Shown here: piece by piece, positions 1 to 64,000 of the stretch
How positions within the stretch are numbered: position 1 is the first letter of the stretch
How the letters are laid out: each line of letters starts with the position of its first letter
Virus record (IMG/VR): IMGVR_UViG_3300029258_003221
Location: 62,001 to 126,000 of that record
DNA: 64,000 bases
DNA from: a virus
Direction: 5' to 3' (one strand)
The notes under the pieces: generated by a model
What the model was told of the DNA's origin: nothing
What the model saw: the letters and a program-made list of their open reading frames with translations, nothing else
Database searches by the model: none
Position numbers and translations under genes: made by a program

Positions 1-146
1 CACAGACACTCCTACAACTTCTACGGACTTTCCGTTGTGAAGATCATATCTTTGATCACGTGTCAGACGAATGTTGTGATGAATTGTTAGTGAAAGCATT
101 TGTTTTGTGTTCATACATACCTTTAGGTCTTAACTGGAGTGTAACC

Positions 147-1106
147 ATGCAAGGAATTCGTGTAAAGTACATTTTGTATCCGATGTCAATCATAATGAGC
201 ATAGTCATGTTAATTGGCATCAGTATAAGAGTGCAAAGAGCAAACGTTCTGGAAATATCTGTTGATAACTCTAATCCAGAATTGACGATGCCTATCGTTG
301 AAAATGACCCTTATGCACACTTGGCTGCAAATGTAGCTCCTGTTCCCAAAAGAGGAATTGAGTATCGAAAATGGTTGCAGGCTTCTGTTAGAATTCGAGT
401 ATCTTATGCATCAGGTTCAGGCACTATTGTCTATTACGATGATAAAACAGGTTGGGCATACATTCAGACATGTGGCCATCTTTGGGGTGGCATGAAAAGC
501 AACATGTCAGCCGAAGAAGGTAAACGAAGAAAAGAAAAATGTCGTATCAATGTTTTTTATCACAACGAAAAGAAACTTGATCAACCAAAAACATACAGTG
601 CAGATGTGTTGTATTACAATAACAGAGGTGGTCCCGGTGGTGGACACGATTGTGCGTTAATTCGATTTAAGCCCGATTGGAAACCAAATTATTTTCCTAT
701 TGCACCTTCAGATTATCGATATAAACCGGGCTCAATGTTACATTCAACTGGATGCGATGGCGCAACAGAAGCTGCACATTATGATGTGCGTGTCATTGGG
801 TTTTCTAATTCTTCTCAGTTTCCAAGTTTGGTCACTACAGAAAACAGTCCAAGACCCGGACGTTCGGGTGGAGGATTGATGAATGACAGTTATTTTGTGG
901 CTATTTGCTGGGGCACTTCAGATCGTTCTGGTAATGGTAACGGGTTCTTTACACCATTGAGTACAGTACGATATTACAACGAAAAAAATGGATTTGGTTG
1001 GCTTAATGATGTTGGAAGTAGTTTGGCAAGACAAATCCCAATTAAAGACAGAAACAACCCTCAAAGAAGGTATGAACCAGATTACATTCCATTGCCGGGA
1101 CGTTAA
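147..1106 (+). CDS. Membrane-anchored trypsin-like serine protease
   Basis: The 319-residue product starts with a hydrophobic segment (about residues 8-27) that should anchor it in the membrane or act as an uncleaved signal, followed by a trypsin-fold domain. The catalytic triad can be read as His111 (TCGHLW), Asp168 (GHDCALIRF) and Ser240 (GRSGGG), in the order and spacing of S1/DegP-like proteases. No PDZ domain follows. An in-frame GTG at 60 exists, but the ATG at 147 is preferred: GGAG lies seven bases upstream and the hydrophobic segment then sits at the N-terminus. Its 3' end overlaps the convergent acetyltransferase gene by 4 bp. The target is unknown; a role in virion maturation or on host envelope proteins is inference. 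Confidence 0.8.
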   Translation: MQGIRVKYILYPMSIIMSIVMLIGISIRVQRANVLEISVDNSNPELTMPIVENDPYAHLAANVAPVPKRGIEYRKWLQASVRIRVSYASGSGTIVYYDDKTGWAYIQTCGHLWGGMKSNMSAEEGKRRKEKCRINVFYHNEKKLDQPKTYSADVLYYNNRGGPGGGHDCALIRFKPDWKPNYFPIAPSDYRYKPGSMLHSTGCDGATEAAHYDVRVIGFSNSSQFPSLVTTENSPRPGRSGGGLMNDSYFVAICWGTSDRSGNGNGFFTPLSTVRYYNEKNGFGWLNDVGSSLARQIPIKDRNNPQRRYEPDYIPLPGR

Positions 1107-1468
1107 ACGTTGTCTCTCCAAGCTTTACCGAGTTCGCCGATGTGATCAGAATGTACAACAGTATCAAAATCCTGTTGTGCTAGTTGGAGCAATTGTCTCG
1201 CATATCCTTGTCGCCTAACATCTGGCATTGTGTAAACATTGGCAATTTGGGCATTAGTTCCATCTCTTGATACAACCTGAAGGGCACTAACAGCCTGCCC
1301 ATCAACCATGTAAATGTATCGATAAGAACCATGCGGTGAGACATACTTCACCGCACCATTCTTAGTGTCACCGCCCAAATTTTCTTCTGGGCCAATCTGA
1401 CTGGTTTGACCTGCTGGACTCAGAAGGTATTGCAGCATTTCATTTTCTAACCAAAGTTTAAACTTCAT
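1103..1468 (-). CDS. Small GNAT-family acetyltransferase with N-terminal tag
   Basis: A 121-residue protein whose C-terminal half shows the acetyl-CoA-binding signature of GNAT N-acetyltransferases: a beta-strand ending in VYTMPDVRRQGYARQLL, matching the R/Q-x-x-G-x-G/A pyrophosphate loop. The domain is short for the family (usually about 140-160 residues). The N-terminus MKFKLWLENE matches a tag shared with several unrelated proteins at 45-50 kb. Substrate unknown. It converges on the protease gene and sits just downstream of the nuclease gene on the same strand. Confidence 0.7.
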   Translation of the reverse strand: MKFKLWLENEMLQYLLSPAGQTSQIGPEENLGGDTKNGAVKYVSPHGSYRYIYMVDGQAVSALQVVSRDGTNAQIANVYTMPDVRRQGYARQLLQLAQQDFDTVVHSDHIGELGKAWRDNV

Positions 1469-1480
1469 GCCTTATGTATG

Positions 1481-2287
1481 TCACAAGTTACTCATATCTC
1501 CATCCCATCCAGATTGCTGCGTGGAAAGAGGTTTGTAAAAAGGGCATTTGACACGAAAATCACATCTTTTACAGTGATGACCAACATTTCCCCAAACTTT
1601 ATCCGGGTCAGATTGTTCAATTCTTTTGAATGTCTTCAAAAGCTCTTGTTCAACTTTTATTAATGTTGATTCTGTGAAAGTCGCCGCTACTAAACTTCCA
1701 CCATCCACGTAATACAAACCTGCTTTAATGTTTTCAGGTTCAATTTCAAACTCTCGTTGTACCGCTCTTGCATAAACACACAATTGAAGATCCTGTGTGA
1801 TGGTTTTTCTTGTTTTTCTCCATCGACCTTTCTTGGTTGTTTTGTAATCTATGATCCAAGCTTTGTTGCCTTTAATGATCAAGCGGTCGATAAATCCTTT
1901 GACAAAACGTCCGTGAGGAGGATCAAGATCGTAGTAAATCTCATGTTCAACAATCCCATCTGTCCCCATGCTATCCATCAGTTTTTGAATGGATCTCAAA
2001 TCTTTGTTGAGTCGTCTTTGATATTCTGCTGGAAGCTTTTCAGGGGCTGTAACGCCTTTTTCCAGTTCAATTTTTCCTTTCAAAACATCAGTGGTTACAT
2101 CACCCAAAGGGATTTCTGCTTTGTGCTCAACAAAATGTTCAGCTATTTTGTGTATGATTTTTCCATACGTGAAGTAGAAAGGCTCTTCATCGTCTCTTTC
2201 TACTTTGAGATGATATTGATATTTGTACTTCTGTTGGCATTGATCGTAAGTATTTTTTCGGCTGACCGATATGTGATTGATATCCAT
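1481..2287 (-). CDS. PD-(D/E)XK nuclease, Cas4/RecB type with Fe-S cysteines
   Basis: A 268-residue nuclease of the PDDEXK_1/Cas4 type. Visible landmarks are GKIIH with His46, Asp134 in GFIDR, the D-Y-K motif at Asp147/Lys149 (IIDYKT) and Gln168 in the DLQLCVYA helix. Cys17 and the C-terminal cluster Cys239, Cys242, Cys248 have the arrangement that holds a 4Fe-4S cluster in Cas4, AddB and Dna2. Such enzymes cut single-stranded DNA ends in recombination or replication. It is divergent from the primase gene (94 bp between starts), which fits a role in phage DNA metabolism. No CRISPR array or Cas1/Cas2 is present, so a CRISPR adaptation role is not indicated. Confidence 0.85.
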   Translation of the reverse strand: MDINHISVSRKNTYDQCQQKYKYQYHLKVERDDEEPFYFTYGKIIHKIAEHFVEHKAEIPLGDVTTDVLKGKIELEKGVTAPEKLPAEYQRRLNKDLRSIQKLMDSMGTDGIVEHEIYYDLDPPHGRFVKGFIDRLIIKGNKAWIIDYKTTKKGRWRKTRKTITQDLQLCVYARAVQREFEIEPENIKAGLYYVDGGSLVAATFTESTLIKVEQELLKTFKRIEQSDPDKVWGNVGHHCKRCDFRVKCPFYKPLSTQQSGWDGDMSNL

Positions 2288-2381
2288 AGAGTTTCCTAAT
2301 CTTTTTACGAGATGCTATTGCAACATCTCTACGTCATCGATATTATCGTCAATCTTAGAAAAATACACAAGAGGAATTGTA

Positions 2382-3437
2382 ATGGCGGTCGATTATGACT
2401 CGTTTTTAAATTGGGCGACTGATCGCTTTGGGGAATCAAACATCAAATTCCGCAAAGGGGGACGAGAAATTTGCACCCACAGTTTCTTTGTAGACGGTCA
2501 TCCTGATTTTCCTGATGGTGATCACAAATTTAAACTCTGGATGAATCCAGACGGTGGGAAAAACGAGCTTGAAGGAGGAGCTTACCGTTGTTGGTATACA
2601 GATCATATGGGATCATTGATTTCCCTTGTCAGCATTGTTGATAAAGTTCCATATGATGTTGCGGCAGATATTATCTGTGACGAAATTCCCCTTCGAGCTT
2701 TGGAAAAAAAAGTTCATGATTTTTACAGCGTCAAACAAGATGATCCTCAAGAAACCATAGAAGAAATTAAACAAGAGCTGGAATTCCCACCAGACACATA
2801 TAAAATCGAAGAAGTTCGAGGTCATTGGATGGGAGCACGTGCGTTAGAATATCTTGCCAGTCGAAAAATTCCATCTCAGGGATTTTATGTTTGTATTGAC
2901 GGTGATTACAGAAATCGCCTTGTCATTCCATATTACAACAAAGCAGGTGAATTGTTTTATTACAATTGCCGAACATTAGATAAGAACCCAAAAACCTTGA
3001 GGTATATGAAGCCACCTCCTGAAGATGCAGATCAGGAAAATGTTCTTTATTTCCCTGAATGGCCTGCGGCAGGAAGCAAAATTTATATCACAGAAGGTGA
3101 ATTTGATGCTTTCACTTTATGGTTGTCTGGCTTTTATGGCGTTGCCTGTGGCGGAAAATTTCTTTCATCATCACAAATTGAAATGATTCGTGATTACAAA
3201 GTAGTTTTAGCATTTGATAGCGATGATGCAGGTGAACAGGCTTTGTTGAATATTGGTGAAACTTTGTTGGCTGATGGCTTTCAGGACATGCAGTATGTTA
3301 GACCACCTAAAGTTTTCAAAGACTGGAATAAGCTTTTAGAGCAAAGAAATATCGATACCCTAAAAGCTTATATCCAGCGTTTTGAAAAACCGTACAATAG
3401 TTGGACGGTCAATTCGTTGACTGCCAAAAGGCTTTAG
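2382..3437 (+). CDS. DNA primase: CHC2-like zinc domain plus TOPRIM
   Basis: The 351-residue product has an N-terminal zinc-binding primase domain with C-T-H near residue 31 and a second half-site at YRCWYTDHMG, followed by a TOPRIM catalytic core: the acidic strand TEGEFDAF, a GGKFLS loop and the DSDDAG motif that binds metal. It would make RNA primers for replication. The C-terminus ends soon after TOPRIM, so no helicase domain is fused, unlike T7 gp4. The frame extends upstream to 2277, but the ATG at 2382 is chosen because GAGGAA sits six bases before it and the primase fold starts there. The last bases overlap the tiny cysteine-rich gene on the other strand. Confidence 0.88.
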   Translation: MAVDYDSFLNWATDRFGESNIKFRKGGREICTHSFFVDGHPDFPDGDHKFKLWMNPDGGKNELEGGAYRCWYTDHMGSLISLVSIVDKVPYDVAADIICDEIPLRALEKKVHDFYSVKQDDPQETIEEIKQELEFPPDTYKIEEVRGHWMGARALEYLASRKIPSQGFYVCIDGDYRNRLVIPYYNKAGELFYYNCRTLDKNPKTLRYMKPPPEDADQENVLYFPEWPAAGSKIYITEGEFDAFTLWLSGFYGVACGGKFLSSSQIEMIRDYKVVLAFDSDDAGEQALLNIGETLLADGFQDMQYVRPPKVFKDWNKLLEQRNIDTLKAYIQRFEKPYNSWTVNSLTAKRL

Positions 3438-3547
3438 CAAGTGCAGTTGTCGCACGAGCATCCATCACAGTGACAATCGACACAGCTACAAACTGTACAG
3501 TCGCCCGAAGTACAGCCTTCGCATTTACAAGTACATTCGTTATTCAT
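3434..3547 (-). CDS. Metallothionein-like cysteine-rich miniprotein (37 aa)
   Basis: A 37-residue product with 13 cysteines (35%) at positions 5, 7, 9, 12, 17, 20, 22, 25, 27, 30, 32, 35 and 37, arranged as C-x-C and C-x-x-C units separated by Asp, Ser, Thr and Gly. There are almost no hydrophobic residues and a single His26. This is the composition of metallothioneins, which bind Zn, Cd or Cu as thiolate clusters. The start is well supported: AAAGGAG lies six bases before the ATG. The stop overlaps the 3' end of the primase gene. It does not obviously match the SmtA family and no homologue was identified. Metal storage, or thiol or zinc chelation, is inference. Confidence 0.75.
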   Translation of the reverse strand: MNNECTCKCEGCTSGDCTVCSCVDCHCDGCSCDNCTC

Positions 3548-3590
3548 GGGAATCTCCTTTAATCATATTTAGTCTTTACTCTGGTATATT

Positions 3591-4085
3591 ATGCATTCAA
3601 AAACAATAGAACAACTTCAATATTTTGTGGGAAAAGTTTGTACTGTTCTCACCTCACCTGTAAACCGTGAATTTGATGAGCTAAGAGCACGGGAGCATTT
3701 TGTGCTTCGTGTTGGGGCAATTAACCTTGATGGAATCTGGGGAACTCATCCCGGAAGTGGGATGACCAGCTTTTTTCAATGGTCGCCCAGTTTAATTGGG
3801 ATATGTGAAGAAATTGAGCTTGATCCAAATAATCCAGAACATGCTCAAATGATTGAACAATATGAGAAACAAACTGGACAGAAGATCAAAAGCGACATTT
3901 CTTCCCCGGTACCAACTAAGAAAAAAGAAAAAGATTTGGTGCAGCTAAAAGAGCCACCAAAAAAACAAACGGCACCTGATGAACAAGTGCCGTTTGTTGA
4001 CATTTCAAATTTAGAAAAGCTCGCTGCTCAAACTAAAATGCAATATGATCAATATGATTCAGTCAGAGATAAGCTTTCCCCTTAA
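3591..4085 (+). CDS. Hypothetical protein, 164 aa
   Basis: I do not recognise this protein. It has a compact N-terminal half (about 85 residues, with GTHPGSGMTSFFQW) and a charged Lys/Glu/Pro-rich linker (about 95-135) before a short helical tail. No SD is visible before the ATG; the sequence TTTACTCTGGTATATT abuts the start codon directly, an arrangement also seen at four other genes in the window. It overlaps the convergent gene by 27 bp. Confidence 0.6.
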   Translation: MHSKTIEQLQYFVGKVCTVLTSPVNREFDELRAREHFVLRVGAINLDGIWGTHPGSGMTSFFQWSPSLIGICEEIELDPNNPEHAQMIEQYEKQTGQKIKSDISSPVPTKKKEKDLVQLKEPPKKQTAPDEQVPFVDISNLEKLAAQTKMQYDQYDSVRDKLSP

Positions 4086-6131
4086 ATCTTTCACTCTTTC
4101 TCCTATTGATTGCGTCCTTCTTCTGACTCGGTCACCTAAAGGGCTACTTGAAGATTGGGGCATTTGAGGAATTGATGATTGCGTTCCACCAACTTCTGAA
4201 GAAGTTTCTGGATCAGTTTCTGATCCGGTTTTTAGTTCTTCAATTTTCTTATCCACTTTGTCATTGATGGCCATTCTTGCTTCGGCATTTTCAAATTCAT
4301 CATATGATTCTTCTTCTAGGTCTTGTATTGCCATTAGAATTTCAAGTTCGAATTCAGGGTCCATTTCGACTCCAGCTTGTTCGAATTCTTCCATTGCACC
4401 TTTGAAGAGATCATGATTTTTGTATTTGCCCCATGGGGTATCATCTTCTTCAGGAGTTTCTTCAGGAACATCTTCTACAGGTTCATTTTCAGAACTTTCT
4501 GAATCTTGAGGCGTAGGCACGCTTTCAGTATCTCCTAAATCTTCAGAAGCTTTCTTTTGTTTTTGTGCTTCTTTTTCCTGATTCATCCTGTCAATTTGTT
4601 TTTCTAAATCGCTTTTTTCAGGCTCTTGTTCATTTGAATCTTCTGGAGCATTTACATTTGTAGTGTTTGCTACTTCTTCGCCTTTATCTTCACCTTTATC
4701 GATAGCTTGTTTTACTGCGACTTCTTCTGGCGTCTTTGCTTTTACATAAGGAATTTTAAACCCATACATTCCAGACACATGACCAAGTAAGCTTAATGCC
4801 CTTGCCTTGGCAGTTCCATTTGGCTCCCATCTCAGTTTATTTCTAGCCGCTTCATGATTTTCAAGTCCATAATGAGCAACTATTGCATCAAGAACAGCAT
4901 TGGTTACTTTGACCCAAGAGGTATTTGTTCCTGCAATAAAACCAGCGGCCCCTTGTTGGAATCTAGGATCATTTGGTGCTATTTTAGCACCAAATTGTTG
5001 AAGTATTTTGTCTACTGCTTGTTTGCTGGTTTTGCCTACAACATGCGGAGACCAATCATCATCGATATCACTTCCAGCCAAAGGTTCTTGAGGCAAATCA
5101 CCTTGTCCATCGCCTTCAATAGGTTCTTCCTCAGCAGCAACATTTATTTTGCTGGGCATAACAGTAGCTCCGGCACTGTCAATAGGTGGATCAACAGGTG
5201 AATCAGGGGAACCTTCAGGCGAAACAGGTGCTGGTGAATCAGGTGTTCCTTCTGGTGAAACAGGTGCTGGTGCATTTGGTGCAGAAGGTGTTGGTGTTGG
5301 TGAGCCAATACCGGCAACAAGCTTTGGCAGTTTTTTATTGACATAGGCAATGAGTGCTTTTTTGACCTTTTCAATTTCACCAACAATGCTGTTGTTTCTT
5401 TCTAACAGAACTTCATTGACGCTTTCCATTGTAGGATCGTCATGAATCAACCTTCTTGCACCACGAGCAATACCTTTGCCAATATTTTTAGCAGAAGCTA
5501 TTGGGTGAGTGAAAAGTTGCTTCCAAAAACTCTTTGCTGGAGTTGACCCTTTGCCAGTAGGACCACCCATTGGTGCAGGGCCTGTAGGCGCAGGGCTACC
5601 AGAGGGAGCTGATCCTCCAGAGGAGGTTGGTCCACCGCCCGTTGGTGCAGGACCAGATGGAGCTGACCCGCCACCCATTGGACTACCTCCAGAAGGTGCT
5701 GGGCCACTGCCCATTGGTCCACCAGATGGTGGAGCACCATAATTTCCCATAGCACTGGAAACTTTTTTGGCAAGATCGTCCATGTATTTTGCAATACGTC
5801 TGTTAAGCTTTTCTCCCCATTTATCGACTTTTGGATTACCTGTTCCGGCAGGAGCAGCATCTTCAAGAAGTGCAATAATGCCTGATCTATGTTCGTCTAT
5901 GATTGAGTAAACCAGATTCTTACATTCACTTTGCTCTTCTGCTAGAAACTTTTCCAAATAAAAATCAGGCAATTTATGTTCTGAAAGAATTGTATTTGGC
6001 AATCTTGTGTTTTCATAGATTTTCAACTTGAGCAAATCCAGATGCATATTAATAGCATCTTCTATACTTACGTTGTTTTGAACTATACTTTCAGAAAGTG
6101 TTTTTTGTCGATATTCAGATAAGCTTAACAT
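4059..6131 (-). CDS. Large acidic protein with Pro/Gly/Ser-rich linkers; probable virion or head protein
   Basis: 690 residues in alternating folded and disordered parts. An N-terminal helical region (1-115) is followed by a Gly/Pro/Ser tract (about 130-200) with repeated APTGGG/GSAPSG-type words, a short basic helical segment, and a second Pro-rich tract built of APVSPEG/DSP units (about 285-320). A folded stretch with QKLxWEPNG-like sequence (about 365-455) precedes a very acidic Glu-rich C-terminal third. The N-terminus MLSLSEYRQK loosely resembles the tag on the 45-50 kb proteins. Composition and length suit a head-internal or scaffold-like component, but no family was recognised. A candidate late-promoter-like CATAAATA lies about 30 bases upstream, and a long purine-rich SD region precedes the ATG. 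Confidence 0.6.
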   Translation of the reverse strand: MLSLSEYRQKTLSESIVQNNVSIEDAINMHLDLLKLKIYENTRLPNTILSEHKLPDFYLEKFLAEEQSECKNLVYSIIDEHRSGIIALLEDAAPAGTGNPKVDKWGEKLNRRIAKYMDDLAKKVSSAMGNYGAPPSGGPMGSGPAPSGGSPMGGGSAPSGPAPTGGGPTSSGGSAPSGSPAPTGPAPMGGPTGKGSTPAKSFWKQLFTHPIASAKNIGKGIARGARRLIHDDPTMESVNEVLLERNNSIVGEIEKVKKALIAYVNKKLPKLVAGIGSPTPTPSAPNAPAPVSPEGTPDSPAPVSPEGSPDSPVDPPIDSAGATVMPSKINVAAEEEPIEGDGQGDLPQEPLAGSDIDDDWSPHVVGKTSKQAVDKILQQFGAKIAPNDPRFQQGAAGFIAGTNTSWVKVTNAVLDAIVAHYGLENHEAARNKLRWEPNGTAKARALSLLGHVSGMYGFKIPYVKAKTPEEVAVKQAIDKGEDKGEEVANTTNVNAPEDSNEQEPEKSDLEKQIDRMNQEKEAQKQKKASEDLGDTESVPTPQDSESSENEPVEDVPEETPEEDDTPWGKYKNHDLFKGAMEEFEQAGVEMDPEFELEILMAIQDLEEESYDEFENAEARMAINDKVDKKIEELKTGSETDPETSSEVGGTQSSIPQMPQSSSSPLGDRVRRRTQSIGERVKDLRGKLISD

Positions 6132-6171
6132 GTGTTTCCATTCCCCTTTGGGTTTCTATTTATGTCTTTCA

Positions 6172-6654
6172 TTAAGACTTGGGAGGCATATACTCTCCGA
6201 TTTTCTTCAATGCCATTAAATTTGAATCATAAGATTGAAACTGACTAGGCAAGTATTGATATGAAAGCCTGTCAAAAACCTCAGATTTATCCTCTGGCAC
6301 ATCAAAATAAACATGCCTTCCTCTTTTGCCAATTACTTTCAACCCTATGGCGTTTGGTCGATATTCGTGCATGAGAAGATAAGCAGCCACACCAAGATCA
6401 GAAACAACTTTGTTGTTCTCATTTTCTGGTGGTTCACATTCATTGATTTTCTTCAAAAACATCAAGCAGGAATCAAAGGTATAGAATTCATTAGGTGGCT
6501 GGTACTCCAGCACCAAATTGTCAAATTCTACCATTTCTTCTTCACTTGAGCATTCAAAGTAAATCGATCTGCCTTTTTTCCCTATAACGACATATCCATG
6601 CATAAGGATGTACGCTGCCACCCCTAAATCATTCACGAATTTATGTCTTGCCAT
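6172..6654 (-). CDS. Tandem duplicate of a small DUF5659-like domain
   Basis: The 160-residue protein consists of two copies (about 3-72 and 84-156) of one domain with the pattern DLGVAAY-L-MH-Y, an IGK-GR-YF strand, and a closing L-KKI-E-PP motif. The pattern resembles the DUF5659 family of phage and bacterial small proteins, as I recall it; function is unknown. The duplication within one chain is clear from the sequence. It is well initiated (GAGGGGAAAG before ATG) and lies between the large acidic protein and the actin-like ATPase on the same strand. Confidence 0.6.
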   Translation of the reverse strand: MARHKFVNDLGVAAYILMHGYVVIGKKGRSIYFECSSEEEMVEFDNLVLEYQPPNEFYTFDSCLMFLKKINECEPPENENNKVVSDLGVAAYLLMHEYRPNAIGLKVIGKRGRHVYFDVPEDKSEVFDRLSYQYLPSQFQSYDSNLMALKKIGEYMPPKS

Positions 6655-6675
6655 TCTTTCCCCTCTTTCTTCTAT

Positions 6676-8802
6676 TCATTCTATTGGCTGACAGTTTTCA
6701 GCAGCAATCAAACAACCTTTTGCCACTGAATAAACTGGATCTTTAGGTCTGATGACACTGCCGATTTCAATTGGAAGATCAGCGTTTTTGAGAACATCTC
6801 TAAACATATCATCAAAACCCGGAGGACTTGATGTGCCACCAGCAACAACAATGTCAACTGGATGATCAAGTCTGGCTTTTTTCTCATGTTCAATTAAACC
6901 CTGTTTGATTCCAGCAACAGTCTTTTGAATCATGAGTTCGTATTGTGTTTTAATTGCTCTTTCGACAAGAGAAACAGGCTCTTTCGATAAATCAATTTTT
7001 GTTTTTTCTTTGTTAATGAAGGCAATTGTTTCACCAGTTGCCTTAGCAGATTGTTTATCAATCCAGTCGCCACTGTTGACAATGGCAAAGGTAAAGACTT
7101 CTGCACCATAAAGTCCGAACGCAACATTAACCATTCCTGCTCCGCAGTTGTGAATAGTCAGTTGTGGACCAGAGAAAGAATGATCTCCCGGAACTTGTAA
7201 ATCGTAAACTTTACCCTCGTATTCTTCGTGTTCAATTGCTTGAACTCTACCGCAGCAAAATCCGTCTTCAAGGAAAATTGATTCTTTGAAACAACCGTTG
7301 TCGCAATTTGTTTCATTCATATTTTGGACAAGTGAAGAACAAATTTTCTTACCAGCAACACTGACCGTCCACTCCATCTTTTTTCCAAAAATGATCCTAT
7401 TTTCTTGTTTAAGAATATGTTCTCTAGGTTCTCTCCAACCGACACTAGATGCAAAACCAATTCTGGAAAATAATTGTTTAGCCAGAAGTATGAGCTTTGT
7501 GTTTGTGTTTCCGAATACGATTTGATCTTCGGAGATCGTTCCATCCGCTCGAACCATTCCACACAGAAGGTTGAAGCATTCTGAGTTTGTCAATCTGTCG
7601 ATTGTCCATGGGTAATGCTTTTCTCCGCTGTCATCGTAACAGTGGTTTTTCATCCAGTTAACCAAGCCTTGACTGTAACACTTCAATCTTGTGACAGACT
7701 CTCCCTTGCTTGTTTCTGTGGAGTTTTTACCAAATCGTTTCGATAAGATTTCTTTGGCATCCTGCACGTAATCTGTTTCGTGTGCTCCAAAGTCAATTTG
7801 AATACAACCTTCTTTTTCACTGATACTTCCATCTCCCATAAAGTATCCCATGAATCTTTGTAGATTTGGCGTAGATTCAATTCTTTTCTTGTTCCATTTC
7901 TTAGAACAAGTTGTTCTTTCGCAGAGATTGATTGAAGGTCTTGTGGCGTTTCTATTTTGCCCAATAATTGGTTCACCAACTATATCTCCAATTTCTATTT
8001 CTTCACAACCAACCCAATTCCATTTCCCGTTTCTTTTGACATACAATTCATGATTATCCACAAATTTGTACTCTTCTGTGTTGTTTGAATAACCTGCGAT
8101 TTGAATTTTTGTCATAATTCCATCAAAAGGCTTGACTATGACTTTGTTAATTTCACTCCATCGACCTTTGTGTGTAATAACCTTATCGCCTTCCTTGACT
8201 TTTTCAATTTCAACAATGCCTTTATCAGTGTATATTTTAGTGCCCGGACATAAACATGAAATGCCGATGCCCGTAAACATCTTTTCTGATAATTCAGAAT
8301 AAACCAGAGCCATTCCTTCATTCAAAGGACGTGCATCTAGTGTCAGCCCTTCTGGTGATTTGTAGGCTTTGAATACAGCTTCAAGAACCTTTGAGTGATA
8401 ATCTGCATCTGTTTCAGCATTGATGGCATTTGCCGGAACGCTGTAGTAGACAAGTTCTTTATCGTTTGTGACATTATCTAACAAACTGTGCATCATGATG
8501 CTCATGATTTGAAAAGCATCGCTTTCGGCTGGGTTAACACAACCGTCTTTCATTGGGCGACTTAGTTCAAGCTGAGTCATTGTGTAAGCCATGTTTATGG
8601 CAGCTTCACCCAATGCATAAGCAGTATTTGCATCTTCTCGTTGAATCAGCGGCACGCCAGCCTTTTTCATCATATTAAAGACAAATGGATTGTCTAATGA
8701 AAACTTCAAAAAGGCATTGACTTCTTTTTTGAAGACAAGATCTTTTTCGTCATTCCTTTTGCAGCTAATCAAATTGTATGTTCCACAATCAAACCCTATC
8801 AA
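6676..8802 (-). CDS. Actin/Hsp70-fold ATPase interrupted by an intein
   Basis: The 708-residue precursor encodes an extein of about 338 residues of the actin-like ATPase superfamily (ParM/MreB/FtsA/Hsp70 fold): phosphate-1 loop IGFDCGTYN at the N-terminus, phosphate-2 loop GIS-CGAGMVN after splicing, and adenosine motif VVAGGTSSPPGF near the C-terminus. A LAGLIDADG intein (residues 183-552) sits exactly in the phosphate-2 loop, so the ATPase should be inactive until splicing. Phage actin-like proteins polymerise to position DNA or replication compartments; here that role is inference, and a chaperone-like role is possible. It overlaps the upstream small gene by an ATGA junction. Confidence 0.85.
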   Translation of the reverse strand: MIGFDCGTYNLISCKRNDEKDLVFKKEVNAFLKFSLDNPFVFNMMKKAGVPLIQREDANTAYALGEAAINMAYTMTQLELSRPMKDGCVNPAESDAFQIMSIMMHSLLDNVTNDKELVYYSVPANAINAETDADYHSKVLEAVFKAYKSPEGLTLDARPLNEGMALVYSELSEKMFTGIGISCLCPGTKIYTDKGIVEIEKVKEGDKVITHKGRWSEINKVIVKPFDGIMTKIQIAGYSNNTEEYKFVDNHELYVKRNGKWNWVGCEEIEIGDIVGEPIIGQNRNATRPSINLCERTTCSKKWNKKRIESTPNLQRFMGYFMGDGSISEKEGCIQIDFGAHETDYVQDAKEILSKRFGKNSTETSKGESVTRLKCYSQGLVNWMKNHCYDDSGEKHYPWTIDRLTNSECFNLLCGMVRADGTISEDQIVFGNTNTKLILLAKQLFSRIGFASSVGWREPREHILKQENRIIFGKKMEWTVSVAGKKICSSLVQNMNETNCDNGCFKESIFLEDGFCCGRVQAIEHEEYEGKVYDLQVPGDHSFSGPQLTIHNCGAGMVNVAFGLYGAEVFTFAIVNSGDWIDKQSAKATGETIAFINKEKTKIDLSKEPVSLVERAIKTQYELMIQKTVAGIKQGLIEHEKKARLDHPVDIVVAGGTSSPPGFDDMFRDVLKNADLPIEIGSVIRPKDPVYSVAKGCLIAAENCQPIE
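7147..8256 (-). other. Intein with LAGLIDADG homing endonuclease
   Basis: The 370-residue insertion runs from Cys1 (CLCPGTKIYT, block A) to the terminal His-Asn (LTIHN) followed by extein Cys+1 (CGAG). Block B-like FVDNHELYV and the C-terminal Hint strands (EGKVYDLQVPGDHSF) complete the splicing domain. Two dodecapeptide motifs, RFMGYFMGDGSI and LLCGMVRADGTI, mark a LAGLIDADG endonuclease, both with the catalytic acidic residue kept. All residues needed for Cys-type protein splicing are visible, so it is probably active. Insertion in an ATP-binding loop is the usual choice of inteins because precise loss is hard there. Confidence 0.92.
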
Positions 8803-9044
8803 TTTTCCTCCTTAACCTCTTTGCCAAAGTTCAAAGTTCCACCTGATATGAAATTAGGAATAATTGGTTTTACCTCTTCATCATCAAGAAATGAGGTCTT
8901 TTTCGTTTCTTTTTGAGTTGTTTCAGCAGAAGCGACAACAAGACCGTCAGCATTGACATTAATTGTAATATCAAGTGAAATTTCTATTTCTCCCTCTTTT
9001 GGGACCACTTTGATCTTTGTGGCTGGTGTATATCTTTGAACCAT
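8799..9044 (-). CDS. Hypothetical protein, 81 aa
   Basis: A small protein with a beta-rich N-terminal half (KIKVVPKEGEIEISLDITI) and a charged middle, ending in IPNFISGGTLNFGKEVKEEN. Its stop overlaps the ATPase start as ATGA, so the two are probably translationally coupled and may act together, for example as an adaptor of the filament. The ATG at 9044 is chosen because it follows the stop of the upstream glycosyltransferase gene; an in-frame TTG at 9080 is possible. There is no clear SD at either. Confidence 0.5.
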   Translation of the reverse strand: MVQRYTPATKIKVVPKEGEIEISLDITINVNADGLVVASAETTQKETKKTSFLDDEEVKPIIPNFISGGTLNFGKEVKEEN

Positions 9045-9051
9045 AGTGTAG

Positions 9052-10047
9052 TTATTTAGTTGTATCAGGCCATCTTTCAAACATTTTGTCTACTTGAGTT
9101 AATATCATTTCGCTTGTAATTTCTGTCAGACAGGGTTTTGGGTTCTTTTTCGTCTTAGGGCAATTTCCCCAACTGTAACATGGCCCACACGTCCACGTAG
9201 GATCATCATCTCTGTGTCTTTGAACAAGGAAGAAATCATACCACTCCCCATATTTTTTTCCGTCAGCGAAAGTAAAAATTCCTGTAAGCGGCTTGCCCAT
9301 TCCCCCAGAACAGTGAAATGCCGCCGTGTCCACACTGACCACATAATCAGCTTCATGCAACACAGCCATCCATAAACGCAACTGATGTTGAGTTCCCACG
9401 GTAGGAACATTATTTTGCTCAAGAATCTCTATTGGGAAATAATGAAGACCCAAAGCATAGCAGTTTCTCTCATGCAGTCCGTCAATTAGTCCCATCAACT
9501 GATGATCCAGCAGGTTTTTATTAAACATTGCAGAAACCGGGCAAACAACAACGCAAGGCCCTTCTCGATCACGATATTCTTCGATTAATTCTCTCCCTTT
9601 TGCCTTTTCGTCTTCTGTGAGCTTAATGTGCATGTTGTGCCTTGTCAGCTTCATGCCACAGTGTTCAGACCAGATATCACTTCGGTTAGGTGCGGGAAAA
9701 GGAGCAAGTTTCATTTCCATTCTGCCACAAGCAGTGGTTGTATTGTAATGTGCTATATAATTTCTTCGATCAACCTGTGCACAGTCCAGCACTTTATCAA
9801 TAAAAGGGTGATCTTTAACCGCTGGGTGGTACATGGCGGGACAAGCGAAGTGTATTTCACAATCCGGCATTAACAACTTAATGTCCTCAAACATCATTCG
9901 ATGCATAAAAATATCACCAAGGCCACCTACATTTCTTGTGATCAGAATTCTATTTCGCTTTTCATAAAAATCAAATAAGTTTAGTGTTCGTTTGATTTTG
10001 TCTGGCCGACGACGTTCAACACGTTGACTGATTATTTTTCTTGGCAT
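9052..10047 (-). CDS. GT9-like glycosyltransferase (ADP-heptose transferase fold)
   Basis: 331 residues with a GT-B fold of the heptosyltransferase (GT9) type: an N-terminal ITRNVGGLGDIFMHRM donor/acceptor loop, the first-domain pattern IHFACPAMYHPAV, and the C-terminal nucleotide-sugar signature VVSVDTAAFHCSGGMGKPLTG. The C-terminus carries a Cys cluster (CGPCYSWGNCP) resembling that in related bacterial and phage GT9 proteins. The start ATG has no SD and is preceded by ACACTCTTATTAGGGC. Its product probably adds a sugar to a glycan; whether on the virion, DNA or host surface cannot be told. Confidence 0.75.
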   Translation of the reverse strand: MPRKIISQRVERRRPDKIKRTLNLFDFYEKRNRILITRNVGGLGDIFMHRMMFEDIKLLMPDCEIHFACPAMYHPAVKDHPFIDKVLDCAQVDRRNYIAHYNTTTACGRMEMKLAPFPAPNRSDIWSEHCGMKLTRHNMHIKLTEDEKAKGRELIEEYRDREGPCVVVCPVSAMFNKNLLDHQLMGLIDGLHERNCYALGLHYFPIEILEQNNVPTVGTQHQLRLWMAVLHEADYVVSVDTAAFHCSGGMGKPLTGIFTFADGKKYGEWYDFFLVQRHRDDDPTWTCGPCYSWGNCPKTKKNPKPCLTEITSEMILTQVDKMFERWPDTTK

Positions 10048-10073
10048 GCCCTAATAAGAGTGTGTCAATAAAA

Positions 10074-10105
10074 AAAGCCGCACAAGTTTAACCTTGTACG
10101 GCTTT
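10074..10105 (-). terminator. Intrinsic terminator after the 10.1-10.7 kb gene
   Basis: A 13-bp stem with one mismatch (AAAGCCG-ACAAG against its complement) and a short loop. Read on the minus strand it is followed by a run of seven T. It lies just downstream of the 202-residue gene and isolates its transcript from the glycosyltransferase gene. Confidence 0.85.
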
Positions 10106-10123
10106 GTTTCATTTGAGTTTCTG

Positions 10124-10732
10124 TTAGCTATTGCAGACAGATCGCACGGATGCGATGACAGTTGCGGTTGCTCCAGAACCCTTGAGTCGAATTTGAGTGA
10201 TGCTGAGGTCACCAGAGTTGAACACCTGAGTTTCGCCGTCAGCAAGTGTGAAGACAACATCAGTGTCGCCGTTCAATTCACCTGTTACTGTAGCACCAGA
10301 AGCCTGAATTTGCAGGAACTTAGCTGGGCCACCATGAGTTGTGACGAAGTCAATTGTGTTAGCAGTTGTGTAACCGGCTGCCAAGGTGTAAGAACCACCA
10401 ACAGCAAACGTGTTTTCTTCAGGAATGTCACTGTAGACAGATCCGTCATCAGTTACAGTTTCGATGAATGCGAATTCACGAGCAACCTGTGGGTAAGCGA
10501 ATCGCTTCCAGTAGTTGCAGTCAGTGAATGTAGCACCATCCACCAGAAGGCGGTTGATCTTACCCGGTCCCATAACATAAACCTGACGCTGCTTTGAATA
10601 GTCGCCAGAGTTAGGGTTGTGAGTACCAAACGCTTCACCAAGAGCACCGTATGTGCTGCTTGAATTGGTTGATGGGTCAAGGTCCAACTGTCCCTGATCA
10701 ATGTTGTTGAGATTTACTCTAAATACAGACAT
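10124..10732 (-). CDS. Probable abundant virion protein, 202 aa
   Basis: I recognise no family. The protein is rich in Thr, Ser, Gly, Asn and beta-prone stretches and poor in Lys, typical of secreted or capsid/appendage surface proteins. The gene looks more GC-rich and codon-regular than its neighbours, has its own terminator and a clean GGAG before the ATG at 10732, and stands alone between two glycosyltransferase-type genes. Together these suggest high expression as a structural protein, such as a head decoration or tail-fibre component, and possibly the target of the surrounding glycan genes; this is inference. An in-frame TTG at 10744 was not chosen. Confidence 0.65.
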   Translation of the reverse strand: MSVFRVNLNNIDQGQLDLDPSTNSSSTYGALGEAFGTHNPNSGDYSKQRQVYVMGPGKINRLLVDGATFTDCNYWKRFAYPQVAREFAFIETVTDDGSVYSDIPEENTFAVGGSYTLAAGYTTANTIDFVTTHGGPAKFLQIQASGATVTGELNGDTDVVFTLADGETQVFNSGDLSITQIRLKGSGATATVIASVRSVCNS

Positions 10733-10783
10733 AAATTTCTCCAAAATTTTTAGTCGTTAAGGTCCGTCTTTTTTATGTATGCA

Positions 10784-11395
10784 CTAAAGTTTAATTACAT
10801 CAGAGTTTGGGAACATATTGCGGTATAATCGTTCACCAAGTCCTGTAGGTACTAAAGTTGTTTGTATTCCAAGGCTTGCCGCTTCATAAAGTTTAGTGCT
10901 TTCAACTCCCATCACTAAACCTGCATTGTCTATGCTAATATCCACTTCAGGAACATATCCTTTTTCCCTTGCTATTCTTTTGAGGGTTTCAATTTGCTTT
11001 TGCAAAAGTGGTCTAACTGGGTAAACGCTTTCACTGAGAATCACGCATTGTTCTGTGTGATCTTCTTTGTATGGCACAGGGACTGCGTAACTACTGATTT
11101 GACATTCTTTCATTAGTTTTTCTAAGGGATGTTCTTTGCCATCAAATCTAAGTTCTCTAATGTGTGCAAATTCTGTTTTTCTTTTTCTCATTTCAGAAAT
11201 GGGAATAACATTGTCGCAATCTCGTAAATACTCCATGGATTCATCTTTGCAGCCTAAGTAAATGTTTAATCCGGGAAATTTACGTTCCATAAAGGGCCTG
11301 AGTAGTTTCAACTGTATAAGGTGCTCATTTGCGTTGCCAAAATAGCCTATACAGTAATTATTTTTAATGGATGCGTAATGTTCTAAACCAATCAT
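10784..11395 (-). CDS. GT-B-like hypothetical protein, 203 aa
   Basis: The C-terminal third (AGLVMGVESTKLYEAASLGI followed by LVPTGLGERL) resembles the sugar-nucleotide domain of GT-B glycosyltransferases, where a conserved Glu/Ser-Thr turn contacts the donor. The N-terminal part (YCIGYFGNANEHLIQL) looks like a degenerate GT9 first domain. At 203 residues it is short for a full GT-B enzyme (about 320), so it may be a reduced or accessory form. The start codon has no SD and is abutted by CTCTATTAGCCT. It is divergent from the 11425 gene, with only 29 bp between starts. Confidence 0.5.
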   Translation of the reverse strand: MIGLEHYASIKNNYCIGYFGNANEHLIQLKLLRPFMERKFPGLNIYLGCKDESMEYLRDCDNVIPISEMRKRKTEFAHIRELRFDGKEHPLEKLMKECQISSYAVPVPYKEDHTEQCVILSESVYPVRPLLQKQIETLKRIAREKGYVPEVDISIDNAGLVMGVESTKLYEAASLGIQTTLVPTGLGERLYRNMFPNSDVIKL

Positions 11396-11424
11396 AGGCT
11401 AATAGAGAAAGAATAGACTATATT

Positions 11425-11619
11425 ATGACAAGTGAACGGGAAAAAGCAGAGCTTGGAGCAGCGACACTTCAAACTTTTTTAGAGCAATTTGGCAATGATG
11501 CACATGCTCAAATTGTGCTTGAAATTCTGTTCGAGGAGCTAATGAATGAGAAGACTGTATCTATACTTAGCCAGCAGGAGCAAGAAGGGGATCAAGCTGA
11601 TAACGATACTCCAGAGTAA
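11425..11619 (+). CDS. Hypothetical acidic helical protein, 64 aa
   Basis: A small, mostly helical acidic protein (LGAATLQTFLEQFGNDAHAQ, ending in an EQEGDQADNDTPE tail). No SD is visible; ACTATATT abuts the ATG. The downstream gene starts inside it, 74 bases before its stop, with a strong SD in this coding region. No function recognised. Confidence 0.5.
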   Translation: MTSEREKAELGAATLQTFLEQFGNDAHAQIVLEILFEELMNEKTVSILSQQEQEGDQADNDTPE

Positions 11620-11911
11620 TGAATCTGTTGCCAGATCTTCAATTACAGATTTGAGAACTTTTGATTTACCTCCAGTTTGGCAAAGAGAAATTCAGCAAAT
11701 CATCCATGATAATCGCATGTTATATGAGCCGATTATGGAATCGGCCAATAATTACAATGAACTTCGTGAAAGACTAAAAGTTCGTGGGTATACGAACTTG
11801 CCAATGGGCGCATCCCAAATGATCAATGTGTTGAAATACGGGCGTCCACCCAGTGCCAATGTCAGTAGTGTAAAATCAAGAAAAATAATGCTGCAAAAAA
11901 GAAAGAATTGA
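11546..11911 (+). CDS. Hypothetical basic protein, 121 aa
   Basis: The start at 11546 is supported by GAGGAG seven bases upstream, although it lies inside the preceding gene in another frame (74-bp overlap). The product is basic, especially at its C-terminus (SVKSRKIMLQKRKN), with a central region containing LPPVWQREIQQIIHDNRMLY. The stop overlaps or abuts the start of the glycosyltransferase fusion (TGAATG), so it belongs to that operon. Function unknown. Confidence 0.55.
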   Translation: MRRLYLYLASRSKKGIKLITILQSNESVARSSITDLRTFDLPPVWQREIQQIIHDNRMLYEPIMESANNYNELRERLKVRGYTNLPMGASQMINVLKYGRPPSANVSSVKSRKIMLQKRKN

Positions 11912-13633
11912 ATGGAACAGGTTCTTTATCCAATACCCGGAAAATACAACTTAAATGACCCCGTTGATGTCTCTGTCATCATTCCTTTGTACAACAGCAG
12001 AAATGTCGTTAAAGATCAAATTCTGAGATGGGTCTCAGATTATGATTTGAAAGTTGAGATCATTTATGTTGATGACAAATGCCCCAAGCAATCAAAAAAT
12101 GCTGTCTATGAATCTTGGAACAAGCGACGTGACAAACATCAATATTTAGTCAAACTTGTTTGCTCTCATGTAAACCGAGGCTATGGCGGTGCCAATAATT
12201 TAGGTGCTCATTTTGCTAAAGGCAAGTATTTGATCTTTTTAAATTCAGATACTGTTGTTACGCCAAACTGGATCAAACCTATGATCGATGTTTTGGAAGA
12301 TGAGTCAGTAGGTATTGTAGGTAACTTGCAGCTCAAAGAAGGTGGACAATGGCACGGCACAATTGACAGTGCTGGTTCTGAGTGGTCTTGGGACCATATG
12401 AATTTCATGCACATTGGTCGTCATATTTACTATGGCAAATTGCTCAAGAGACCAATTGACATCAACAAATGTCCTCCAAAAATTCTTCAACTCGAAGAAC
12501 GAGAAATGGTAACTGGTTGTTGCTTTGGAATTAGAAAAGAACTTTATGATTATATTGGAGGATTCAATCTCAATTACCGAGTAGGTTACTGGGAGGACAG
12601 TGAAATCTGTCTAACAGTTCGATCTCTTGGTTACAAGGTTATGTTCCAGCCAAATTCAGTCATCTATCACAAGCTCCACCATTCAGAATCTGGCGGTCAT
12701 GACTTCCATGATTTCAACAAACAATACTTCTTCAACAAATGGGTGGATACCGGCGAGATCGACAAATACGTGGAGGCCAAACGTCAACTCAAACAAACCA
12801 AGGTCTCCAAGATACTTGTTCAAAGAAAAGGAGCTAATGGAGATGTGTTAGTGGCAACATCAATTCTGCCGGGCTTGAGAGAGAAATACCCTGATGCCAA
12901 AATCGATTTTCACACTGTTTGCCCCAAGGTTTTGATAGACAACCCATACATCGATGAAGTCGTATCAAAAACAAAAGCTGATGCGACCTCCTATCACCTG
13001 AGATATAACCTTGATTATGCCTACGAGAGAATGCCTTTGGTTAACATCAGAGAATCTTATGGCATTGAATCAAACATCGAACCACAAGACCCATTCATTG
13101 GTTATTCTGCTGTTGAAGGTTTGCCTGATGATCCTTATGTGGTTATACACGCAGGAAAAACTGCTTGGGTTGGACGTAACTGGAGTGAAGGGGTTGGGTT
13201 CATCCCTTTATCATCTATGATTGAAAAACAACTAGGATACAAAATTGTTTGGGTTGGAGTCGAAGGAGACAATGGCCTTCATGGTCTATATGATTTTCGA
13301 GGGAAGACGACATTTCAACAATTGGCAACAATCATGAAAAATGCTGCTTTGTTTGTTGGAATTGATTCATTCCCATTTCATGTTGCACAAGCTGTGAATA
13401 CACCGGGAGTGACGTTCTTTGGTTCAATCCTTCCCGAAACAAGAATTTACAGAGAGAACATGAATGCAGTTACTGCTGAGAGCTTGAAATGTTTAGGTTG
13501 TCACCACAGAAAAGTAGCACCAGCCACTGTAACAGATGAATGTGAAACAGGAACTTTAGAATGTGAAACTATGGTTACTCTTTCAAAGTTCTACGGAAAG
13601 ATAAAGGAGAAATTATGCAGCCTGAATGTTTAG
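11912..13633 (+). CDS. GT2-GT9 bifunctional glycosyltransferase fusion
   Basis: 573 residues with two complete glycosyltransferase domains. The N-terminal GT-A (family 2) domain (about 18-285) shows VSVIIPLYNS, the VDD strand, the NRGYGGANN acceptor loop, the metal-binding D-x-D-like FLNSDT and the WEDSEIC catalytic-base region. The C-terminal GT-B domain (about 300-573) is GT9-like, with RKGANGDVLVATSILPGL, VVIHAGKTAW and VGIDSFPFHVAQAVNTPGV, and a Cys motif CLGCHHR near the end. Fusion implies two successive sugar transfers to one glycan. It overlaps the next gene by 19 bp. Confidence 0.85.
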   Translation: MEQVLYPIPGKYNLNDPVDVSVIIPLYNSRNVVKDQILRWVSDYDLKVEIIYVDDKCPKQSKNAVYESWNKRRDKHQYLVKLVCSHVNRGYGGANNLGAHFAKGKYLIFLNSDTVVTPNWIKPMIDVLEDESVGIVGNLQLKEGGQWHGTIDSAGSEWSWDHMNFMHIGRHIYYGKLLKRPIDINKCPPKILQLEEREMVTGCCFGIRKELYDYIGGFNLNYRVGYWEDSEICLTVRSLGYKVMFQPNSVIYHKLHHSESGGHDFHDFNKQYFFNKWVDTGEIDKYVEAKRQLKQTKVSKILVQRKGANGDVLVATSILPGLREKYPDAKIDFHTVCPKVLIDNPYIDEVVSKTKADATSYHLRYNLDYAYERMPLVNIRESYGIESNIEPQDPFIGYSAVEGLPDDPYVVIHAGKTAWVGRNWSEGVGFIPLSSMIEKQLGYKIVWVGVEGDNGLHGLYDFRGKTTFQQLATIMKNAALFVGIDSFPFHVAQAVNTPGVTFFGSILPETRIYRENMNAVTAESLKCLGCHHRKVAPATVTDECETGTLECETMVTLSKFYGKIKEKLCSLNV

Positions 13634-14466
13634 ACAGATTAAGCCATCCAAAGATGGAATATTATAGAGACACCTATCAAGACAGTGAAAGGTGGAATGG
13701 TGATGATTCACTTGATGGTAAAACTGTTATCGTTTATTGCGAACAGGGCTTTGGTGACAATATTCAGTTTGCCCGTTATATCCCAAGGCTAAAAGAAGAA
13801 AATTGCAAAGTAATTTTGCATTGCTCTTCTTTTCTACATCGATTGTTTGAACAGCTTGAAGTAGATCAAATGATTGATCGTGATAACCCACATATTCCCG
13901 ATCACGATTATCACATTCCTTCAATGAGCCTGCCTTTTCATTTTGATAATCCAGAAGTTAATTTCCCTTACATCTCAGTTCCTGATGTCACGGATTTATC
14001 TGATCTGAATTTGCCAGAAGATTGTTTCAAAGTTGGAATCGGATGGGAAGGCAACCCGGAACATTCTAATAATGATGAGCGATGTTGTTGTCTTAGATTT
14101 TTCAAAGAAAAATTCGCTGACTGGCCTCAGATCAAGCCTTTTGTCCTGCAAAAGACAATTCATGACAAAGAATTGATCTATGGTTGTGAAGATATGGAGC
14201 TTTACGGTAGTGAAATTCAAGATTTTTATGATACTGCCAAAATCATAAATGCTATGGATTTGATCATATCTGTAGACACGTCAATTCTTCATTTGGCGGG
14301 AGCTATGAGCAAGAAATCTATTGGTCTTTTGTCGTTTCGATGCGATCCGAGATGGGAAGTCACAGGAATTGATTGGTATCCAAGTGTTATTTTCTACAGA
14401 CAAAAATATGATGGAGATTGGCAATCGGTGTTTGATGCTATTGACCTCAAAATTGCTTTAAATTAG
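13615..14466 (+). CDS. GT9-like glycosyltransferase, 283 aa
   Basis: A GT-B enzyme of the heptosyltransferase type: N-terminal loop CEQGFGDNIQFARYIPRL, central VGIGWEGNPEHSNND and the C-terminal donor signature LIISVDTSILHLAGAMSKKS. It is about 50 residues shorter than most GT9 enzymes. AAAGGAG before the ATG and overlap with the fusion gene place it in the same operon. It probably acts on the same glycan. Confidence 0.75.
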   Translation: MQPECLDRLSHPKMEYYRDTYQDSERWNGDDSLDGKTVIVYCEQGFGDNIQFARYIPRLKEENCKVILHCSSFLHRLFEQLEVDQMIDRDNPHIPDHDYHIPSMSLPFHFDNPEVNFPYISVPDVTDLSDLNLPEDCFKVGIGWEGNPEHSNNDERCCCLRFFKEKFADWPQIKPFVLQKTIHDKELIYGCEDMELYGSEIQDFYDTAKIINAMDLIISVDTSILHLAGAMSKKSIGLLSFRCDPRWEVTGIDWYPSVIFYRQKYDGDWQSVFDAIDLKIALN

Positions 14467-14496
14467 AATTAAATAAACCTAAGAAAGGAAATGTCC

Positions 14497-15975
14497 ATGT
14501 ATCAAGGTAAACACTTCATTTCAGGACTTTTTAGCCAAGAATCAGCGAATGCATTTGTTCGTGCACAAAATCCAGCGAATAAAGAAGAGTATGGCCTTTT
14601 TCCCAAGGCAGAAAAACATACAGTTGAAAAAGCTGTTAAAGCTGCAAGAGACGCCTTTCCAGAGTGGAGAAAGTTAAGCCGAGTGAAACGTGCCGAACTC
14701 TTTGATACTTTGGCACAATTGGTTAAGAGAGACCACGACATTCTCAAGAGAATGATCTCCGATGAAACTGGTAAGAATCTCAATGAATCTCACGCTGAAG
14801 TTATTGAGGCTTTGCATATGTGCCAAGTAGCTGCGGCGTCGGGTCGCCAGCCATATGGTGAGTGTATCGCATCTGAAATCAGCGAAAAAGACGCTCGTGT
14901 CATTAGAAAGCCTAAAGGGGTTGTTGCTGTCATTTCCCCTTGGAACTTCCCTTTAGCAATTGGGTCATTTTGGTCTTCTGCACCAGCTTTAGTTGAAGGA
15001 AACACTGTTGTTCATAAGCCTTCTGAACTTACCCCAATGATTGCTCAAAAAATGGCAGAACTTTATGATGAAGCAGGTTTTCCTCCGGGTGTGTTCAATC
15101 TTGTGCATGGAGATGGAGAGACTGGCGATCACTTAGTTAGAGCTGATGTAGAAGTCATTCTATTCACGGGAAGTGCAGAAGTAGGTCAATTGATTCGACA
15201 ACATTGTGCAACCACTTGGAATAAAACATGCAGTACAGAATGTGGATCAAAATCTGCTGTTATTGTGTTTGATGATGCAGATCAAGAATTGGCTTTGAAT
15301 GCTTGTCTTGCGAGTGCTTTTAAACTTTCTGGGCAAAGATGTGTATCTGGCAGTAGAATTCTTGTTCAAAGAGGAATTTTGGATACCTTTGCTAAAAAGT
15401 TTGTAGACAAAGTTAGAATAGAAGCAACAACCGGAGCACCAACTGAAAATAATCCTCCGATGTACGGACCATTGATTAGTGCTGAACAAAAAGACAAAGT
15501 TTTGTTTTATAATAAAATGGTTCGAGATGACGAGGATGCTCAGGTTTTGTATGATGGAAATGAAGCTGGCTCACCTGTAGAAGGTCATTTTTTGAGACCA
15601 TTTGTTTTTCAATGTGAATGGGGCGACAAAAGATTTTTCAAAGAAGAAGTATTTGGACCACATGCTGCAATTATCCCATTTGATTCAGTAGATGATGCTA
15701 TTCGTATTTACAATGATACGGATTTTGGTTTGGCATTAGGTATAATCACAAACGATTACAGAATTCACAGGAAATGTGAACAGGAATGTACGACAGGCAT
15801 GCTGTATATTAATGGCTCTTCAATTGGGGCAGAATCTCATTTGCCGTTTTCTTCATGGAAGAAAAGTGGAAATTCAGCAAGTGCTTCAGCAACATGGAAG
15901 GCAGTTACGCACACAACAGCTATTACAACAAATTATGAAAAAGGAATTACCTTTGCTCAAGGAATGACCATGTAG
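14497..15975 (+). CDS. NAD(P)+-dependent aldehyde dehydrogenase
   Basis: A full-length ALDH (492 residues) with all catalytic landmarks: Asn150 (SPWNFP, oxyanion hole), Lys174 (HKPSE, cofactor ribose), the Rossmann turn FTGSAEVG, general-base Glu248 (TECGSK) and nucleophile Cys282 (SGQRCVS). It therefore should oxidise an aldehyde to an acid. The second ATG (14497) is chosen because AAAGGA lies seven bases before it; the one at 14491 abuts that SD. The gene follows three glycan genes closely, suggesting that it oxidises a sugar aldehyde or clears a toxic aldehyde; neither is shown. ALDH genes are rare in phages. Base composition matches the neighbours. Confidence 0.88.
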   Translation: MYQGKHFISGLFSQESANAFVRAQNPANKEEYGLFPKAEKHTVEKAVKAARDAFPEWRKLSRVKRAELFDTLAQLVKRDHDILKRMISDETGKNLNESHAEVIEALHMCQVAAASGRQPYGECIASEISEKDARVIRKPKGVVAVISPWNFPLAIGSFWSSAPALVEGNTVVHKPSELTPMIAQKMAELYDEAGFPPGVFNLVHGDGETGDHLVRADVEVILFTGSAEVGQLIRQHCATTWNKTCSTECGSKSAVIVFDDADQELALNACLASAFKLSGQRCVSGSRILVQRGILDTFAKKFVDKVRIEATTGAPTENNPPMYGPLISAEQKDKVLFYNKMVRDDEDAQVLYDGNEAGSPVEGHFLRPFVFQCEWGDKRFFKEEVFGPHAAIIPFDSVDDAIRIYNDTDFGLALGIITNDYRIHRKCEQECTTGMLYINGSSIGAESHLPFSSWKKSGNSASASATWKAVTHTTAITTNYEKGITFAQGMTM

Positions 15976-15990
15976 TAACGATAATAAACC

Positions 15991-16378
15991 ATGCCTTACA
16001 AAGACATTGAAAAACGACGTGAATCAGGTCGAAAATCTGCCAAAAAACGTATTACAAAAAATACATCTCTGATCCTAAAAACAGGCAAAAGAAAGCCGAA
16101 TACATTGGCAGAGTATGAATCTGATCCCGCTAAAATAGCAGCAAAATCTATTAGAAGTAAATTAAGTTACCAAAGAAACAAAGAAAAAGTTAGAATTAGA
16201 CAAAAGAATCGTCGTAAAGAACTACTTGATTTCATGCAACGAGTTGCTTTGCATTATGGTTGTCAAAACTGTTGTAGTGTGTAAAAATTGTCACGCAGAT
16301 ATTCATCATGGTGATGTAAAAGTCGATGAATCCATGCTGTGCAATGTATCTGAAAATTTAGAAATTATCAGGGGATGA
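15991..16378 (+). pseudogene. Decayed HNH homing endonuclease
   Basis: The start MPYKDIEKRRE is typical of phage HNH endonucleases. Reading then jumps frame: another frame gives QKTYYKKYISDPKNRQKK, the usual continuation, before coding returns to the first frame (ESDPAKIAAKS, YQRNKEKVRIRQKNRR). The zinc pair GCQNC is followed at once by a frameshift into VVCKNCHADIHHG, the second zinc pair plus final His of the HNH core. The central segment with the first catalytic His is missing. At least two shifts and one deletion are needed to explain this, so it is inactive. Confidence 0.75.
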
Positions 16379-16379
16379 A

Positions 16380-16616
16380 ATGAGAAATTATTGGCTAGAA
16401 CAAAGACTGAAGACGCATACTTTTTGGGCTGTAATGCCCAAAGATACCATTTCAAAGAATGATATTTGGATAGACACTTCCACTTCTACTTCTGTTTTTT
16501 CGACTACCAGTTGTTATAGCGACAGTTCAACTTATAGCGACAGTTCAACTTATAGCGACAGTTCATACTTCCCGTTTAATTTTGACGCAGAATCTGGGGA
16601 GCTGAAGAAGTCCTAA
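16380..16616 (+). CDS. Small Ser/Tyr/Asp repeat protein, 78 aa
   Basis: After an N-terminal part (NYWLEQRLKTHTFWAVMPKD) the protein runs into a Thr/Ser tract and three TYSDSS units encoded by an 18-bp tandem DNA repeat, then a short tail. AGGGGA precedes the ATG, supporting translation. Its 3' end overlaps the convergent 111-residue gene by 54 bp. No function recognised; the repeat could vary in number between isolates. Confidence 0.45.
   Translation: MRNYWLEQRLKTHTFWAVMPKDTISKNDIWIDTSTSTSVFSTTSCYSDSSTYSDSSTYSDSSYFPFNFDAESGELKKS
16514..16565 (+). repeat. 18-bp tandem repeat, 2.9 copies
   Basis: The unit TTATAGCGACAGTTCAAC occurs twice exactly and once nearly completely. It is in frame inside the small gene above and encodes the repeated TYSDSS peptide. 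Confidence 0.9.
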
Positions 16617-16898
16617 ATCAGTTTCAATTGTAAGCATTTTGCCATTAACTGCTGTAATCACGCCACCGCAATCTGCAAACTCTTCAACCAAATCTTCTAT
16701 GAGAGCATCTTCTGAGATTGCTCTTTTTAGAAGTTTGCCACGACTGACTTTTGCACGAGCTTCTTTGCCGCAATATTCATGTGTTCTTTTATCATGTTTG
16801 GCAGTAATGTCAAAAAAGTCAGATAAATCCTGCTCTGACATCCAACCCTTAAACTCGTGAATTGAAAATGATTCTTCCTGATTATCATTTTGTGACAT
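16563..16898 (-). CDS. Hypothetical protein, 111 aa
   Basis: An acidic-to-neutral protein with a helical N-terminal half (FKGWMSEQDLSDFFDITAKH) and a C-terminal beta hairpin region (GGVITAVNGKMLTIETDLG). AGGAGT lies before the ATG. It is the last gene of a minus-strand group with the DUF115-like and GIY-YIG genes. I do not recognise the family. Confidence 0.55.
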   Translation of the reverse strand: MSQNDNQEESFSIHEFKGWMSEQDLSDFFDITAKHDKRTHEYCGKEARAKVSRGKLLKRAISEDALIEDLVEEFADCGGVITAVNGKMLTIETDLGLLQLPRFCVKIKREV

Positions 16899-16901
16899 TG
16901 T

Positions 16902-17756
16902 TTACTCCTGTGTATCCTCAAAGAAACTAATGATCTCAGTTTCTTTTTCTATATATTGAGCATTTGAATATTCTGCGCAACTAGAATGGTCAGCAATCTC
17001 AACATCTTCTCTTTGTTTATACCAAAATAGATTTGCATCTATGATTTTTTGGCTCTTCAATTGTTGTGGATAAGTCCACAATCCATTAGGAAGTTTTTCT
17101 GCTGCTGACCTTTCGTTTTCAAAAGAATCATCACAACAAAATAACATTAGTTTCTTGGTTTTAAATTGTGCAGCAATTCCTATCGCTGCACAAATGGGAT
17201 TTCTGTAGTCATCAATGTGATATTTTGCTGAATAAGGTGAGCCGAAATCTTTTTGTTGAGATGGTTCGTAAAAATAAGCCTGACCATGGTAATTGTCTAA
17301 AAACTCAGGGCAAGTTCTAATAGATGACACGCATACAGGGTAGTATCTTGTTAAGGAAGGGAGATATTTGGTGCATTCACTATAAGGATTGTTGACAATG
17401 TACAAATTAATTGGTTTAGGATCTTCTCCTAAATGCAAATTCCATTTCGCTAAAGCTCCATTTGTAGCAATTACCGCTACGTCTTGAGGGATCTTTCGAA
17501 GCATTTTGCTTTTGTTTTCAAAGTCATATCCATCAGAAACAATAATGATTTTGTTGAACCAAATCTCTTCTTCATCTATGTTTTGAAGATTTCTTGATCT
17601 ATTAGAAATTTCATTTTTAAGAAGCTTTTGGTATTCTTTTTCGCTGAACATTTTGTTGATGTCAATATGTGGAACACCCTTGTTGTTGAAGTTACGCACC
17701 CAAATTCCATCAGCGTTGATATACTCGTTTCTGTCTTTGCTTTTCTTAATTCTCAT
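16902..17756 (-). CDS. MptE/DUF115-like protein, possible glycan enzyme
   Basis: The 284-residue protein contains a Rossmann-like core with KIIIVSDGYDFENK, DVAVIATNGALAKW and PINLYIVNNPYSEC, the pattern of DUF115/MptE-like proteins, a family that includes pterin diphosphokinases and glycan-modifying Maf-type proteins. A later Asp-rich strand (KLMLFCCDDSFEN) fits the same fold. With glycosyltransferases nearby, a role in sugar transfer or glycan assembly is plausible but inferred. Its start overlaps the GIY-YIG gene's stop by 4 bp. Confidence 0.55.
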   Translation of the reverse strand: MRIKKSKDRNEYINADGIWVRNFNNKGVPHIDINKMFSEKEYQKLLKNEISNRSRNLQNIDEEEIWFNKIIIVSDGYDFENKSKMLRKIPQDVAVIATNGALAKWNLHLGEDPKPINLYIVNNPYSECTKYLPSLTRYYPVCVSSIRTCPEFLDNYHGQAYFYEPSQQKDFGSPYSAKYHIDDYRNPICAAIGIAAQFKTKKLMLFCCDDSFENERSAAEKLPNGLWTYPQQLKSQKIIDANLFWYKQREDVEIADHSSCAEYSNAQYIEKETEIISFFEDTQE

Positions 17757-18718
17757 TCTTGTCTTTTCTTAAGTTGAAGTCTAATAGTGGATTTTGGAAT
17801 TCCCGTAACTTTAAATATTTCTGTAATGCTTTTTCCGCTATCAAATAGATCATAAATTTTTTGTCGATCAGCGTCTGTTATTTTTCTTCTCTTTTCACCT
17901 TTTCTTTTTCTAACAAATTTTTGAGTAATTCCATTTTGATGAAGTGCAAAACGACTTACTCCTACTTCTTTTTCGATATCTTCCCAATACATCCCTTTTT
18001 CCCGAAGTAGCTTAACCTTTTCAACTATTTCAGGAGTTACTGTTCGGTATGTTTCACGATTAACATTCCCGCCATATTTGTCATCGGCAATTTTAATTCC
18101 TGCTCTGGTTAATTGAGTTTCACTTACGCCAACTGCCTCAGAAATTTCGTTCCATGTCATTCCTTGCTCTCTAAGATTAACCGCTTTTTGTTTTGCCTTT
18201 TTAGTGAGTTTGACAATCTTTCCTTTGCCTTCGTTTTTGTGAAGACCGTTGTGTTCGAGATGTTTGTACACAGCATTTCTACTAACCCCCAACTTTTTTG
18301 CTATTGTGTTTTTGCCAACACCATTTTTTGCCAACTCAATAATTTCTTTGTCTTGTCCTGCCATGCAAATACTAGAACGTTTCCTTCTTGTTTCTTCACT
18401 GTAAACTGGCCTGCCCTCCACATAACGTACAAGATTGTAACCATGTTTTCGATTCCAAGATTTATAATGTTCTATCCAGTGTTCTTCTTTTTCTACAAGA
18501 TTAGACTCATTACATTCTTCTAGGATTTGAAAATCAAAGTTTTTTTCTCCATATTTGTTCCAAGCGTGTTGAAGGTGAGTGTTGTAATGTTCCCCTTTTT
18601 TTAATTGAGGAATATGGTTACTTCTCCACCTGTATTTTATTTGCTTAGAAGACCCTATGTAACGCTTTCCATTTGTCTTATTGATGATGGCATAGATGCC
18701 GCTAATTTTCTTTTTCAT
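17753..18718 (-). CDS. GIY-YIG homing endonuclease with repeated DNA-binding HTH modules
   Basis: The N-terminal nuclease (about 1-95) shows GIYAIIN and KRYIGSS (the GIY and YIG motifs), the catalytic Arg in YRWRSNH, and Glu in EEHWIEHY. The remaining 220 residues hold successive helix-turn-helix-like modules (IAKKLGVSRNAVYKHL, ISEAVGVSETQLTR, IEKEVGVSRFALHQNG, IFKVTGIPKSTIRLQL) for site recognition. Such free-standing genes spread by cutting cognate DNA in mixed infections. It is inserted just before the DUF115-like gene, with only a 4-bp overlap. Catalytic motifs look intact. Confidence 0.92.
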   Translation of the reverse strand: MKKKISGIYAIINKTNGKRYIGSSKQIKYRWRSNHIPQLKKGEHYNTHLQHAWNKYGEKNFDFQILEECNESNLVEKEEHWIEHYKSWNRKHGYNLVRYVEGRPVYSEETRRKRSSICMAGQDKEIIELAKNGVGKNTIAKKLGVSRNAVYKHLEHNGLHKNEGKGKIVKLTKKAKQKAVNLREQGMTWNEISEAVGVSETQLTRAGIKIADDKYGGNVNRETYRTVTPEIVEKVKLLREKGMYWEDIEKEVGVSRFALHQNGITQKFVRKRKGEKRRKITDADRQKIYDLFDSGKSITEIFKVTGIPKSTIRLQLKKRQE

Positions 18719-18735
18719 ACCTTACAGTAGTAAGG
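18719..18735 (-). promoter_or_regulatory. Hairpin hiding the SD of the GIY-YIG gene
   Basis: On the minus strand CCTTAC-TACT-GTAAGG forms a perfect 6-bp stem with a 4-base loop (7 bp with a G-U pair), and its 3' arm GTAAGGT is the only SD-like sequence before the ATG, one base away. T4 homing endonuclease genes are known to carry RBS-sequestering hairpins that limit early translation; the layout here is similar. Confidence 0.6.
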
Positions 18736-18754
18736 CAACGACATTTTTGCACTT

Positions 18755-20569
18755 TTATTTATTGCACGGAACGATCATCACACATTGGTTTCCATTGTCA
18801 TCTTTTGAAACCATTTCATCCATGCTTATCTTTAAGTCAATTGGACTGCCTCGATAGACCATTTCAACTGTTGGCATTTCTTCAGGGAAGATTAATGGAA
18901 TGCCAATGTCTTCTGGAATAACCAAATCAATTCCTTCAGGGAATCCCTGAACCTCAACTGTTGTAAACACATCAACTTTAATTGGATCTGGTTGTTCAAT
19001 TGGTATCTTTCCTTCAAATTCCAATTTGATTGACTGAGGGGTTTGTATTTCAACTTCAACAGGAATTGATTGCCCTTTATATACGAGTTCGATTTCATCA
19101 GGAATATCCTGTCCCACTAAATCAATTTGAGTCGGTATAGGAGATTCTGGCCCATGAATTTTGATGTCAGTTGGAATATTGGCTTCTGATGTATCAAGTT
19201 TGATGTCTTTGATCATATTCTCCAGACCTTTTGAGTCTATTTCGACTTTTGGCATTTTGTCTGGAGCTACGATTTGAATTTCTTCTGGCAAACCTACCGT
19301 TTCATATTCAATTTTGGATGTTTGTTGAGCTTCAAAAATGTCTGCAAACTCTTCACCAAATTCGCTTGCCTCAAAGTCATTGCTGGAAAACATACGAGGA
19401 GTTTCTACTGGTCGTACCATTGTCATTTGAACTTCCATCTGAGGAATTGACGCTGGATCAATTTGCAGCATAGGAAATTCAATATCATCGACATTCAAAG
19501 AAATTTGCGATTCCGGTGGAATAATCACAATCGTTGGTGGGATCGGTGGATCAATCACAATTGTTGGTGGAATTGGTGGATCAACTACAATAATAGAAGG
19601 AATTCCAGTAACAATAATCTGACTTGGGATATCTCCGGGAATGTCAGTGGTGATTTGATCTGGAATATTGATGTCTCCGATAGAGATGTTTACCCCTTCT
19701 GTTACATCAGCACAAGGCAATACAATTGGTGGAATTTGAATTTCTGGCTCAGGCACATCACATGGAACAAAAGTGAAATCTGGAACAAGGACAGGGTCTG
19801 GAAATGGAACTTCAAATTCATCATCAATAGGAGGTGGCGGTTCTGCTGGATTGTCTCTTTCAATTGGTGTTTGAATGATCTGACACTTGTCATTTGAGAC
19901 TGTTACCACTGGATCAATAGTGGCATTGATGGCATAAGTGTGCGTTCCAGATAATTCTGTTGTTGTAAATTCTCCATCGCCAAAATCGAGTCTAAAAGAC
20001 GTTGAAAGAGTTGTTGCACTGATTTCAACAATGTATGTCGCTAAAACACCTGCTTCATTGTCAATTTCAGTTGTGTTGAATGTGAAGTTGACATCTGGAC
20101 AGGAAAAGTCATCAAATATGATTGCCAGTTCTTCAAGGTTTCTAATCCGCCAATCAAGTGTTCTTTGTCGTTCATCAAAATTGATTCCTGTAAAATCCTC
20201 CATTTTCAGGATGGAGTCTACCAACTGATTGTGATGTTCAGCTACAACATAACTTCTAACCCAAGTTCCTTTCCTGTTCCATTTAGATGGACTGCCGCCT
20301 AATTCTCTGGCACAATCTTTGAGCTTATAGACCTTTCCATCAGAGTTCTTTTCAACTGAATCGTAATAAAACAATTCTCCATTGATGTTGCCAAAGCCAT
20401 TATCGGCCCAAATTTCAGGCTTGTCTGATTTGACAGGTATAATTTCAATTTCCTGAGACCATGCCGGATTTTCTACGCATATCTTTGTCTCTGTAGTGTT
20501 GTAGACAAGATACAAAGTTGAATCATCGTCAATTGCTTTTGGATATAATGGTACAGGAGGAAAAGCCAT
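18755..20569 (-). CDS. Tail appendage protein with PKD domain and fibrous proline-rich C-terminus
   Basis: 604 residues. The N-terminal domain (YPKAIDDDSTLYLVYN, then VVAEHHNQLVDSILKMEDF about residue 110-130) is shared with the two genes upstream. A PKD-like beta-sandwich follows (FRLDFGDGEFTTTELSGTHTY). The last 350 residues are made of short beta/proline repeats (PPIPPTIVID, IPDEIELV, IPVEVEI) expected to form an extended fibre. It starts one base after the TGA of the upstream gene, indicating coupled translation. A likely role is host attachment as a tail fibre or baseplate appendage; an upstream in-frame GTG was not chosen. Confidence 0.65.
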   Translation of the reverse strand: MAFPPVPLYPKAIDDDSTLYLVYNTTETKICVENPAWSQEIEIIPVKSDKPEIWADNGFGNINGELFYYDSVEKNSDGKVYKLKDCARELGGSPSKWNRKGTWVRSYVVAEHHNQLVDSILKMEDFTGINFDERQRTLDWRIRNLEELAIIFDDFSCPDVNFTFNTTEIDNEAGVLATYIVEISATTLSTSFRLDFGDGEFTTTELSGTHTYAINATIDPVVTVSNDKCQIIQTPIERDNPAEPPPPIDDEFEVPFPDPVLVPDFTFVPCDVPEPEIQIPPIVLPCADVTEGVNISIGDINIPDQITTDIPGDIPSQIIVTGIPSIIVVDPPIPPTIVIDPPIPPTIVIIPPESQISLNVDDIEFPMLQIDPASIPQMEVQMTMVRPVETPRMFSSNDFEASEFGEEFADIFEAQQTSKIEYETVGLPEEIQIVAPDKMPKVEIDSKGLENMIKDIKLDTSEANIPTDIKIHGPESPIPTQIDLVGQDIPDEIELVYKGQSIPVEVEIQTPQSIKLEFEGKIPIEQPDPIKVDVFTTVEVQGFPEGIDLVIPEDIGIPLIFPEEMPTVEMVYRGSPIDLKISMDEMVSKDDNGNQCVMIVPCNK

Positions 20570-20570
20570 A

Positions 20571-22859
20571 TCAATAAACACTCATAATAAATTGAGTTCC
20601 TTCAGGACGACTGCCCAGTGAAGAGAACGTTAAATCAATCTCACTAAACTTCAGAAAAGCTTCAGCACTGTAATCAAATGAAATGTATGCTCTACGATCA
20701 CCATCTGAGTCCAGCAATAAAGTGTTTGCTGGATCATCAAAGCCAGCTACTGTCGTGTCCTGAAGACTTCGATAAAGAACAGAATTCACGCCCGGACCAC
20801 CAGTACTCCAAGTCTCTGCACTATTGTTCCAAGCTGAAATTGAACCAGAGTTATTTATGAAGTAGATACCGGAAATCAAATCTGTGAATTCGCCCTCTTC
20901 TTTGGTCGGTCCTTGAATGTCCTGAAGCTTTCTAAATGTTTGAACTGTAGAGCCCAAAGTCCCTTCTGTTCTGTAAAAACTCTTCAGCCTAAAGAATGGT
21001 CCCACTCCGTCATTTCTACAGAAATAACCAGTGTTGTCCTGAGACGCAGAGCGATATGTGCTGAAGTGTCCGTAAGTTGAAACTCCATCATCGTCATAAG
21101 CCGATGGATTTTGTTTCAGCTCCGTTGCCCCACTTAGAAGATCGCTATCAGTTAAAGTGTCTGTTGTTACACTCAAAGAGGTTAAATTGACAGATTGACT
21201 AACTAAATTTGTTGGCGAAACACTTGGTGCAATAGCATCCGTTGTTCCTCCAAAAGCGAAATAAAGCTGTTGGTTAGAGTTAAAACTAACCCAGTTCCAT
21301 GGTCTTGAAATAGGGGACCGAGAAATATAAGTGCCACCAAATCCTTCGAATTCAGTAACTGTAATTTCTTCATCTGAAGCTGAGTCTGATCCAGATCTAC
21401 CAGAAGCCCAATACAAAAGAACACTTCCTTGTTTCCCGGAAGCAGTTGAGCCTCTCTGGGCATAGCCAGCATTCTTTCTGAACTCCTGCTTTTGCTTAGT
21501 TTCTTCTGCTACTCCATCCAAGAAAGAATCATCACGAGTTAATGTCAAAGTCGGAACAGTGGTTGTTTTGAAAGTTTCACTAATCAATCCATATTCATAG
21601 TGTCTTGTTGTTACAGAATCTGTATAGATCCACATCCACAGGTTCGTGTTTTCGATGATGTCTATCGAATCTTCATACGTTGTAATTCTGTAAGCTCCAA
21701 ATTCAGTATCTACTCTGAGCTTCAAATCGTAAATTCCACCAATGCTAAACAAAGCTTTTGTGAGTCTGCTGTTTTCGTGTTGTAGGTCATCGCTGATTCC
21801 CCAAATGTAACTCGTGATAGGATCAATGGCATTTCCGCTTTCATTTAAAGCTTCTCCTCCAAAGCTGATATTTGGAGTTGCTGCATTCTCACCTTCTGGC
21901 ACTTCGATATTGATGATTTCATTGATTGGAGATCTGATTTTGGGTGGAGTAGTAAAAGGCCCATCAGAAGGCACACCAGCTTCTTGAGATTGACTTGCTG
22001 TAATTGGAGTGTATCTGATAACGGCTTCATCTGGAGCTGTGACACGAGCTTTGATTAAATCTTCAAAGACCACAGTGTCTTCTCCAAAGTCGTTAGAAGC
22101 AGTTAATTTAACGGTGTACAAGCCCGGTGAATTGTAAGTTTTTTCAATTGAACCACCATCTTCATCCAAGACAAGAAAATTTTCATATCCATCTGGGACT
22201 TCATCTGTAGCACTGATGATAGAAACAAGAGATACAACAGAAGTGTCATTGTCTCCGAAGTCCCAAATCAAAGTAATATTTCCTGCTGTGCCATCTGTAC
22301 CCAGCCTGAAACTCATATCTGTAAATTCAACTGTCAAGGGAACTAATCCCACTCTTTTGTTCATTCTAAACCAAGCTCTTGGACGCAGTACTAATTGTCT
22401 TAGGAAATTGATTCTTCCTTCAAGAGTTGGTCCAAAAGGCTGAGTGTCTACTGTTCCCTCAATTCCCAAAAATTCCTGAATGGCAATCAAAGCATCTTTC
22501 AGATGGTTGTGGTGACGAGCCATTACGTTTTGAGTAACATTTGTTATTCTTTTAGGCTTAATCACATCAGTGAAATTAGGAAGTATTTCTAAACCTTCAA
22601 ATTTGAAGTCTTCTTGATTTACACTTGAGTAATAGAACGATATGGCACGATCTTCTACGTCGCTACATTGTTCTGTGAGCGTTATAATTCCAGTTTCGGG
22701 AAAACGACTTAAAACTAAAGCATCTCCAGTAACTGTGATTGATGTATCTCCGGGATTATAATCTTCTGCCAAAGTCATTCTAAGACCATCATGAACAACA
22801 AAAAGATTGTCATCGGTATCGAATGCTTCTGGGTAGTTTGAGCTTGTGGGGACCGCCAT
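20571..22859 (-). CDS. Tail appendage protein with PKD domain, 762 aa
   Basis: It has the same N-terminal module as its neighbours (NYPEAFDTDDNLFVVHDG) and the same helical signature (VMARHHNHLKDALIAIQEFL). A PKD domain follows (LIWDFGDNDTS to PGLYTVKLTASNDFGEDT). The C-terminal 450 residues are Ser/Thr/Gly-rich, beta-prone and contain few repeats; they resemble receptor-binding tips but I recognise no family. AGGAGAT precedes the ATG. Probably a distal tail or adhesin protein. Confidence 0.65.
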   Translation of the reverse strand: MAVPTSSNYPEAFDTDDNLFVVHDGLRMTLAEDYNPGDTSITVTGDALVLSRFPETGIITLTEQCSDVEDRAISFYYSSVNQEDFKFEGLEILPNFTDVIKPKRITNVTQNVMARHHNHLKDALIAIQEFLGIEGTVDTQPFGPTLEGRINFLRQLVLRPRAWFRMNKRVGLVPLTVEFTDMSFRLGTDGTAGNITLIWDFGDNDTSVVSLVSIISATDEVPDGYENFLVLDEDGGSIEKTYNSPGLYTVKLTASNDFGEDTVVFEDLIKARVTAPDEAVIRYTPITASQSQEAGVPSDGPFTTPPKIRSPINEIINIEVPEGENAATPNISFGGEALNESGNAIDPITSYIWGISDDLQHENSRLTKALFSIGGIYDLKLRVDTEFGAYRITTYEDSIDIIENTNLWMWIYTDSVTTRHYEYGLISETFKTTTVPTLTLTRDDSFLDGVAEETKQKQEFRKNAGYAQRGSTASGKQGSVLLYWASGRSGSDSASDEEITVTEFEGFGGTYISRSPISRPWNWVSFNSNQQLYFAFGGTTDAIAPSVSPTNLVSQSVNLTSLSVTTDTLTDSDLLSGATELKQNPSAYDDDGVSTYGHFSTYRSASQDNTGYFCRNDGVGPFFRLKSFYRTEGTLGSTVQTFRKLQDIQGPTKEEGEFTDLISGIYFINNSGSISAWNNSAETWSTGGPGVNSVLYRSLQDTTVAGFDDPANTLLLDSDGDRRAYISFDYSAEAFLKFSEIDLTFSSLGSRPEGTQFIMSVY

Positions 22860-22869
22860 TTATAATCTC

Positions 22870-23910
22870 CTACAACACCGTCAAAAGATCGGTAAGTTCT
22901 ACTTTCTTTAATCGACCATCACTGAAAATAACCAACAGGGTTACAGTGTATTCACCCGGATTGGTAAAGATGTGAGACGTTTCATGTATGTCTGCATCTT
23001 CCTGAGTCTCACTTTCTCCGTCTCCAAAAACCCAGTTTCTTTGAACGATTTCACCATCAGTCTGATCTACAAAAACAAACTCTTTTGGAGAAGTAGGTGT
23101 TCCAGCAGCGGTTAATTCTGAGGCTGTTTTGACAGAGTAGGGGCTGCTGGTGCTTTCAACATAAAAGAATGGAATTGATTCATCATTATTTACTTCTATG
23201 TATTCAGTTTTTGTAGCTACACCCTGAGCACCAGTTGAGGTAATAACATTGAGTTTAACGGTGTATTTACCTTCTGTGTTATATTGATGAGTAGGACTGC
23301 GTTCTAGTGAAGTGCTTCCATCGCCAAAGTCCCAAAGATAACGAACAGCATGTCCTGTTGAAAAGTTTTGAAAACGAACTTTCATGGGAGCTGGTCCTTT
23401 GATTGGAAAAGCTCTGAATTGAGGTTTTGGTGCCAAGAATCTAACTTCCTGAGCTTTCAAAATTCCATTAAGAGACTCAGCTTCTGGGTTTTCTTCTAGG
23501 CCCGCATTGGTCTGCATGTTGATAATTGCATCTTTGATAGCATTATGATGTTCAGCAACAACTGAATTTGTGACAAAGTTCTCCTGACCAGCCCACATAT
23601 TTTGTCGTGAGCCCGCAAATCCTCTTTTGAGATTTTGGAAAGTGTGTGCTGTTTTCTTCTCATAAACTATGAGTTCAAAAGCTCCATCACCTTCTGGTGC
23701 ACCGCCAATTCTAATTTGACCTTTTTCAGGAAACCCTTCAGTTGATTCCACAACTACAATTTTGCCATTATATGGCAATGTTTGTTTTAATATGGTTTTA
23801 GAGTTATTTGTTGCTTCCCAGAGTGTCTCTTTGTCATCCAAAGCTTCTGGGAACAAAGATAGATCACCTGTGACGTAATCGTCATCTAAAGATGAAATTT
23901 TATCAATCAT
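22870..23910 (-). CDS. Tail appendage protein with two PKD domains, 346 aa
   Basis: The shortest of three paralogues: LFPEALDDKETLWEATNNS, then VVAEHHNAIKDAIINMQTNA, then two PKD modules (YLWDFGDGSTSLERS to YTVKLNVITS, and NWVFGDGESE to EYTVTLLV). It lacks the long C-terminal part of the other two and may be a connector. ATGA overlap with the upstream coiled-coil gene. Confidence 0.65.
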   Translation of the reverse strand: MIDKISSLDDDYVTGDLSLFPEALDDKETLWEATNNSKTILKQTLPYNGKIVVVESTEGFPEKGQIRIGGAPEGDGAFELIVYEKKTAHTFQNLKRGFAGSRQNMWAGQENFVTNSVVAEHHNAIKDAIINMQTNAGLEENPEAESLNGILKAQEVRFLAPKPQFRAFPIKGPAPMKVRFQNFSTGHAVRYLWDFGDGSTSLERSPTHQYNTEGKYTVKLNVITSTGAQGVATKTEYIEVNNDESIPFFYVESTSSPYSVKTASELTAAGTPTSPKEFVFVDQTDGEIVQRNWVFGDGESETQEDADIHETSHIFTNPGEYTVTLLVIFSDGRLKKVELTDLLTVL

Positions 23911-24647
23911 TTTTTATTCACCCTGCCTTGTGCTCTTCCTTCCAATTTGACCTTCGGCTTTAATTTCTCAAGCGCCTTTTCATTGTTTTCTATCATGCTG
24001 TGTTGTACTTTTTGTAACATAACAGAAAGGTGCTTTTTGACAGGTGAATTGTCATTTAACGCCATGATTGTTTTAACAAGTTCAGGATCAAGAGGTTTGC
24101 GAAGTAAAATTCTAAGATTGAATTCTTCAAGCAATTTTTCATTCCAATACTCAGCTTGTGCTTCAGAATCGTCCATTGGCTTTAATTTTTCAATCTTTTC
24201 TAATTCCTCAAACGCAGATAGAAAATATGCAGATTCCTCCTGAGTGAATTTGATTTTTTGCTTCACCTTTTCTGTGGATTCCTCTAAGTGTTTCTTTTCA
24301 CGTTCGAGCTTTCTCTTATTTATCTCAGCTTCCTTAATATTTAAAGGATCAAGGGATGTCTGATGCTCAAATACAGAATTTGATAGCTTTCCATTGATAA
24401 TACGATCCTGTCTTTCGATTTGAATATCCATGAGGTCCATGTTGTCAGCAGCATCTTCGAGCTGTTTTGTCAAGGATTCCACAGTTTCTTTTCTTGCTTT
24501 TAATTCTCTGACAATTTGCCAAAGTTGTCCTTGAACTGTGCATTCCTTGCCTATGATGAACTTTTTGATCTGAAAATAACTGTGTCTGTCCGGGAGTTCA
24601 GATCGTTCTAAGATTTCATCTGTTTTCGTAATAAGTTCTCTGGACAT
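23907..24647 (-). CDS. Coiled-coil protein of unknown function, 246 aa
   Basis: Largely helical with heptad-like Leu/Ile spacing (about 45-150: LKARKETVESLTKQLEDAAD, ERDR-type charged runs) and a basic C-terminus (VKLEGRAQGRVNKK). AAGGAG lies six bases before the ATG; the motif TTTACTCTAATAG lies about 35 bases upstream. Position at the head of the appendage genes suggests a chaperone or adaptor for fibre assembly; this is inference. Confidence 0.5.
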   Translation of the reverse strand: MSRELITKTDEILERSELPDRHSYFQIKKFIIGKECTVQGQLWQIVRELKARKETVESLTKQLEDAADNMDLMDIQIERQDRIINGKLSNSVFEHQTSLDPLNIKEAEINKRKLEREKKHLEESTEKVKQKIKFTQEESAYFLSAFEELEKIEKLKPMDDSEAQAEYWNEKLLEEFNLRILLRKPLDPELVKTIMALNDNSPVKKHLSVMLQKVQHSMIENNEKALEKLKPKVKLEGRAQGRVNKK

Positions 24648-24705
24648 CAATTTCTCCTTGTGATATTCTTGCTTTTTCTATTAGAGTAAAAAATGGAGCA
24701 GAATT

Positions 24706-25275
24706 ATGGGTAAGTTAGATGAAGCAACAGCGTATTTGAGTGGTCCAATGGAGTTTGTGGCTGACCATGGCGTTGCTTGGAGAAGAAAATTCATCAAGCT
24801 TTCAAATGCGGCTGGATTGAACATCCACTACATTGATCCCACTAATAAACCGGGTGGGCTTGAAATGCAAATTGGGGAAGACAAAGAAACACAAGTGAGG
24901 CTACAAAACGAAGGCCGCTTCGAAAAGCTCAGGTCTTATGTCGGGGATTATAGACGCTATGACCTTCGTTTCGTAGACCTCTCAGACTTCCTTGTTGCAG
25001 TCGTCGATCCATCTGTCCCCCAATGGGGAACTGCCAACGAGGTTTATGTTGCAGAAATGCAGCACAAACCCCGCTTCTGCATAATCGAAGGAGGAATGCA
25101 TAAACTCCCTCGATGGCTATTCGATGTCTTTTCTGATGAAGAAATCTTCGAATCAGTCGAAGATGTAATCTCTCACCTTGTTAAATTAGATTCGGGCGAG
25201 ATAGATCTTGACAAACGTTGGGTGTTGGTAAGGAAGTACATTCGCCTACAGCAGGAGAATTACAAGACTTCTTGA
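24706..25275 (+). CDS. Nucleoside 2-deoxyribosyltransferase-like protein
   Basis: 189 residues with the signature of the NDT superfamily: a first strand ending in AYLSGPMEF, a WR motif, and the catalytic region DLSDFLVAVVDPSVPQWGTANEVYVAE, where Asp and the GT-x-E loop bind the nucleoside in this family. Related phage proteins act on nucleotides or nucleotide sugars; the substrate is unknown. It is a lone plus-strand gene among tail genes, and its last 95 bases overlap the convergent 320-residue gene. GGAG precedes the ATG. Confidence 0.65.
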   Translation: MGKLDEATAYLSGPMEFVADHGVAWRRKFIKLSNAAGLNIHYIDPTNKPGGLEMQIGEDKETQVRLQNEGRFEKLRSYVGDYRRYDLRFVDLSDFLVAVVDPSVPQWGTANEVYVAEMQHKPRFCIIEGGMHKLPRWLFDVFSDEEIFESVEDVISHLVKLDSGEIDLDKRWVLVRKYIRLQQENYKTS

Positions 25276-26143
25276 CAACAATTTCAAGTGAACTCCAATC
25301 AATGTCTGCTCTTTCTTCATTTGTCAATTCACTCCAATGAGGAATTTTAGTAAGGGGACATATAATCTGTCCCCAAACCTCAAACATTCCATTCGATTCA
25401 CGCAATTCAAGCTTTTCAAACTTTCGAGGCTTAGGAGTCCAAGTTACTGGACTCTGGTAATTCACATCTTTCTTTTTCTTAGGATAAAGAGTCTCTTTGT
25501 CCTCTTTTGATTCTGGGTACAAATTAAAATCAAAGTTAAAGTTGTAGTTGAGTATTTCCCCAGTCTCTGTTTTTTCAGACACACGTTCATCAATTTTTTT
25601 GATAGCCATTTGAAATTCTGGGGATTCTATGAACTCTCGTTCTTCTTTTGTTCGCTCGCAATGACTTTTGTCGCTTTTCATAATTTCTTGCCTCTTATTT
25701 CTGATTTTGTCAATTAGGTCTGAGTCTCTTTTGTCAAATGATTTATCAAAATCTGCATAGCTTATTTTGATTTCAACTTTGGAAAACTTGTTTCCAGAGC
25801 TATCAAGTTTTCCAAAGTTAACTTCTTTTACACATGCCTCATTAAGAGTCCATCTTTCTATGAGATTGTGGCAACCATCATGTGAATTTAAAACTACACG
25901 GTTGATATCATAGAGCCTCTCAGGGAGGAGAATCTCATTTAATTTTGTGCATTCTAAATTAAAATAAGTGACAGTAAGTTCCTTATCTAAAAGATTTGGT
26001 CTATTGCTTAATTGCACAAAAGCTTTGGAGCAAACACGGTTACCTTCTTGATCAAACGCTTCGAATATCCATTGAAAACTGTTTACAAATTTAATTTTAT
26101 AGTTTTCAATTTTCCATATTCCCGTAATGGGTTTTTTGTTCAT
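25181..26143 (-). CDS. Hypothetical tail-region protein, 320 aa
   Basis: No family recognised. It has a beta-rich N-terminal domain (about 1-120), a charged helical middle, and a segment NLYPESKEDKETLYPKKKK that echoes the opening motif of the appendage proteins. Near the C-terminus ICPLTKIPHWSELTNEER closely matches a sequence at the C-terminus of the spike protein (33499-35697), followed by Cys residues. AAGGAG precedes the ATG. Probably a minor tail protein. Confidence 0.5.
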   Translation of the reverse strand: MNKKPITGIWKIENYKIKFVNSFQWIFEAFDQEGNRVCSKAFVQLSNRPNLLDKELTVTYFNLECTKLNEILLPERLYDINRVVLNSHDGCHNLIERWTLNEACVKEVNFGKLDSSGNKFSKVEIKISYADFDKSFDKRDSDLIDKIRNKRQEIMKSDKSHCERTKEEREFIESPEFQMAIKKIDERVSEKTETGEILNYNFNFDFNLYPESKEDKETLYPKKKKDVNYQSPVTWTPKPRKFEKLELRESNGMFEVWGQIICPLTKIPHWSELTNEERADIDWSSLEIVVKKSCNSPAVGECTSLPTPNVCQDLSRPNLI

Positions 26144-26158
26144 TAATTCTCCTTGTGA

Positions 26159-26566
26159 TTAGAATCCATAAACCTTCCACGGAATGTTTTCAGGCTCTGG
26201 TTTTTGAAATATATGATGAGGGCTTTGATGTTCAGATTCGTCATAGGCCCAAGTGGCTTCGGTGATTATTGTGCCGGTGCTTGAGAGTGTATGTTGAAAA
26301 GATATAAGATTGGCTTCTCGATATGTATTACTTGCAGGTCCGACCTGAAGTATTATGTCAACTGGAGTTCTGTCATTTAAACATTGTTCTATGTCTTGCC
26401 GACCATGTTCACGACAGAATAAAATCTCTATTCTTAGAGAAATTGTTTCTCTTTGAACTCCATCTCCAAAATGAATGGGTGTCCGTTCAGAACGGGTGTG
26501 CCAATTTAACATTGGTATCCAATCGTAACCCGGTCTTTCTGGATTGATTAGTTTGAAATAATTCAC
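26159..26566 (-). CDS. Hypothetical tail-region protein, 135 aa
   Basis: A small protein of tail-gene character (NPERPGYDWIPMLNWHTRSE at the N-terminus, then amphipathic beta strands). It begins with GTG placed directly after the stop of the preceding gene, so translation is probably coupled. No family recognised. Confidence 0.5.
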   Translation of the reverse strand: MNYFKLINPERPGYDWIPMLNWHTRSERTPIHFGDGVQRETISLRIEILFCREHGRQDIEQCLNDRTPVDIILQVGPASNTYREANLISFQHTLSSTGTIITEATWAYDESEHQSPHHIFQKPEPENIPWKVYGF

Positions 26567-27094
26567 TTAGCAAATTCTCATTCCAGCAATGGCTTTGAAG
26601 ACAGCTCCTTGTTCTAATGCTTTACAACTCCATAGAAACTTAGAGACTTCAAATTCATTGTACTCAGAGCGTTTAATGCAGGGGAATTCCCCTACTGAAT
26701 CAAAAAACTCTTTGTTCAATAATATACCATCACTGGAGCCTTCATCAAAGGTCGTTTTTCCATTGACAATAGGAAAAGCTATATCTTTTTCACTGTTGAT
26801 GAAGGAAGGAAGTTTTCGGTGAATATTTGTTTTGACTCTGCTGCCAGCGAATACTATGAAGCCCCATTTGTGCTTCAGTTTCTTCATGCCAGCATTAATT
26901 AGTGAAGTGATTGTGTCCTGCCCTTTGTAAACAGGACATATTTCTTTCATTGGCTTAGTCTCTTTGGGAGACGTGTCCTTGGCTACGATACAGATCGTAT
27001 CGTAATTTGCACAACAAAGTGTGTTTGTAGTAATCCTTAGCCCATCGAAATCTCTATCTGGGTTAAGAACTATAAATCCAATGTCTAAATCCAT
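26567..27094 (-). CDS. GT-A-like protein, possible glycosyltransferase, 175 aa
   Basis: The chain follows a family-2-like order: N-terminal strand DIGFIVLNPDRD, LINAGMKKLKHKWGFIVFAG, a region with DIAFPIV, and a C-terminal GAVFKAIAGMRI. This suggests a reduced nucleotide-diphospho-sugar transferase fold, but no clear D-x-D is visible and the match is from memory of related phage proteins. It sits in the tail operon and might glycosylate a tail protein. Confidence 0.4.
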   Translation of the reverse strand: MDLDIGFIVLNPDRDFDGLRITTNTLCCANYDTICIVAKDTSPKETKPMKEICPVYKGQDTITSLINAGMKKLKHKWGFIVFAGSRVKTNIHRKLPSFINSEKDIAFPIVNGKTTFDEGSSDGILLNKEFFDSVGEFPCIKRSEYNEFEVSKFLWSCKALEQGAVFKAIAGMRIC

Positions 27095-27096
27095 TG

Positions 27097-27876
27097 TTAA
27101 ACTAAAGATGTATCGAAATCAATTCTAATGACATCATCTTCTGAAATTGCTGCCGACAATGCGAATGTCCCACTGGCGGGGGTCGGCGTGAATTTAAGTA
27201 AACTCCAAGGATCATCTACTAAAGGTCCGGGCACATAAATAGACACATCTGAAAATATCCTGATTCCATTTACATAAACACGAAGAGACCCGCTAACAAA
27301 AGCAGTGGATGTTGAATTTACCTTGTAGTTAATATAGTCAGGTTCAACCAAATCTGAATGAACTGGTTCGAGACCATAGTAATGTCGATGAGCGGCTGCT
27401 GTATCAAATCCTAAATTGAACTTAACGATATTAGGAGATTCAAGCTCAACATCTACTGAAGATGTTGATTGAAATACCACTTCGCCACTGGTAAGATTCA
27501 CAGGATCGTCTTCGGTGTTGTCAATTTGAAGTGTGATATCACTAGCTTCATCAGCAATTAATGCTAATTTATCTGATTCAGCTTTGGTCATGCGAACATA
27601 ATCGTCTGAATCAGTGTGTTGTTCAATGCTATGAGCGGCATCATCGATAGCGGTCGATTTCAAACTGCCATCAGCCGATATTGATTGGTTTAATCTATTT
27701 GCCACAGACCCCTGTGTGCCAATAGCATCTCTCATCTCTTCAATTACATCATCCAATGCTAAATTAATTAGCTCTTGACGTGTCATCAAAGCCTGTAATG
27801 GAATATTATCATATTCGTAATGATAGGGGTCATTAGGACCAAAAAGCGGTACGTCAATTAATTCTACACGTGGAAT
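27097..27876 (-). CDS. Tail fibre-type protein with an ATT start codon
   Basis: The conventional ATG is at 27786, but it has no SD, and the frame stays open for 30 codons upstream, encoding VPLFGPNDPYHYEYDNIPLQ, a typical phage appendage opening. The seven-base SD GGAGGTG lies just before an in-frame ATT at 27876 (six bases from GGAGG). I take ATT as the start, giving 259 residues. The remainder has a helical stretch, then beta-rich sequence ending in a C-terminal domain with YVNGIRIFSDVSIYVP. Probably a tail fibre or collar component. Confidence 0.55.
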   Translation of the reverse strand: MPRVELIDVPLFGPNDPYHYEYDNIPLQALMTRQELINLALDDVIEEMRDAIGTQGSVANRLNQSISADGSLKSTAIDDAAHSIEQHTDSDDYVRMTKAESDKLALIADEASDITLQIDNTEDDPVNLTSGEVVFQSTSSVDVELESPNIVKFNLGFDTAAAHRHYYGLEPVHSDLVEPDYINYKVNSTSTAFVSGSLRVYVNGIRIFSDVSIYVPGPLVDDPWSLLKFTPTPASGTFALSAAISEDDVIRIDFDTSLV

Positions 27877-27901
27877 GATACACCTCCGGCCAATATTTTA
27901 A

Positions 27902-28375
27902 TTACACGAAATTTAAGCGCCAGTTGAAGGTGAGCTGCATGTCTGCTGTTTTACTTAAATCCGGGAATGTTGTCATGCTGTACAAATCACCACTTGCCAT
28001 TTTAAGTCCCATCTCGTTGATGGCAACTCCTACAAGTTCATCAAAGGCAACCACTGAAGTTAGAATAACCTGTTCTGGCACAGAACTATCTATGTTTGCC
28101 ACCACAGGCTTTGAAAGTCTTGTAACGCCAAAAAGACCAGTTCGTCCCGCATCTACAAATTTTTTGACCCCACCTTGTGTACCACCATCACCAAATTCTA
28201 TTCTGGTAATGTAGAAGTCAAATCCATCTCCAAGGTCATTGGCTAATGTTTTTGCTAAGGCTTGGCGACCCTTTCTTAATACGGTATTAGGGAAATCGAT
28301 AAACTCAATTTCACCATTTTTGTGCTCAACAATGATTTCCACGTCACCTTTAGTTTCAATGCTTGTTTGTATCAT
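27902..28375 (-). CDS. Hypothetical tail protein, 157 aa
   Basis: A beta-rich protein (GDVEIIVEHKNGEIEFIDFP, later FYITRIEFGDGGTQGG and a closing QLTFNWRLNFV). The pattern resembles phage tail or collar proteins found after tail protein I. Its ATG at 28375 overlaps the stop of the preceding gene as ATGA. An upstream in-frame start was rejected because it lies within that gene without an SD. Confidence 0.55.
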   Translation of the reverse strand: MIQTSIETKGDVEIIVEHKNGEIEFIDFPNTVLRKGRQALAKTLANDLGDGFDFYITRIEFGDGGTQGGVKKFVDAGRTGLFGVTRLSKPVVANIDSSVPEQVILTSVVAFDELVGVAINEMGLKMASGDLYSMTTFPDLSKTADMQLTFNWRLNFV

Positions 28376-31300
28376 AAATCGCCCTCTTCTGTTTCTCCAT
28401 TGCTCCATTCAACTGAGTAGGAGATGTTTTCTTCTTGTGTAACATGTTCTAATACTTGGCTTCCACTCCCGCCAGACTGCAATATATTAATAGCTACAGT
28501 CCCAGCGGCAGAATCCAAAATTTGACGTTCAACAATGTCATGTCCATCTCTATCGATTTGATCGAATGCATCGAATTTGATTTCGTAAGAATTCTTTTCA
28601 AAATGAAGAACATCATATGTAACGGCTGTTCCACCATTATCTGTGGTTGTCCAATCTTGGTGTTGACCTTCCAGAATTACTTCATCTCCGCTGATGAAAG
28701 CAATCTTGTAATAATCATCATCAATCTTAAACAAGTAATTCTGATAAAAGTTACTGTCATCTGTGATCAAATCTTCATCAGAAGGAGCATTATTTCCATT
28801 CAAAATGCCTAAACCAGATTCATGATCTGCTGCTGTTGTAAGCGTCAAGCCTCGATATCCAAAATATCCAACTTTGTTTCTAACAAGTCTTTTCCTGATA
28901 GATATGTCTGCCCCTGCTGCATCCCCATCAGAATAGCCAATAATGTAAATATTATTGCCATCAAATTCCGAAATTTCATACTCTTCATCGTCGTATTCAA
29001 TGTAATCGCCAATGTTAGCAACTTCAGCAATATCCAGCAAAAAAGCATCATTTAGGTTAATCAATGCACGATCTGTGACATCGAGTTCACCTGTTGTACT
29101 TGTTGCCACCGTTTCAGCATCATCATTTAAAAGCGTGTATGTAATTCCAGAAGCGTCACTTGATGGCAAAGTTCCATCATCTACTAAGAAAACTATGCCA
29201 TTTGGGTCAATTGATTCGATGTCATAAGTTGATCCATAAGCAGGGATATTTACAGTCCAAGCAGATCCTGTATAATCAGGAGTGTTGTCAACATCCCAAA
29301 TAGACTTGGCATTAAGGCCAGCAAAATCAACATTAGCATCTGTTAATTGAAACAGATTGCTTTGTGTGATTGTGGAGCTTGTGCTGGTGTATGTTACATT
29401 AGATAAATGAAATGTAAATTGCGATTGATTAATTGGTTCACTGATTGCTGAAATAATTCGTGCTGTGTTTTTATCAAACAAGTCAATTAAGTATGTTCCC
29501 GCATGAACATGTGGAGACAAAACTTCAAATATGTGATAGCTTGGTATTATTCCTAAATTATCAAAATTAACATCTGGAGCTACTACAGAAATATGTTGAT
29601 TGTATCCTGTACCACTCAAGCCACTTAAAACAGTTGTTTGTTCTGCCAAATCATCTCTGGCAACTTTAAACGCATCTAAAAGCCCATCTGGGATCACTCT
29701 ATGGAAGATTGGATTGAAGTTACCAGACAAAACTTTTTCTGTCATTGAAATCAAAACAAGAGTTTCTATTGTTTCTACAGGTGGTTGAATATATTCTGAT
29801 ACTTCTCCTGAGAAATTAATGGAATGAACAACGGAATGAAAAGGAGTGTATTCATCCAAAATCTCCTGCGTCTCTACCATTCGCTCATTTGATAACTCTT
29901 TGACAGAAACATCTACGGTAATTTTACTGCTGATGCAACTGCCACAAGGATCTCTGAATGATTTGTCGATGTAACACGGATCTGTAGAATCACGTGTAGA
30001 TCCATTGTATTCTTCCATGTTGTAAATATTTTCACTGTATGGAAACTCGGTTCTAATTTGACCGAAAATCAATGGTTCTTGAAATGGATGTCTTACTGGT
30101 ATGACGACATCGAACATTACATCATCTTCTTCAATCAATCTCACATTCCAGTTTTTTGGAGGATAGGTTTGGTCAGCTTCATCCCTTTGATCTGCAAGAG
30201 GCAGAGTCAAAATGTAATCTTCGATATTTTGCTCAAGACTACTTGGGACTTCTTTGTATTTGTACCTTACTCTAACAATGTCCCCTACAGCAAGGGCCAC
30301 AGGGTTTGCTGAAAGGTCTTCTCCGATCCAAGTCATAAACCAAGTACAATCATCTTCTGAAAAAGACACGTAGTCTTTTGAAAATTCAACATACTCATCT
30401 GTTCCATCATACCGAACATAAAGAGAAAAGTTCTCTTCATCAATTGGAGTGATTACATCTTTTTCTAATTCAAAGACAACGCTATCAGTAACCTCAAATG
30501 ATTCTTCCCAAGTATACTGAGAAACTACCTGCCAGTATTGAGTCAGCTTATCCAGTGTCATGCCTGCTTGAGAGAAAGCTTCACGCAATCCAGTGATTGT
30601 GCCTTTTCTTTTAAAGACAGGGACAGCACGTTTAATTTGCCTTCTCCACAAAGTGGAATCTGTTGATTTCAATTTAAGTGCAAACAGGTTTGACAGATAT
30701 ACAAGCAAAGATTGATGCAGTACATTTGCATCGTACAAATCGATGATTTGATTTGCCAAATCTTCTATAAGCGTAAATCCTTCTGCGACAGAAGCATTGA
30801 ATTTCTCAAGTGTATCCGGGGTCAAATCTCCATCGCAGAGAATTTGCTTGTACATTTCAGGAAGATATCGTTCCAGCAAAGTTGTATATTTATCATCCAC
30901 TGTCTGGTGTTTAGGTAAAGTTGATACTGATTTAGGATCAGTCCCAACGCTGAAAGAAATGTGGGATGATAATGTTCCGCCAGCGATATTTGGCGTCCAT
31001 GTCCAGCAAAGAAAATAATCACCTTCTTTTGCATCTCCATCAGGCGTCCAATCATAATTGAAAACACCCGTCATTTCATTGCCATCTTCATCCTCTGCTT
31101 TTGAAATTAAGGCATTTTCTGTATCAGTCGAAAGCCATGCAGGGAAAAGCTCAGTACCAATTACCTTCTGAGGGTATCTATCTTTGAAATAGAACGTATT
31201 TGTCTTTTTAGATGATTCCAGTTGTTCTCTTAATCTGGTGGCATTAAGGATGTTCTCATCAGTGGGACTTTGACAAACTAAAGCATCTGCTGCAATGCTG

Positions 31301-31503
31301 GAAGCCAATAATTCATCATCATAAGTTGTTTTATCGTAACTTCCATAATTAAGCTTCTGATAATCTCTTTCAACGAAGTAGATTACCAAGCTGTCAACTT
31401 TGTATGGATCGGCAACAAAACAACCGCTTGCATTCGGTGTTTCAATTTCAAATCGAATAGTGTCCGTAATTTTCGGACTTTCATTTATTGTTTTTAATGC
31501 CAT
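28372..31503 (-). CDS. Baseplate wedge / tail protein I-like protein, 1043 aa
   Basis: The domain at about residues 205-340 (LLERYLPEMYKQILCDGD, LHQSLLVYLSNLFALKL, FKRKGTITGLREAFSQAG) matches phage P2 tail protein I and the related wedge proteins, which link the J/gp6-like ring to the tail fibres. The remaining 700 residues, beta-rich with many Asp and Thr, probably form a peripheral arm as in T4 gp7. Its start overlaps the stop of the J-like gene (TAATG), the usual order J then I. Confidence 0.8.
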   Translation of the reverse strand: MALKTINESPKITDTIRFEIETPNASGCFVADPYKVDSLVIYFVERDYQKLNYGSYDKTTYDDELLASSIAADALVCQSPTDENILNATRLREQLESSKKTNTFYFKDRYPQKVIGTELFPAWLSTDTENALISKAEDEDGNEMTGVFNYDWTPDGDAKEGDYFLCWTWTPNIAGGTLSSHISFSVGTDPKSVSTLPKHQTVDDKYTTLLERYLPEMYKQILCDGDLTPDTLEKFNASVAEGFTLIEDLANQIIDLYDANVLHQSLLVYLSNLFALKLKSTDSTLWRRQIKRAVPVFKRKGTITGLREAFSQAGMTLDKLTQYWQVVSQYTWEESFEVTDSVVFELEKDVITPIDEENFSLYVRYDGTDEYVEFSKDYVSFSEDDCTWFMTWIGEDLSANPVALAVGDIVRVRYKYKEVPSSLEQNIEDYILTLPLADQRDEADQTYPPKNWNVRLIEEDDVMFDVVIPVRHPFQEPLIFGQIRTEFPYSENIYNMEEYNGSTRDSTDPCYIDKSFRDPCGSCISSKITVDVSVKELSNERMVETQEILDEYTPFHSVVHSINFSGEVSEYIQPPVETIETLVLISMTEKVLSGNFNPIFHRVIPDGLLDAFKVARDDLAEQTTVLSGLSGTGYNQHISVVAPDVNFDNLGIIPSYHIFEVLSPHVHAGTYLIDLFDKNTARIISAISEPINQSQFTFHLSNVTYTSTSSTITQSNLFQLTDANVDFAGLNAKSIWDVDNTPDYTGSAWTVNIPAYGSTYDIESIDPNGIVFLVDDGTLPSSDASGITYTLLNDDAETVATSTTGELDVTDRALINLNDAFLLDIAEVANIGDYIEYDDEEYEISEFDGNNIYIIGYSDGDAAGADISIRKRLVRNKVGYFGYRGLTLTTAADHESGLGILNGNNAPSDEDLITDDSNFYQNYLFKIDDDYYKIAFISGDEVILEGQHQDWTTTDNGGTAVTYDVLHFEKNSYEIKFDAFDQIDRDGHDIVERQILDSAAGTVAINILQSGGSGSQVLEHVTQEENISYSVEWSNGETEEGDL

Positions 31504-33059
31504 TATTCAAATATGAAGTTGATTGTAGTATTAGAAGGTCTAATGATTTCATAAAACTTAGCGACAACAAGTTCGCCAGAGTTATCTGCATCATCTGTTT
31601 CAAAGTCCACAGTCACACTTTTTATTTCCCTGATATCTGCCAGTGATGTAATTAAATCAACACTTTTTAAGTCTTTATTGTATTCCCAGTTATTGAGATT
31701 GTAGAATGAGTTCACTCTTCTTTGAATTCTTTCATCAAATTCATCCTTGAACTTTTTGTAAAACTTATCCATAATCACATCGATAGACGTGTCTACTTCA
31801 ATGACCACTCCATCTTTAATGCAAAGATAATCTGTGATCATTTTCTTAGTATCAAACATTTCCTGAAGAGCTACTTTCAATTGATCATTGGCTTCTATGA
31901 GATTGGTTTCGCCATCTCTGGCCAAAACATACAAATCGACAATGTTTGCTGCACATCCATAGTTTCTGAGAATCGCTGTCGATTTTCCAATTTGACCATT
32001 GAATTCAGTTGCAAACTGATCAGCAAGGGTTTTGTAATCTTCTCCAGCTACAGCTCTATCTTGTGTTCTTAAATACTGAGGTAATTTTCTTCTGATGTCA
32101 TCTATTGTATCGCCAGCATATCCAAATTCGCCTTTAGTGTAGTTGATAAAAGACACTGGGATTCGAAAATCAAATCCGGGCACCAAAAAGGTTCTTTGAA
32201 TTTCAACTGATCCTGTAACGATATTGCCTGCTGTTCCGCCGCCAGTTCGATAAGTAATTCTAATTTCTGCTCCATCGTATGGAATTAGCCCTGCCTTTGA
32301 TCCACCAAATAATACAAAACCATTGTAATCAGGATCAAAATCCACTCTAAATTCTCTGCGTTTTTCAGAGTCAGTGAAGTAATCTACTTTTTCCCATTCA
32401 ATTCCGTCAATGAAAACACGAACAGAGTTCCAAATTACCGGCCCATATGTCAATGGAACAATTTGACTTACTGCTCCACTTCCTTGTGTTGTTTGATCTC
32501 TGCTTCTTCCTTCAAGTCCGACAACGCTTGTGTTTACGAAGTTGCCAGCAGAAATTTCTATGTTGTCATCAAAAATAGGATTGTTGTCTGAATCGGCAGG
32601 ATACAACTCTATTGTTCTTGGCCCATCGTCTGTGGATATGTCAATTGTGACAGGCGTGGGAATAACCATGTCTGTTTCAAGCACATTGTTAATTGTAACC
32701 GACCATAAAGAACGTGCGGCAATTGGAGGTTGTGGAGTAAATCCTACCAACAAGCACAAGCGAAATGCATTATCTACTTCAGAAACTGTATCAATGAATA
32801 TTTCGTTAGCAATTTGGTCAATTTTGAATGACAATGTGTCAGCTATGAATGCCCAGTTTTCAATGAGCATAACAGCTAAATCAGATTCGACAAAGTCATT
32901 AAAGCTATCTGCAAAGTTTGTCTTAATGTAACCAACCAGTCTGCTTTTCATAGACCAAAAATCTTGGTTGGTATAATTAGTGTTAATCAAATTTGGCGTT
33001 CTAACTAAATTTGATTCATCAAAGGGGGTTACATCAAATGGACAATTTTCCAACGGCAT
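31503..33059 (-). CDS. Baseplate J-like / T4 gp6-like wedge protein
   Basis: 518 residues of the baseplate J family: an N-terminal helical region with ESDLAVMLIENWAFIADTLSFKIDQIANE, the central LVGFTPQPPIAARS, and a C-terminal domain with YLRTQDRAVAGEDYKTLADQF, all typical. It dimerises to form the inner baseplate ring. It sits between the gp25-like and tail protein I-like genes as expected. Confidence 0.88.
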   Translation of the reverse strand: MPLENCPFDVTPFDESNLVRTPNLINTNYTNQDFWSMKSRLVGYIKTNFADSFNDFVESDLAVMLIENWAFIADTLSFKIDQIANEIFIDTVSEVDNAFRLCLLVGFTPQPPIAARSLWSVTINNVLETDMVIPTPVTIDISTDDGPRTIELYPADSDNNPIFDDNIEISAGNFVNTSVVGLEGRSRDQTTQGSGAVSQIVPLTYGPVIWNSVRVFIDGIEWEKVDYFTDSEKRREFRVDFDPDYNGFVLFGGSKAGLIPYDGAEIRITYRTGGGTAGNIVTGSVEIQRTFLVPGFDFRIPVSFINYTKGEFGYAGDTIDDIRRKLPQYLRTQDRAVAGEDYKTLADQFATEFNGQIGKSTAILRNYGCAANIVDLYVLARDGETNLIEANDQLKVALQEMFDTKKMITDYLCIKDGVVIEVDTSIDVIMDKFYKKFKDEFDERIQRRVNSFYNLNNWEYNKDLKSVDLITSLADIREIKSVTVDFETDDADNSGELVVAKFYEIIRPSNTTINFIFE

Positions 33060-33487
33060 TATACTGCTCCCAACGGCACTTCTAGTACTAGAGAATCTAT
33101 TTTGGTAATATCTTCTGGATCGACGATATCAATTTTGATGCCAAGAATAGCATCTAACTCATCTTGTGTATCATCTTTATTTAGATCATTTTTATTAAAG
33201 TTAGAAGTTACTTGAATTGCATCAACTACAACCCTTGGTTCCCATCTTTCGATAGATTCCACAATCATACCTCGTGCTTGCTGCTCAAGTGTAAAATCAT
33301 TAGGCTCAAAGATTAATCTCCTTAAAGGAGTGCCAAATTCCGGCAACATAACTCTTTCTCCGGGATTTGTTAGAAGTAATTGCAATAAATCAGCTTTGAT
33401 TTGATCAACACCGCTCTTTTGAGCCATGATTCCTCTTGGTGTTTTGACCAAGGGGTATTGCAAGCCTATGAATTTTTTATCTGCCAT
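33059..33487 (-). CDS. Baseplate gp25/W-like protein
   Basis: 142 residues with the gp25-like lysozyme-fold (non-enzymatic) signature: LLTNPGERVMLPEFGTPLRRLIFEP followed by a helix and IERWEPRVVVDAIQV. It connects the sheath to the wedge and starts sheath assembly in contractile tails. Its length is normal for the family. Confidence 0.9.
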   Translation of the reverse strand: MADKKFIGLQYPLVKTPRGIMAQKSGVDQIKADLLQLLLTNPGERVMLPEFGTPLRRLIFEPNDFTLEQQARGMIVESIERWEPRVVVDAIQVTSNFNKNDLNKDDTQDELDAILGIKIDIVDPEDITKIDSLVLEVPLGAV

Positions 33488-33498
33488 TTAAATTACCT

Positions 33499-35697
33499 CT
33501 ATGACCCTGTTGCTGTTACAACACCGGCACCGGTGTCAATTTCTGTTTCTCCAAATTCATTGTCACATGGTGGACCTTCAGCACCCGCCATTGCTGACTC
33601 GTATTCACTGCAATCTCCCCCACTACAATCTGGTGGATCTTGACAAGGGTGATGACCTGAAGCAAAAACTCTTTCGCTAATAGCTTTTTCTGTCCAGTGT
33701 GTAATTCCTGTCAAAGGACAAATAACTGGACATCGAGCAATAATGACCGGATAAAGACAAGGGCCTTTGCAACGTTTGCCCTCTTGAGGTGGGCAGTCTC
33801 GACCAGCCATAAGCAAAATTTGTTTCTCTGCGAAGAATATATGTAGTTCTCCAGAATAACGAAAATGCACATCTTCTGTAGCTGTAATGAACATTTTTGA
33901 CACATACGTGAATTTGTCTGATGGGTTTTTCTCTTTGTCTCCAACTAAAACAATATCCATGTCATATGTGCTTCTGATAGAATGCCCACCAGCTCTTAAG
34001 AAAATTACACCCGGCTCTCCTTGTGGACGACCCTGAAATCTCATGAAGTGAGGCCCACGTTCAATATTTGCTTTTGGATCAGCTCCGCTTCTTGCTTGTT
34101 GTGGATGTAATATCTGAATGTACTGACGTTCTGTTTGTTCCTGAGAGTTATCATCATTCCAACGAGTCTCAAGACCATAACCGGAAATCAATTGAACATA
34201 AGCTTGAGTCGCTTTAGCGACTGGTGTTCCACCTTCTTTTCTTGGTGGGCTACACTGTTCATTTAATTCATCAACCATATGAATTTCGTGTTTGCTTGTG
34301 CTCTCAAGATGAATTCCTCTTCTTGGTCCGGCATAGCAACTGTCAGAAGATTCCCCAGCAGGCAAAACTGTTTCATCATTCATTTCAATTTTGTTGCCGG
34401 TTGCAGTCAAAAGTTCAATTTTGTTTTGAACGCCTCGAAGCTCTGTTTCTTCTTCAATGTCATTCATCTCGAACTTATGACCAGTAGCGGTCTTCATTTC
34501 AATTTTGCCCAAGAACTTATCATTACATCCGAAATCAAAAGACTCTAATGAACGTTCCCAAATTGGAGTTTTTCTGGGCTCTTCAACTGAATCATCCATC
34601 AGGAAGCTTTGACCGCTAATTGAAATAAACTGAATGCCTGTTTGTGGTAAATCCAATTTGTTGTTTTGTGGCGTACCCGGACCTTTCACAGGTCTACATT
34701 CGTTTTGGTGTTTAAAGAATGGGTTTGCTCCTGATTGTGACCCTTCGTATTTTGTTCCTTTAGGTGTTCTTGGGTGACCACCCAAAATTCTTTCACAACT
34801 TTCTCCAGACTGCTGTGCACAATTGGGCTTACAAAGCTGTTCTCCTTCAATTGGATTTCCATGAACATCGGTCAGATAAGGGAATTGCCCACTGTGTTCT
34901 GAACATTGATTTACATCTCCACCAACACCACAATTTGGATGAGCCCATTGACCACCGTAATGCATGTGGTCATCTTTGAAAATCATGTAGTTTCCACGAC
35001 TTGATTGAATTTCCAATCGTTTCCAGCGACGATTACATTTCGCATTGCCATCAACCATTTTCAACATATGTTTTTCTGGCGTTTTGAAACCATAGATGTT
35101 TGGATACGTTGTTCTTTTTTGTTCATTTGGGTCCAGAATAAATTCTGTAGTTGTATCGATGTCTCTACCATTATAACTCTCAGTATTCCATGGAGGATAA
35201 ACTTGAGATTCGTCATTTGGGCCTACGGCATAACCTTTTCTGTGCCCTTGATAAACAGCTTCATATTCTCTGTTAGGAAACTGATTTAAGAGATCCCTAC
35301 CACCCGGACCTCTGTCTCTGTGCCAAGTGGTGCCCAGATAATAAGGGGCATCTCTGTTGCCGTTGTCAAATATAATGCACAAAGTGCTTCCGGCAGGTGG
35401 CACCCAGTTTAAACCACTGTCATCAAAACCACCCATGGGATTGATTGGTGTAGCAAAAGGCAAAGAGAGAAAATTAGTTTCTGGATCATGTAATTTGGGA
35501 TGATAGAACCTAACTCTGTTTTCTTTCCAAGGATCAATTGTTTCAATACAAAGAGCACGAGTCATTCCATCCAGACTTACAGTTTGAGTCTTTGATGGAA
35601 AAGCCCTTCGTTTTGTTTCTTGCAAAGTGGTCCCAAGATGAGTAACCATCATCTCAAGTTCTTCTATTCTTTTTTGTAACTGTTCAAGTACATTCAT
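33499..35697 (-). CDS. Tail spike / gp5-like OB-fold protein, 732 aa
   Basis: After an N-terminal coiled segment (EQLQKRIEELEMMVTHLG) comes the OB-fold typical of gp5/VgrG spikes: PFATPINPMGGFDDSGLNWVPP, then PAGSTLCIIFDNGNRDAPYYLG. The later part contains repeated GHKFEMNDIEEE / GNKIEMNDET words that fit the beta-helix of a membrane-piercing spike. No lysozyme domain is present. The C-terminus has Cys-rich segments and ICPLTGITHWTEKAISER, which recurs in the 320-residue tail protein. Confidence 0.85.
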   Translation of the reverse strand: MNVLEQLQKRIEELEMMVTHLGTTLQETKRRAFPSKTQTVSLDGMTRALCIETIDPWKENRVRFYHPKLHDPETNFLSLPFATPINPMGGFDDSGLNWVPPAGSTLCIIFDNGNRDAPYYLGTTWHRDRGPGGRDLLNQFPNREYEAVYQGHRKGYAVGPNDESQVYPPWNTESYNGRDIDTTTEFILDPNEQKRTTYPNIYGFKTPEKHMLKMVDGNAKCNRRWKRLEIQSSRGNYMIFKDDHMHYGGQWAHPNCGVGGDVNQCSEHSGQFPYLTDVHGNPIEGEQLCKPNCAQQSGESCERILGGHPRTPKGTKYEGSQSGANPFFKHQNECRPVKGPGTPQNNKLDLPQTGIQFISISGQSFLMDDSVEEPRKTPIWERSLESFDFGCNDKFLGKIEMKTATGHKFEMNDIEEETELRGVQNKIELLTATGNKIEMNDETVLPAGESSDSCYAGPRRGIHLESTSKHEIHMVDELNEQCSPPRKEGGTPVAKATQAYVQLISGYGLETRWNDDNSQEQTERQYIQILHPQQARSGADPKANIERGPHFMRFQGRPQGEPGVIFLRAGGHSIRSTYDMDIVLVGDKEKNPSDKFTYVSKMFITATEDVHFRYSGELHIFFAEKQILLMAGRDCPPQEGKRCKGPCLYPVIIARCPVICPLTGITHWTEKAISERVFASGHHPCQDPPDCSGGDCSEYESAMAGAEGPPCDNEFGETEIDTGAGVVTATGS

Positions 35698-35707
35698 GTT
35701 CTATTCC

Positions 35708-37216
35708 TCACGGACAAGGTGGGGGCTGCCATGCACAAGGGTCTCCACCAAGTGTATTATCGATATCCAAATCTGTTCCCGGCATTGGTAGAAACAGGGA
35801 AAATGTTGTTGTGTAATTCCCATCTTCAATCTTGTGGGTAACCGCTTCTATCTCCCATGATCTATTAGTTAAAATTTCATTTCTTACATCTGGTTTCACT
35901 GTCCAATCACCACATTCGCCTCCATCTGATGGCAATAAGTGGAATGGATTTATGAAAACTATGCTTATGGTTTTATTATAGACTGAATTTTTTGGTCTTA
36001 CATCCGGCTTTCCTATCACCACTAAATCTGCCTTGATAGGTTCAAAATTTAATTTCATAGCACGTAATTGTTCTGCTTGTGCCTCTGATGCTCTCTTTTC
36101 AGCTTCATCAGGATGTCTATCATTCAAATTTCTATCAGCAGCAGCAGACATTTCAGAACCTGCTTGTTTGTAAGGCTTATTTTCTCTTTTAAATGTTTTT
36201 GACCTTTTAACTCCGGGGTTTTTACCCTGAGTATCCTTAAGACCACCATCTATAGTTCTTCCCCCTTGTTGACCACCAGCAATTCCCAAAGAGAGAAAGT
36301 TTGATTTGATAGATGGGTTAAATTGTATTACAGCACTTTCTTTGCCGCCATTAACAATATACGTTCCTATACATCTTGTGTTTACGTTTTCCTGTTTATC
36401 TGAAGGGTGAGGTTTTGGGTCTTCCCAAAAGATGATTTCACCGCCTTCTATTCCACATGAATTATGTTGAGGAATCCATCCGTGTCCATTTTCTGTTGGG
36501 AATTTAACGAGCCAATCTTTAGCTGTGTTAAGTTTATCACGCAGATTCCCTTCCCAAACACCTCTAGGGCCTTTGAATTTATCTCCGTCATGATCCTCGA
36601 AACCAACAGGGCTAATTGTTTCTCCGTTGCTTTTTAAAAAGCTAACTGTTGACACATTAGGTGGGTATCTTGGATCAGTTAACAGTGTTCTAATTGCATC
36701 TGTGAGAAACATGCTGTTATTTCCATCTTCACCTTTAATTTCTTCAACTTGACCAGAGTTGGATATCATTGTGTGTCCAGTGTCCAAAGCTGTTATGGTA
36801 TACATGAATTTACCGCCATCAAAGTTAGTTTCAACTTCAATGGGCGTCATGTAATATGTGCAACTTTCCAAAGGAATGCCGCCTGATTGACAAACTGAAT
36901 TAACCCAGCCGAATTCAACAGACATAGAAGCTTGAGCCGCAGCACAAGCCAAGTCTTTCAACAAATTCTCCATGAAGATGGTGAAGTTACTCCCTTTTTG
37001 ATCGTGAATGGCAATTCTACATTCATGACCATCAGAAAAACCAAATTCAAAAGACTTGATGACGGCTGTATTATCGGGTGGAGAAGATTGATTTCCAACT
37101 GTAATTGTTTTACCACCAGACAACAGTTCAATTCTAACCCATGGAGAAAGAACTTCTCCATCAGGTGGTTTGATAACAGCACATTTTCCTACATCTTCAC
37201 AACCTACAAGTGGCAT
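35708..37216 (-). CDS. Baseplate hub protein, gpD/gp27-like
   Basis: 502 residues placed immediately before the spike gene, as for P2 gpD and T4 gp27. Visible features are an N-terminal beta-barrel with SFEFGFSDGHECRIAIHDQKG, SMSVEFGWVNS and YTITALDTGHTMI, followed by a peptidoglycan-hub-like domain and a C-terminal PDVRNEILTNRSWEIEAVTHKI strand region. It should form the trimeric hub that holds the spike. The assignment rests on order and fold-like pattern more than on exact motifs. Confidence 0.7.
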   Translation of the reverse strand: MPLVGCEDVGKCAVIKPPDGEVLSPWVRIELLSGGKTITVGNQSSPPDNTAVIKSFEFGFSDGHECRIAIHDQKGSNFTIFMENLLKDLACAAAQASMSVEFGWVNSVCQSGGIPLESCTYYMTPIEVETNFDGGKFMYTITALDTGHTMISNSGQVEEIKGEDGNNSMFLTDAIRTLLTDPRYPPNVSTVSFLKSNGETISPVGFEDHDGDKFKGPRGVWEGNLRDKLNTAKDWLVKFPTENGHGWIPQHNSCGIEGGEIIFWEDPKPHPSDKQENVNTRCIGTYIVNGGKESAVIQFNPSIKSNFLSLGIAGGQQGGRTIDGGLKDTQGKNPGVKRSKTFKRENKPYKQAGSEMSAAADRNLNDRHPDEAEKRASEAQAEQLRAMKLNFEPIKADLVVIGKPDVRPKNSVYNKTISIVFINPFHLLPSDGGECGDWTVKPDVRNEILTNRSWEIEAVTHKIEDGNYTTTFSLFLPMPGTDLDIDNTLGGDPCAWQPPPCP

Positions 37217-37539
37217 TAGATGAACTCCTCTGGCAGAATGATTGTACGACCTGTTTCAAAGTCCATAATATCAAACATGCCATTGACTTCTAATATTTTC
37301 CACCAAAGATCAGGAGAGCCATAAACATCGTATGAAACTAAATCAGGACGATATTCTACACCTTTGGTGATTACCATGGATTTTTCATCACCTGATACAA
37401 CATAAGGTGCTCTAAGATAAGTGTCGAACGTCAGTATTCTTTGCTCGCCATAATATATTGGAGTTTGCTTTCTGTATCGACTTAAGCCAGAAATGATTCT
37501 ATCTCTGGCAACAGAAGCTTCTTCTATAGGAACAGCCAA
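37216..37539 (-). CDS. Baseplate wedge gp53-like protein
   Basis: 107 residues with the compact pattern of gp53-like baseplate proteins: YRPDLVSYDVYGSPDLWWKI, then LEVNGMFDIMDFETGRTIIL. The Tyr-Gly-x-x-x-x-W-W core and the closing hydrophobic-Pro are typical. It joins the hub to the wedge. Overlaps both neighbours or abuts them. Confidence 0.8.
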   Translation of the reverse strand: MAVPIEEASVARDRIISGLSRYRKQTPIYYGEQRILTFDTYLRAPYVVSGDEKSMVITKGVEYRPDLVSYDVYGSPDLWWKILEVNGMFDIMDFETGRTIILPEEFI

Positions 37540-37540
37540 G

Positions 37541-38080
37541 TTACCTCCCTGATTTTATTATTTGATCTTGATTAGGCAGCCTGTCACTTGTGTAAACAAC
37601 AAGCCAATTTGTATCTACATCAAATCTGTAGGGACAATATGTTTCTTCGTCCCAAGCAACATCGGTGGGAAACTTAACTGAGTATTGTTGTAACACCATA
37701 CACAAAGGGCCATCTGCCAAAAGCTGCCTGCATTCAAATTTACAAATAACAGGTGGTTTGAAAGGAGCACCACCTTCTTCACCTTCTCTTGGATAAACGG
37801 CACTTTGTATTTTTCTAAGATCGTTTAAGTTTTCTGTTGCATCTTCTTTCTTTGTTACAAAGAAGTGAAATTGAATATTGATACTTCTATCATTAGAGTA
37901 ATGATAAGTGTATAAAGGAAAAGAACGACCCATAATTGCTTCATTGTTATAAACAGCCGATTTAGAGTCGCTTATTTCAGGTAAGTTGTTTAAAGTAATG
38001 GTTCCTGCATTGGGAATGATCAATTCACAATTTTCAATAGGATTTAAATCACCAGTTCTGGGATTAGTTGAAAGTGTCAT
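37541..38080 (-). CDS. Tail/baseplate protein, probable tube-initiator type, 179 aa
   Basis: Between the tape measure and the gp53-like genes, where contractile-tail phages encode a LysM-like or tube-initiator protein. It is beta-rich (SINIQFHFFVTKKEDATENL, CKFECRQLLADGPLCMVL, RFDVDTNWLVVYT). No specific motif was recognised, so the role is from position only. It overlaps the tape measure stop (TAATG-type junction). Confidence 0.5.
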   Translation of the reverse strand: MTLSTNPRTGDLNPIENCELIIPNAGTITLNNLPEISDSKSAVYNNEAIMGRSFPLYTYHYSNDRSINIQFHFFVTKKEDATENLNDLRKIQSAVYPREGEEGGAPFKPPVICKFECRQLLADGPLCMVLQQYSVKFPTDVAWDEETYCPYRFDVDTNWLVVYTSDRLPNQDQIIKSGR

Positions 38081-41000
38081 TATTTCCTCCTGCCGTCACC
38101 AGTCACATTTCCTTGTGAGTAAGCACCCGGTTGAAGCTCCCAGTTGCCCACTAGGTTACCACGAGCAATTCGTTTCAACATAGTTCTTTGTCGCAAAGGT
38201 GAACCAGCTTCTGGTGGATTGACTGAATTATTTGATCCACCAATTCCATCTGATCGAATTCCAACAAGTTCTTCTATGATTCTGTCAAGCTTTTCACTTT
38301 GTGTTCCTATCAGATAATCTGAAATAGAAGCCATGCTTGGCACAACAGACGTTTGGCCACTTTCAGAACCGTATTTTTCTCTTTCCATATATGTTTCGGC
38401 ATCATCTTGAGAATACATTGCTGGAGAAACAAAAGCAGATGCTTTCTCTTCGTAGTCCATTTGATTTGGAATGATTGCTGTTTGTTCTTTTTTCTTTTCT
38501 CCTCTTGCATCCAACATAGCTCTGGCTTGTGTGTCTAATGCTTTTGCAGCCTGTAATCCATCAAACAAACCTTCATTAGATAAACTCATCCTAGCTGCAA
38601 CTTCTGCACTGGCTGGAGCAACAGAATCTTCCTGTTGTTCTTTCAACATTCTTTCATAGTTGGCTTTGTCTTTGGGGGTAGCTGTTCCTGCATCTATCTT
38701 TCTCTTTAAGCCATGTAAGCCGATGTCGTATCCGAGATCTTTATGTTTGTCTTTGACCTTCTTGAGTTCTTCATCAACTTTACCCATGTTGCCCAACACA
38801 TAATCTTTAACATAAGTGTAAGCATTACCAATGCCTTCTCCAACTTTTTCACCAGCCCAACTAAATATGCCACTAAGATAAGTAAAGCCTTTTGTCAATT
38901 TACCATCTGGCCCAAGACCAATTGCTTCAGTTAGACTAAAGTTGTAAAGCCAATCCGGCACTTGCATGCCAGTCAATGTTTCAAAACCCCAAACTCCTAA
39001 ATCTTTCACAGCATCAACTAAATCTGTTGACAATCCAGCTACAGCTCCTGCAAAAAAGTTTGCACCTCTTGCTCCACCTTTTTGTGCTTCTGTCATTTCG
39101 TTCCAAGATTTACCATATACAGAAGCCATTCTATCAAGCTGCTCTGCATCTTGTGTAAAGCCTCTTGTTATACCTCCGAGAGCAGCAGCCAATGGACGAA
39201 TGGCTTTGCCTGCCATTTGACCCGCTGCCGCTAATTTTGAAAAACCTAAAGCTTTGCCTCCAATACCCGCCACATCCGTCATTACAGCACCAGTTAAAGC
39301 TGCACCTAAGCCAGCTTCCGCAGCACCAACAGCATTTTCTGCTGTTGTTGGTGCCGCAGCAGGTGGTCCATCTGTATAATTTCCTGCTGCCGTTGCTGCC
39401 GTACCACCTCCACCAGTAGCAAGAGCGGCAACGTCTCCTCCAAGACAACGACACAAATCTTCCCAGTTAACAACGAAAACTGGCGTTGCATCTCCTTCCA
39501 TTGGTAAATCATCGCCGCCACCACTAAACTTTGAGCTAAGCCAAGCTCCTGCTCCAGCAGCTAATCCTAATCCAGCAGCCAATGCACCAAATCGACCTCT
39601 TGCTCGTGGGGCTCTTCTGGGTGCCCTTGGTGCTCTTCTTGGTCCAGATCTACCTGTGGCTTGTCTCCATCTTCTTCTTCCCATTGTACCGGCTCTTCTT
39701 CGCCAGCCTCCACGAGCACGGCCAGCAGCACCAGCGGCACCTGCCCCTGCACCAGCACCTCCCAAGAAGCCACCGCCACCGCCACCGCCACCGCCACCAA
39801 ACATTCCACGAACAGCACCGATTGCTCTAAGTGCCGCAATTGCCGTTAGAATGGAAGCAAGTAAAGTTGCAGCCAATTCAACGCCTATCAAAATTTGCAA
39901 ACCTTTCTCAGTTAACCAAGCTCTAATTTGCGTGAGTATTTCATGGATTTTTCCATTCCATTTCTGTATTTCAAAAATAGCATCCGTTACAGGGTCTTCA
40001 GCTTTCTTTTCTGCTGTGGCCAATTGTTGCTGAATTTCCTGAAGTGCTATATTGGCAGCTTCATCTCCTTTTGACAAAGCATCTTTAAATTGATCAACGC
40101 TATCAAAACCTTTACCTTTCAACATGTCGGCAAAGCTTTCACCGGATTCTGTGGCTTTCTGAGAGAACAACTGAAGCATTGTGTCCAATTGACCTTCTAT
40201 GCCAGCTCCTCTAAATTGCTTTGCAAAATCTTCACCGTATTTTGCAGTCAGTTCTTTATCCCAAAGCTCCATAGATTTTTTAGTCATGCCTCCACCGTCT
40301 TTTACGATTTGAGACAAAGAACTAAATGAATCCATCAAAGCTGTTTCTTGATATTCTCTTAGACGTTTGTTGGCTTCTTTTGCAGCGTCCGTACCTCTTC
40401 CTTGAGCATCAAGTCCACCTGCTGCTTTTATTTCATCTTGAATTGCTTTTACATTTTCTTCGTAAGTTCTGGATGATGCTTGGAATCCTTGAATTACCCT
40501 TGCCATTTCACCCGGTTTCATTCCATAAAACTGACCAAACAAAGTATCAAGTCGAGCAGCTTTATCTCTATCTGCTGCATCACCTGCTCTCAACCTTTGA
40601 ATTAATGTATCAATGTTGGCAATATCAAATCCTCCTTTGATTCCATACTGCGATTCAATTACTTGATCTGTAAGACCCATGCTTGCAAACATCTTCTTCA
40701 TTTGATTTGCAGCATTGTCGGCAAACATTCTTGTGTCTTGTCTTGTGTCAAGCAATGTACCCTGATAAAGTTTTCTTTGTATGTCAGGATTAGTTGAACT
40801 ACCTGCAAGTAATGTCAATAACTTAATTGTTTTAGGGTCAGCAGAAAAGAATTCAGATCGACCTGACATGGCTTGAATTAATGGTGAAGCAGCATCTCCT
40901 ACTCCAAGTTTTTCCATAGATGCAGAAATAGCAATAAGGTTGTTGGCTGCTTCGGCTGTCAAGGCACCCGAGTCACGCATGAGTTTCAAATACTTTTCTG

Positions 41001-42210
41001 CATTTTTAACAGCATGCTCAAGAGCCTTACCTGTTACCCCAGTAGCTCTGGCGGTTTGTTGCATTCCACGACTTATTTTGCCAAGTTCAATGGCTGAAAG
41101 ACCTAATTCCAAATGCCAATCCATAAACATGTCACCCATAACCTCAGCATTCATGCTAAGTTGATGAGCGGTATGTAAAGCAGTAACAGCAATTGCTTTT
41201 TGTCTTTTGTGTCTTAACTTATATCTTCTATCTTCAAGCTCCTGCCTTTTCTGCATTGTTTTGGCATTTTTTAAATTTTCTTTATGCAAAAGTCTTTGAG
41301 CTTTAGTTTCTGCTTCAAAGCCTCTTTGCACATTTTTCATGTGCTGTTTTTCATATTCAGTAGCCCACAAACCAGTCATTTCTACTACGTCTGATAAATC
41401 TAACCATTCTTTTTCCATGGCTTTATTCAACTTGCCATGACCTTGAACTTCAAAAAGAGTGGCTCGTATATTTCGAACAAAAGTATCTGGACCTGTAATG
41501 GCATCTCGGAATATATCTGTGAAATTAATTCCTACTGCTGAACGTATTCCTCCTAGAAAATCACCTATCCAACTTAAAGCACTTGCGGCAAAAGCAGTTC
41601 CATAAGCACCCAGTGGGTTTCCTCCAGAAGGTGCACCACCCCCACCAGAACCTCCCATGCCTCTACCACCACCGCCACCTACTGGTGGCAATTTACTTCG
41701 TCCAGCAATTGGTGCAATTGGTGGTGCACTTACTTTTGTGTCTCTTGCACAACACTGTCTTACAATTGTTTCGTTTAACATTGTTGCCATTTGATGCATG
41801 GCTTTGTTGTCAAACTTAGACAGACCGACCCAAATGGTGTTTTTGCTTTTTGCTTCAGCAAGAAGTGTTGATGTTGAATCGGCAATTACTTTGAGAAGCT
41901 TACCTTCAACGCTTCCTGATTTGCCGCCACCTTTGACTTTTTGATTTTTGGATTTTCTTTTTCCTTCTATGTCTTTTTTAACATCAACGACTTTTTTGGT
42001 CCATTCTTTTGTGGATTTCAACATAGAATCCAAAGACATGTTTTCTATTTTATCGGACAATGCATCAACGCTGTCACGTATTTGAGCCATGGCATCAGTT
42101 TGCTGTGAATCTGAAACCTGCATGACAACATTGTTTGAGTTTGACAGCATTCCCTGAGAGAGAGCCTCAGCAGAAATGCCTTGTGATGATCTTCCGAATA
42201 GGTCTGCCAT
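38080..42210 (-). CDS. Tail tape measure protein, 1376 aa
   Basis: The longest gene of the tail block and placed upstream of the baseplate genes. The product is mostly helical, with a Gly-rich stretch, a charged helix-rich middle (KAMHQMATMLNETIV, RRLRQEL-type runs), a hydrophobic segment (LQILIGVELAATLLASILTA) and a strongly basic Gly/Arg/Ala tract (about residues 805-880). The C-terminal part has a further hydrophobic region. Such proteins set tail length and enter the host membrane. Length predicts a tail of about 200 nm by the usual 0.15 nm per residue rule. Confidence 0.85.
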   Translation of the reverse strand: MADLFGRSSQGISAEALSQGMLSNSNNVVMQVSDSQQTDAMAQIRDSVDALSDKIENMSLDSMLKSTKEWTKKVVDVKKDIEGKRKSKNQKVKGGGKSGSVEGKLLKVIADSTSTLLAEAKSKNTIWVGLSKFDNKAMHQMATMLNETIVRQCCARDTKVSAPPIAPIAGRSKLPPVGGGGGRGMGGSGGGGAPSGGNPLGAYGTAFAASALSWIGDFLGGIRSAVGINFTDIFRDAITGPDTFVRNIRATLFEVQGHGKLNKAMEKEWLDLSDVVEMTGLWATEYEKQHMKNVQRGFEAETKAQRLLHKENLKNAKTMQKRQELEDRRYKLRHKRQKAIAVTALHTAHQLSMNAEVMGDMFMDWHLELGLSAIELGKISRGMQQTARATGVTGKALEHAVKNAEKYLKLMRDSGALTAEAANNLIAISASMEKLGVGDAASPLIQAMSGRSEFFSADPKTIKLLTLLAGSSTNPDIQRKLYQGTLLDTRQDTRMFADNAANQMKKMFASMGLTDQVIESQYGIKGGFDIANIDTLIQRLRAGDAADRDKAARLDTLFGQFYGMKPGEMARVIQGFQASSRTYEENVKAIQDEIKAAGGLDAQGRGTDAAKEANKRLREYQETALMDSFSSLSQIVKDGGGMTKKSMELWDKELTAKYGEDFAKQFRGAGIEGQLDTMLQLFSQKATESGESFADMLKGKGFDSVDQFKDALSKGDEAANIALQEIQQQLATAEKKAEDPVTDAIFEIQKWNGKIHEILTQIRAWLTEKGLQILIGVELAATLLASILTAIAALRAIGAVRGMFGGGGGGGGGGFLGGAGAGAGAAGAAGRARGGWRRRAGTMGRRRWRQATGRSGPRRAPRAPRRAPRARGRFGALAAGLGLAAGAGAWLSSKFSGGGDDLPMEGDATPVFVVNWEDLCRCLGGDVAALATGGGGTAATAAGNYTDGPPAAAPTTAENAVGAAEAGLGAALTGAVMTDVAGIGGKALGFSKLAAAGQMAGKAIRPLAAALGGITRGFTQDAEQLDRMASVYGKSWNEMTEAQKGGARGANFFAGAVAGLSTDLVDAVKDLGVWGFETLTGMQVPDWLYNFSLTEAIGLGPDGKLTKGFTYLSGIFSWAGEKVGEGIGNAYTYVKDYVLGNMGKVDEELKKVKDKHKDLGYDIGLHGLKRKIDAGTATPKDKANYERMLKEQQEDSVAPASAEVAARMSLSNEGLFDGLQAAKALDTQARAMLDARGEKKKEQTAIIPNQMDYEEKASAFVSPAMYSQDDAETYMEREKYGSESGQTSVVPSMASISDYLIGTQSEKLDRIIEELVGIRSDGIGGSNNSVNPPEAGSPLRQRTMLKRIARGNLVGNWELQPGAYSQGNVTGDGRRK
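39769..39802 (-). repeat. GGTGGC-type hexanucleotide tract
   Basis: A run of CCACCG-like hexamers on the plus strand, encoding a poly-Gly stretch within the tape measure protein on the minus strand. It is a simple-sequence tract and could expand or contract in frame. Confidence 0.8.
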
Positions 42211-42839
42211 TATTCTATGCTATTTGAATTTGGTTGTATTAAATTTCGATCCACTCCTCCCTGAATGATATCTTGGGCACCTTGGACCTTTCTGTCCAAA
42301 CTTATCTGTTGCCCTTTAAGCAAAGCATTTCTGAAATCTTCATAAGAAGTAAGTTCTTCAGCTTTAGCTTGTAATCTTGATTGTATTTGTGCTCGTATTT
42401 GATCTTGTAATTTTTGTAGTTCACTTTCAGAAAAGGATCGGACAGCTCCCATGACCTGAAGCAACCAATCACAATCCATTCTTTTTACTCGTCGCATACC
42501 CATTCGATTATACATTCGAAAAGATCCGGCAACGTACTTGTCAGACTTGATACTAGAGTAGGAAAAACCTGTATTATCACAATGTGCTTGTAATAATCTT
42601 TTGATGAATGGAAATGTCAAATAGTGTAAATTGACGCCACGAACAAAAGTTGGCCAAATATCAGTGACAATTACCATAGGGTAAGGATCATGTATGATGT
42701 TTGGTGTTCGCTTGGCATAAGAAATAGGATAATTAAAAGCAATTAAAGAACCACGTGCAATTTTCTTAACACTTGGCCCATATTGATTGGCAGCAAGTTG
42801 GTTTACAGGATCAAAATCTTTGAACAAACCTTCTGCCAT
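42210..42839 (-). CDS. Probable virion structural protein, 209 aa
   Basis: N-terminal GPSVKKIARGSLIAFNYPIS, then DPYPMVIVTDIWPTFVRGVNLHYLTFPF, and a C-terminal Gln/Lys-rich helix. The pattern resembles small baseplate or tail-assembly proteins of T4-like phages that contain a G-N-L-H-Y-L motif; I do not recall a proven function. It shares one base with the tape measure start. Confidence 0.5.
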   Translation of the reverse strand: MAEGLFKDFDPVNQLAANQYGPSVKKIARGSLIAFNYPISYAKRTPNIIHDPYPMVIVTDIWPTFVRGVNLHYLTFPFIKRLLQAHCDNTGFSYSSIKSDKYVAGSFRMYNRMGMRRVKRMDCDWLLQVMGAVRSFSESELQKLQDQIRAQIQSRLQAKAEELTSYEDFRNALLKGQQISLDRKVQGAQDIIQGGVDRNLIQPNSNSIE

Positions 42840-42854
42840 GCCTTTCCTTATTTT

Positions 42855-43361
42855 TTATGATTTGCTATGAACAAGTGAGCTGTAATCAGTCCCTGTTGTT
42901 CTCACCAGAACATTACCAGCGTGCTCAGGATCACCTTCAACAGTTGCTTTTCTTTCGTCTCGTTCAGCATCAATACTTTTCTCAAAGAATTTTTTGACTT
43001 CCTTGCCAACCATTTCTATGACTCTTTCACCAGCTTTTTTCTGATCTACATTTTCATCGCTGAGAAGGTCATGAAACATTTCTTCGACATTTAAAGGATA
43101 TGCTGTGCCATAAGGGTGGGTTTGGCTTTCTTTCTGAATACGAAAGGCGAGACGATCTCCAACTCTATATATGCGGATGCCGTCAAAACTCGCTCCTCCC
43201 ATTGGGTTAAGACAAAAAATGTAAGGATCATCTTTTTCATCTGTTTCAAGATGACTCTCTACTTTCATTCCATTGCGTTCAAAAAGTTTCTTCAACAAAC
43301 CTAGTTGTTTCAAAGTATCTCTTTGTTTCTTGTCTATGAAATCTCCAAATGTTTTACGCAT
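42855..43361 (-). CDS. Hypothetical structural-region protein, 168 aa
   Basis: A charged helical protein with MRKTFGDFIDKKQ at the N-terminus, close to the tag shared by the 45-50 kb proteins but with a one-residue shift. The middle contains DPYIFCLNPMGGASFDGIRIY. Position between structural genes suggests a virion or assembly role. No family recognised. Confidence 0.5.
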   Translation of the reverse strand: MRKTFGDFIDKKQRDTLKQLGLLKKLFERNGMKVESHLETDEKDDPYIFCLNPMGGASFDGIRIYRVGDRLAFRIQKESQTHPYGTAYPLNVEEMFHDLLSDENVDQKKAGERVIEMVGKEVKKFFEKSIDAERDERKATVEGDPEHAGNVLVRTTGTDYSSLVHSKS

Positions 43362-43368
43362 TATTACC

Positions 43369-44664
43369 TCAGCAGTTTCTCATAATCATTTCAGGAGTTG
43401 ATGGGACACACCGTTTGATTCTCAAAAGATCAGTTGGGTTTCCATTGTATGGAGCTTCTTGAACAATCATTCCCTGTAAAGACATAGATGCCTCTTTGAT
43501 CAAAGACAATTGTGCTGAAAGATACAATACGCCATCTCTATGATCGATAAATTCCAGTTCTTCTGTGTTTGGTCTCCCTTCAATGTCAATTTCCCCATCT
43601 TCCTTGACATAATAAATACTCATATTAGGAATTGGAATGATTGAACCCTGTTCATCAATAAATGCCTCTTTGGCATCTGAGTTTTTAGATCGAACAACCA
43701 ATTTTCCATCTAAGTAAGCACTTTTGAGAGATGTCCCTAAATCCCAACCCAGATGTTGAACTGTACCATCACTTCCAACAACATTAATGATGAAGGCTCT
43801 TTCTCTGAAGTGTTCAGCAATTGATTCAATCACAACACGCCTGCGAAGAACATCTTTTTCTTCAGGGCTTCCATTTTCCAAACGTTCGAGTTCAGCTTCT
43901 TTGAGATACCGTTCAGGATCATCTTCTTTCAAAAACCAACGTCCCAAATTAACATCGCCCCACTTAGACAAAAATCTAGTAGACATTCGGATGGAATAAT
44001 CAGACTCTTCAAATACAAGGTCTTCATTAACGCCACCACTACCGACTTGAACAGAACCTGTTAAAGCTCCAATGAACTTTCTGTGTTGATCCATTTTGCC
44101 GCCACCCAAGCCGGAAATTTTGATGAAAACATCATTCATCATTGGGTTTTGTTCTAAGACCTGAACAATGTGAGCCAATACAGATGTTGCTGGATTGGTT
44201 CTGTCCAAATCTTTTTTGATCAATTTTCGAATTTCATTTGATGATTGAAACACATTTGAGTTTTGTCTCACAAAGTTAATTTGAAGATTGTCTTCAACAA
44301 ACTTGCGAGGATTTGGCTCTAAATCACGATCTCGAATTTCTCCAATCATAGAGATCAACTTTTCCGGGTCTCCTTTGATTGATTCCTGAATGTATTTGAC
44401 TTTCCAGATTTCGAAATCATCTTCCTCGTTTTCTTCGGGCATGTCCGGGTATTGAGGATCATCTGTAATATCATCAAGTCCCTGTTGGTCAACAGACATT
44501 TGATTTGGATCTGGTGGCATAGCCGATTGATCTCCCGTGCCCATTGGGTCACCGGGACCACCCGGTTGACTCATAGGCGGTCCACCAGCACCCATGTCTG
44601 GTTGACCACCAGCAGGTGGGATGTCAAATTCAACTAGCCAATCTTCAAGGTTTCTATTTCCCAT
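43369..44664 (-). CDS. Hypothetical structural protein, 431 aa
   Basis: The N-terminus (about 20-60) is a Gly/Pro/Met-rich disordered segment; the rest is folded, with KYIQESIKGDPEKLISMIGEIRDR, NQMSVDQQG and a beta-rich C-terminal half (HRDGVLYLSAQLSLIKEASM). It lies in the late operon upstream of the tape measure. Could be a neck, tail-terminator or tail-completion protein; no motif decides. Confidence 0.5.
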   Translation of the reverse strand: MGNRNLEDWLVEFDIPPAGGQPDMGAGGPPMSQPGGPGDPMGTGDQSAMPPDPNQMSVDQQGLDDITDDPQYPDMPEENEEDDFEIWKVKYIQESIKGDPEKLISMIGEIRDRDLEPNPRKFVEDNLQINFVRQNSNVFQSSNEIRKLIKKDLDRTNPATSVLAHIVQVLEQNPMMNDVFIKISGLGGGKMDQHRKFIGALTGSVQVGSGGVNEDLVFEESDYSIRMSTRFLSKWGDVNLGRWFLKEDDPERYLKEAELERLENGSPEEKDVLRRRVVIESIAEHFRERAFIINVVGSDGTVQHLGWDLGTSLKSAYLDGKLVVRSKNSDAKEAFIDEQGSIIPIPNMSIYYVKEDGEIDIEGRPNTEELEFIDHRDGVLYLSAQLSLIKEASMSLQGMIVQEAPYNGNPTDLLRIKRCVPSTPEMIMRNC

Positions 44665-45181
44665 TGTTTTTCGCCTTTTCCTCCAACTGCTTCAAAAAAT
44701 CCCTTTTGCCGCTGCCATCAAATACAATTTTGTTGTTCTGCTGGGATGCTAGGTATCTAGGGAATGTATCTCGTTCCTTCAACTTGATGCGTGTCATTAA
44801 ATCAGCGATCTTGGTCATTTTGTCAGAGATGTCTGATTTAACCTTCATAAGATTCACAATTGCTTCTTTGCTCGCAGATGAACTTTCTCCGTCATTTAAC
44901 ACCATGTTGACAAAATTCGCCAAAAGATCATCTGATTGTTCTCTGTCATTACGAGCGTTTTCTAATATCTCTTCATAGAGACCTACGAGTACTTCATCTC
45001 CTACAATACACTCCTGAGTATCGTCAGGAGCACATTTCACTTCCATTTTTGGAACAAGATCTTCAATCTCAATGTCTATTTCCTCAGCAGTTTCTGCTGT
45101 GTCTTCAATTTCAGGATTGACTTCTTCTTGTTCCTCATTTGGAACATTTACATCTTCTGGATTGTTCTTTTCTTCTGTCAT
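44654..45181 (-). CDS. Acidic helical protein, 175 aa
   Basis: A very acidic N-terminal third (VNPEIEDTAETAEEIDIEIED) followed by a helical region and a basic C-terminus (KRDFLKQLEEKAKNNGK). It is the first gene of the leftward tail operon. No SD is visible; the start codon is preceded by TTTCACTCATATATACCATC, one of a recurring group of start-proximal elements. Might be a tail-assembly chaperone, as acidic proteins often occupy this place; this is inference. Confidence 0.5.
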   Translation of the reverse strand: MTEEKNNPEDVNVPNEEQEEVNPEIEDTAETAEEIDIEIEDLVPKMEVKCAPDDTQECIVGDEVLVGLYEEILENARNDREQSDDLLANFVNMVLNDGESSSASKEAIVNLMKVKSDISDKMTKIADLMTRIKLKERDTFPRYLASQQNNKIVFDGSGKRDFLKQLEEKAKNNGK

Positions 45182-45225
45182 GATGGTATATATGAGTGAA
45201 AGCCCGGAATAATAAGGAATAGAGC

Positions 45226-45615
45226 ATGGGAGAAGATCTTTCAGTACAAATACTATCTCAGACTTCTGACAACATCCAAAAGTTATTCGATCTTAGTACT
45301 CGAATTGACGAACGGGTGAAATCCATGCAGAACAAACAGCGGGATTTAAACACTAGAATAGACAATATTGTGAATGCTCATAATGAATTGATGCAATCAG
45401 TTGCTGTTCTTAAATCCAGTGCAAATACTGTCAGTATAGAAGAGTGCAAAAGGCAAATTGTGGATTTGGATAAAAGGCTGTCCAGTGTTGAGCAAAAGTC
45501 TGAAGGTATGGAAAATAGATGGACAAGTATCTTTAAGTTCATCGTTCAGATTATTTGGCTCGTTGTTGGAGCTTGGATATTGTTCAAATTAGGGCTCACA
45601 CCTCCTCCATTGTAA
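45226..45615 (+). CDS. Coiled-coil protein with C-terminal membrane anchor, XhlA-like
   Basis: 129 residues: a long coiled coil (about 10-95) followed by a single transmembrane helix (FIVQIIWLVVGAWILFKLG) and a short Pro-rich tail. This is the layout of XhlA-type hemolysin/holin accessory proteins and of some spanin partners. AAGGAA lies before the ATG. It is the first gene on the plus strand after the divergent tail operon. A lysis role is likely but unproven; no endolysin gene is visible nearby. Confidence 0.5.
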   Translation: MGEDLSVQILSQTSDNIQKLFDLSTRIDERVKSMQNKQRDLNTRIDNIVNAHNELMQSVAVLKSSANTVSIEECKRQIVDLDKRLSSVEQKSEGMENRWTSIFKFIVQIIWLVVGAWILFKLGLTPPPL

Positions 45616-45682
45616 GCTTTTTGTTTCTTAATTATTCAAGACTATTGCTATAGATATAGGCAAGCTAATAGTGGAGATGCAA

Positions 45683-47137
45683 ATGAAAAAGTTTCATGAA
45701 TACATTGAACTCAAAGAAGCAACTGAGGAAAAGAAGTCATCTGGACCTGATCCTTTGAATGCAAAAATAACACTTGGTGATGGCAATGACTATGAGCCAT
45801 TTACAGTAAGTGATGATCCAAATAGTGAAAACTACGGAAAAAACAGAGGTCTTGCCCCAATTATTCGTGCTTTCAAAAAGGGCGGAAACTGGGGTTGGAG
45901 CAAGGATGACAAAACTGGAGAAGACAAACCAGTTAAAATCAGCGGTAAGAAGCTTTACCTGACAGGCGGTGCTGTTCGTGACCACCTTGCAGGCAAGACT
46001 CCCAGAAACATAGAACTCGCCACTAACGCATCTCCTGACGAGGTCTATCATATTCTGAAACAAAACAACTTCACGTTCTCAGATGGTGAAACTAAAGGCA
46101 AGAAAACAAACCAGTTCTCTGTAAAGTCAAAAGATCCAAATGGAAGACCATTTGCATTTGAAATTAATGTTGGTGATGACACATATGAACTGGAAATCTT
46201 CACCAAAACTCCAAAAGGAAGCGAAGAGCCAGAACCCGGCACACAATCGGATGATGCCGCAGGTCGTGATTTCACCATGAATGCTATGTCGATTCTTCTG
46301 TCAACTGACAATGGTGACAACAAAGAACTTCATGATTTCTATGGTGGTATGCACCATTTAGCCAATGGTAAAGTTCAAACGATTGGTGATATGGAAACCA
46401 GTTTTTCTGATGATCCAAAGCGAATGCTGAGATTCGGTAGAATGGTTTCTGGATATGGCGATCCAGCGAAAATTACTGATGATGAAAAAGCAACTGTTCA
46501 AAAACTTGCTTCTTTGATTTCAAAACTTGATCCAAATGATGTTATGGATGATTTTGATAAAGGCATGAAAAAAGATGATTGTGATCCTCGTAAACACCTT
46601 CAGATTTTTGGTGACCTTGGACTTTTAGGTGCAATTTTCCCGGATATGTCCGTAGATGAATCTTTCCCCAAAGAACTCACAGAACTTGGTGACAGAAACA
46701 TGGCTCTTGCTTGGATGTTGCGACACAACCACCCAGCAAGACTTAATGAAATTGGACTCGGTCCAGATGATGAAAAGATTGCTTTCTTGGTTCGCTCTTT
46801 GAATCTTGGGTTGGGACTTGATGAACATATGCTCGATCAGGCAACCACAAGCTTCACTCGATCAGGTGTGTCAGCCAGAAAATTAAAGAAATGGCTGACT
46901 GTTATGGGCAAAGTTGATGAAGGAACAGTCGATGCATTTTTGAAGCATGCTACTTCACCACGAGTCAAAGTTTATGTAATGAAGGATGATGGCTCAGAGG
47001 GTGTTCGAGAAGAGTTTGAAGATCTGTTTGATCCATTCACGGGACAACCGACTAACCATCAAATGCTTGAAAACCGCAAACGTGAAATGGAGTACAAGAA
47101 CTATCTGAAACACGTTGAGTTCTGTAAACCTGCTTAG
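45683..47137 (+). CDS. Poly(A)-polymerase/CCA-adding enzyme-like protein with altered active site
   Basis: 484 residues of the tRNA nucleotidyltransferase/poly(A) polymerase type: LTGGAVRDHLAGKTPRNIEL near residues 93-112, AAGRDFTMNAMSILL, DFYGG, and FSDDPKRMLRFGRMVSG. The metal-binding D-x-D that normally follows the P-x position reads N-x-E here (Asn109, Glu111), so catalysis may be lost or changed. The start at 45683 is chosen because GGAG lies six bases upstream and it exposes MKKFHEYIEL, a match to the shared N-terminal tag. It heads the plus-strand group of tagged proteins. Confidence 0.75.
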   Translation: MKKFHEYIELKEATEEKKSSGPDPLNAKITLGDGNDYEPFTVSDDPNSENYGKNRGLAPIIRAFKKGGNWGWSKDDKTGEDKPVKISGKKLYLTGGAVRDHLAGKTPRNIELATNASPDEVYHILKQNNFTFSDGETKGKKTNQFSVKSKDPNGRPFAFEINVGDDTYELEIFTKTPKGSEEPEPGTQSDDAAGRDFTMNAMSILLSTDNGDNKELHDFYGGMHHLANGKVQTIGDMETSFSDDPKRMLRFGRMVSGYGDPAKITDDEKATVQKLASLISKLDPNDVMDDFDKGMKKDDCDPRKHLQIFGDLGLLGAIFPDMSVDESFPKELTELGDRNMALAWMLRHNHPARLNEIGLGPDDEKIAFLVRSLNLGLGLDEHMLDQATTSFTRSGVSARKLKKWLTVMGKVDEGTVDAFLKHATSPRVKVYVMKDDGSEGVREEFEDLFDPFTGQPTNHQMLENRKREMEYKNYLKHVEFCKPA

Positions 47138-47145
47138 GAGAATTG

Positions 47146-47445
47146 ATGAAAACATTTGAACAATGGTTTGAATCAAAACAACGACAATATGAAAGCAAGC
47201 CTTTTCAAAACTTGCGACATTTTTATGGCTTCATGGAAAAATTCTTTCCTGATCTTGATGCAAAAAGCATTGATTTTCATAGGAATCTGCCTGATTTAGA
47301 ACACATGCACGGAGTGTTGAATGGTCCCTTTGGTAGAAAGTGGATCAATTCTGCTCGAAATAAACTGTTTGGAATGGGAGCACGACAGAAAGTAACAGGT
47401 GCCAATGTAGGAAACATAGAATTAGGGCCGAAAGTAATACGATAA
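47146..47445 (+). CDS. Tagged hypothetical protein, 99 aa
   Basis: Starts MKTFEQWFESK, one of the clearest copies of the shared tag. The remainder is basic and Gly-rich, with ENFRRF-like aromatic helices (FYGFMEKFFPDLDAKSIDF) and a C-terminal GANVGNIELGPKV. AGGAG precedes the ATG at 47146. No function recognised; a packaged protein is suggested by the tag. Confidence 0.55.
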   Translation: MKTFEQWFESKQRQYESKPFQNLRHFYGFMEKFFPDLDAKSIDFHRNLPDLEHMHGVLNGPFGRKWINSARNKLFGMGARQKVTGANVGNIELGPKVIR

Positions 47446-47457
47446 AAATCTCAGTCT

Positions 47458-47940
47458 ATGAATTTTAAGAAATGGATAGAATCTGTTTGGTATCACGGCA
47501 CGCAGAGTGGAAATGAAATTCGCCAGTCTGGTCAAATTGATATTTCAACTTCTGGTGGCGGGCAACGTGGTTTAAAAGGCGTTTGGCTCACAAGAGATCC
47601 ATCTTACGCTAATCTTTACGCCAAAGCATCAAGAGAAAATCCCAGACAACCTGAAATTTTACAAGTTGAAGTTCCCGACAACCTCAACATTGCCGATTTT
47701 TATGCTATTCAAAATTCTCTTGGCATAAATGATGCAGAAAGAGCTATGTGGAAATTTGTCGGGTTTGATGTTGATGATTTTGCATCCATGCAACCTGTGC
47801 GTGATATGCAGCCATTTGCTATGACTAAATTACTTCAACAACAAGGGTATGATGGGGCTTTAATTCCAAATACCATACAAAAAGGCGGGGAACCTGAATT
47901 GGTTATTTTTAACCCCGGAAATGTTCGATTGATTGCATAA
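47458..47940 (+). CDS. ADP-ribosyltransferase-like protein with N-terminal tag
   Basis: 160 residues. After the tag (MNFKKWIES) come WYHGTQSGNEI, GVWLTRDPSYANLYA and ELVIFNPGNVRLI, the three motif blocks of ART-fold proteins (H/Y-x-x-[ST], the aromatic/STS-like strand and the catalytic Glu/Gln turn). ART proteins transfer ADP-ribose from NAD+ to a protein or nucleic acid. T4 Alt is an ADP-ribosyltransferase carried in the head and injected, which the tag here recalls. The catalytic Glu in the last block is Glu or Gln as read. Target unknown. Confidence 0.65.
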   Translation: MNFKKWIESVWYHGTQSGNEIRQSGQIDISTSGGGQRGLKGVWLTRDPSYANLYAKASRENPRQPEILQVEVPDNLNIADFYAIQNSLGINDAERAMWKFVGFDVDDFASMQPVRDMQPFAMTKLLQQQGYDGALIPNTIQKGGEPELVIFNPGNVRLIA

Positions 47941-47944
47941 AAAA

Positions 47945-47972
47945 AACCTCGATAAGAAAACTTATCGAGGTT
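47945..47972 (-). terminator. Intrinsic terminator of the exported-protein gene
   Basis: A perfect 12-bp stem (AACCTCGATAAG and its complement) with an AAAA loop. The T run follows only when read on the minus strand, so it ends transcription of the 47993-48418 gene; the plus-strand side lacks a T run. Confidence 0.9.
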
Positions 47973-47992
47973 ACGATTCTTGCCACAAAAGC

Positions 47993-48418
47993 TTAGCGGA
48001 CAGGTGCTGGAGCTTCGTTGATGTTTGCTTCGGCTGGTTCACTTGCCGGTGCTGGTGCCACTTTCACTGCATTAACAGATTCACTGACTGGTCCAGCAAC
48101 AGATTCTCTGACTGGAGCAGGGGCAGATTCTCTAACTACAGTGTTAGATTTCACAGTTTCTGTTGATCCCGCTGGTGGAAAACAAATTCCATTCTTGCAG
48201 TTCGGTCGAACAACAGGTTTTGACTGGATGACACGTGAGCTTATCACACGTGGCTGGTGATAAATGATTCTGGATGGCTGACACCTGTAATAGGTGCGAC
48301 AGCTATTGTATGTGTAGCAACTGTTAGATCGATAACAGGAGCTAGGACAATTTCCAGCTTCAGCGAACGAAGGCAGCGCAAACAACATCGCTGCCGCCAT
48401 GGTAATTCCAAATTTCAT
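47993..48418 (-). CDS. Secreted Cys/Pro/Ala-rich protein with Sec signal, 141 aa
   Basis: The first 20 residues (MKFGITMAAAMLFALPSFAE) form a Sec signal peptide with a probable Ala-x-Ala cleavage site just after. The mature protein begins with Cys-spaced CPSSCYRSNSCYTYNSC, then is rich in Ser, Arg, Val and Ala-Pro. GGAGG is six bases before the ATG; a longer in-frame start was rejected. It is a lone, self-contained gene (own terminator, a 12-base sequence shared with the 55.9-kb gene about 45 bases upstream). It is probably exported to the periplasm or surface; role unknown. Confidence 0.65.
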   Translation of the reverse strand: MKFGITMAAAMLFALPSFAEAGNCPSSCYRSNSCYTYNSCRTYYRCQPSRIIYHQPRVISSRVIQSKPVVRPNCKNGICFPPAGSTETVKSNTVVRESAPAPVRESVAGPVSESVNAVKVAPAPASEPAEANINEAPAPVR

Positions 48419-48616
48419 GTTTTCCTCCGTGGGAGTTTTTGACAAAGAGCCTTTTGCTCTCAACTGTAGTTAGTGGTTCTTAAACAAGAAACCACACGTC
48501 AGTTCAATTTAGTTTGTCCTTTGAGGCACGACAACCCTTCAGCATTGAAATTTTTGATTTATCTGGTAACTTACTCTAAAGAAGATGTGTCTTTAAAAGA
48601 CAATCAGGAGAACACA

Positions 48617-49258
48617 ATGCAAAAATTGCAAATTTTCGATTTTGACGGCACCCTTGTCTTCACGCCTACCGATAACGCAAAAACTCGGAAATTGTTTGAA
48701 GATGAAACTGGCATTCCATGGGTAATTGACAAAAAACTTGCCAGAAAGCTTACAAATCGACTGGGAAGACCCATCACAATGCGTAAGGGATGGTTTGGGC
48801 GCAAAGAAACCCTTGAACCACCACTTGTTCCCAATCCAACACCAGATGAAATGATCAATCGAAGTGTTTGTGATCTTTTTCTACAGTCAAAACAAGACGA
48901 AAATGCTCTAACTGTCATGATGACTGGTCGTCATGAAGGTTTGCGATCTCACGTTCTTCGTATTTTGAATGATGTTGGATTGGTTGACGTAAAATATGAA
49001 GATGGCAAAGCAATTCAAACTGATTCCGATGTCGTTTGCTATTTAAATGGCAATAATGGTCCAGCTCCAGAGATCGTTGGACAAAAGCCGCATGAAACAC
49101 ATCCATGGAAAATCTGGATTCTCGAACAGCTCATTCATGTTGGAAATTATGATTTGATTGAGATTTGGGAAGATCGTAAGAAGTATATCAAACCATTTGA
49201 AGAATTTGGTGAAAGTATTGAAGAGGACTTTGTCGTTCACTTTGTGGAGGGAAATTGA
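48617..49258 (+). CDS. HAD-superfamily phosphatase-like protein
   Basis: 213 residues with the HAD motif I FDFDGTLV (Asp8, Asp10), motif II region MMTGRHEGLR and a motif IV-like IWEDRKKYI. The pattern, including the C-terminal WKIWILEQL, resembles a group of HAD proteins linked to nucleic acid repair in phages, as I recall. Start at 48617 follows AGGAG; upstream in-frame starts are inside a stretch without gene-like sequence. It overlaps the next gene by an ATTGA junction. Confidence 0.7.
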   Translation: MQKLQIFDFDGTLVFTPTDNAKTRKLFEDETGIPWVIDKKLARKLTNRLGRPITMRKGWFGRKETLEPPLVPNPTPDEMINRSVCDLFLQSKQDENALTVMMTGRHEGLRSHVLRILNDVGLVDVKYEDGKAIQTDSDVVCYLNGNNGPAPEIVGQKPHETHPWKIWILEQLIHVGNYDLIEIWEDRKKYIKPFEEFGESIEEDFVVHFVEGN

Positions 49259-49566
49259 GAAACGATTGGTTAAAACGAAGTTGGAAATTACATTGTTGGA
49301 CAGATAGACTTGTTTTACACATTTGCAAAGGTCCATATAGATATTCAGTGCCTGTTGATTCATTGCGGCATCTTAGAAATCAATTTGGCCTTAGTCCTAT
49401 AATTGAACTTGCATATACTGCAAAAACACAACTTATTGGAGGTTCATTTGGGCTTCCTTCAAGGGCAAGTGTTTCAAAAGAAGAATTTCAAAAGATCATT
49501 AAAGTCATTCATTCATTTAATGAAACGGTTGATGGGAAAATTATTCCCTGTCCACAATGGCCTTAA
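49255..49566 (+). CDS. Hypothetical protein with TTG start, 103 aa
   Basis: Starts with TTG, overlapping the preceding stop; GGAGGG lies four bases upstream, which supports this weak-initiator start. The product is basic with WxxLxxxW-like aromatic residues (NDWLKRSWKLHCWTD). No family recognised. Ends facing the kinase gene, overlapping its stop by 4 bp. Confidence 0.5.
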   Translation: MRNDWLKRSWKLHCWTDRLVLHICKGPYRYSVPVDSLRHLRNQFGLSPIIELAYTAKTQLIGGSFGLPSRASVSKEEFQKIIKVIHSFNETVDGKIIPCPQWP

Positions 49567-50084
49567 TCATCCCATGGCATTTTCGAACGCCGGATTTGAT
49601 CTGGCGTTATATCACTTTGCCAACGCTGAAACATATTTTGAATTGCATCTTTTGGTACGCCATGTTTATTGCGTTGTGCTAAAACTTCAGCAGCCGAATC
49701 TAAGGCCGATTGATCCTTTCTGCTCATTGCATCTTTGATGTTGTTCCAAATATCACTTTGTGGTTCTTGGATTCTAATATCATAGTCAAATTTGTCAGCA
49801 AGTAAAACATAGGGTTTTGCTTCCCAAGCTTCGATATTTGTATTGTCTACAATAATTGGAGAAACGCTTTTCTTCATAGCTTCTGCGACACGATTCACAT
49901 TCCATTGATGAGCTTCAGGTAATTTTTCTGGATCAAAGTTATATTCTTTTCCAAAAAAATCATCAGTGGAAAAAGATTGCCCACCTAAAGTTTGAGAGAT
50001 CGTTGACTTTCCTGTGCCACTCGGGCCACGAATGATGTAAACGATCTTCTCAACATCTTCTAACCATGTACGGAATGAGTTCAT
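49563..50084 (-). CDS. AAA_33/polynucleotide-kinase-type P-loop protein with tag
   Basis: 173 residues. After the tag (MNSFRTWLED) a Walker A GPSGTGKST binds ATP, and VDNTNIEAWE gives the DNTN motif of the N4BP2/PNK-like kinases. The middle has the substrate lid typical of small 5'-kinases. Its target could be nucleic acid 5' ends or a nucleotide; not shown. It shares a 4-bp overlap with the next minus-strand gene. Confidence 0.7.
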   Translation of the reverse strand: MNSFRTWLEDVEKIVYIIRGPSGTGKSTISQTLGGQSFSTDDFFGKEYNFDPEKLPEAHQWNVNRVAEAMKKSVSPIIVDNTNIEAWEAKPYVLLADKFDYDIRIQEPQSDIWNNIKDAMSRKDQSALDSAAEVLAQRNKHGVPKDAIQNMFQRWQSDITPDQIRRSKMPWDD

Positions 50085-50347
50085 TTGCCCACAGGTGCTA
50101 CAGGTTTACAGTTTTTCTTCGATGCTGTGACTTTGAATGGCCAGACAGTTCCCATATGACCGCAAGGATCTTTGTAGTCATCGCTCATATCCTTACGGAC
50201 ATCACGAGCACCCGCAAATTTCTCTTTGTGATTGATCTTTTTCTTTTTGTCACCACAGTCACTTTCATTTACCTTCCAAGCCACTGTGCCATCTTCTGAA
50301 ATGTCAATCAAATCCTTCTCTTCACACCAGTTTACGAAATCTCGCAT
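50081..50347 (-). CDS. Tagged hypothetical protein, 88 aa
   Basis: Starts MRDFVNWCEEKDL, matching the F-x-x-W-x-E tag. The rest is Lys/Asp-rich with DPCGHMGTVWPFKV, where a Cys/His pair could bind metal. AGGAGG precedes the ATG and CACTCTATATAAA lies about 20 bases upstream. No function recognised. Confidence 0.5.
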   Translation of the reverse strand: MRDFVNWCEEKDLIDISEDGTVAWKVNESDCGDKKKKINHKEKFAGARDVRKDMSDDYKDPCGHMGTVWPFKVTASKKNCKPVAPVGK

Positions 50348-50393
50348 TGTTAATTTCCTCCTGCTTTATATAGAGTGAAATCACTGTTTTTGC

Positions 50394-50422
50394 TTTACAG
50401 TCCACGTTTTTCAACGTAGAAT
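50394..50422 (+). promoter_or_regulatory. Sigma70-type promoter for the 998-aa gene
   Basis: TTTACA and TAGAAT are separated by 17 bases, a strong sigma70-like match, about 40 bases before the start codon of the next gene. This implies early transcription by host RNA polymerase. Confidence 0.65.
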
Positions 50423-50463
50423 CATGATGAATCAATTGAAAGGCAATTTGCCAAGGAATCATC

Positions 50464-53460
50464 ATGGAACCCGGATACTACCGATACATCAAACCTCTCA
50501 ATGAGCTAGAAGAAGATGGCTGTGAAATTGGGCAACTTTGGTATTTGCTCAATGTTTATGGGGATGTTGTGGAAGCAGTCCGTGGCTCTTCAACATGGGA
50601 ATTCAATTTTGAAGACTTTGAGGATTGCTTTGAATTCGCCCCAGAAGGACTCATGGAACGACAAAATGAGTTCGTGCAGGCCACAAACGAAATGCATCAG
50701 ATCGGCAGCAAAGCCGATACACTACGCATTGCCACAAGCCATGTTCCGGCTATCGAAATGCATTCTGAAAAACCTGAAGATGTTGAGTTTTCAACTGAAA
50801 CTCAGGAACCTATTGATCCCGGCACGGAAATCTCAGTGCCTAATACAAAAGATCTTGCAACCGTAAAGACAAACATCAAACGGTCAAAGTCTCTTGCCGC
50901 CAGAGTAAAAAAGCAAGTTGCCAAAAAACAAACCGCCCTCAAAGAGTTCATGGAAGAACAGGCGATTATTCTTAGAGCTAAGACTCATGCTCTGTCTAAG
51001 GTCGTAAAACAAGCTGAACAAGCCATCTACGTCCTCAATGCCTATCTGGGACAGGATGAAGAGATTATTCAGATTGCTGATGGCGAGCCTGCACCTGCTG
51101 ATACAAAAATTGTAATGCGGCAGCTTGTTCTGTTTATGGATGAAGAATGTGCTGCTGCCAACAATCTTGCCAAAAGAGGTGGTATTGATTTTCAAAACAT
51201 CAATGAGTTTGGTGAATGGGTTTGTAACCCCGATCACCTCAAACAAGTCTTGCCTGAAGAAAAAGGTGTCGTTGCTATTAAGCCAAGACGCAATGAAAAG
51301 TTTTATTCAGACAACCCTTTAGAAAATCAGGCACTTAACAGAGAAAATAAATGCCTTTATATTCTGATTCGCAACGGTGAAAAATTGTTTCGAATTTACA
51401 CAACCCTTTGGCTTCAGGATGTGTTCTTCCCACGGAAAGATGAGTTTGAACATCACTTCTATGATCGTTGGGATCGTGACAAAAAGTATCGCCCCGGTTC
51501 TAAAGCTTACATGCAGGCCATGGAAGCTGTTGAGGATGACCAACGTCGTTACTATACCGTTCTAATCCTTCTTCAGGGTCTTTTGGATCGAACTAAAGTC
51601 TTTGAGCCAATTCCTGAAACGGCTGCACGAATCAATCTGCTCAACCTTCATGAGTCAGAAAAACATGTGACGTTTCTGTATGATGCAGAGATGATCCTTG
51701 GTGATGGTCGCCCTTCATACTCAGATTGGCACGAAGAAGCCAATTCAACTATTGATATTGGTTGTCGGGTCATCCTTGAAGATGCACCTTATCCAAGTGA
51801 ACACGACCGCAAAAGAATATATCCGAAATACGCACGCCGACCAGACCTTCTGGCCCTTCATAGAATTGAAAAAAGAGATGATGAAGAAGGGTGGTTCAAA
51901 TTCTATTACTCCCGAGAAGGAGAAACTGTGTATCATGGTTGGGGTGATTTCGAAGGGCAACCTGCTAAAAACAGAGCTAGTTATCTTATAGATGTCAATG
52001 ACCCATTTGTGCTCAATTTTGATGCTGTGACTATTGAGGAAATGGAATACTACCTCAATAGTCGCCTGCACCGACATGAGTATGAAAACATGGTGCCCTT
52101 GATGAAAAGGGCCATTGAACTCAAGAAAGAAGAAGCCAAAGCTGAAGCTCCGTTTTGTCAGTTGCTTATTGGCGAAATTATCAAGAAACATAAAGTTTCT
52201 ATTGATGAAGCAGAGACCAGAATCGATGAACTCATCAAATGGTGGAAGTTCAAGAATCGTAACCACCGAGCACTCAGTGAAGATGATGCCAAGGCAATCC
52301 GTATGATTGTCTCCGAATTCGGAAAAAGACAAAAGTTAGACGAAGCCAGTGACCGTTTACAGAAACTGCACGACGATATTGTTGAACAACTTCGGGACAG
52401 TGAACCAAACTCTCTTTCGATCTGGCACAAAAAAGACAATCAGTATGCTGTCTATCTTTGGCACAATGACCGCAATGTCTTTGTGACTGAGGAGATTTGG
52501 GAACTCAAAAAACATCAACTTTCATGTGTCTCACAGAAAGAGTGGAAAGTCGTTGATGCTCGACATGAAGGGTGGAATTGCCTTTGGAAGCATGATCGAT
52601 GGGATGAATGGGAAATTGGTGCCCTTGCCAATGACCATCTCACCGATCCTGAATTGGTTGAAGCATTCGACTTTGGACTGAAGGCTGTTGCAGACCTCCA
52701 GTTTTATGAAAACAACAGAGACAAGAAAGGTCGTCTCTGGCGTGTACCGCTTTGTGCCATGTTGAACACATCAGGCAATGTCAAAATCTATTTCCTGAAA
52801 CGACATGCTTATATCCCCAAAAAGAACATTCTTTCAGACAGCGCCAATACTGCAAGCATTGGTATGCTTCAAGTCAATTGGGAAAAGAAACGAACTGGCG
52901 TTACTCATCGAATCAAAAACCAGAGTAACCATGTAATTGAATGGGGAAATTTGCCTTGGTCAGAAGATTTCGATGATCGGTATCGTCGTGGTGAACCTCT
53001 GTATGTTCACAAAGTCTATGAAAAGAACATCGAAAAAGCCAGAGCCGAAAATGAAAAGGTGATGGAGTTTCGCCGTGAAGTTAGGAAACTCACAGAACCA
53101 CTGAGAAACCTTAATTCTCAGGTGCGTGAAGCTATGATTGAAGTGTTTTACAGAGAAGAGAAGGAAAAGTTTGACGAACAATACTTTGATGAAGATGGTG
53201 ATCTCTGGGAAGATCATAAAGAAGAACTCAAGAAACCTGAATACCCCAGATGGGTAAATGATGCGGCTGCTCTTCTTGTGGAGCGTAACATTGATGTCAA
53301 TGGTATGTCTCTTGAAGAAATGGTTTCAAAAGCCAAAAAGTTTGAATTTGAGTTTAGATCTGATTTCGAGGAAGACTGGTTTAATAAAGTCAAAGATTTT
53401 GTTTTGGAGGTTAATCCTGTTGACATCGACGACGATGATGACTTCGATGAAGATTGGTAA
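50464..53460 (+). CDS. Large hypothetical protein, 998 aa
   Basis: I recognise no family. The N-terminal domain (about 1-75) has an SH3-like rhythm (GQLWYLLNVYGDVVEAV, FAPEGLMERQ). A coiled-coil region follows (about 125-195), then a long alpha/beta section rich in Trp, Asp and Glu (YDRWDRDKKYRPGSKAYMQ, HDDIVEQLRDSEPN), and a highly acidic C-terminus (DDDDDFDEDW). It is soluble, with no membrane helices or signal. It has its own sigma70-like promoter and is the first gene of the rightward early block. The codon use appears more GC-rich than the tail genes. Likely an early host-takeover protein, by inference. Confidence 0.6.
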   Translation: MEPGYYRYIKPLNELEEDGCEIGQLWYLLNVYGDVVEAVRGSSTWEFNFEDFEDCFEFAPEGLMERQNEFVQATNEMHQIGSKADTLRIATSHVPAIEMHSEKPEDVEFSTETQEPIDPGTEISVPNTKDLATVKTNIKRSKSLAARVKKQVAKKQTALKEFMEEQAIILRAKTHALSKVVKQAEQAIYVLNAYLGQDEEIIQIADGEPAPADTKIVMRQLVLFMDEECAAANNLAKRGGIDFQNINEFGEWVCNPDHLKQVLPEEKGVVAIKPRRNEKFYSDNPLENQALNRENKCLYILIRNGEKLFRIYTTLWLQDVFFPRKDEFEHHFYDRWDRDKKYRPGSKAYMQAMEAVEDDQRRYYTVLILLQGLLDRTKVFEPIPETAARINLLNLHESEKHVTFLYDAEMILGDGRPSYSDWHEEANSTIDIGCRVILEDAPYPSEHDRKRIYPKYARRPDLLALHRIEKRDDEEGWFKFYYSREGETVYHGWGDFEGQPAKNRASYLIDVNDPFVLNFDAVTIEEMEYYLNSRLHRHEYENMVPLMKRAIELKKEEAKAEAPFCQLLIGEIIKKHKVSIDEAETRIDELIKWWKFKNRNHRALSEDDAKAIRMIVSEFGKRQKLDEASDRLQKLHDDIVEQLRDSEPNSLSIWHKKDNQYAVYLWHNDRNVFVTEEIWELKKHQLSCVSQKEWKVVDARHEGWNCLWKHDRWDEWEIGALANDHLTDPELVEAFDFGLKAVADLQFYENNRDKKGRLWRVPLCAMLNTSGNVKIYFLKRHAYIPKKNILSDSANTASIGMLQVNWEKKRTGVTHRIKNQSNHVIEWGNLPWSEDFDDRYRRGEPLYVHKVYEKNIEKARAENEKVMEFRREVRKLTEPLRNLNSQVREAMIEVFYREEKEKFDEQYFDEDGDLWEDHKEELKKPEYPRWVNDAAALLVERNIDVNGMSLEEMVSKAKKFEFEFRSDFEEDWFNKVKDFVLEVNPVDIDDDDDFDEDW

Positions 53461-53509
53461 ACTTTACGCTATTACCATGTAGATAAAATAGCTTGTAAGG
53501 AGAAAAGCT

Positions 53510-54229
53510 ATGCGAAAAGCTGCATTGTATGTTCACGGACGTGTTGTTGTCGCTGATAGTCATCTGGCAGCATTTCAAGCACTAACCATCGAAGAACGTC
53601 GTGAATACATAGTATCAGGATTTATTGATGATGAAACGGGTGAGTTCGACAGCGATCTTGCCCGTGATCATTTTTACAATAAGGAAATTTATCTTGTTAG
53701 ACATGGCGAGGTAGAAAACAAAGATGCTCCTGATCCTCCTATTACAGAAATAGGAATCGAACAAGCAGAATGTGTAGCTGAAGAATTAACAGATGTAGAT
53801 CTTTCTGGGTTTACCTGTCGCACAAGTCCTTATCTTCGTTGTCTTCAAACAGCACAGGTTTTCTCAAGAATTTGCAATCTTGAATTTACGGTTGATCTTT
53901 CTTTGATGGAAACTCCTATGTTCCTTTCAAATAATCAATCTTTCAGATTGAAGAATCGCCACAAAGAATTCCCTCAGTTCAATTGGCCCACTAACCATGA
54001 TTGGCTGATTCCTTTTGAGGGAAAAAACAAATTCGCTGTTCGTGTCAAAAACGTATTGCAGGATTTGCCTATCCATAGCATTCTAATATCACATTTTGGC
54101 GTAATCACAAATATGGCCAGCATGGCTTTGTGTGACGAAAAGGCAATGGAATATGGCGTTCCAACTGCATCTCTCACACACATAGACAATCAAGAAGTTA
54201 AATGTCTGGGTTGGACTTGCAAAAATTGA
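53510..54229 (+). CDS. Histidine phosphatase (phosphoglycerate-mutase-like)
   Basis: 239 residues: an N-terminal extension of about 55 residues, then the RHG motif (LVRHGEVE, Arg64-His65-Gly66) and the second catalytic His in ISHFGVI. Such enzymes remove phosphate from metabolites, nucleotides or phosphoproteins. AAGGAG precedes the ATG. The added N-terminal part has no recognised match. Role in the infection is unknown. Confidence 0.8.
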   Translation: MRKAALYVHGRVVVADSHLAAFQALTIEERREYIVSGFIDDETGEFDSDLARDHFYNKEIYLVRHGEVENKDAPDPPITEIGIEQAECVAEELTDVDLSGFTCRTSPYLRCLQTAQVFSRICNLEFTVDLSLMETPMFLSNNQSFRLKNRHKEFPQFNWPTNHDWLIPFEGKNKFAVRVKNVLQDLPIHSILISHFGVITNMASMALCDEKAMEYGVPTASLTHIDNQEVKCLGWTCKN

Positions 54230-54236
54230 GATGCAG

Positions 54237-54265
54237 TTGACTTTTACCTCAAAATTTTTTACTCT
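54237..54265 (+). promoter_or_regulatory. Candidate promoter upstream of structured RNA
   Basis: TTGACT and TACTCT are separated by 17 bases, right after the phosphatase gene. The -35 is good, the -10 weak. It would transcribe the structured region that follows. Confidence 0.4.
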
Positions 54266-54274
54266 GTTGTCAAT

Positions 54275-54390
54275 GAGTGGCCGGTGGTGAAAAACCCTGA
54301 TCCAGCTCGCAGTGGGGAAGGTCCACAACGAATACCGGGACGGGCGAGTACGAGCATCAATAACATACGTTGTTGGGGTGCTGGGTCAAT
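54275..54390 (+). ncRNA. Candidate structured RNA (no known family)
   Basis: A GC-rich 115-base stretch in an AT-rich genome between two genes. Three foldable parts are visible: CTCGC (54306-54310) with GCGAG (54344-54348) as an outer stem, an inner hairpin GTGGG/TCCAC with a GAAGG loop, and a 3' hairpin of about 12 bp (AGCATCAATAAC against GTTGTTGGGGTGCT, two-base bulge, loop ATAC). A competing GTG-started reading frame of about 46 codons spans the region, without an SD and with rare codons. I cannot assign a class; a leader or small RNA is suggested. Confidence 0.35.
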
Positions 54391-54423
54391 TTACTCATTT
54401 TCAATTACTTTATGGATGGTGAC

Positions 54424-54714
54424 ATGAACGACACAAACAGCCTGATAGGAATGATTCCTTTTTTGATCATCATTGGATTGATGCTCATTTTAGTCTTCAA
54501 AAAAACTTCAGATTATCTTCGTGAAAGAAAATCACGAAATACATTTTTGAAACACTACAAAGAATCAGGCGGCTTGCCTTACATCAGCAAAATAAGATGG
54601 AGCAACAAAGAAGACACTGAATCTTCTTGGGAAGACCGACAACAAAAAAACGAGAATTGTCGCAACACAGCAAGATATAAAACAAAGTCTGAAATTGGCT
54701 ATTGTTATGAGTAA
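54424..54714 (+). CDS. Small membrane protein, 96 aa
   Basis: One transmembrane segment near the N-terminus (IGMIPFLIIIGLMLILVF) then a basic-to-neutral cytosolic or periplasmic tail with no motif. The ATG at 54424 is chosen (weak GGTG SD); an upstream in-frame ATG at 54412 is possible. It overlaps the next gene. Confidence 0.5.
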   Translation: MNDTNSLIGMIPFLIIIGLMLILVFKKTSDYLRERKSRNTFLKHYKESGGLPYISKIRWSNKEDTESSWEDRQQKNENCRNTARYKTKSEIGYCYE

Positions 54715-55018
54715 AAAACAATTCTACGACCCTCATCCGGGACTTCTTGGTTGCATTGAACCTCTCCCTGAAGCCGTTAGACTCAAAGCAGCAGATATGG
54801 ATGGCAATTTCTTCACTGTCGATGAAGCAATTGCCATGATCAAAGAAGTCGCACCTGAAGATTATGAAGTCAAAGCACATGACAGCTTCATATCTCTGAG
54901 TGGTGGTGAATTCATTGATGTGCCAACAAAGCCGCCAATGCAAACAAGATCATTCAATTGGCGTGTTTTGCGATTTCGTGAAGTTGAATCCAAAAATTGT
55001 TCTGGAGATGAAAAATGA
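54707..55018 (+). CDS. Hypothetical protein, 103 aa
   Basis: A soluble acidic protein starting MSKKQFYDPHPGLLG with FFTVDEAIAMIKEVAPEDYE in the middle. It starts inside the previous gene (8-bp overlap) and overlaps the next by 4 bp, so it belongs to a small early operon. No function recognised. Confidence 0.5.
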   Translation: MSKKQFYDPHPGLLGCIEPLPEAVRLKAADMDGNFFTVDEAIAMIKEVAPEDYEVKAHDSFISLSGGEFIDVPTKPPMQTRSFNWRVLRFREVESKNCSGDEK

Positions 55019-55389
55019 AACGTCGAGAGGCATTGAAGATCATAGGTGCCACTGTCGTTGTCAGCAATTTTTTGCCTGAAGTTCAAGGTTCACAAGAAAA
55101 ACCTTTGAGCCCTTTAAGGCCCATAATGATGCATATTGATCGTGACAGGTCATGGAGAATTCATGGTGAATATCATATGGCATCAATTGGACCTAGCCCT
55201 CGATCTGATTGTTTAGAATCTCTCAAAATCATTACCAATGATGGAAGAACCTTTGAGTTTCATACCAAAGATACAGATGGGTTTAGTTTCCGAGAATCAG
55301 TTGATGATGGATTACTGAAGCTCAATTATATTGATACCGGTCATTTCTCTGTCATGATCATTCCAAGATACAGATGGAAGCAACTATGA
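55015..55389 (+). CDS. Tat-signal protein, 124 aa
   Basis: The N-terminus MKRREALKIIGATVVVSNFL has the twin-arginine motif (R-R-x-A-L-K) and a hydrophobic core, so it is expected to be exported folded by the Tat pathway. The mature part is beta-rich (HIDRDRSWRIHGEYHMASIG) with no recognised domain. A similar leader begins the 62185 protein. Confidence 0.65.
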   Translation: MKRREALKIIGATVVVSNFLPEVQGSQEKPLSPLRPIMMHIDRDRSWRIHGEYHMASIGPSPRSDCLESLKIITNDGRTFEFHTKDTDGFSFRESVDDGLLKLNYIDTGHFSVMIIPRYRWKQL

Positions 55390-55772
55390 ATAACAAACAG
55401 AAACAAAATTGGTCTAATCTAACGAATGATTGGAAGAATCAAAACGTCCGAAGCTCTTGGCAACACAGGAAAAACCGACCAATTGAGCCCATACCAATGA
55501 GCTTCTTCTATTGGTTCTTTGGACTGATTTTCTTTTTCATTATCTTGTCTGCATTAAGCTCTGCTTTCCCTTTGATTGCGGGCATTGTGTTTGCAACAGG
55601 CATTGGATTAACTTTTATTATCCTGCCAACCATGATGTTTTTTGGTTACATGCAGGAAAGAAGAGAAAATAAATTGTGGGTGCCGTGCAGCATCATAACC
55701 ATCATGGATTTATCTTCCTTTGTCTGGAAGAAAAAATGGCATGATGACAACGAGATAGGCCCTACCAAATAA
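55386..55772 (+). CDS. Membrane protein with two helices, 128 aa
   Basis: An N-terminal polar segment (NNKQKQNWSNLTNDWKNQNV) precedes two hydrophobic helices (FYWFFGLIFFFIILSALSSA and GIVFATGIGLTFIILPTMMF). It starts at ATG 55386, overlapping the Tat-protein gene; a start at 55374 is also possible. Role unknown. Confidence 0.55.
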   Translation: MNNKQKQNWSNLTNDWKNQNVRSSWQHRKNRPIEPIPMSFFYWFFGLIFFFIILSALSSAFPLIAGIVFATGIGLTFIILPTMMFFGYMQERRENKLWVPCSIITIMDLSSFVWKKKWHDDNEIGPTK

Positions 55773-55935
55773 CACTTGCTGTATTTGGACCATCAGCCTC
55801 TTCAATTGGAGGCTCTGTAAACTCAGTGTCGTAATCATCCTGTTGATCAAAAGCTTTTTTGCTTTGATATCCCGCAACATTAACGATTGCCATTAACACT
55901 AAAAGCAATAAAATCCAAAGATGCTTTATTTTCAC
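55762..55935 (-). CDS. Small membrane protein with GTG start, 57 aa
   Basis: A GTG start with AGGAGG five bases upstream gives MKIKHLWILLLLVLMAIVN, a single N-terminal helix, then an acidic tail. Overlaps the convergent gene by 11 bp. About 46 bases upstream lies ACTAACTACAGT, identical in a 12-base word to the region before the 47993 exported-protein gene. Confidence 0.55.
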   Translation of the reverse strand: MKIKHLWILLLLVLMAIVNVAGYQSKKAFDQQDDYDTEFTEPPIEEADGPNTASVIW

Positions 55936-56015
55936 TCTCGCCTCCTTTCTTATTGGGCTAATAACCATTGATTATTTACTACTGTAGTTAGTAAATTTTT
56001 AGCCCGAGGTGAGAT

Positions 56016-56204
56016 ATGTTTGAAAAGTACACATTCCCTATCAGCACAGTCTATAATTGTCGTGTTAAAGAAGGCGGCGTTTCATGTGGAGGAAACGCCG
56101 AAAATGAAGTTATTGCCAAGAGAACTTCTGAAATTATCAACAAGGGTGTTCACGAATGGCATGCAAATGTCAAATCAAAACAACTTGTGGAAATTTCTGA
56201 CTAA
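56016..56204 (+). CDS. Hypothetical protein, 62 aa
   Basis: A small soluble protein (MFEKYTFPISTVYN, two Cys, VHEWHANVKSK). GAGGTGA lies three bases before the ATG. Transcription is divergent from the 55762 gene across an 80-bp AT-rich region. No function recognised. Confidence 0.5.
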   Translation: MFEKYTFPISTVYNCRVKEGGVSCGGNAENEVIAKRTSEIINKGVHEWHANVKSKQLVEISD

Positions 56205-56287
56205 AACACTACACATTCAGCTTTACAACCAAACTTCAAAACATAAAATCAAAACTCAGTCTTTTAATTCCCAAATGGAGAGTGGCT

Positions 56288-56980
56288 ATGAGCTGGGCGC
56301 TTTTGATTGCAGCAGTTGAAGCAATTAATTGGTGGTATGTTTTGACAGTGTTGTTTGGCATAGGAGGTGCCAGTGGTATTTTACACGCATTTCACAATCA
56401 TACAAAAAGCTTACCGCCAGAAACTGACCTTGAAAAAAGTCAAGGTTGGAAGCGTGGAAAATTAGATGTAGTTGTTAGTGGAAATCAAACTCAATCAGAA
56501 ATTGATTGGGATGATTGGATGGATGCTCATTGGCATACATTCAAAGGAATGAAATACAAATACCTTAAAGGTGGCAAGCCCACAGACACAAGACAAATAC
56601 ACGTCAACCCACACGCTATTCGCACAAATGCAATTCACGGAACTGACTATCCAACAATTATCGTTGTAGAAAATGGAGTTGAATCTCAATACCACGCAGT
56701 CAAATGTCACGGTTCATCACAAATGACATATCACAGTGATCCTGATGTTAAAGCAAATGTTTACATGGAAACACTTGAGGATATCTCTGTGTACAGAAAT
56801 CCTAATTCTCCACAATTTCACCCTCGTCATCCAATGAATTCCGGCTCATTGACAAAGTCCACCAAAATATTTCTCGAAGCTGTATTTGTGAGCCCTGTAA
56901 AAAGAGTTTTGGCTGGATTTGGATTTGTTGCCAGAAAAACGCCACTGCTTTCTTGCGTAATTTATGGCGAACAACATTGA
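56288..56980 (+). CDS. Membrane-anchored hypothetical protein, 230 aa
   Basis: One to two N-terminal hydrophobic stretches (ALLIAAVEAINWWYVLTVLF) followed by a soluble domain rich in His and Trp (DWDDWMDAHWHTFKG). GGAG lies seven bases before the ATG at 56288; a GTG at 56282 is also in frame. No recognised domain. Confidence 0.55.
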   Translation: MSWALLIAAVEAINWWYVLTVLFGIGGASGILHAFHNHTKSLPPETDLEKSQGWKRGKLDVVVSGNQTQSEIDWDDWMDAHWHTFKGMKYKYLKGGKPTDTRQIHVNPHAIRTNAIHGTDYPTIIVVENGVESQYHAVKCHGSSQMTYHSDPDVKANVYMETLEDISVYRNPNSPQFHPRHPMNSGSLTKSTKIFLEAVFVSPVKRVLAGFGFVARKTPLLSCVIYGEQH

Positions 56981-57043
56981 TCCGCAAAACAACATTGCTC
57001 GTTCTAAAGAGTATTCTGAATTGCTTTTGAACGGAGAAATAAA

Positions 57044-57370
57044 ATGCCAAGAGACGTTGAATTTGAAGTAAATTCCAAATTCTCAGAAGAATTCATCATG
57101 CACCGACTCGCACAAATTGTGCGTGGTCGAGCAAATCGTCACTTCGACGAAAATTTCAATGAGAAGAAGGAAGAAGACCAGAGCAACAGCGATGTGCCTT
57201 GGAAAAAAGAAAACGATTCTTGGCAGCTTGATCATGGCAATGATTGGTTTGGCCTCCGGTTGGAAGTTGGCGGCGGCATTCTGAAAAAGAAAGCAAGATA
57301 CCGCTTGTCACATCGATATAATGCACCTGTTGAAGGTCTCAAAGAGTTTCTCGAATACATGTTCGATTGA
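57044..57370 (+). CDS. Hypothetical acidic protein, 108 aa
   Basis: A soluble protein with a helical N-terminal part (EEFIMHRLAQIVRGRANRHF), an acidic linker, and a C-terminal beta-rich part (GLRLEVGGGILKKKARYRL). GGAG precedes the ATG. It is followed by a strong terminator. No function recognised. Confidence 0.55.
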   Translation: MPRDVEFEVNSKFSEEFIMHRLAQIVRGRANRHFDENFNEKKEEDQSNSDVPWKKENDSWQLDHGNDWFGLRLEVGGGILKKKARYRLSHRYNAPVEGLKEFLEYMFD

Positions 57371-57371
57371 C

Positions 57372-57407
57372 AAAAAACCAGTCTCAAAAACTGAGACTGG
57401 TTTTTTT
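57372..57407 (+). terminator. Strong intrinsic terminator
   Basis: A 15-bp stem (AAAAAACCAGTCTCA with its complement) with a five-base loop, followed by a T run. It ends the transcript of the 57044 gene and is nearly symmetrical, so it may work on both strands. Confidence 0.95.
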
Positions 57408-57438
57408 GTTTACACACTACATCATATTGGAGAATATC

Positions 57439-58002
57439 ATGAGACTAGATCATATCGCTTTTCGTGTCAGCGACAGGCAAAAAGCTGCACAATTCTGGAT
57501 TGATGCTTTCGGATATAAAGTTCAAACCACATTTAAACCTAAATTTCCCGATGGAACTTCGCAAGGTGTAAAATGCATTGCCTTAGAACCACCAGAAAAA
57601 ATTGAAAATGCTCCATGGGATCATGTTATGCTTCCTGACAGAGACCTCATTGGAGTTCAGGAAGTTACTGAATATCACATGGCCCCTGAAATTTTCATCT
57701 CTGATGGTCCACCTGAATCCATTGTTGGCAAATGGGTTGCTGAACGTAATGGAACAGGTGGTATTCATCACATGGCTTACCAAGTTGATGATGTTCAGAA
57801 AACAATGGATTTGTGGATGGAAAAAGGGTGGGCAGAATTCCTAAGTAATAAACCACTCACCTGTCCCGGATTGACACAGGTGTTCACGAAACCAAATCAT
57901 CTTGGTGTCATCTTTGAATTTATCGAACGTGAAAAACACGGCTTCTGTGAAGACAACGTCGGGGCACTTATGGAATCAACAAAGGATATCAATGGAAGTT
58001 AA
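57439..58002 (+). CDS. VOC-superfamily (glyoxalase/dioxygenase-like) protein
   Basis: 187 residues with two betaalphabetabetabeta modules, seen as LDHIAFRVSDRQKAAQFW and GGIHHMAYQVDDVQKTMDLW; metal ligands are likely His4/5 and the His of GIHHM with a Glu in GVIFEFIE. The pattern resembles epimerase-like and glyoxalase-like VOC proteins. Substrate unknown. GGAG lies six bases before the ATG. It overlaps the following zinc-ribbon gene by 11 bp. Confidence 0.75.
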   Translation: MRLDHIAFRVSDRQKAAQFWIDAFGYKVQTTFKPKFPDGTSQGVKCIALEPPEKIENAPWDHVMLPDRDLIGVQEVTEYHMAPEIFISDGPPESIVGKWVAERNGTGGIHHMAYQVDDVQKTMDLWMEKGWAEFLSNKPLTCPGLTQVFTKPNHLGVIFEFIEREKHGFCEDNVGALMESTKDINGS

Positions 58003-58243
58003 ACAAGCAGCGACACTCGCTTTCAAAAACAGAGAAGCACTTGAAGAAGTTAATTTTTGTAGCTGTTACCAGTGTGCTAAAAAATTCACAATTGAAGACA
58101 TCAAAGAATGGACAGACGGAAATGTCACAGCCATCTGTCCGCATTGTGGAGTTGATTCTGTGTTGCCGGGAAACATAACAGATGAAACTCTTAAACAAAT
58201 GAAAGAGTATTGGTTTGGTAACGCAGATAAACAGAACGTTTAA
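57992..58243 (+). CDS. Zinc-ribbon protein, 83 aa
   Basis: Two cysteine pairs (CSCYQC and CPHCG) separated by a helix with FTIEDIKEWTDGN form a zinc ribbon; the sequence ending CGVDSVLPG is like a widely distributed small bacterial family of unknown role. AAAGGA precedes the ATG at 57992, inside the VOC gene. Confidence 0.65.
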   Translation: MEVKQAATLAFKNREALEEVNFCSCYQCAKKFTIEDIKEWTDGNVTAICPHCGVDSVLPGNITDETLKQMKEYWFGNADKQNV

Positions 58244-58269
58244 GCTCAAAAGCTGAAGGGTTTCGCTTG

Positions 58270-58308
58270 TGATTGATTGCTATTTATGGTAAAAGAAGCG
58301 ATCAATCA
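58270..58308 (+). promoter_or_regulatory. Leader hairpin before the small 58323 gene
   Basis: A 12-bp stem (TGATTGATTGCT with AGCGATCAATCA, one G-U pair) with a 15-base loop, placed 14 bases before the next start codon and just upstream of AGGAGG. It could affect initiation or stability. Confidence 0.5.
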
Positions 58309-58322
58309 ATCTCAGGAGGTAA

Positions 58323-58418
58323 ATGTTAAAAATCTGTGCCCGATTTGTCGGGCGTTTTTTATTTGCTCTTGGAGATTTTTTTTACAAACATCAAACTGGA
58401 AAGGGATCATTCCAATGA
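58323..58418 (+). CDS. Possible 31-aa peptide gene overlapping a terminator
   Basis: AGGAGGTAA directly precedes an ATG opening a 31-codon frame, with an aromatic/hydrophobic middle (FVGRFLFALGDFFY). Its TGA overlaps the next start (ATGA). The same DNA contains a GC-rich hairpin with a T run, so the peptide could instead be a leader whose reading affects termination. Translation is likely from the SD and the overlap. Confidence 0.45.
   Translation: MLKICARFVGRFLFALGDFFYKHQTGKGSFQ
58338..58360 (+). terminator. Intrinsic terminator/attenuator inside the small peptide gene
   Basis: GCCCGA-TTTG-TCGGGC followed by GTTTTTT is a textbook rho-independent terminator, 83 bases before the end of the small frame. 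It ends the 57.4-58.2 kb transcript or acts as an attenuator for the 58415 gene. Confidence 0.7.
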
Positions 58419-58795
58419 GTGACCACACAGAGCTGAAGCGACTTCAGGTTCAACTTTCAAGAGAAAGAGATAGCCTCGATTCAGTTAAAAAAGATATTAA
58501 TGAAGCCAAGCAAAAAATCTCACAACACGAAAACAGAATCAATTCACTCAAAAAGAACATATCAAGAATCACAGAGGGAGAGAAAAAAGTTATTGTCAGC
58601 GAACATGCCATTTTGAGATACTTCGAAAGAGTTCTGGGTTTTGACATTAATGACATCAAAAAATTTGTTCTCCCGGAAGATGTTCAAAAGGCAGTTATTG
58701 AACTTGGAGGAAAAGGGAGATTCCCTGTTAAAAACCAAAATGGAAAACAACACACCTTGATTATTGAAAATCATGTTGTTAAAAGTGTGACATAA
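58415..58795 (+). CDS. Coiled-coil protein, 126 aa
   Basis: The first 55 residues are a coiled coil (LKRLQVQLSRERDSLDSVKK), followed by a compact domain with VSEHAILRYFERVLGFDIND, similar to a small phage family I recall without a function. AAAGGGA lies eight bases before the ATG. Overlaps the small peptide gene. Confidence 0.55.
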   Translation: MSDHTELKRLQVQLSRERDSLDSVKKDINEAKQKISQHENRINSLKKNISRITEGEKKVIVSEHAILRYFERVLGFDINDIKKFVLPEDVQKAVIELGGKGRFPVKNQNGKQHTLIIENHVVKSVT

Positions 58796-59068
58796 GTGTT
58801 CTGCAAACTATTTACAGCAATCAAAAACATGATTACAATCCCATGTGATTACCGTCACCCACAAGGGACATACTGTAAAGATGGCCAAGTCCTGATTTAC
58901 GGTGAAATGGGCGGGCGACTTCCTGAAACAATTGTCTGCCCAAAGTGTCAAGGTGAAAACTATATTCAAACTGAAAGATCAATGATCGAAGAAATGATCA
59001 AAGATCTTGAAGAAGAAAGAGATGAAATTTCAGAAGAGATTGCCCGACTGAAATCTTATCTGACCTAG
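58796..59068 (+). CDS. Small zinc-finger-like protein, 90 aa
   Basis: Starts with GTG directly after the stop of the previous gene; no SD, so translation is probably coupled. It contains CDYRHPQGTYC and CPKC, a possible zinc site, and a C-terminal acidic coiled coil (MIEEMIKDLEEERDEISEE). An internal ATG at 58829 is an alternative. Confidence 0.5.
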   Translation: MFCKLFTAIKNMITIPCDYRHPQGTYCKDGQVLIYGEMGGRLPETIVCPKCQGENYIQTERSMIEEMIKDLEEERDEISEEIARLKSYLT

Positions 59069-59142
59069 AATGGATTCAAATGTGTCTTGGGAATTGTTTG
59101 TGTTGGTCAGTGATTATGTGGTTTATCCACGGTGGAAAGATC

Positions 59143-59328
59143 ATGACCACTGAGCATGAACTGGGAGAACAAGGTAGGAACATACGACATTTTGTCCTCA
59201 AAGATCGAACAGGAAAGTTGAGACACTTCAAGAGAGTGTTTGACTTCCTACCTCCACCTTTGTGTTACCTTGTCTTCATCGGGAAATTTGAAACGTCTGG
59301 GAACAAAGGCCGAAAGAGACATGTTTAA
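59143..59328 (+). CDS. Hypothetical basic protein, 61 aa
   Basis: ATG at 59143 follows GGTGGAAAG. The product is basic (RNIRHFVLKDRTGKLRHFKR) with a hydrophobic PPPLCYLVFIG part. A 27-codon frame (59070-59153) that ends over this start is also open but without an SD. Low certainty for both. Confidence 0.35.
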   Translation: MTTEHELGEQGRNIRHFVLKDRTGKLRHFKRVFDFLPPPLCYLVFIGKFETSGNKGRKRHV

Positions 59329-59560
59329 TCTGAAACCAACTGATCTTGTAGAAGATCGTCGAATAAAGAAGGTCTTCCCAAAAGTTGGTGACACAGAGAG
59401 ATACTCTGGTATTTTCGGTGAGGTCATTAAAGTCACCAAAACAGGATTCAGAGTTCAGTGGTTTGATGATTATGAAATGGGATACAGTTGGGGGGTTTTT
59501 GGCAATGATGCCATAGCAAAGGTTGAAGCACGAAGAAGGGCGAGTAGCTCAGTTGGTTAG
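59321..59560 (+). CDS. Hypothetical protein, 79 aa, ending inside the tRNA gene
   Basis: The protein has a small-barrel rhythm (YSGIFGEVIKVTKTGFRVQW) similar to SH3/KOW-like modules. Its stop lies in the tRNA 5' exon, so its last eight residues are read from the tRNA acceptor and D-arm sequence. The SD is weak (AAAGAGA). Confidence 0.45.
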   Translation: MFNLKPTDLVEDRRIKKVFPKVGDTERYSGIFGEVIKVTKTGFRVQWFDDYEMGYSWGVFGNDAIAKVEARRRASSSVG

Positions 59561-59851
59561 AGCAGAGAACTTAAAGGAAAAAAGATCTAAACATCTTTTT
59601 GTATGATCTTTTTTCGTTGGGTTGCCTTTGGTTTTCAATTGGAGACCTTTGGTAGAATTCGTCAAATTCGGGGAAGGCTAAACTCAAATGAGCATGCTAA
59701 TCCCGAGCCAAGCCCGAAAGGGAAGGTGTAGAGGCCAGACGGCGAACCCGAAAGGGAAGGGATGGTCCAGACTACAAACCCGAAAGGGGCAGCGAAAGCT
59801 GTAGTAGTAAGCATAATTCTTTGGTCGGGGGTTCGAGTCCCTCCTCGCCCA
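59538..59851 (+). tRNA. tRNA-Met(CAU), split by a group I intron
   Basis: Exon 1 (59538-59571) gives the acceptor arm GGGCGAG, D-stem GCTC/GAGC and anticodon 5' strand GAGAA with C32-T33; exon 2 (59812-59851) gives CAT-AA, TTCTT, variable loop TGGTC, T-arm GGGGG-TTCGAGT-CCCTC and acceptor CTCGCCC with discriminator A. Removing the intron restores the seven-base anticodon loop CTCATAA and a perfect 7-bp acceptor stem. D- and T-loops match elongator Met tRNAs. CCA is not encoded. The intron lies after T33, the position used by many bacterial tRNA introns. Confidence 0.93.
59572..59811 (+). other. Group I self-splicing intron in tRNA-Met
   Basis: 240 nt. The 5' exon ends in U and the intron ends in G, as required. 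Internal guide GGTTTTC (59631-59637) pairs with exon GAGAACT, giving the terminal G-U wobble of P1. The core words AATCCCGAGCCAAGCC and GTGTAGAGGCCAGACGG resemble those of cyanobacterial tRNA introns, and GGCCA can pair with TGGTC as P7. Three identical CCCGAAAGGG hairpins (59713, 59747, 59779) supply GAAA tetraloops. No endonuclease gene lies inside. The minus strand is coding-like only by chance. Confidence 0.9.
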
Positions 59852-59859
59852 TTTTGGAC

Positions 59860-59888
59860 TTGATATTGCAAAATCAACAAAGTAAACT
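59860..59888 (+). promoter_or_regulatory. Candidate promoter after the tRNA
   Basis: TTGATA and TAAACT are separated by 17 bases, about 28 bases before the next small gene. A moderate sigma70-like match. Confidence 0.4.
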
Positions 59889-59915
59889 TTGGCTTTACAA
59901 TTGAAAGGAGTCAAC

Positions 59916-60014
59916 ATGTGGAGTTTGGAAATCCTCATTGCTTTGAATGAAAAGCAAGCAAGAAAAGAACAAGAAAAGAAACGCAAAGAAGAGAAGAAAC
60001 AAGCAGTTGCCTGA
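59916..60014 (+). CDS. Small basic helical protein, 32 aa
   Basis: AAAGGAG five bases before ATG strongly supports translation of a 32-residue product: a hydrophobic start (WSLEILIAL) then a Lys/Glu/Arg-rich helix (RKEQEKKRKEEKKQ). It may be a leader or a small nucleic-acid or membrane-associated protein. Unlisted by simple length cut-offs. Confidence 0.55.
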   Translation: MWSLEILIALNEKQARKEQEKKRKEEKKQAVA

Positions 60015-60025
60015 AAGGAATTAAA

Positions 60026-60583
60026 ATGAACACCGCTCTTGCAATAATCGTGAGTGGGTGGATAGGGCAATTTCCTGTCTACGAATACTGCCCTCCTGTC
60101 ATTGTGTGTCCTCCCGTTGTTGAAACCATACCGCCAGCTCCAGAAATTCGGTGGCGTTTTCATATGAAGAAAAGTGATGTCTTTGAAGCAACAAAAATTG
60201 ACATCATCACCCCTCATGGAGAAGTCTATCAAGATGTTTGGGTGCTCAATGGATACCTCCCCCAAATCACCACCGAAAAAGACAAATGGGGAAGACCAAA
60301 AGTAAGACACTTTTGGTATGGAGCAAAAAGAAAACACAACGGAAAGAAAGTGGTTAGGTATTATCACGCCAAAGAACAAAGCATTGTCCGTGATTATCCA
60401 AAGCCTGACAGTTTCGCACCCGCACCATCACGTGACACAAGTTCCAGAAAAGCTCCACCTGTGGAAAGGGATTTGCCCCCATTGCCACCAGAACACAGGC
60501 CAGCACCAGCATTGATTCTTCCTTCTGAAGAACAAGTTCCGTCCGAAGATGATTCTCACCTGTTTCGTGACTTAGACGAATAA
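60026..60583 (+). CDS. Probable exported protein, Pro-rich, 185 aa
   Basis: The N-terminus (MNTALAIIVSGWIGQFPVYE) is a short hydrophobic signal-like stretch, then a Pro/Cys segment (CPPVIVCPPVVETIPPAP). The middle has a folded domain of about 60 residues, and the C-terminus is Pro/Glu-rich and disordered. AAAGGAA precedes the ATG. Function unknown; probably secreted or membrane-bound. Confidence 0.5.
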   Translation: MNTALAIIVSGWIGQFPVYEYCPPVIVCPPVVETIPPAPEIRWRFHMKKSDVFEATKIDIITPHGEVYQDVWVLNGYLPQITTEKDKWGRPKVRHFWYGAKRKHNGKKVVRYYHAKEQSIVRDYPKPDSFAPAPSRDTSSRKAPPVERDLPPLPPEHRPAPALILPSEEQVPSEDDSHLFRDLDE

Positions 60584-60614
60584 TCCTCTTTCGAACCATT
60601 AATGGAGTAATCAA

Positions 60615-61070
60615 ATGTCCATAGAAAGAAAAATGGACTTTTACTTTGGTGGCCTTCTTGTGTTTATAGCGATCAACATGTTTGTGGTTGGTTGTGGTAC
60701 GCCACCTGAAGAAAATGGCAAAGTCCCATTGAATCGTGTGAGTTTCAAGCTTGAAATTTCACCTGAGAACCATTCAGGATGGGTTGCTTTTAGAAATTTC
60801 AAAGTAAATCCAGAAGGTGTCCTCTTTGTTAAAAATGACGCTATTCTGAATATCGATTTACAAGAGAAATCTCTTCTTGTTGAAAAGACAGAGGAAGGTT
60901 TGAATGTTTATGTCCCCAATGAATATGACATGAGATGGGGGCAAGTAGAAGAAAATCAAGAACTCACTGAATACACAAAAGTTACAGGATACCATGAAGT
61001 TAAAGCTAGTCAGAATGGAATTGATCAAGCACGACGTGAAGGTATCATCGATCAACTCGTCAACTTTTAA
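60615..61070 (+). CDS. Lipoprotein, first of three tandem paralogues, 151 aa
   Basis: A signal peptide ends in the lipobox-like FVVGC-G, giving an N-terminal lipid-anchored Cys near residue 27. The mature protein shares with the next two genes a GW motif, an EYTKV word and a C-terminal IDQARREGI helix. It would sit in the host envelope. GGAG precedes the ATG. Confidence 0.6.
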   Translation: MSIERKMDFYFGGLLVFIAINMFVVGCGTPPEENGKVPLNRVSFKLEISPENHSGWVAFRNFKVNPEGVLFVKNDAILNIDLQEKSLLVEKTEEGLNVYVPNEYDMRWGQVEENQELTEYTKVTGYHEVKASQNGIDQARREGIIDQLVNF

Positions 61071-61091
61071 GCTTCACAAAGGAGTGAACCT

Positions 61092-61601
61092 ATGAAAAAA
61101 CTTTTAGAAAACATCCTTGAAATGTCAACGGATGCAATCGTTGTTTTGATGCCTCTGTCAGTGGTGATAGCAACAACTGTATGTTCTGGTTGTGCCGTTG
61201 AAGGAATTCAAGCACCTCTCGATCAGGTTATTTACACAGCAAAAAATGCACCCGATGGATATGAAGGGTGGATGGAAGGCACGTGTTTCAAAGCAAGCAA
61301 CCAAGGGGTTTTTTGTGTTGAGAAATCAGCGACCATTCATCCTTTCTCAGAAGACTTTAAAGCACCTGTCTTTGTAAGAAAAATAGGTGATGAATTTGGT
61401 ACACTTCAAGTCTTTAGTCCACAGGAAGCACACAATGTTACTTGGGTTGCTAGTGGGCATTTAACTGAAGATTCGCATGTTGGCGTTTCGGAATATACCA
61501 AAGTTGACATGGAAGCCAAAGGACTGGATCAAGCTATGAGAGAAGGCATCACAGAAACAGAATTGGCCTCTCTTGAACTTATTCAGGAGAAGAATCAGTG
61601 A
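61092..61601 (+). CDS. Lipoprotein, second tandem paralogue, 169 aa
   Basis: A hydrophobic leader (AIVVLMPLSVVIATTVCSGC) ends in the lipobox Cys. EYTKV and LDQAMREGI recur near the C-terminus, and GYEGWMEGTCFKASNQGVFC aligns with the first paralogue. AAAGGAG before the ATG. Overlaps the third gene. Confidence 0.6.
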   Translation: MKKLLENILEMSTDAIVVLMPLSVVIATTVCSGCAVEGIQAPLDQVIYTAKNAPDGYEGWMEGTCFKASNQGVFCVEKSATIHPFSEDFKAPVFVRKIGDEFGTLQVFSPQEAHNVTWVASGHLTEDSHVGVSEYTKVDMEAKGLDQAMREGITETELASLELIQEKNQ

Positions 61602-62179
61602 TTGAAAAAACAATTTCATTGATCCCCAAAGTAATTATAGCATTCGTCTGCATTGCATTATTTGTATTTTGTTCTCTTTGTTTTGCTGCATTTTTTAATG
61701 CTCTTTTTAATGCTCTTTTTACACCTCGTGGTGGAGTCAATGTAGAAAATAAAATCTACAAAGAGCCATGGATTAAAAAGATCATGCACTCTGAAGAAGA
61801 AGACCAAGGTTGGACTCATTTAAGTGCGTTTTGTGCCAGCAAATTCAATGAACTGATCGTTGATGAAACTAAGTTCTTCTTTGAAAAACGTGGAGAAGAC
61901 AATGTTTTGATTTACAAAGAAGATGGCAAATATAAAATCATCATGCCATCAAATCTTGAAAATCATCAATGGACCAGTTATGAAAAAGTTAACAACTTCT
62001 CAAATGCAAAATTTGATCCCGTTGTAGCTTTGCATTGCTCTATTTTGAATGAGGCTGAATTGGATCGAGCCTTTAAGGAAGGATTGAAAGCATCGGAGAT
62101 CATTTCATCTGAAGTGAACCTTGCCCAGAGATATGTGTCTGATCAAACACTGGCTTTAATTCAACATACAGGAGATTAG
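61598..62179 (+). CDS. Membrane protein, third tandem paralogue, 193 aa
   Basis: Starts with GTG overlapping the TGA of the previous gene (GTGA), with AGGAG eight bases upstream. An N-terminal helix (IPKVIIAFVCIALFVFCSLC) replaces the lipobox of its relatives. GWTHLSAFCASKFNEL, WTSYEKV and LDRAFKEGL mark homology with the other two. Probably envelope-located; role unknown. Confidence 0.55.
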   Translation: MIEKTISLIPKVIIAFVCIALFVFCSLCFAAFFNALFNALFTPRGGVNVENKIYKEPWIKKIMHSEEEDQGWTHLSAFCASKFNELIVDETKFFFEKRGEDNVLIYKEDGKYKIIMPSNLENHQWTSYEKVNNFSNAKFDPVVALHCSILNEAELDRAFKEGLKASEIISSEVNLAQRYVSDQTLALIQHTGD

Positions 62180-62184
62180 AAAAA

Positions 62185-62823
62185 ATGAAACGACGTGATG
62201 CACTCAAAACATTGGGATTTTTTCCTCTGGCTGGAAGCCCTCTAGCGGCCCTCGGCCAAACCTCGTCTATTAACGAAGACCCCAAGCCAAAGTCGATTTG
62301 GGATTATCAGGTCAAACACTTCCTGATCGATGCCCACCATGAATTCCTCTTCATCAAACACAATGACAGCAAAGCCGTTGCCTTCCTTGAAGAAGATACC
62401 GGTGACCTGATTGTGGCTCGAAATCGAGACAAACTCTCTGAATGCAGACCTGAACGATTCTCTCCAAAAGAAGCCAGAATCGTCAAAGAAAATGAGACAA
62501 TGCTCCTGCACCTTGAACAAGGGTCTTATTCTGTCTCAATTGGCCGATCTGAACTCGCCCTCCCAAGAGTTGAATACCGCAAGATCAATGACCAATACTT
62601 CTGGCGGTTGACAATAAACAGAGCAGGAGTGGAATTCGAACCTTGTGAAATCCCAGAGTTTGCACATATCTCCTACAAAGGGCCTTCCTACGGAACCCGT
62701 GAATACAATGAGTGGGGGTTTAATTTCACAAACCACAAAACAACCAGAAATCTTCCCTTCGAACTTCAGGTTTGTCAGGGGCATTTACCACGTGATAAAT
62801 TTTTTCATAATCTACCCATTTAA
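62185..62823 (+). CDS. Tat-signal protein, 212 aa
   Basis: MKRRDALKTLGFFPLAGSPL is a typical Tat leader (R-R-D-A-L-K) with a hydrophobic stretch and an Ala-rich end. The mature part is beta-rich with a Cys and many charged residues; I recognise no domain. Similar leader to the 55015 protein. It follows the three tandem paralogues closely and is likely transcribed with them. Confidence 0.65.
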   Translation: MKRRDALKTLGFFPLAGSPLAALGQTSSINEDPKPKSIWDYQVKHFLIDAHHEFLFIKHNDSKAVAFLEEDTGDLIVARNRDKLSECRPERFSPKEARIVKENETMLLHLEQGSYSVSIGRSELALPRVEYRKINDQYFWRLTINRAGVEFEPCEIPEFAHISYKGPSYGTREYNEWGFNFTNHKTTRNLPFELQVCQGHLPRDKFFHNLPI

Positions 62824-62835
62824 AGGATTGGAATA

Positions 62836-64000
62836 ATGAATTTAATTGAACTACTTTCGGTTGGAGGTGTACTTTACTTTACCAATCAGGCAATGAATTC
62901 TTACTTTGCTTCTCGTGGCAAAAATATATCTAAACGTCCTGAATTTTCTGAAAGCCAAAAGAACGAATACCTACAAGCCATTGGCAGAAATCGACGACCG
63001 CTGACCGAAAAGGAAAAGAAGTCCCTCGACAATCTGAAAAGCATGTGGGAAAAAGAGATGAAGGATCATCTTGCTGCTCCCCAATACCCAACAACACAAT
63101 CATTCCAATTCCAACTCAGCTCAGAACATTTAACAGAGAAAATTAACGCCTTCAGAAATCGTTACAAGACCACTGAAAACTATACCCATGGCGTTCTTCC
63201 CGGCACTGTCGAAGAGAAGTGTTCTCCTTTTTCTCTAACCAGAGAAGAGAGAGACTCCGGGATCGTTGAAATCTGGAGGAACAAGGAAGGACAATACCAC
63301 CGAGAAGATGGTCCTGCGGTCATCTATGCCAGTGGAGCAGAAGAATGGTATTGGGAAGACAAATTCACACCCGGTCCTACAGAAAGACATGACAACAAAC
63401 TCGTCTGGAGAGACGACAAAGGCGATTGTCATCGAGAATATGGTCCCGCCATTCTCTACAAGAATGGGAAGAGAACTTGGTGCCAGAACGGTGAATTTCA
63501 TCGGGTAGATGGTCCTGCTATCATTCACAGAGATAGATCGGAAGAATGGTGGTGGGAAGGCACACGAACTCCTGCTCCAGAAACTAAAGATTCCGCTCTA
63601 GTTTGGAAAGACGCCAATGGTGATTATCACCGAAACCATGGACCTGCTATCATTTCCAAAGATGGAAATCTTAGATGGTATAAACACGGAAAACGCCATC
63701 GTGTGAATGGACCTGCTGTTGTTTACTCCAGTGGAATTGAATTTTGGTATTGGGAAGGCAATAAAACGCCTGCTCCCATTCGTGAAAATAATCGCTACAT
63801 TTGGGAAAATGAAAACGGTCAATTCCATCGTGAACATGGGCCTGCTATTGTTTACAACAATGGCAAATTAGTTTGGTATAAAAACAACAAACGTCATCGG
63901 GTAGATGGACCTGCTGTTATTTATGCCGATGGCGAAGAAAAATGGTATTGGGAAGGTAATCAAACCCCTACTCCTGTTCGTGAAGGTAATCGTTACGTCT
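62836..64000 (+). CDS. Repeat protein with HR-x-x-GPA motifs, partial
   Basis: The frame opens at ATG 62836 (GGATTGGAATA before it) and is open to the window edge (388 residues so far). After an N-terminal part with a hydrophobic start, the protein repeats H-R-x-x-G-P-A-hydrophobic-I followed by W-Y/W-W-E-G and P-A-P, roughly every 25-40 residues (for example HREDGPAVIY, HREYGPAILY, HRVDGPAIIH, HREHGPAIVY). The layout resembles MORN-type variants in phage and giant-virus proteins. It may bind a ligand or partner; the 3' end is missing. Confidence 0.6.
   Translation, partial: MNLIELLSVGGVLYFTNQAMNSYFASRGKNISKRPEFSESQKNEYLQAIGRNRRPLTEKEKKSLDNLKSMWEKEMKDHLAAPQYPTTQSFQFQLSSEHLTEKINAFRNRYKTTENYTHGVLPGTVEEKCSPFSLTREERDSGIVEIWRNKEGQYHREDGPAVIYASGAEEWYWEDKFTPGPTERHDNKLVWRDDKGDCHREYGPAILYKNGKRTWCQNGEFHRVDGPAIIHRDRSEEWWWEGTRTPAPETKDSALVWKDANGDYHRNHGPAIISKDGNLRWYKHGKRHRVNGPAVVYSSGIEFWYWEGNKTPAPIRENNRYIWENENGQFHREHGPAIVYNNGKLVWYKNNKRHRVDGPAVIYADGEEKWYWEGNQTPTPVREGNRYV

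Follow-up and report, generated by a model that had tools for sequence, protein, structure and literature searches.

Why should neighbouring genes of one large phage, encoding proteins with unrelated bodies, begin with the same short motif? The question is raised by a T4-related phage of which we analysed a window of 64,000 nucleotides (bases 62001-126000 of a 234,631-base record). The initial annotation had named six genes in this window that begin M-x(1-2)-F-x-x-[WY]-hydrophobic-E and had proposed that this tag sends its carriers into the head; all six read as described, each has an ATG start, and several have a good Shine-Dalgarno sequence. The plus strand carries a 484-aa protein with a nucleotidyltransferase/poly(A)-polymerase head domain (45683..47137; PolyA_pol, E=3e-17), whose tag M1-E12, MKKFHEYIELKE, lies at 45683-45718 and starts MKKFHEYIE, a 99-aa protein (47146..47445; tag MKTFEQWFES at 47146-47175) and a 160-aa ADP-ribosyltransferase (ART)-like protein (47458..47940; tag MNFKKWIES at 47458-47484). 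The minus strand carries a 173-aa P-loop kinase-like protein (49563..50084; AAA_33, 8e-9; tag MNSFRTWLED at 50055-50084), an 88-aa protein (50081..50347; tag MRDFVNWCEE at 50318-50347) and a 121-aa GNAT acetyltransferase-like protein (1103..1468; GNAT, 3e-6; tag MKFKLWLENE at 1439-1468). The bodies do differ, with matches to PolyA_pol, ART-PolyVal, AAA_33 and GNAT, and family searches with the 47146 and 50081 proteins gave no match. The ART-PolyVal match of the 47458 protein (1e-6) lies just under the curated cut-off (PF18760, 29.7 bits against 31.2), its single-sequence AlphaFold2 model (pLDDT 35) is uninformative on an ART fold, and a search for this ART in annotated phages gave no match. 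Two weaker forms had also been proposed: the 42855 protein (168 aa; 42855..43361, minus strand; tag MRKTFGDFIDKK at 43326-43361), a conserved protein with homologues in three relatives and a fold without assignment, was accepted with a profile score of 12.4, and the 4059 protein (MLSLSEYRQKTLSE), at -6.2, was rejected. Three genes within the window cluster, 45226, 48617 (HAD-like) and 49255, are untagged. In IMG/VR, relatives of 45683, 47146, 47458 and 49563 were found only as copies on one same other contig, apparently from the same population, and these four genes are therefore private to this population at the sensitivity of the search.

A motif this short, in genes called with a simple home-made caller, might be a product of chance or of gene calling, or the tagged genes might share a common ancestor. 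The initial annotation had proposed a profile search of this genome and its relatives, and the profile that we built has 11 positions and rests on 32 non-redundant tags from relatives, with this phage and the test-genome loci excluded. The search is out-of-sample but not wholly independent, because the seeds were picked by a pattern like that of the initial annotation and come from phages related to the test genomes; in it, 10/391 N-termini of this phage reached a score of at least 8, compared with 2/1149 internal methionines (p=4e-5), and at a higher threshold the internal methionines gave 0/1149 (p=1e-6). Shuffling residues 2-20 across this genome left a mean of 0.29 matches. Across six genomes of related phages, the largest of 533 kb, 96/2540 N-termini against 7/8575 internal methionines scored at least 8 (p~1e-53), and 73/2540 against 2/8575 scored at least 10; tagged genes number 6-34 per genome or contig in these phages. 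The motif is thus far from equally common at random N-termini: the controls, with frequencies lower by a factor of 15 to more than 50, refute a chance origin, the tagged bodies fall in unrelated Pfam families, which rejects common ancestry, and we give this whole class of explanation practically no weight. The profile also recovered genes outside the window that had been missed, namely an Acb1-like 2H phosphoesterase (genome 23220-23768, plus strand), two proteins near the portal and terminase genes (genome 45630-45887 and 50738-51448, both minus strand) and a weaker form beside the head genes (genome 43887-44240, plus strand); it rejected the genome 20037 protein (MTDWKKW). All ten tags of this genome lie in its structural half (10/173 genes versus 0/217 of the remainder; p=2.5e-4).

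The head machinery of this phage is of T4 type. Its genome encodes a Gp23-type capsid protein (PF07068, 9e-86), a Peptidase_S77 prohead protease (PF03420, 1.8e-26), a T4-type portal split by an intein and a T4-type terminase, and the S77 protease was found in 12/12 relatives. Many IMG/VR contigs encode major capsid proteins 80-94% identical to that of this phage, one further contig, apparently from the same phage population, encodes one that is 100% identical, and the identity to the major capsid protein of the 595-kb uncultured phage LR756511 is 76%; a nucleotide-level search of annotated phages gave no close relative. The T4-type late promoter TATAAATA, sought in the hope of a separate sign of late expression, has only two copies genome-wide, too few to be of use, and no T4-type late promoter signature was recognised.

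Short aromatic-hydrophobic motifs have many roles, and the window cluster adjoins tail and baseplate genes; the tag might accordingly be some other docking peptide, for sliding-clamp, membrane, or tail and baseplate loading, that merely resembles the T4 capsid-targeting sequence (CTS). However, when the profile, which was made without any T4 sequence, was run on T4, it picked 4/255 genes: ipI, ipII and ipIII, each of which is annotated as an internal virion protein of T4, and 61.1, which is uncharacterised. In addition, the tag is bound to the N-terminus, occupies a head-cassette position and is accompanied by LxE sites, and together these observations make another docking role highly improbable. 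In phiKZ (215 kb tested) there was no S77 protease match and there were zero tag matches.

The likeness to the CTS extends to single residues. Mutagenesis of the IPIII tag assigned residues 4 and 7 (Y, F) to targeting and residues 8 and 10 (I, E) to processing, and Asp at residue 10 blocked processing while targeting was kept (PMC9026906). Among 156 non-redundant huge-phage tags, an aromatic stands at residue 4 in 86/156 and at residue 3 in 42/156, W, F or Y follows three residues after the first aromatic in 99% and is itself followed by L, I or V in 85%, and Glu occupies one of the two positions after the hydrophobic in 92; the conserved positions agree with the T4 residues for targeting (4, 7) and for processing (8, 10). 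By the T4 rule, the kinase-like 49563 protein, with Asp at residue 10 of its tag MNSFRTWLED, might therefore be targeted but not cut. The CTS of IPI, IPII and IPIII (MKTYQEFIAE↓A) has the same length, aromatic spacing and hydrophobic and Glu positions as the tag described here, and the T4 internal proteins likewise set diverse bodies on one conserved tag and occur in a phage with an S77 protease. The differences are that the second aromatic position here prefers tryptophan, that recognisable enzymes are among the cargo, and that the several to dozens of tagged genes per genome or contig compare with three internal proteins plus 61.1 in the scan of T4. It is best described as an enlarged version of the internal-protein system of T4. 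The recovery of ipI, ipII and ipIII, the head machinery, the agreement with CTS mutagenesis, the conservation of the tag on a head-cassette gene and the modular addition of the tag support the initial proposal of a T4-like CTS, and we consider it very probable, from sequence comparison, that F-x-x-[WYF]-[LIV]-(x)-E is a functional equivalent of the T4 CTS that loads unrelated cargo into the head.

The head-cassette gene, selected by its position and not by its motif, offers a separate view of the tag. At 45/45 loci with enough upstream sequence (two of which need a corrected start), a gene lying some 4 kb upstream of that for the capsid protein carries the aromatic pair of the tag; here it is the gene at genome 43887-44240, between protease and portal, the interval of gp67/gp68 in T4. 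Its bodies fall into many unlinked BLAST clusters, yet the tag is retained. The isolated Stenotrophomonas phage RAS14, which is more distant from the clade, has a 74-aa gene between portal and protease with a related start, MSKSFREHLAEN. T4 gp67 and gp68 themselves were examined and have no tag, so that a tag on the gene at this position is a departure from T4. The cleavage site of T4 gp21 is L/I-x-E (PMC9026906). A [LIVM]-x-E, typically LKE or LRE, occurs at residues 6-20 in 30/36 non-redundant head-cassette proteins, against 513/2352 other genes (22%) and 10.5 expected on shuffling, and nearly all of 78 aligned capsid protein sequences of the clade keep hydrophobic-N-E where the propeptide is expected to end. 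Across the tags as a whole, [LIVM]xE falls within F+4..F+15 in 96/156, compared with 47.5 expected on shuffling, and aromatic-hydrophobic-E occurs directly in 46/156. In the window, a clear canonical L-x-E right after the tag is found only in 45683 (LKE↓A); 50081 has I-S-E farther along, and in the remaining strong cases the motif is W-[LIF]-E. Processing of such W-[LIF]-E tags, which most of the window genes carry, by the protease is uncertain.

A tagged gene in the portal-protease interval, the place of T4 gp67/gp68, would also suit a tag that docks proteins to the prohead core for assembly only, such that they take part in building or sizing the head and are degraded or expelled, with few injected; T4 IPIII also helps head assembly (PMC9026906). 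Many tagged bodies, however, are compact enzymes that keep their catalytic motifs (HxT...HxT in the Acb1-like group), unlike scaffolds, and the cargo sets change from phage to phage, and for these reasons a role confined to assembly seems unlikely to us, if less so than another docking role. The construction of the tagged proteins also speaks for a cargo-loading tag. Family matches begin right behind the tag, at residue 10 in the ART of 47458, at residue 16 in the kinase of 49563 and in an Arr-type ART, at residue 21 in DUF3293 and from residue 27-28 in a C39 peptidase and a second kinase. In the Acb1-like family, three members are tagged and others start exactly at the tag junction in the alignment, as does a second, untagged copy in the same phage (genome 50163-50702); the AlphaFold2 model of the tagged copy has a well-predicted body behind residues 1-19, which have pLDDT<50 and a short helix. 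As far as these alignments and models go, the tag is modular.

The Acb1-like protein at genome 23220-23768 scores above the cut-off of PF23474, keeps both HxT motifs and is modelled with a 2H fold, and the fold matches of its model are 2H phosphoesterases including Acb1, Usb1 and LigT. With the anti-CBASS phosphodiesterase Acb1 it thus shares PF23474, the HxT motifs and Acb1 structures among its best fold matches, and it differs from Acb1 in carrying the putative packaging tag. Because Usb1 and LigT folds match as well, an Acb1 substrate is not settled, and the model makes Acb1 activity likely, not certain; its tag would imply delivery before gene expression. More widely, Pfam matches among 121 tagged proteins comprise FMN reductases, Acb1/2H phosphoesterases, PolyA_pol, UvrD-type helicases, C39 peptidases, HAD phosphatases, AAA_33 kinases, ARTs, GNATs and DUF3293/S-AdoMet-lyase-like proteins; a PADLOC scan of the tagged proteins gave mainly helicase matches, without diagnostic value. 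To judge by family membership, several of these families would fit early counter-defence or take-over.

IPI, IPII and IPIII of T4 are blockers of GmrSD restriction enzymes, each with a different enzyme as its target (PMC12373910). T4 Alt is a packaged, head-delivered ADP-ribosyltransferase, and this phage and its relatives have tagged ART-like proteins; the profile did not pick out Alt, whereas the ART-like domains here are small and stand directly behind the tag. Phages phiKZ and SPN3US are likewise large, pack and eject many proteins and have them cut after Glu by a prohead protease (PMC5694885; PMC13282480), but their ejection and inner-body proteins mostly have long propeptides with A/S-x-E sites, unlike the tag described here.

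We propose that the tag, by its match to the T4 head-loading signal, is probably the mark of a battery of enzymes injected into the host, some of them likely to serve in immune evasion. In this model, a zip code of about 10 residues would hold nascent tagged proteins, however unrelated, at the prohead core, and closure of the gp23-type shell would enclose them; the Peptidase_S77 prohead protease would then cut the tag at [L/I/V]-x-E in many cases, and the freed cargo would stay with the DNA and enter the host on infection. The many bodies fused to the tag would include many enzymes plausibly acting in the first minutes, candidates being the Acb1-like cyclic-nucleotide phosphodiesterase, the ADP-ribosyltransferases, the kinase, the nucleotidyltransferase and the GNAT protein. 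Core binding, cleavage, virion presence, injection and an anti-defence role of the tagged proteins are what we infer from their sequences.

One tag, many bodies and head delivery is a principle already known from T-even phages, and a T4 review has suggested the generality of the CTS (PMC9026906). In the open-licence literature that we searched, there was no report of a CTS tag across T4-related huge phages, of tens of tagged cargo genes per genome or enzyme cargo, or of a tag on the head-cassette gene. We lean, by a modest degree, towards the broader view that the CTS serves as a general loading code for a widespread clade of large and huge phages related to T4, by which up to about 30 of a phage's own tagged proteins (among them Acb1-like, SAM-lyase/DUF3293-like, ART, kinase and peptidase enzymes) may be injected as an anti-defence and take-over kit before phage expression. 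Little is known of which proteins huge phages inject with their DNA, and most genes of these phages lack annotation; if this view is true, the tag alone would predict the injected proteome from a genome, and a head-cargo tag would supply, for many uncultivated phages, a list of injected effectors that is direct and open to test. It would assign Acb1-like proteins and further counter-defence enzymes to the virion, and it would widen the range of a mechanism described chiefly in T-even phages to take in genomes of more than 500 kb.

Within the tagged cluster, the protein at window positions 48617-49258 (+), HAD-like as judged by eye, is without the tag, although it is present on the HAD-like proteins of two related phages (G002 346338 and G005 177713), and the untagged Acb1-like 2H phosphoesterase at genome 50163-50702 (-), flanked by terminase and portal, is a paralogue of the tagged copy at 23220-23768. 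The T4-type portal gene at genome 46804-49329 (-) contains an intein (PF14890, 5e-15). In G005, five tandem paralogues of ~570 aa each (169016-177625) have N-termini that resemble the tag but diverge, and the single one of the five scanned had no Pfam match. Three other proteins begin with Tat-like RRxxLK signal sequences, to our knowledge unusual for phage proteins: MKRREALKIIGATVVVS (window 55015-55389, +), MKRRDALKTLGFFPLAG (window 62185-62823, +) and MKVDRRSVLKMIGAIPIVG (genome 30727-30840, -).

Two DUF3293 proteins (genome 28484-28765, -; G002 459469-459861, +), both weakly similar to S-adenosylmethionine lyase, carry a tag that is weak in one and clear in the other; they may represent a packaged anti-restriction enzyme. 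In T4 itself, the uncharacterised gene 61.1 (18966-19130, -; MKTFKEFIKEDM) scores as a tagged protein with the profile and may encode a fourth protein of T4 bearing a capsid-targeting sequence.
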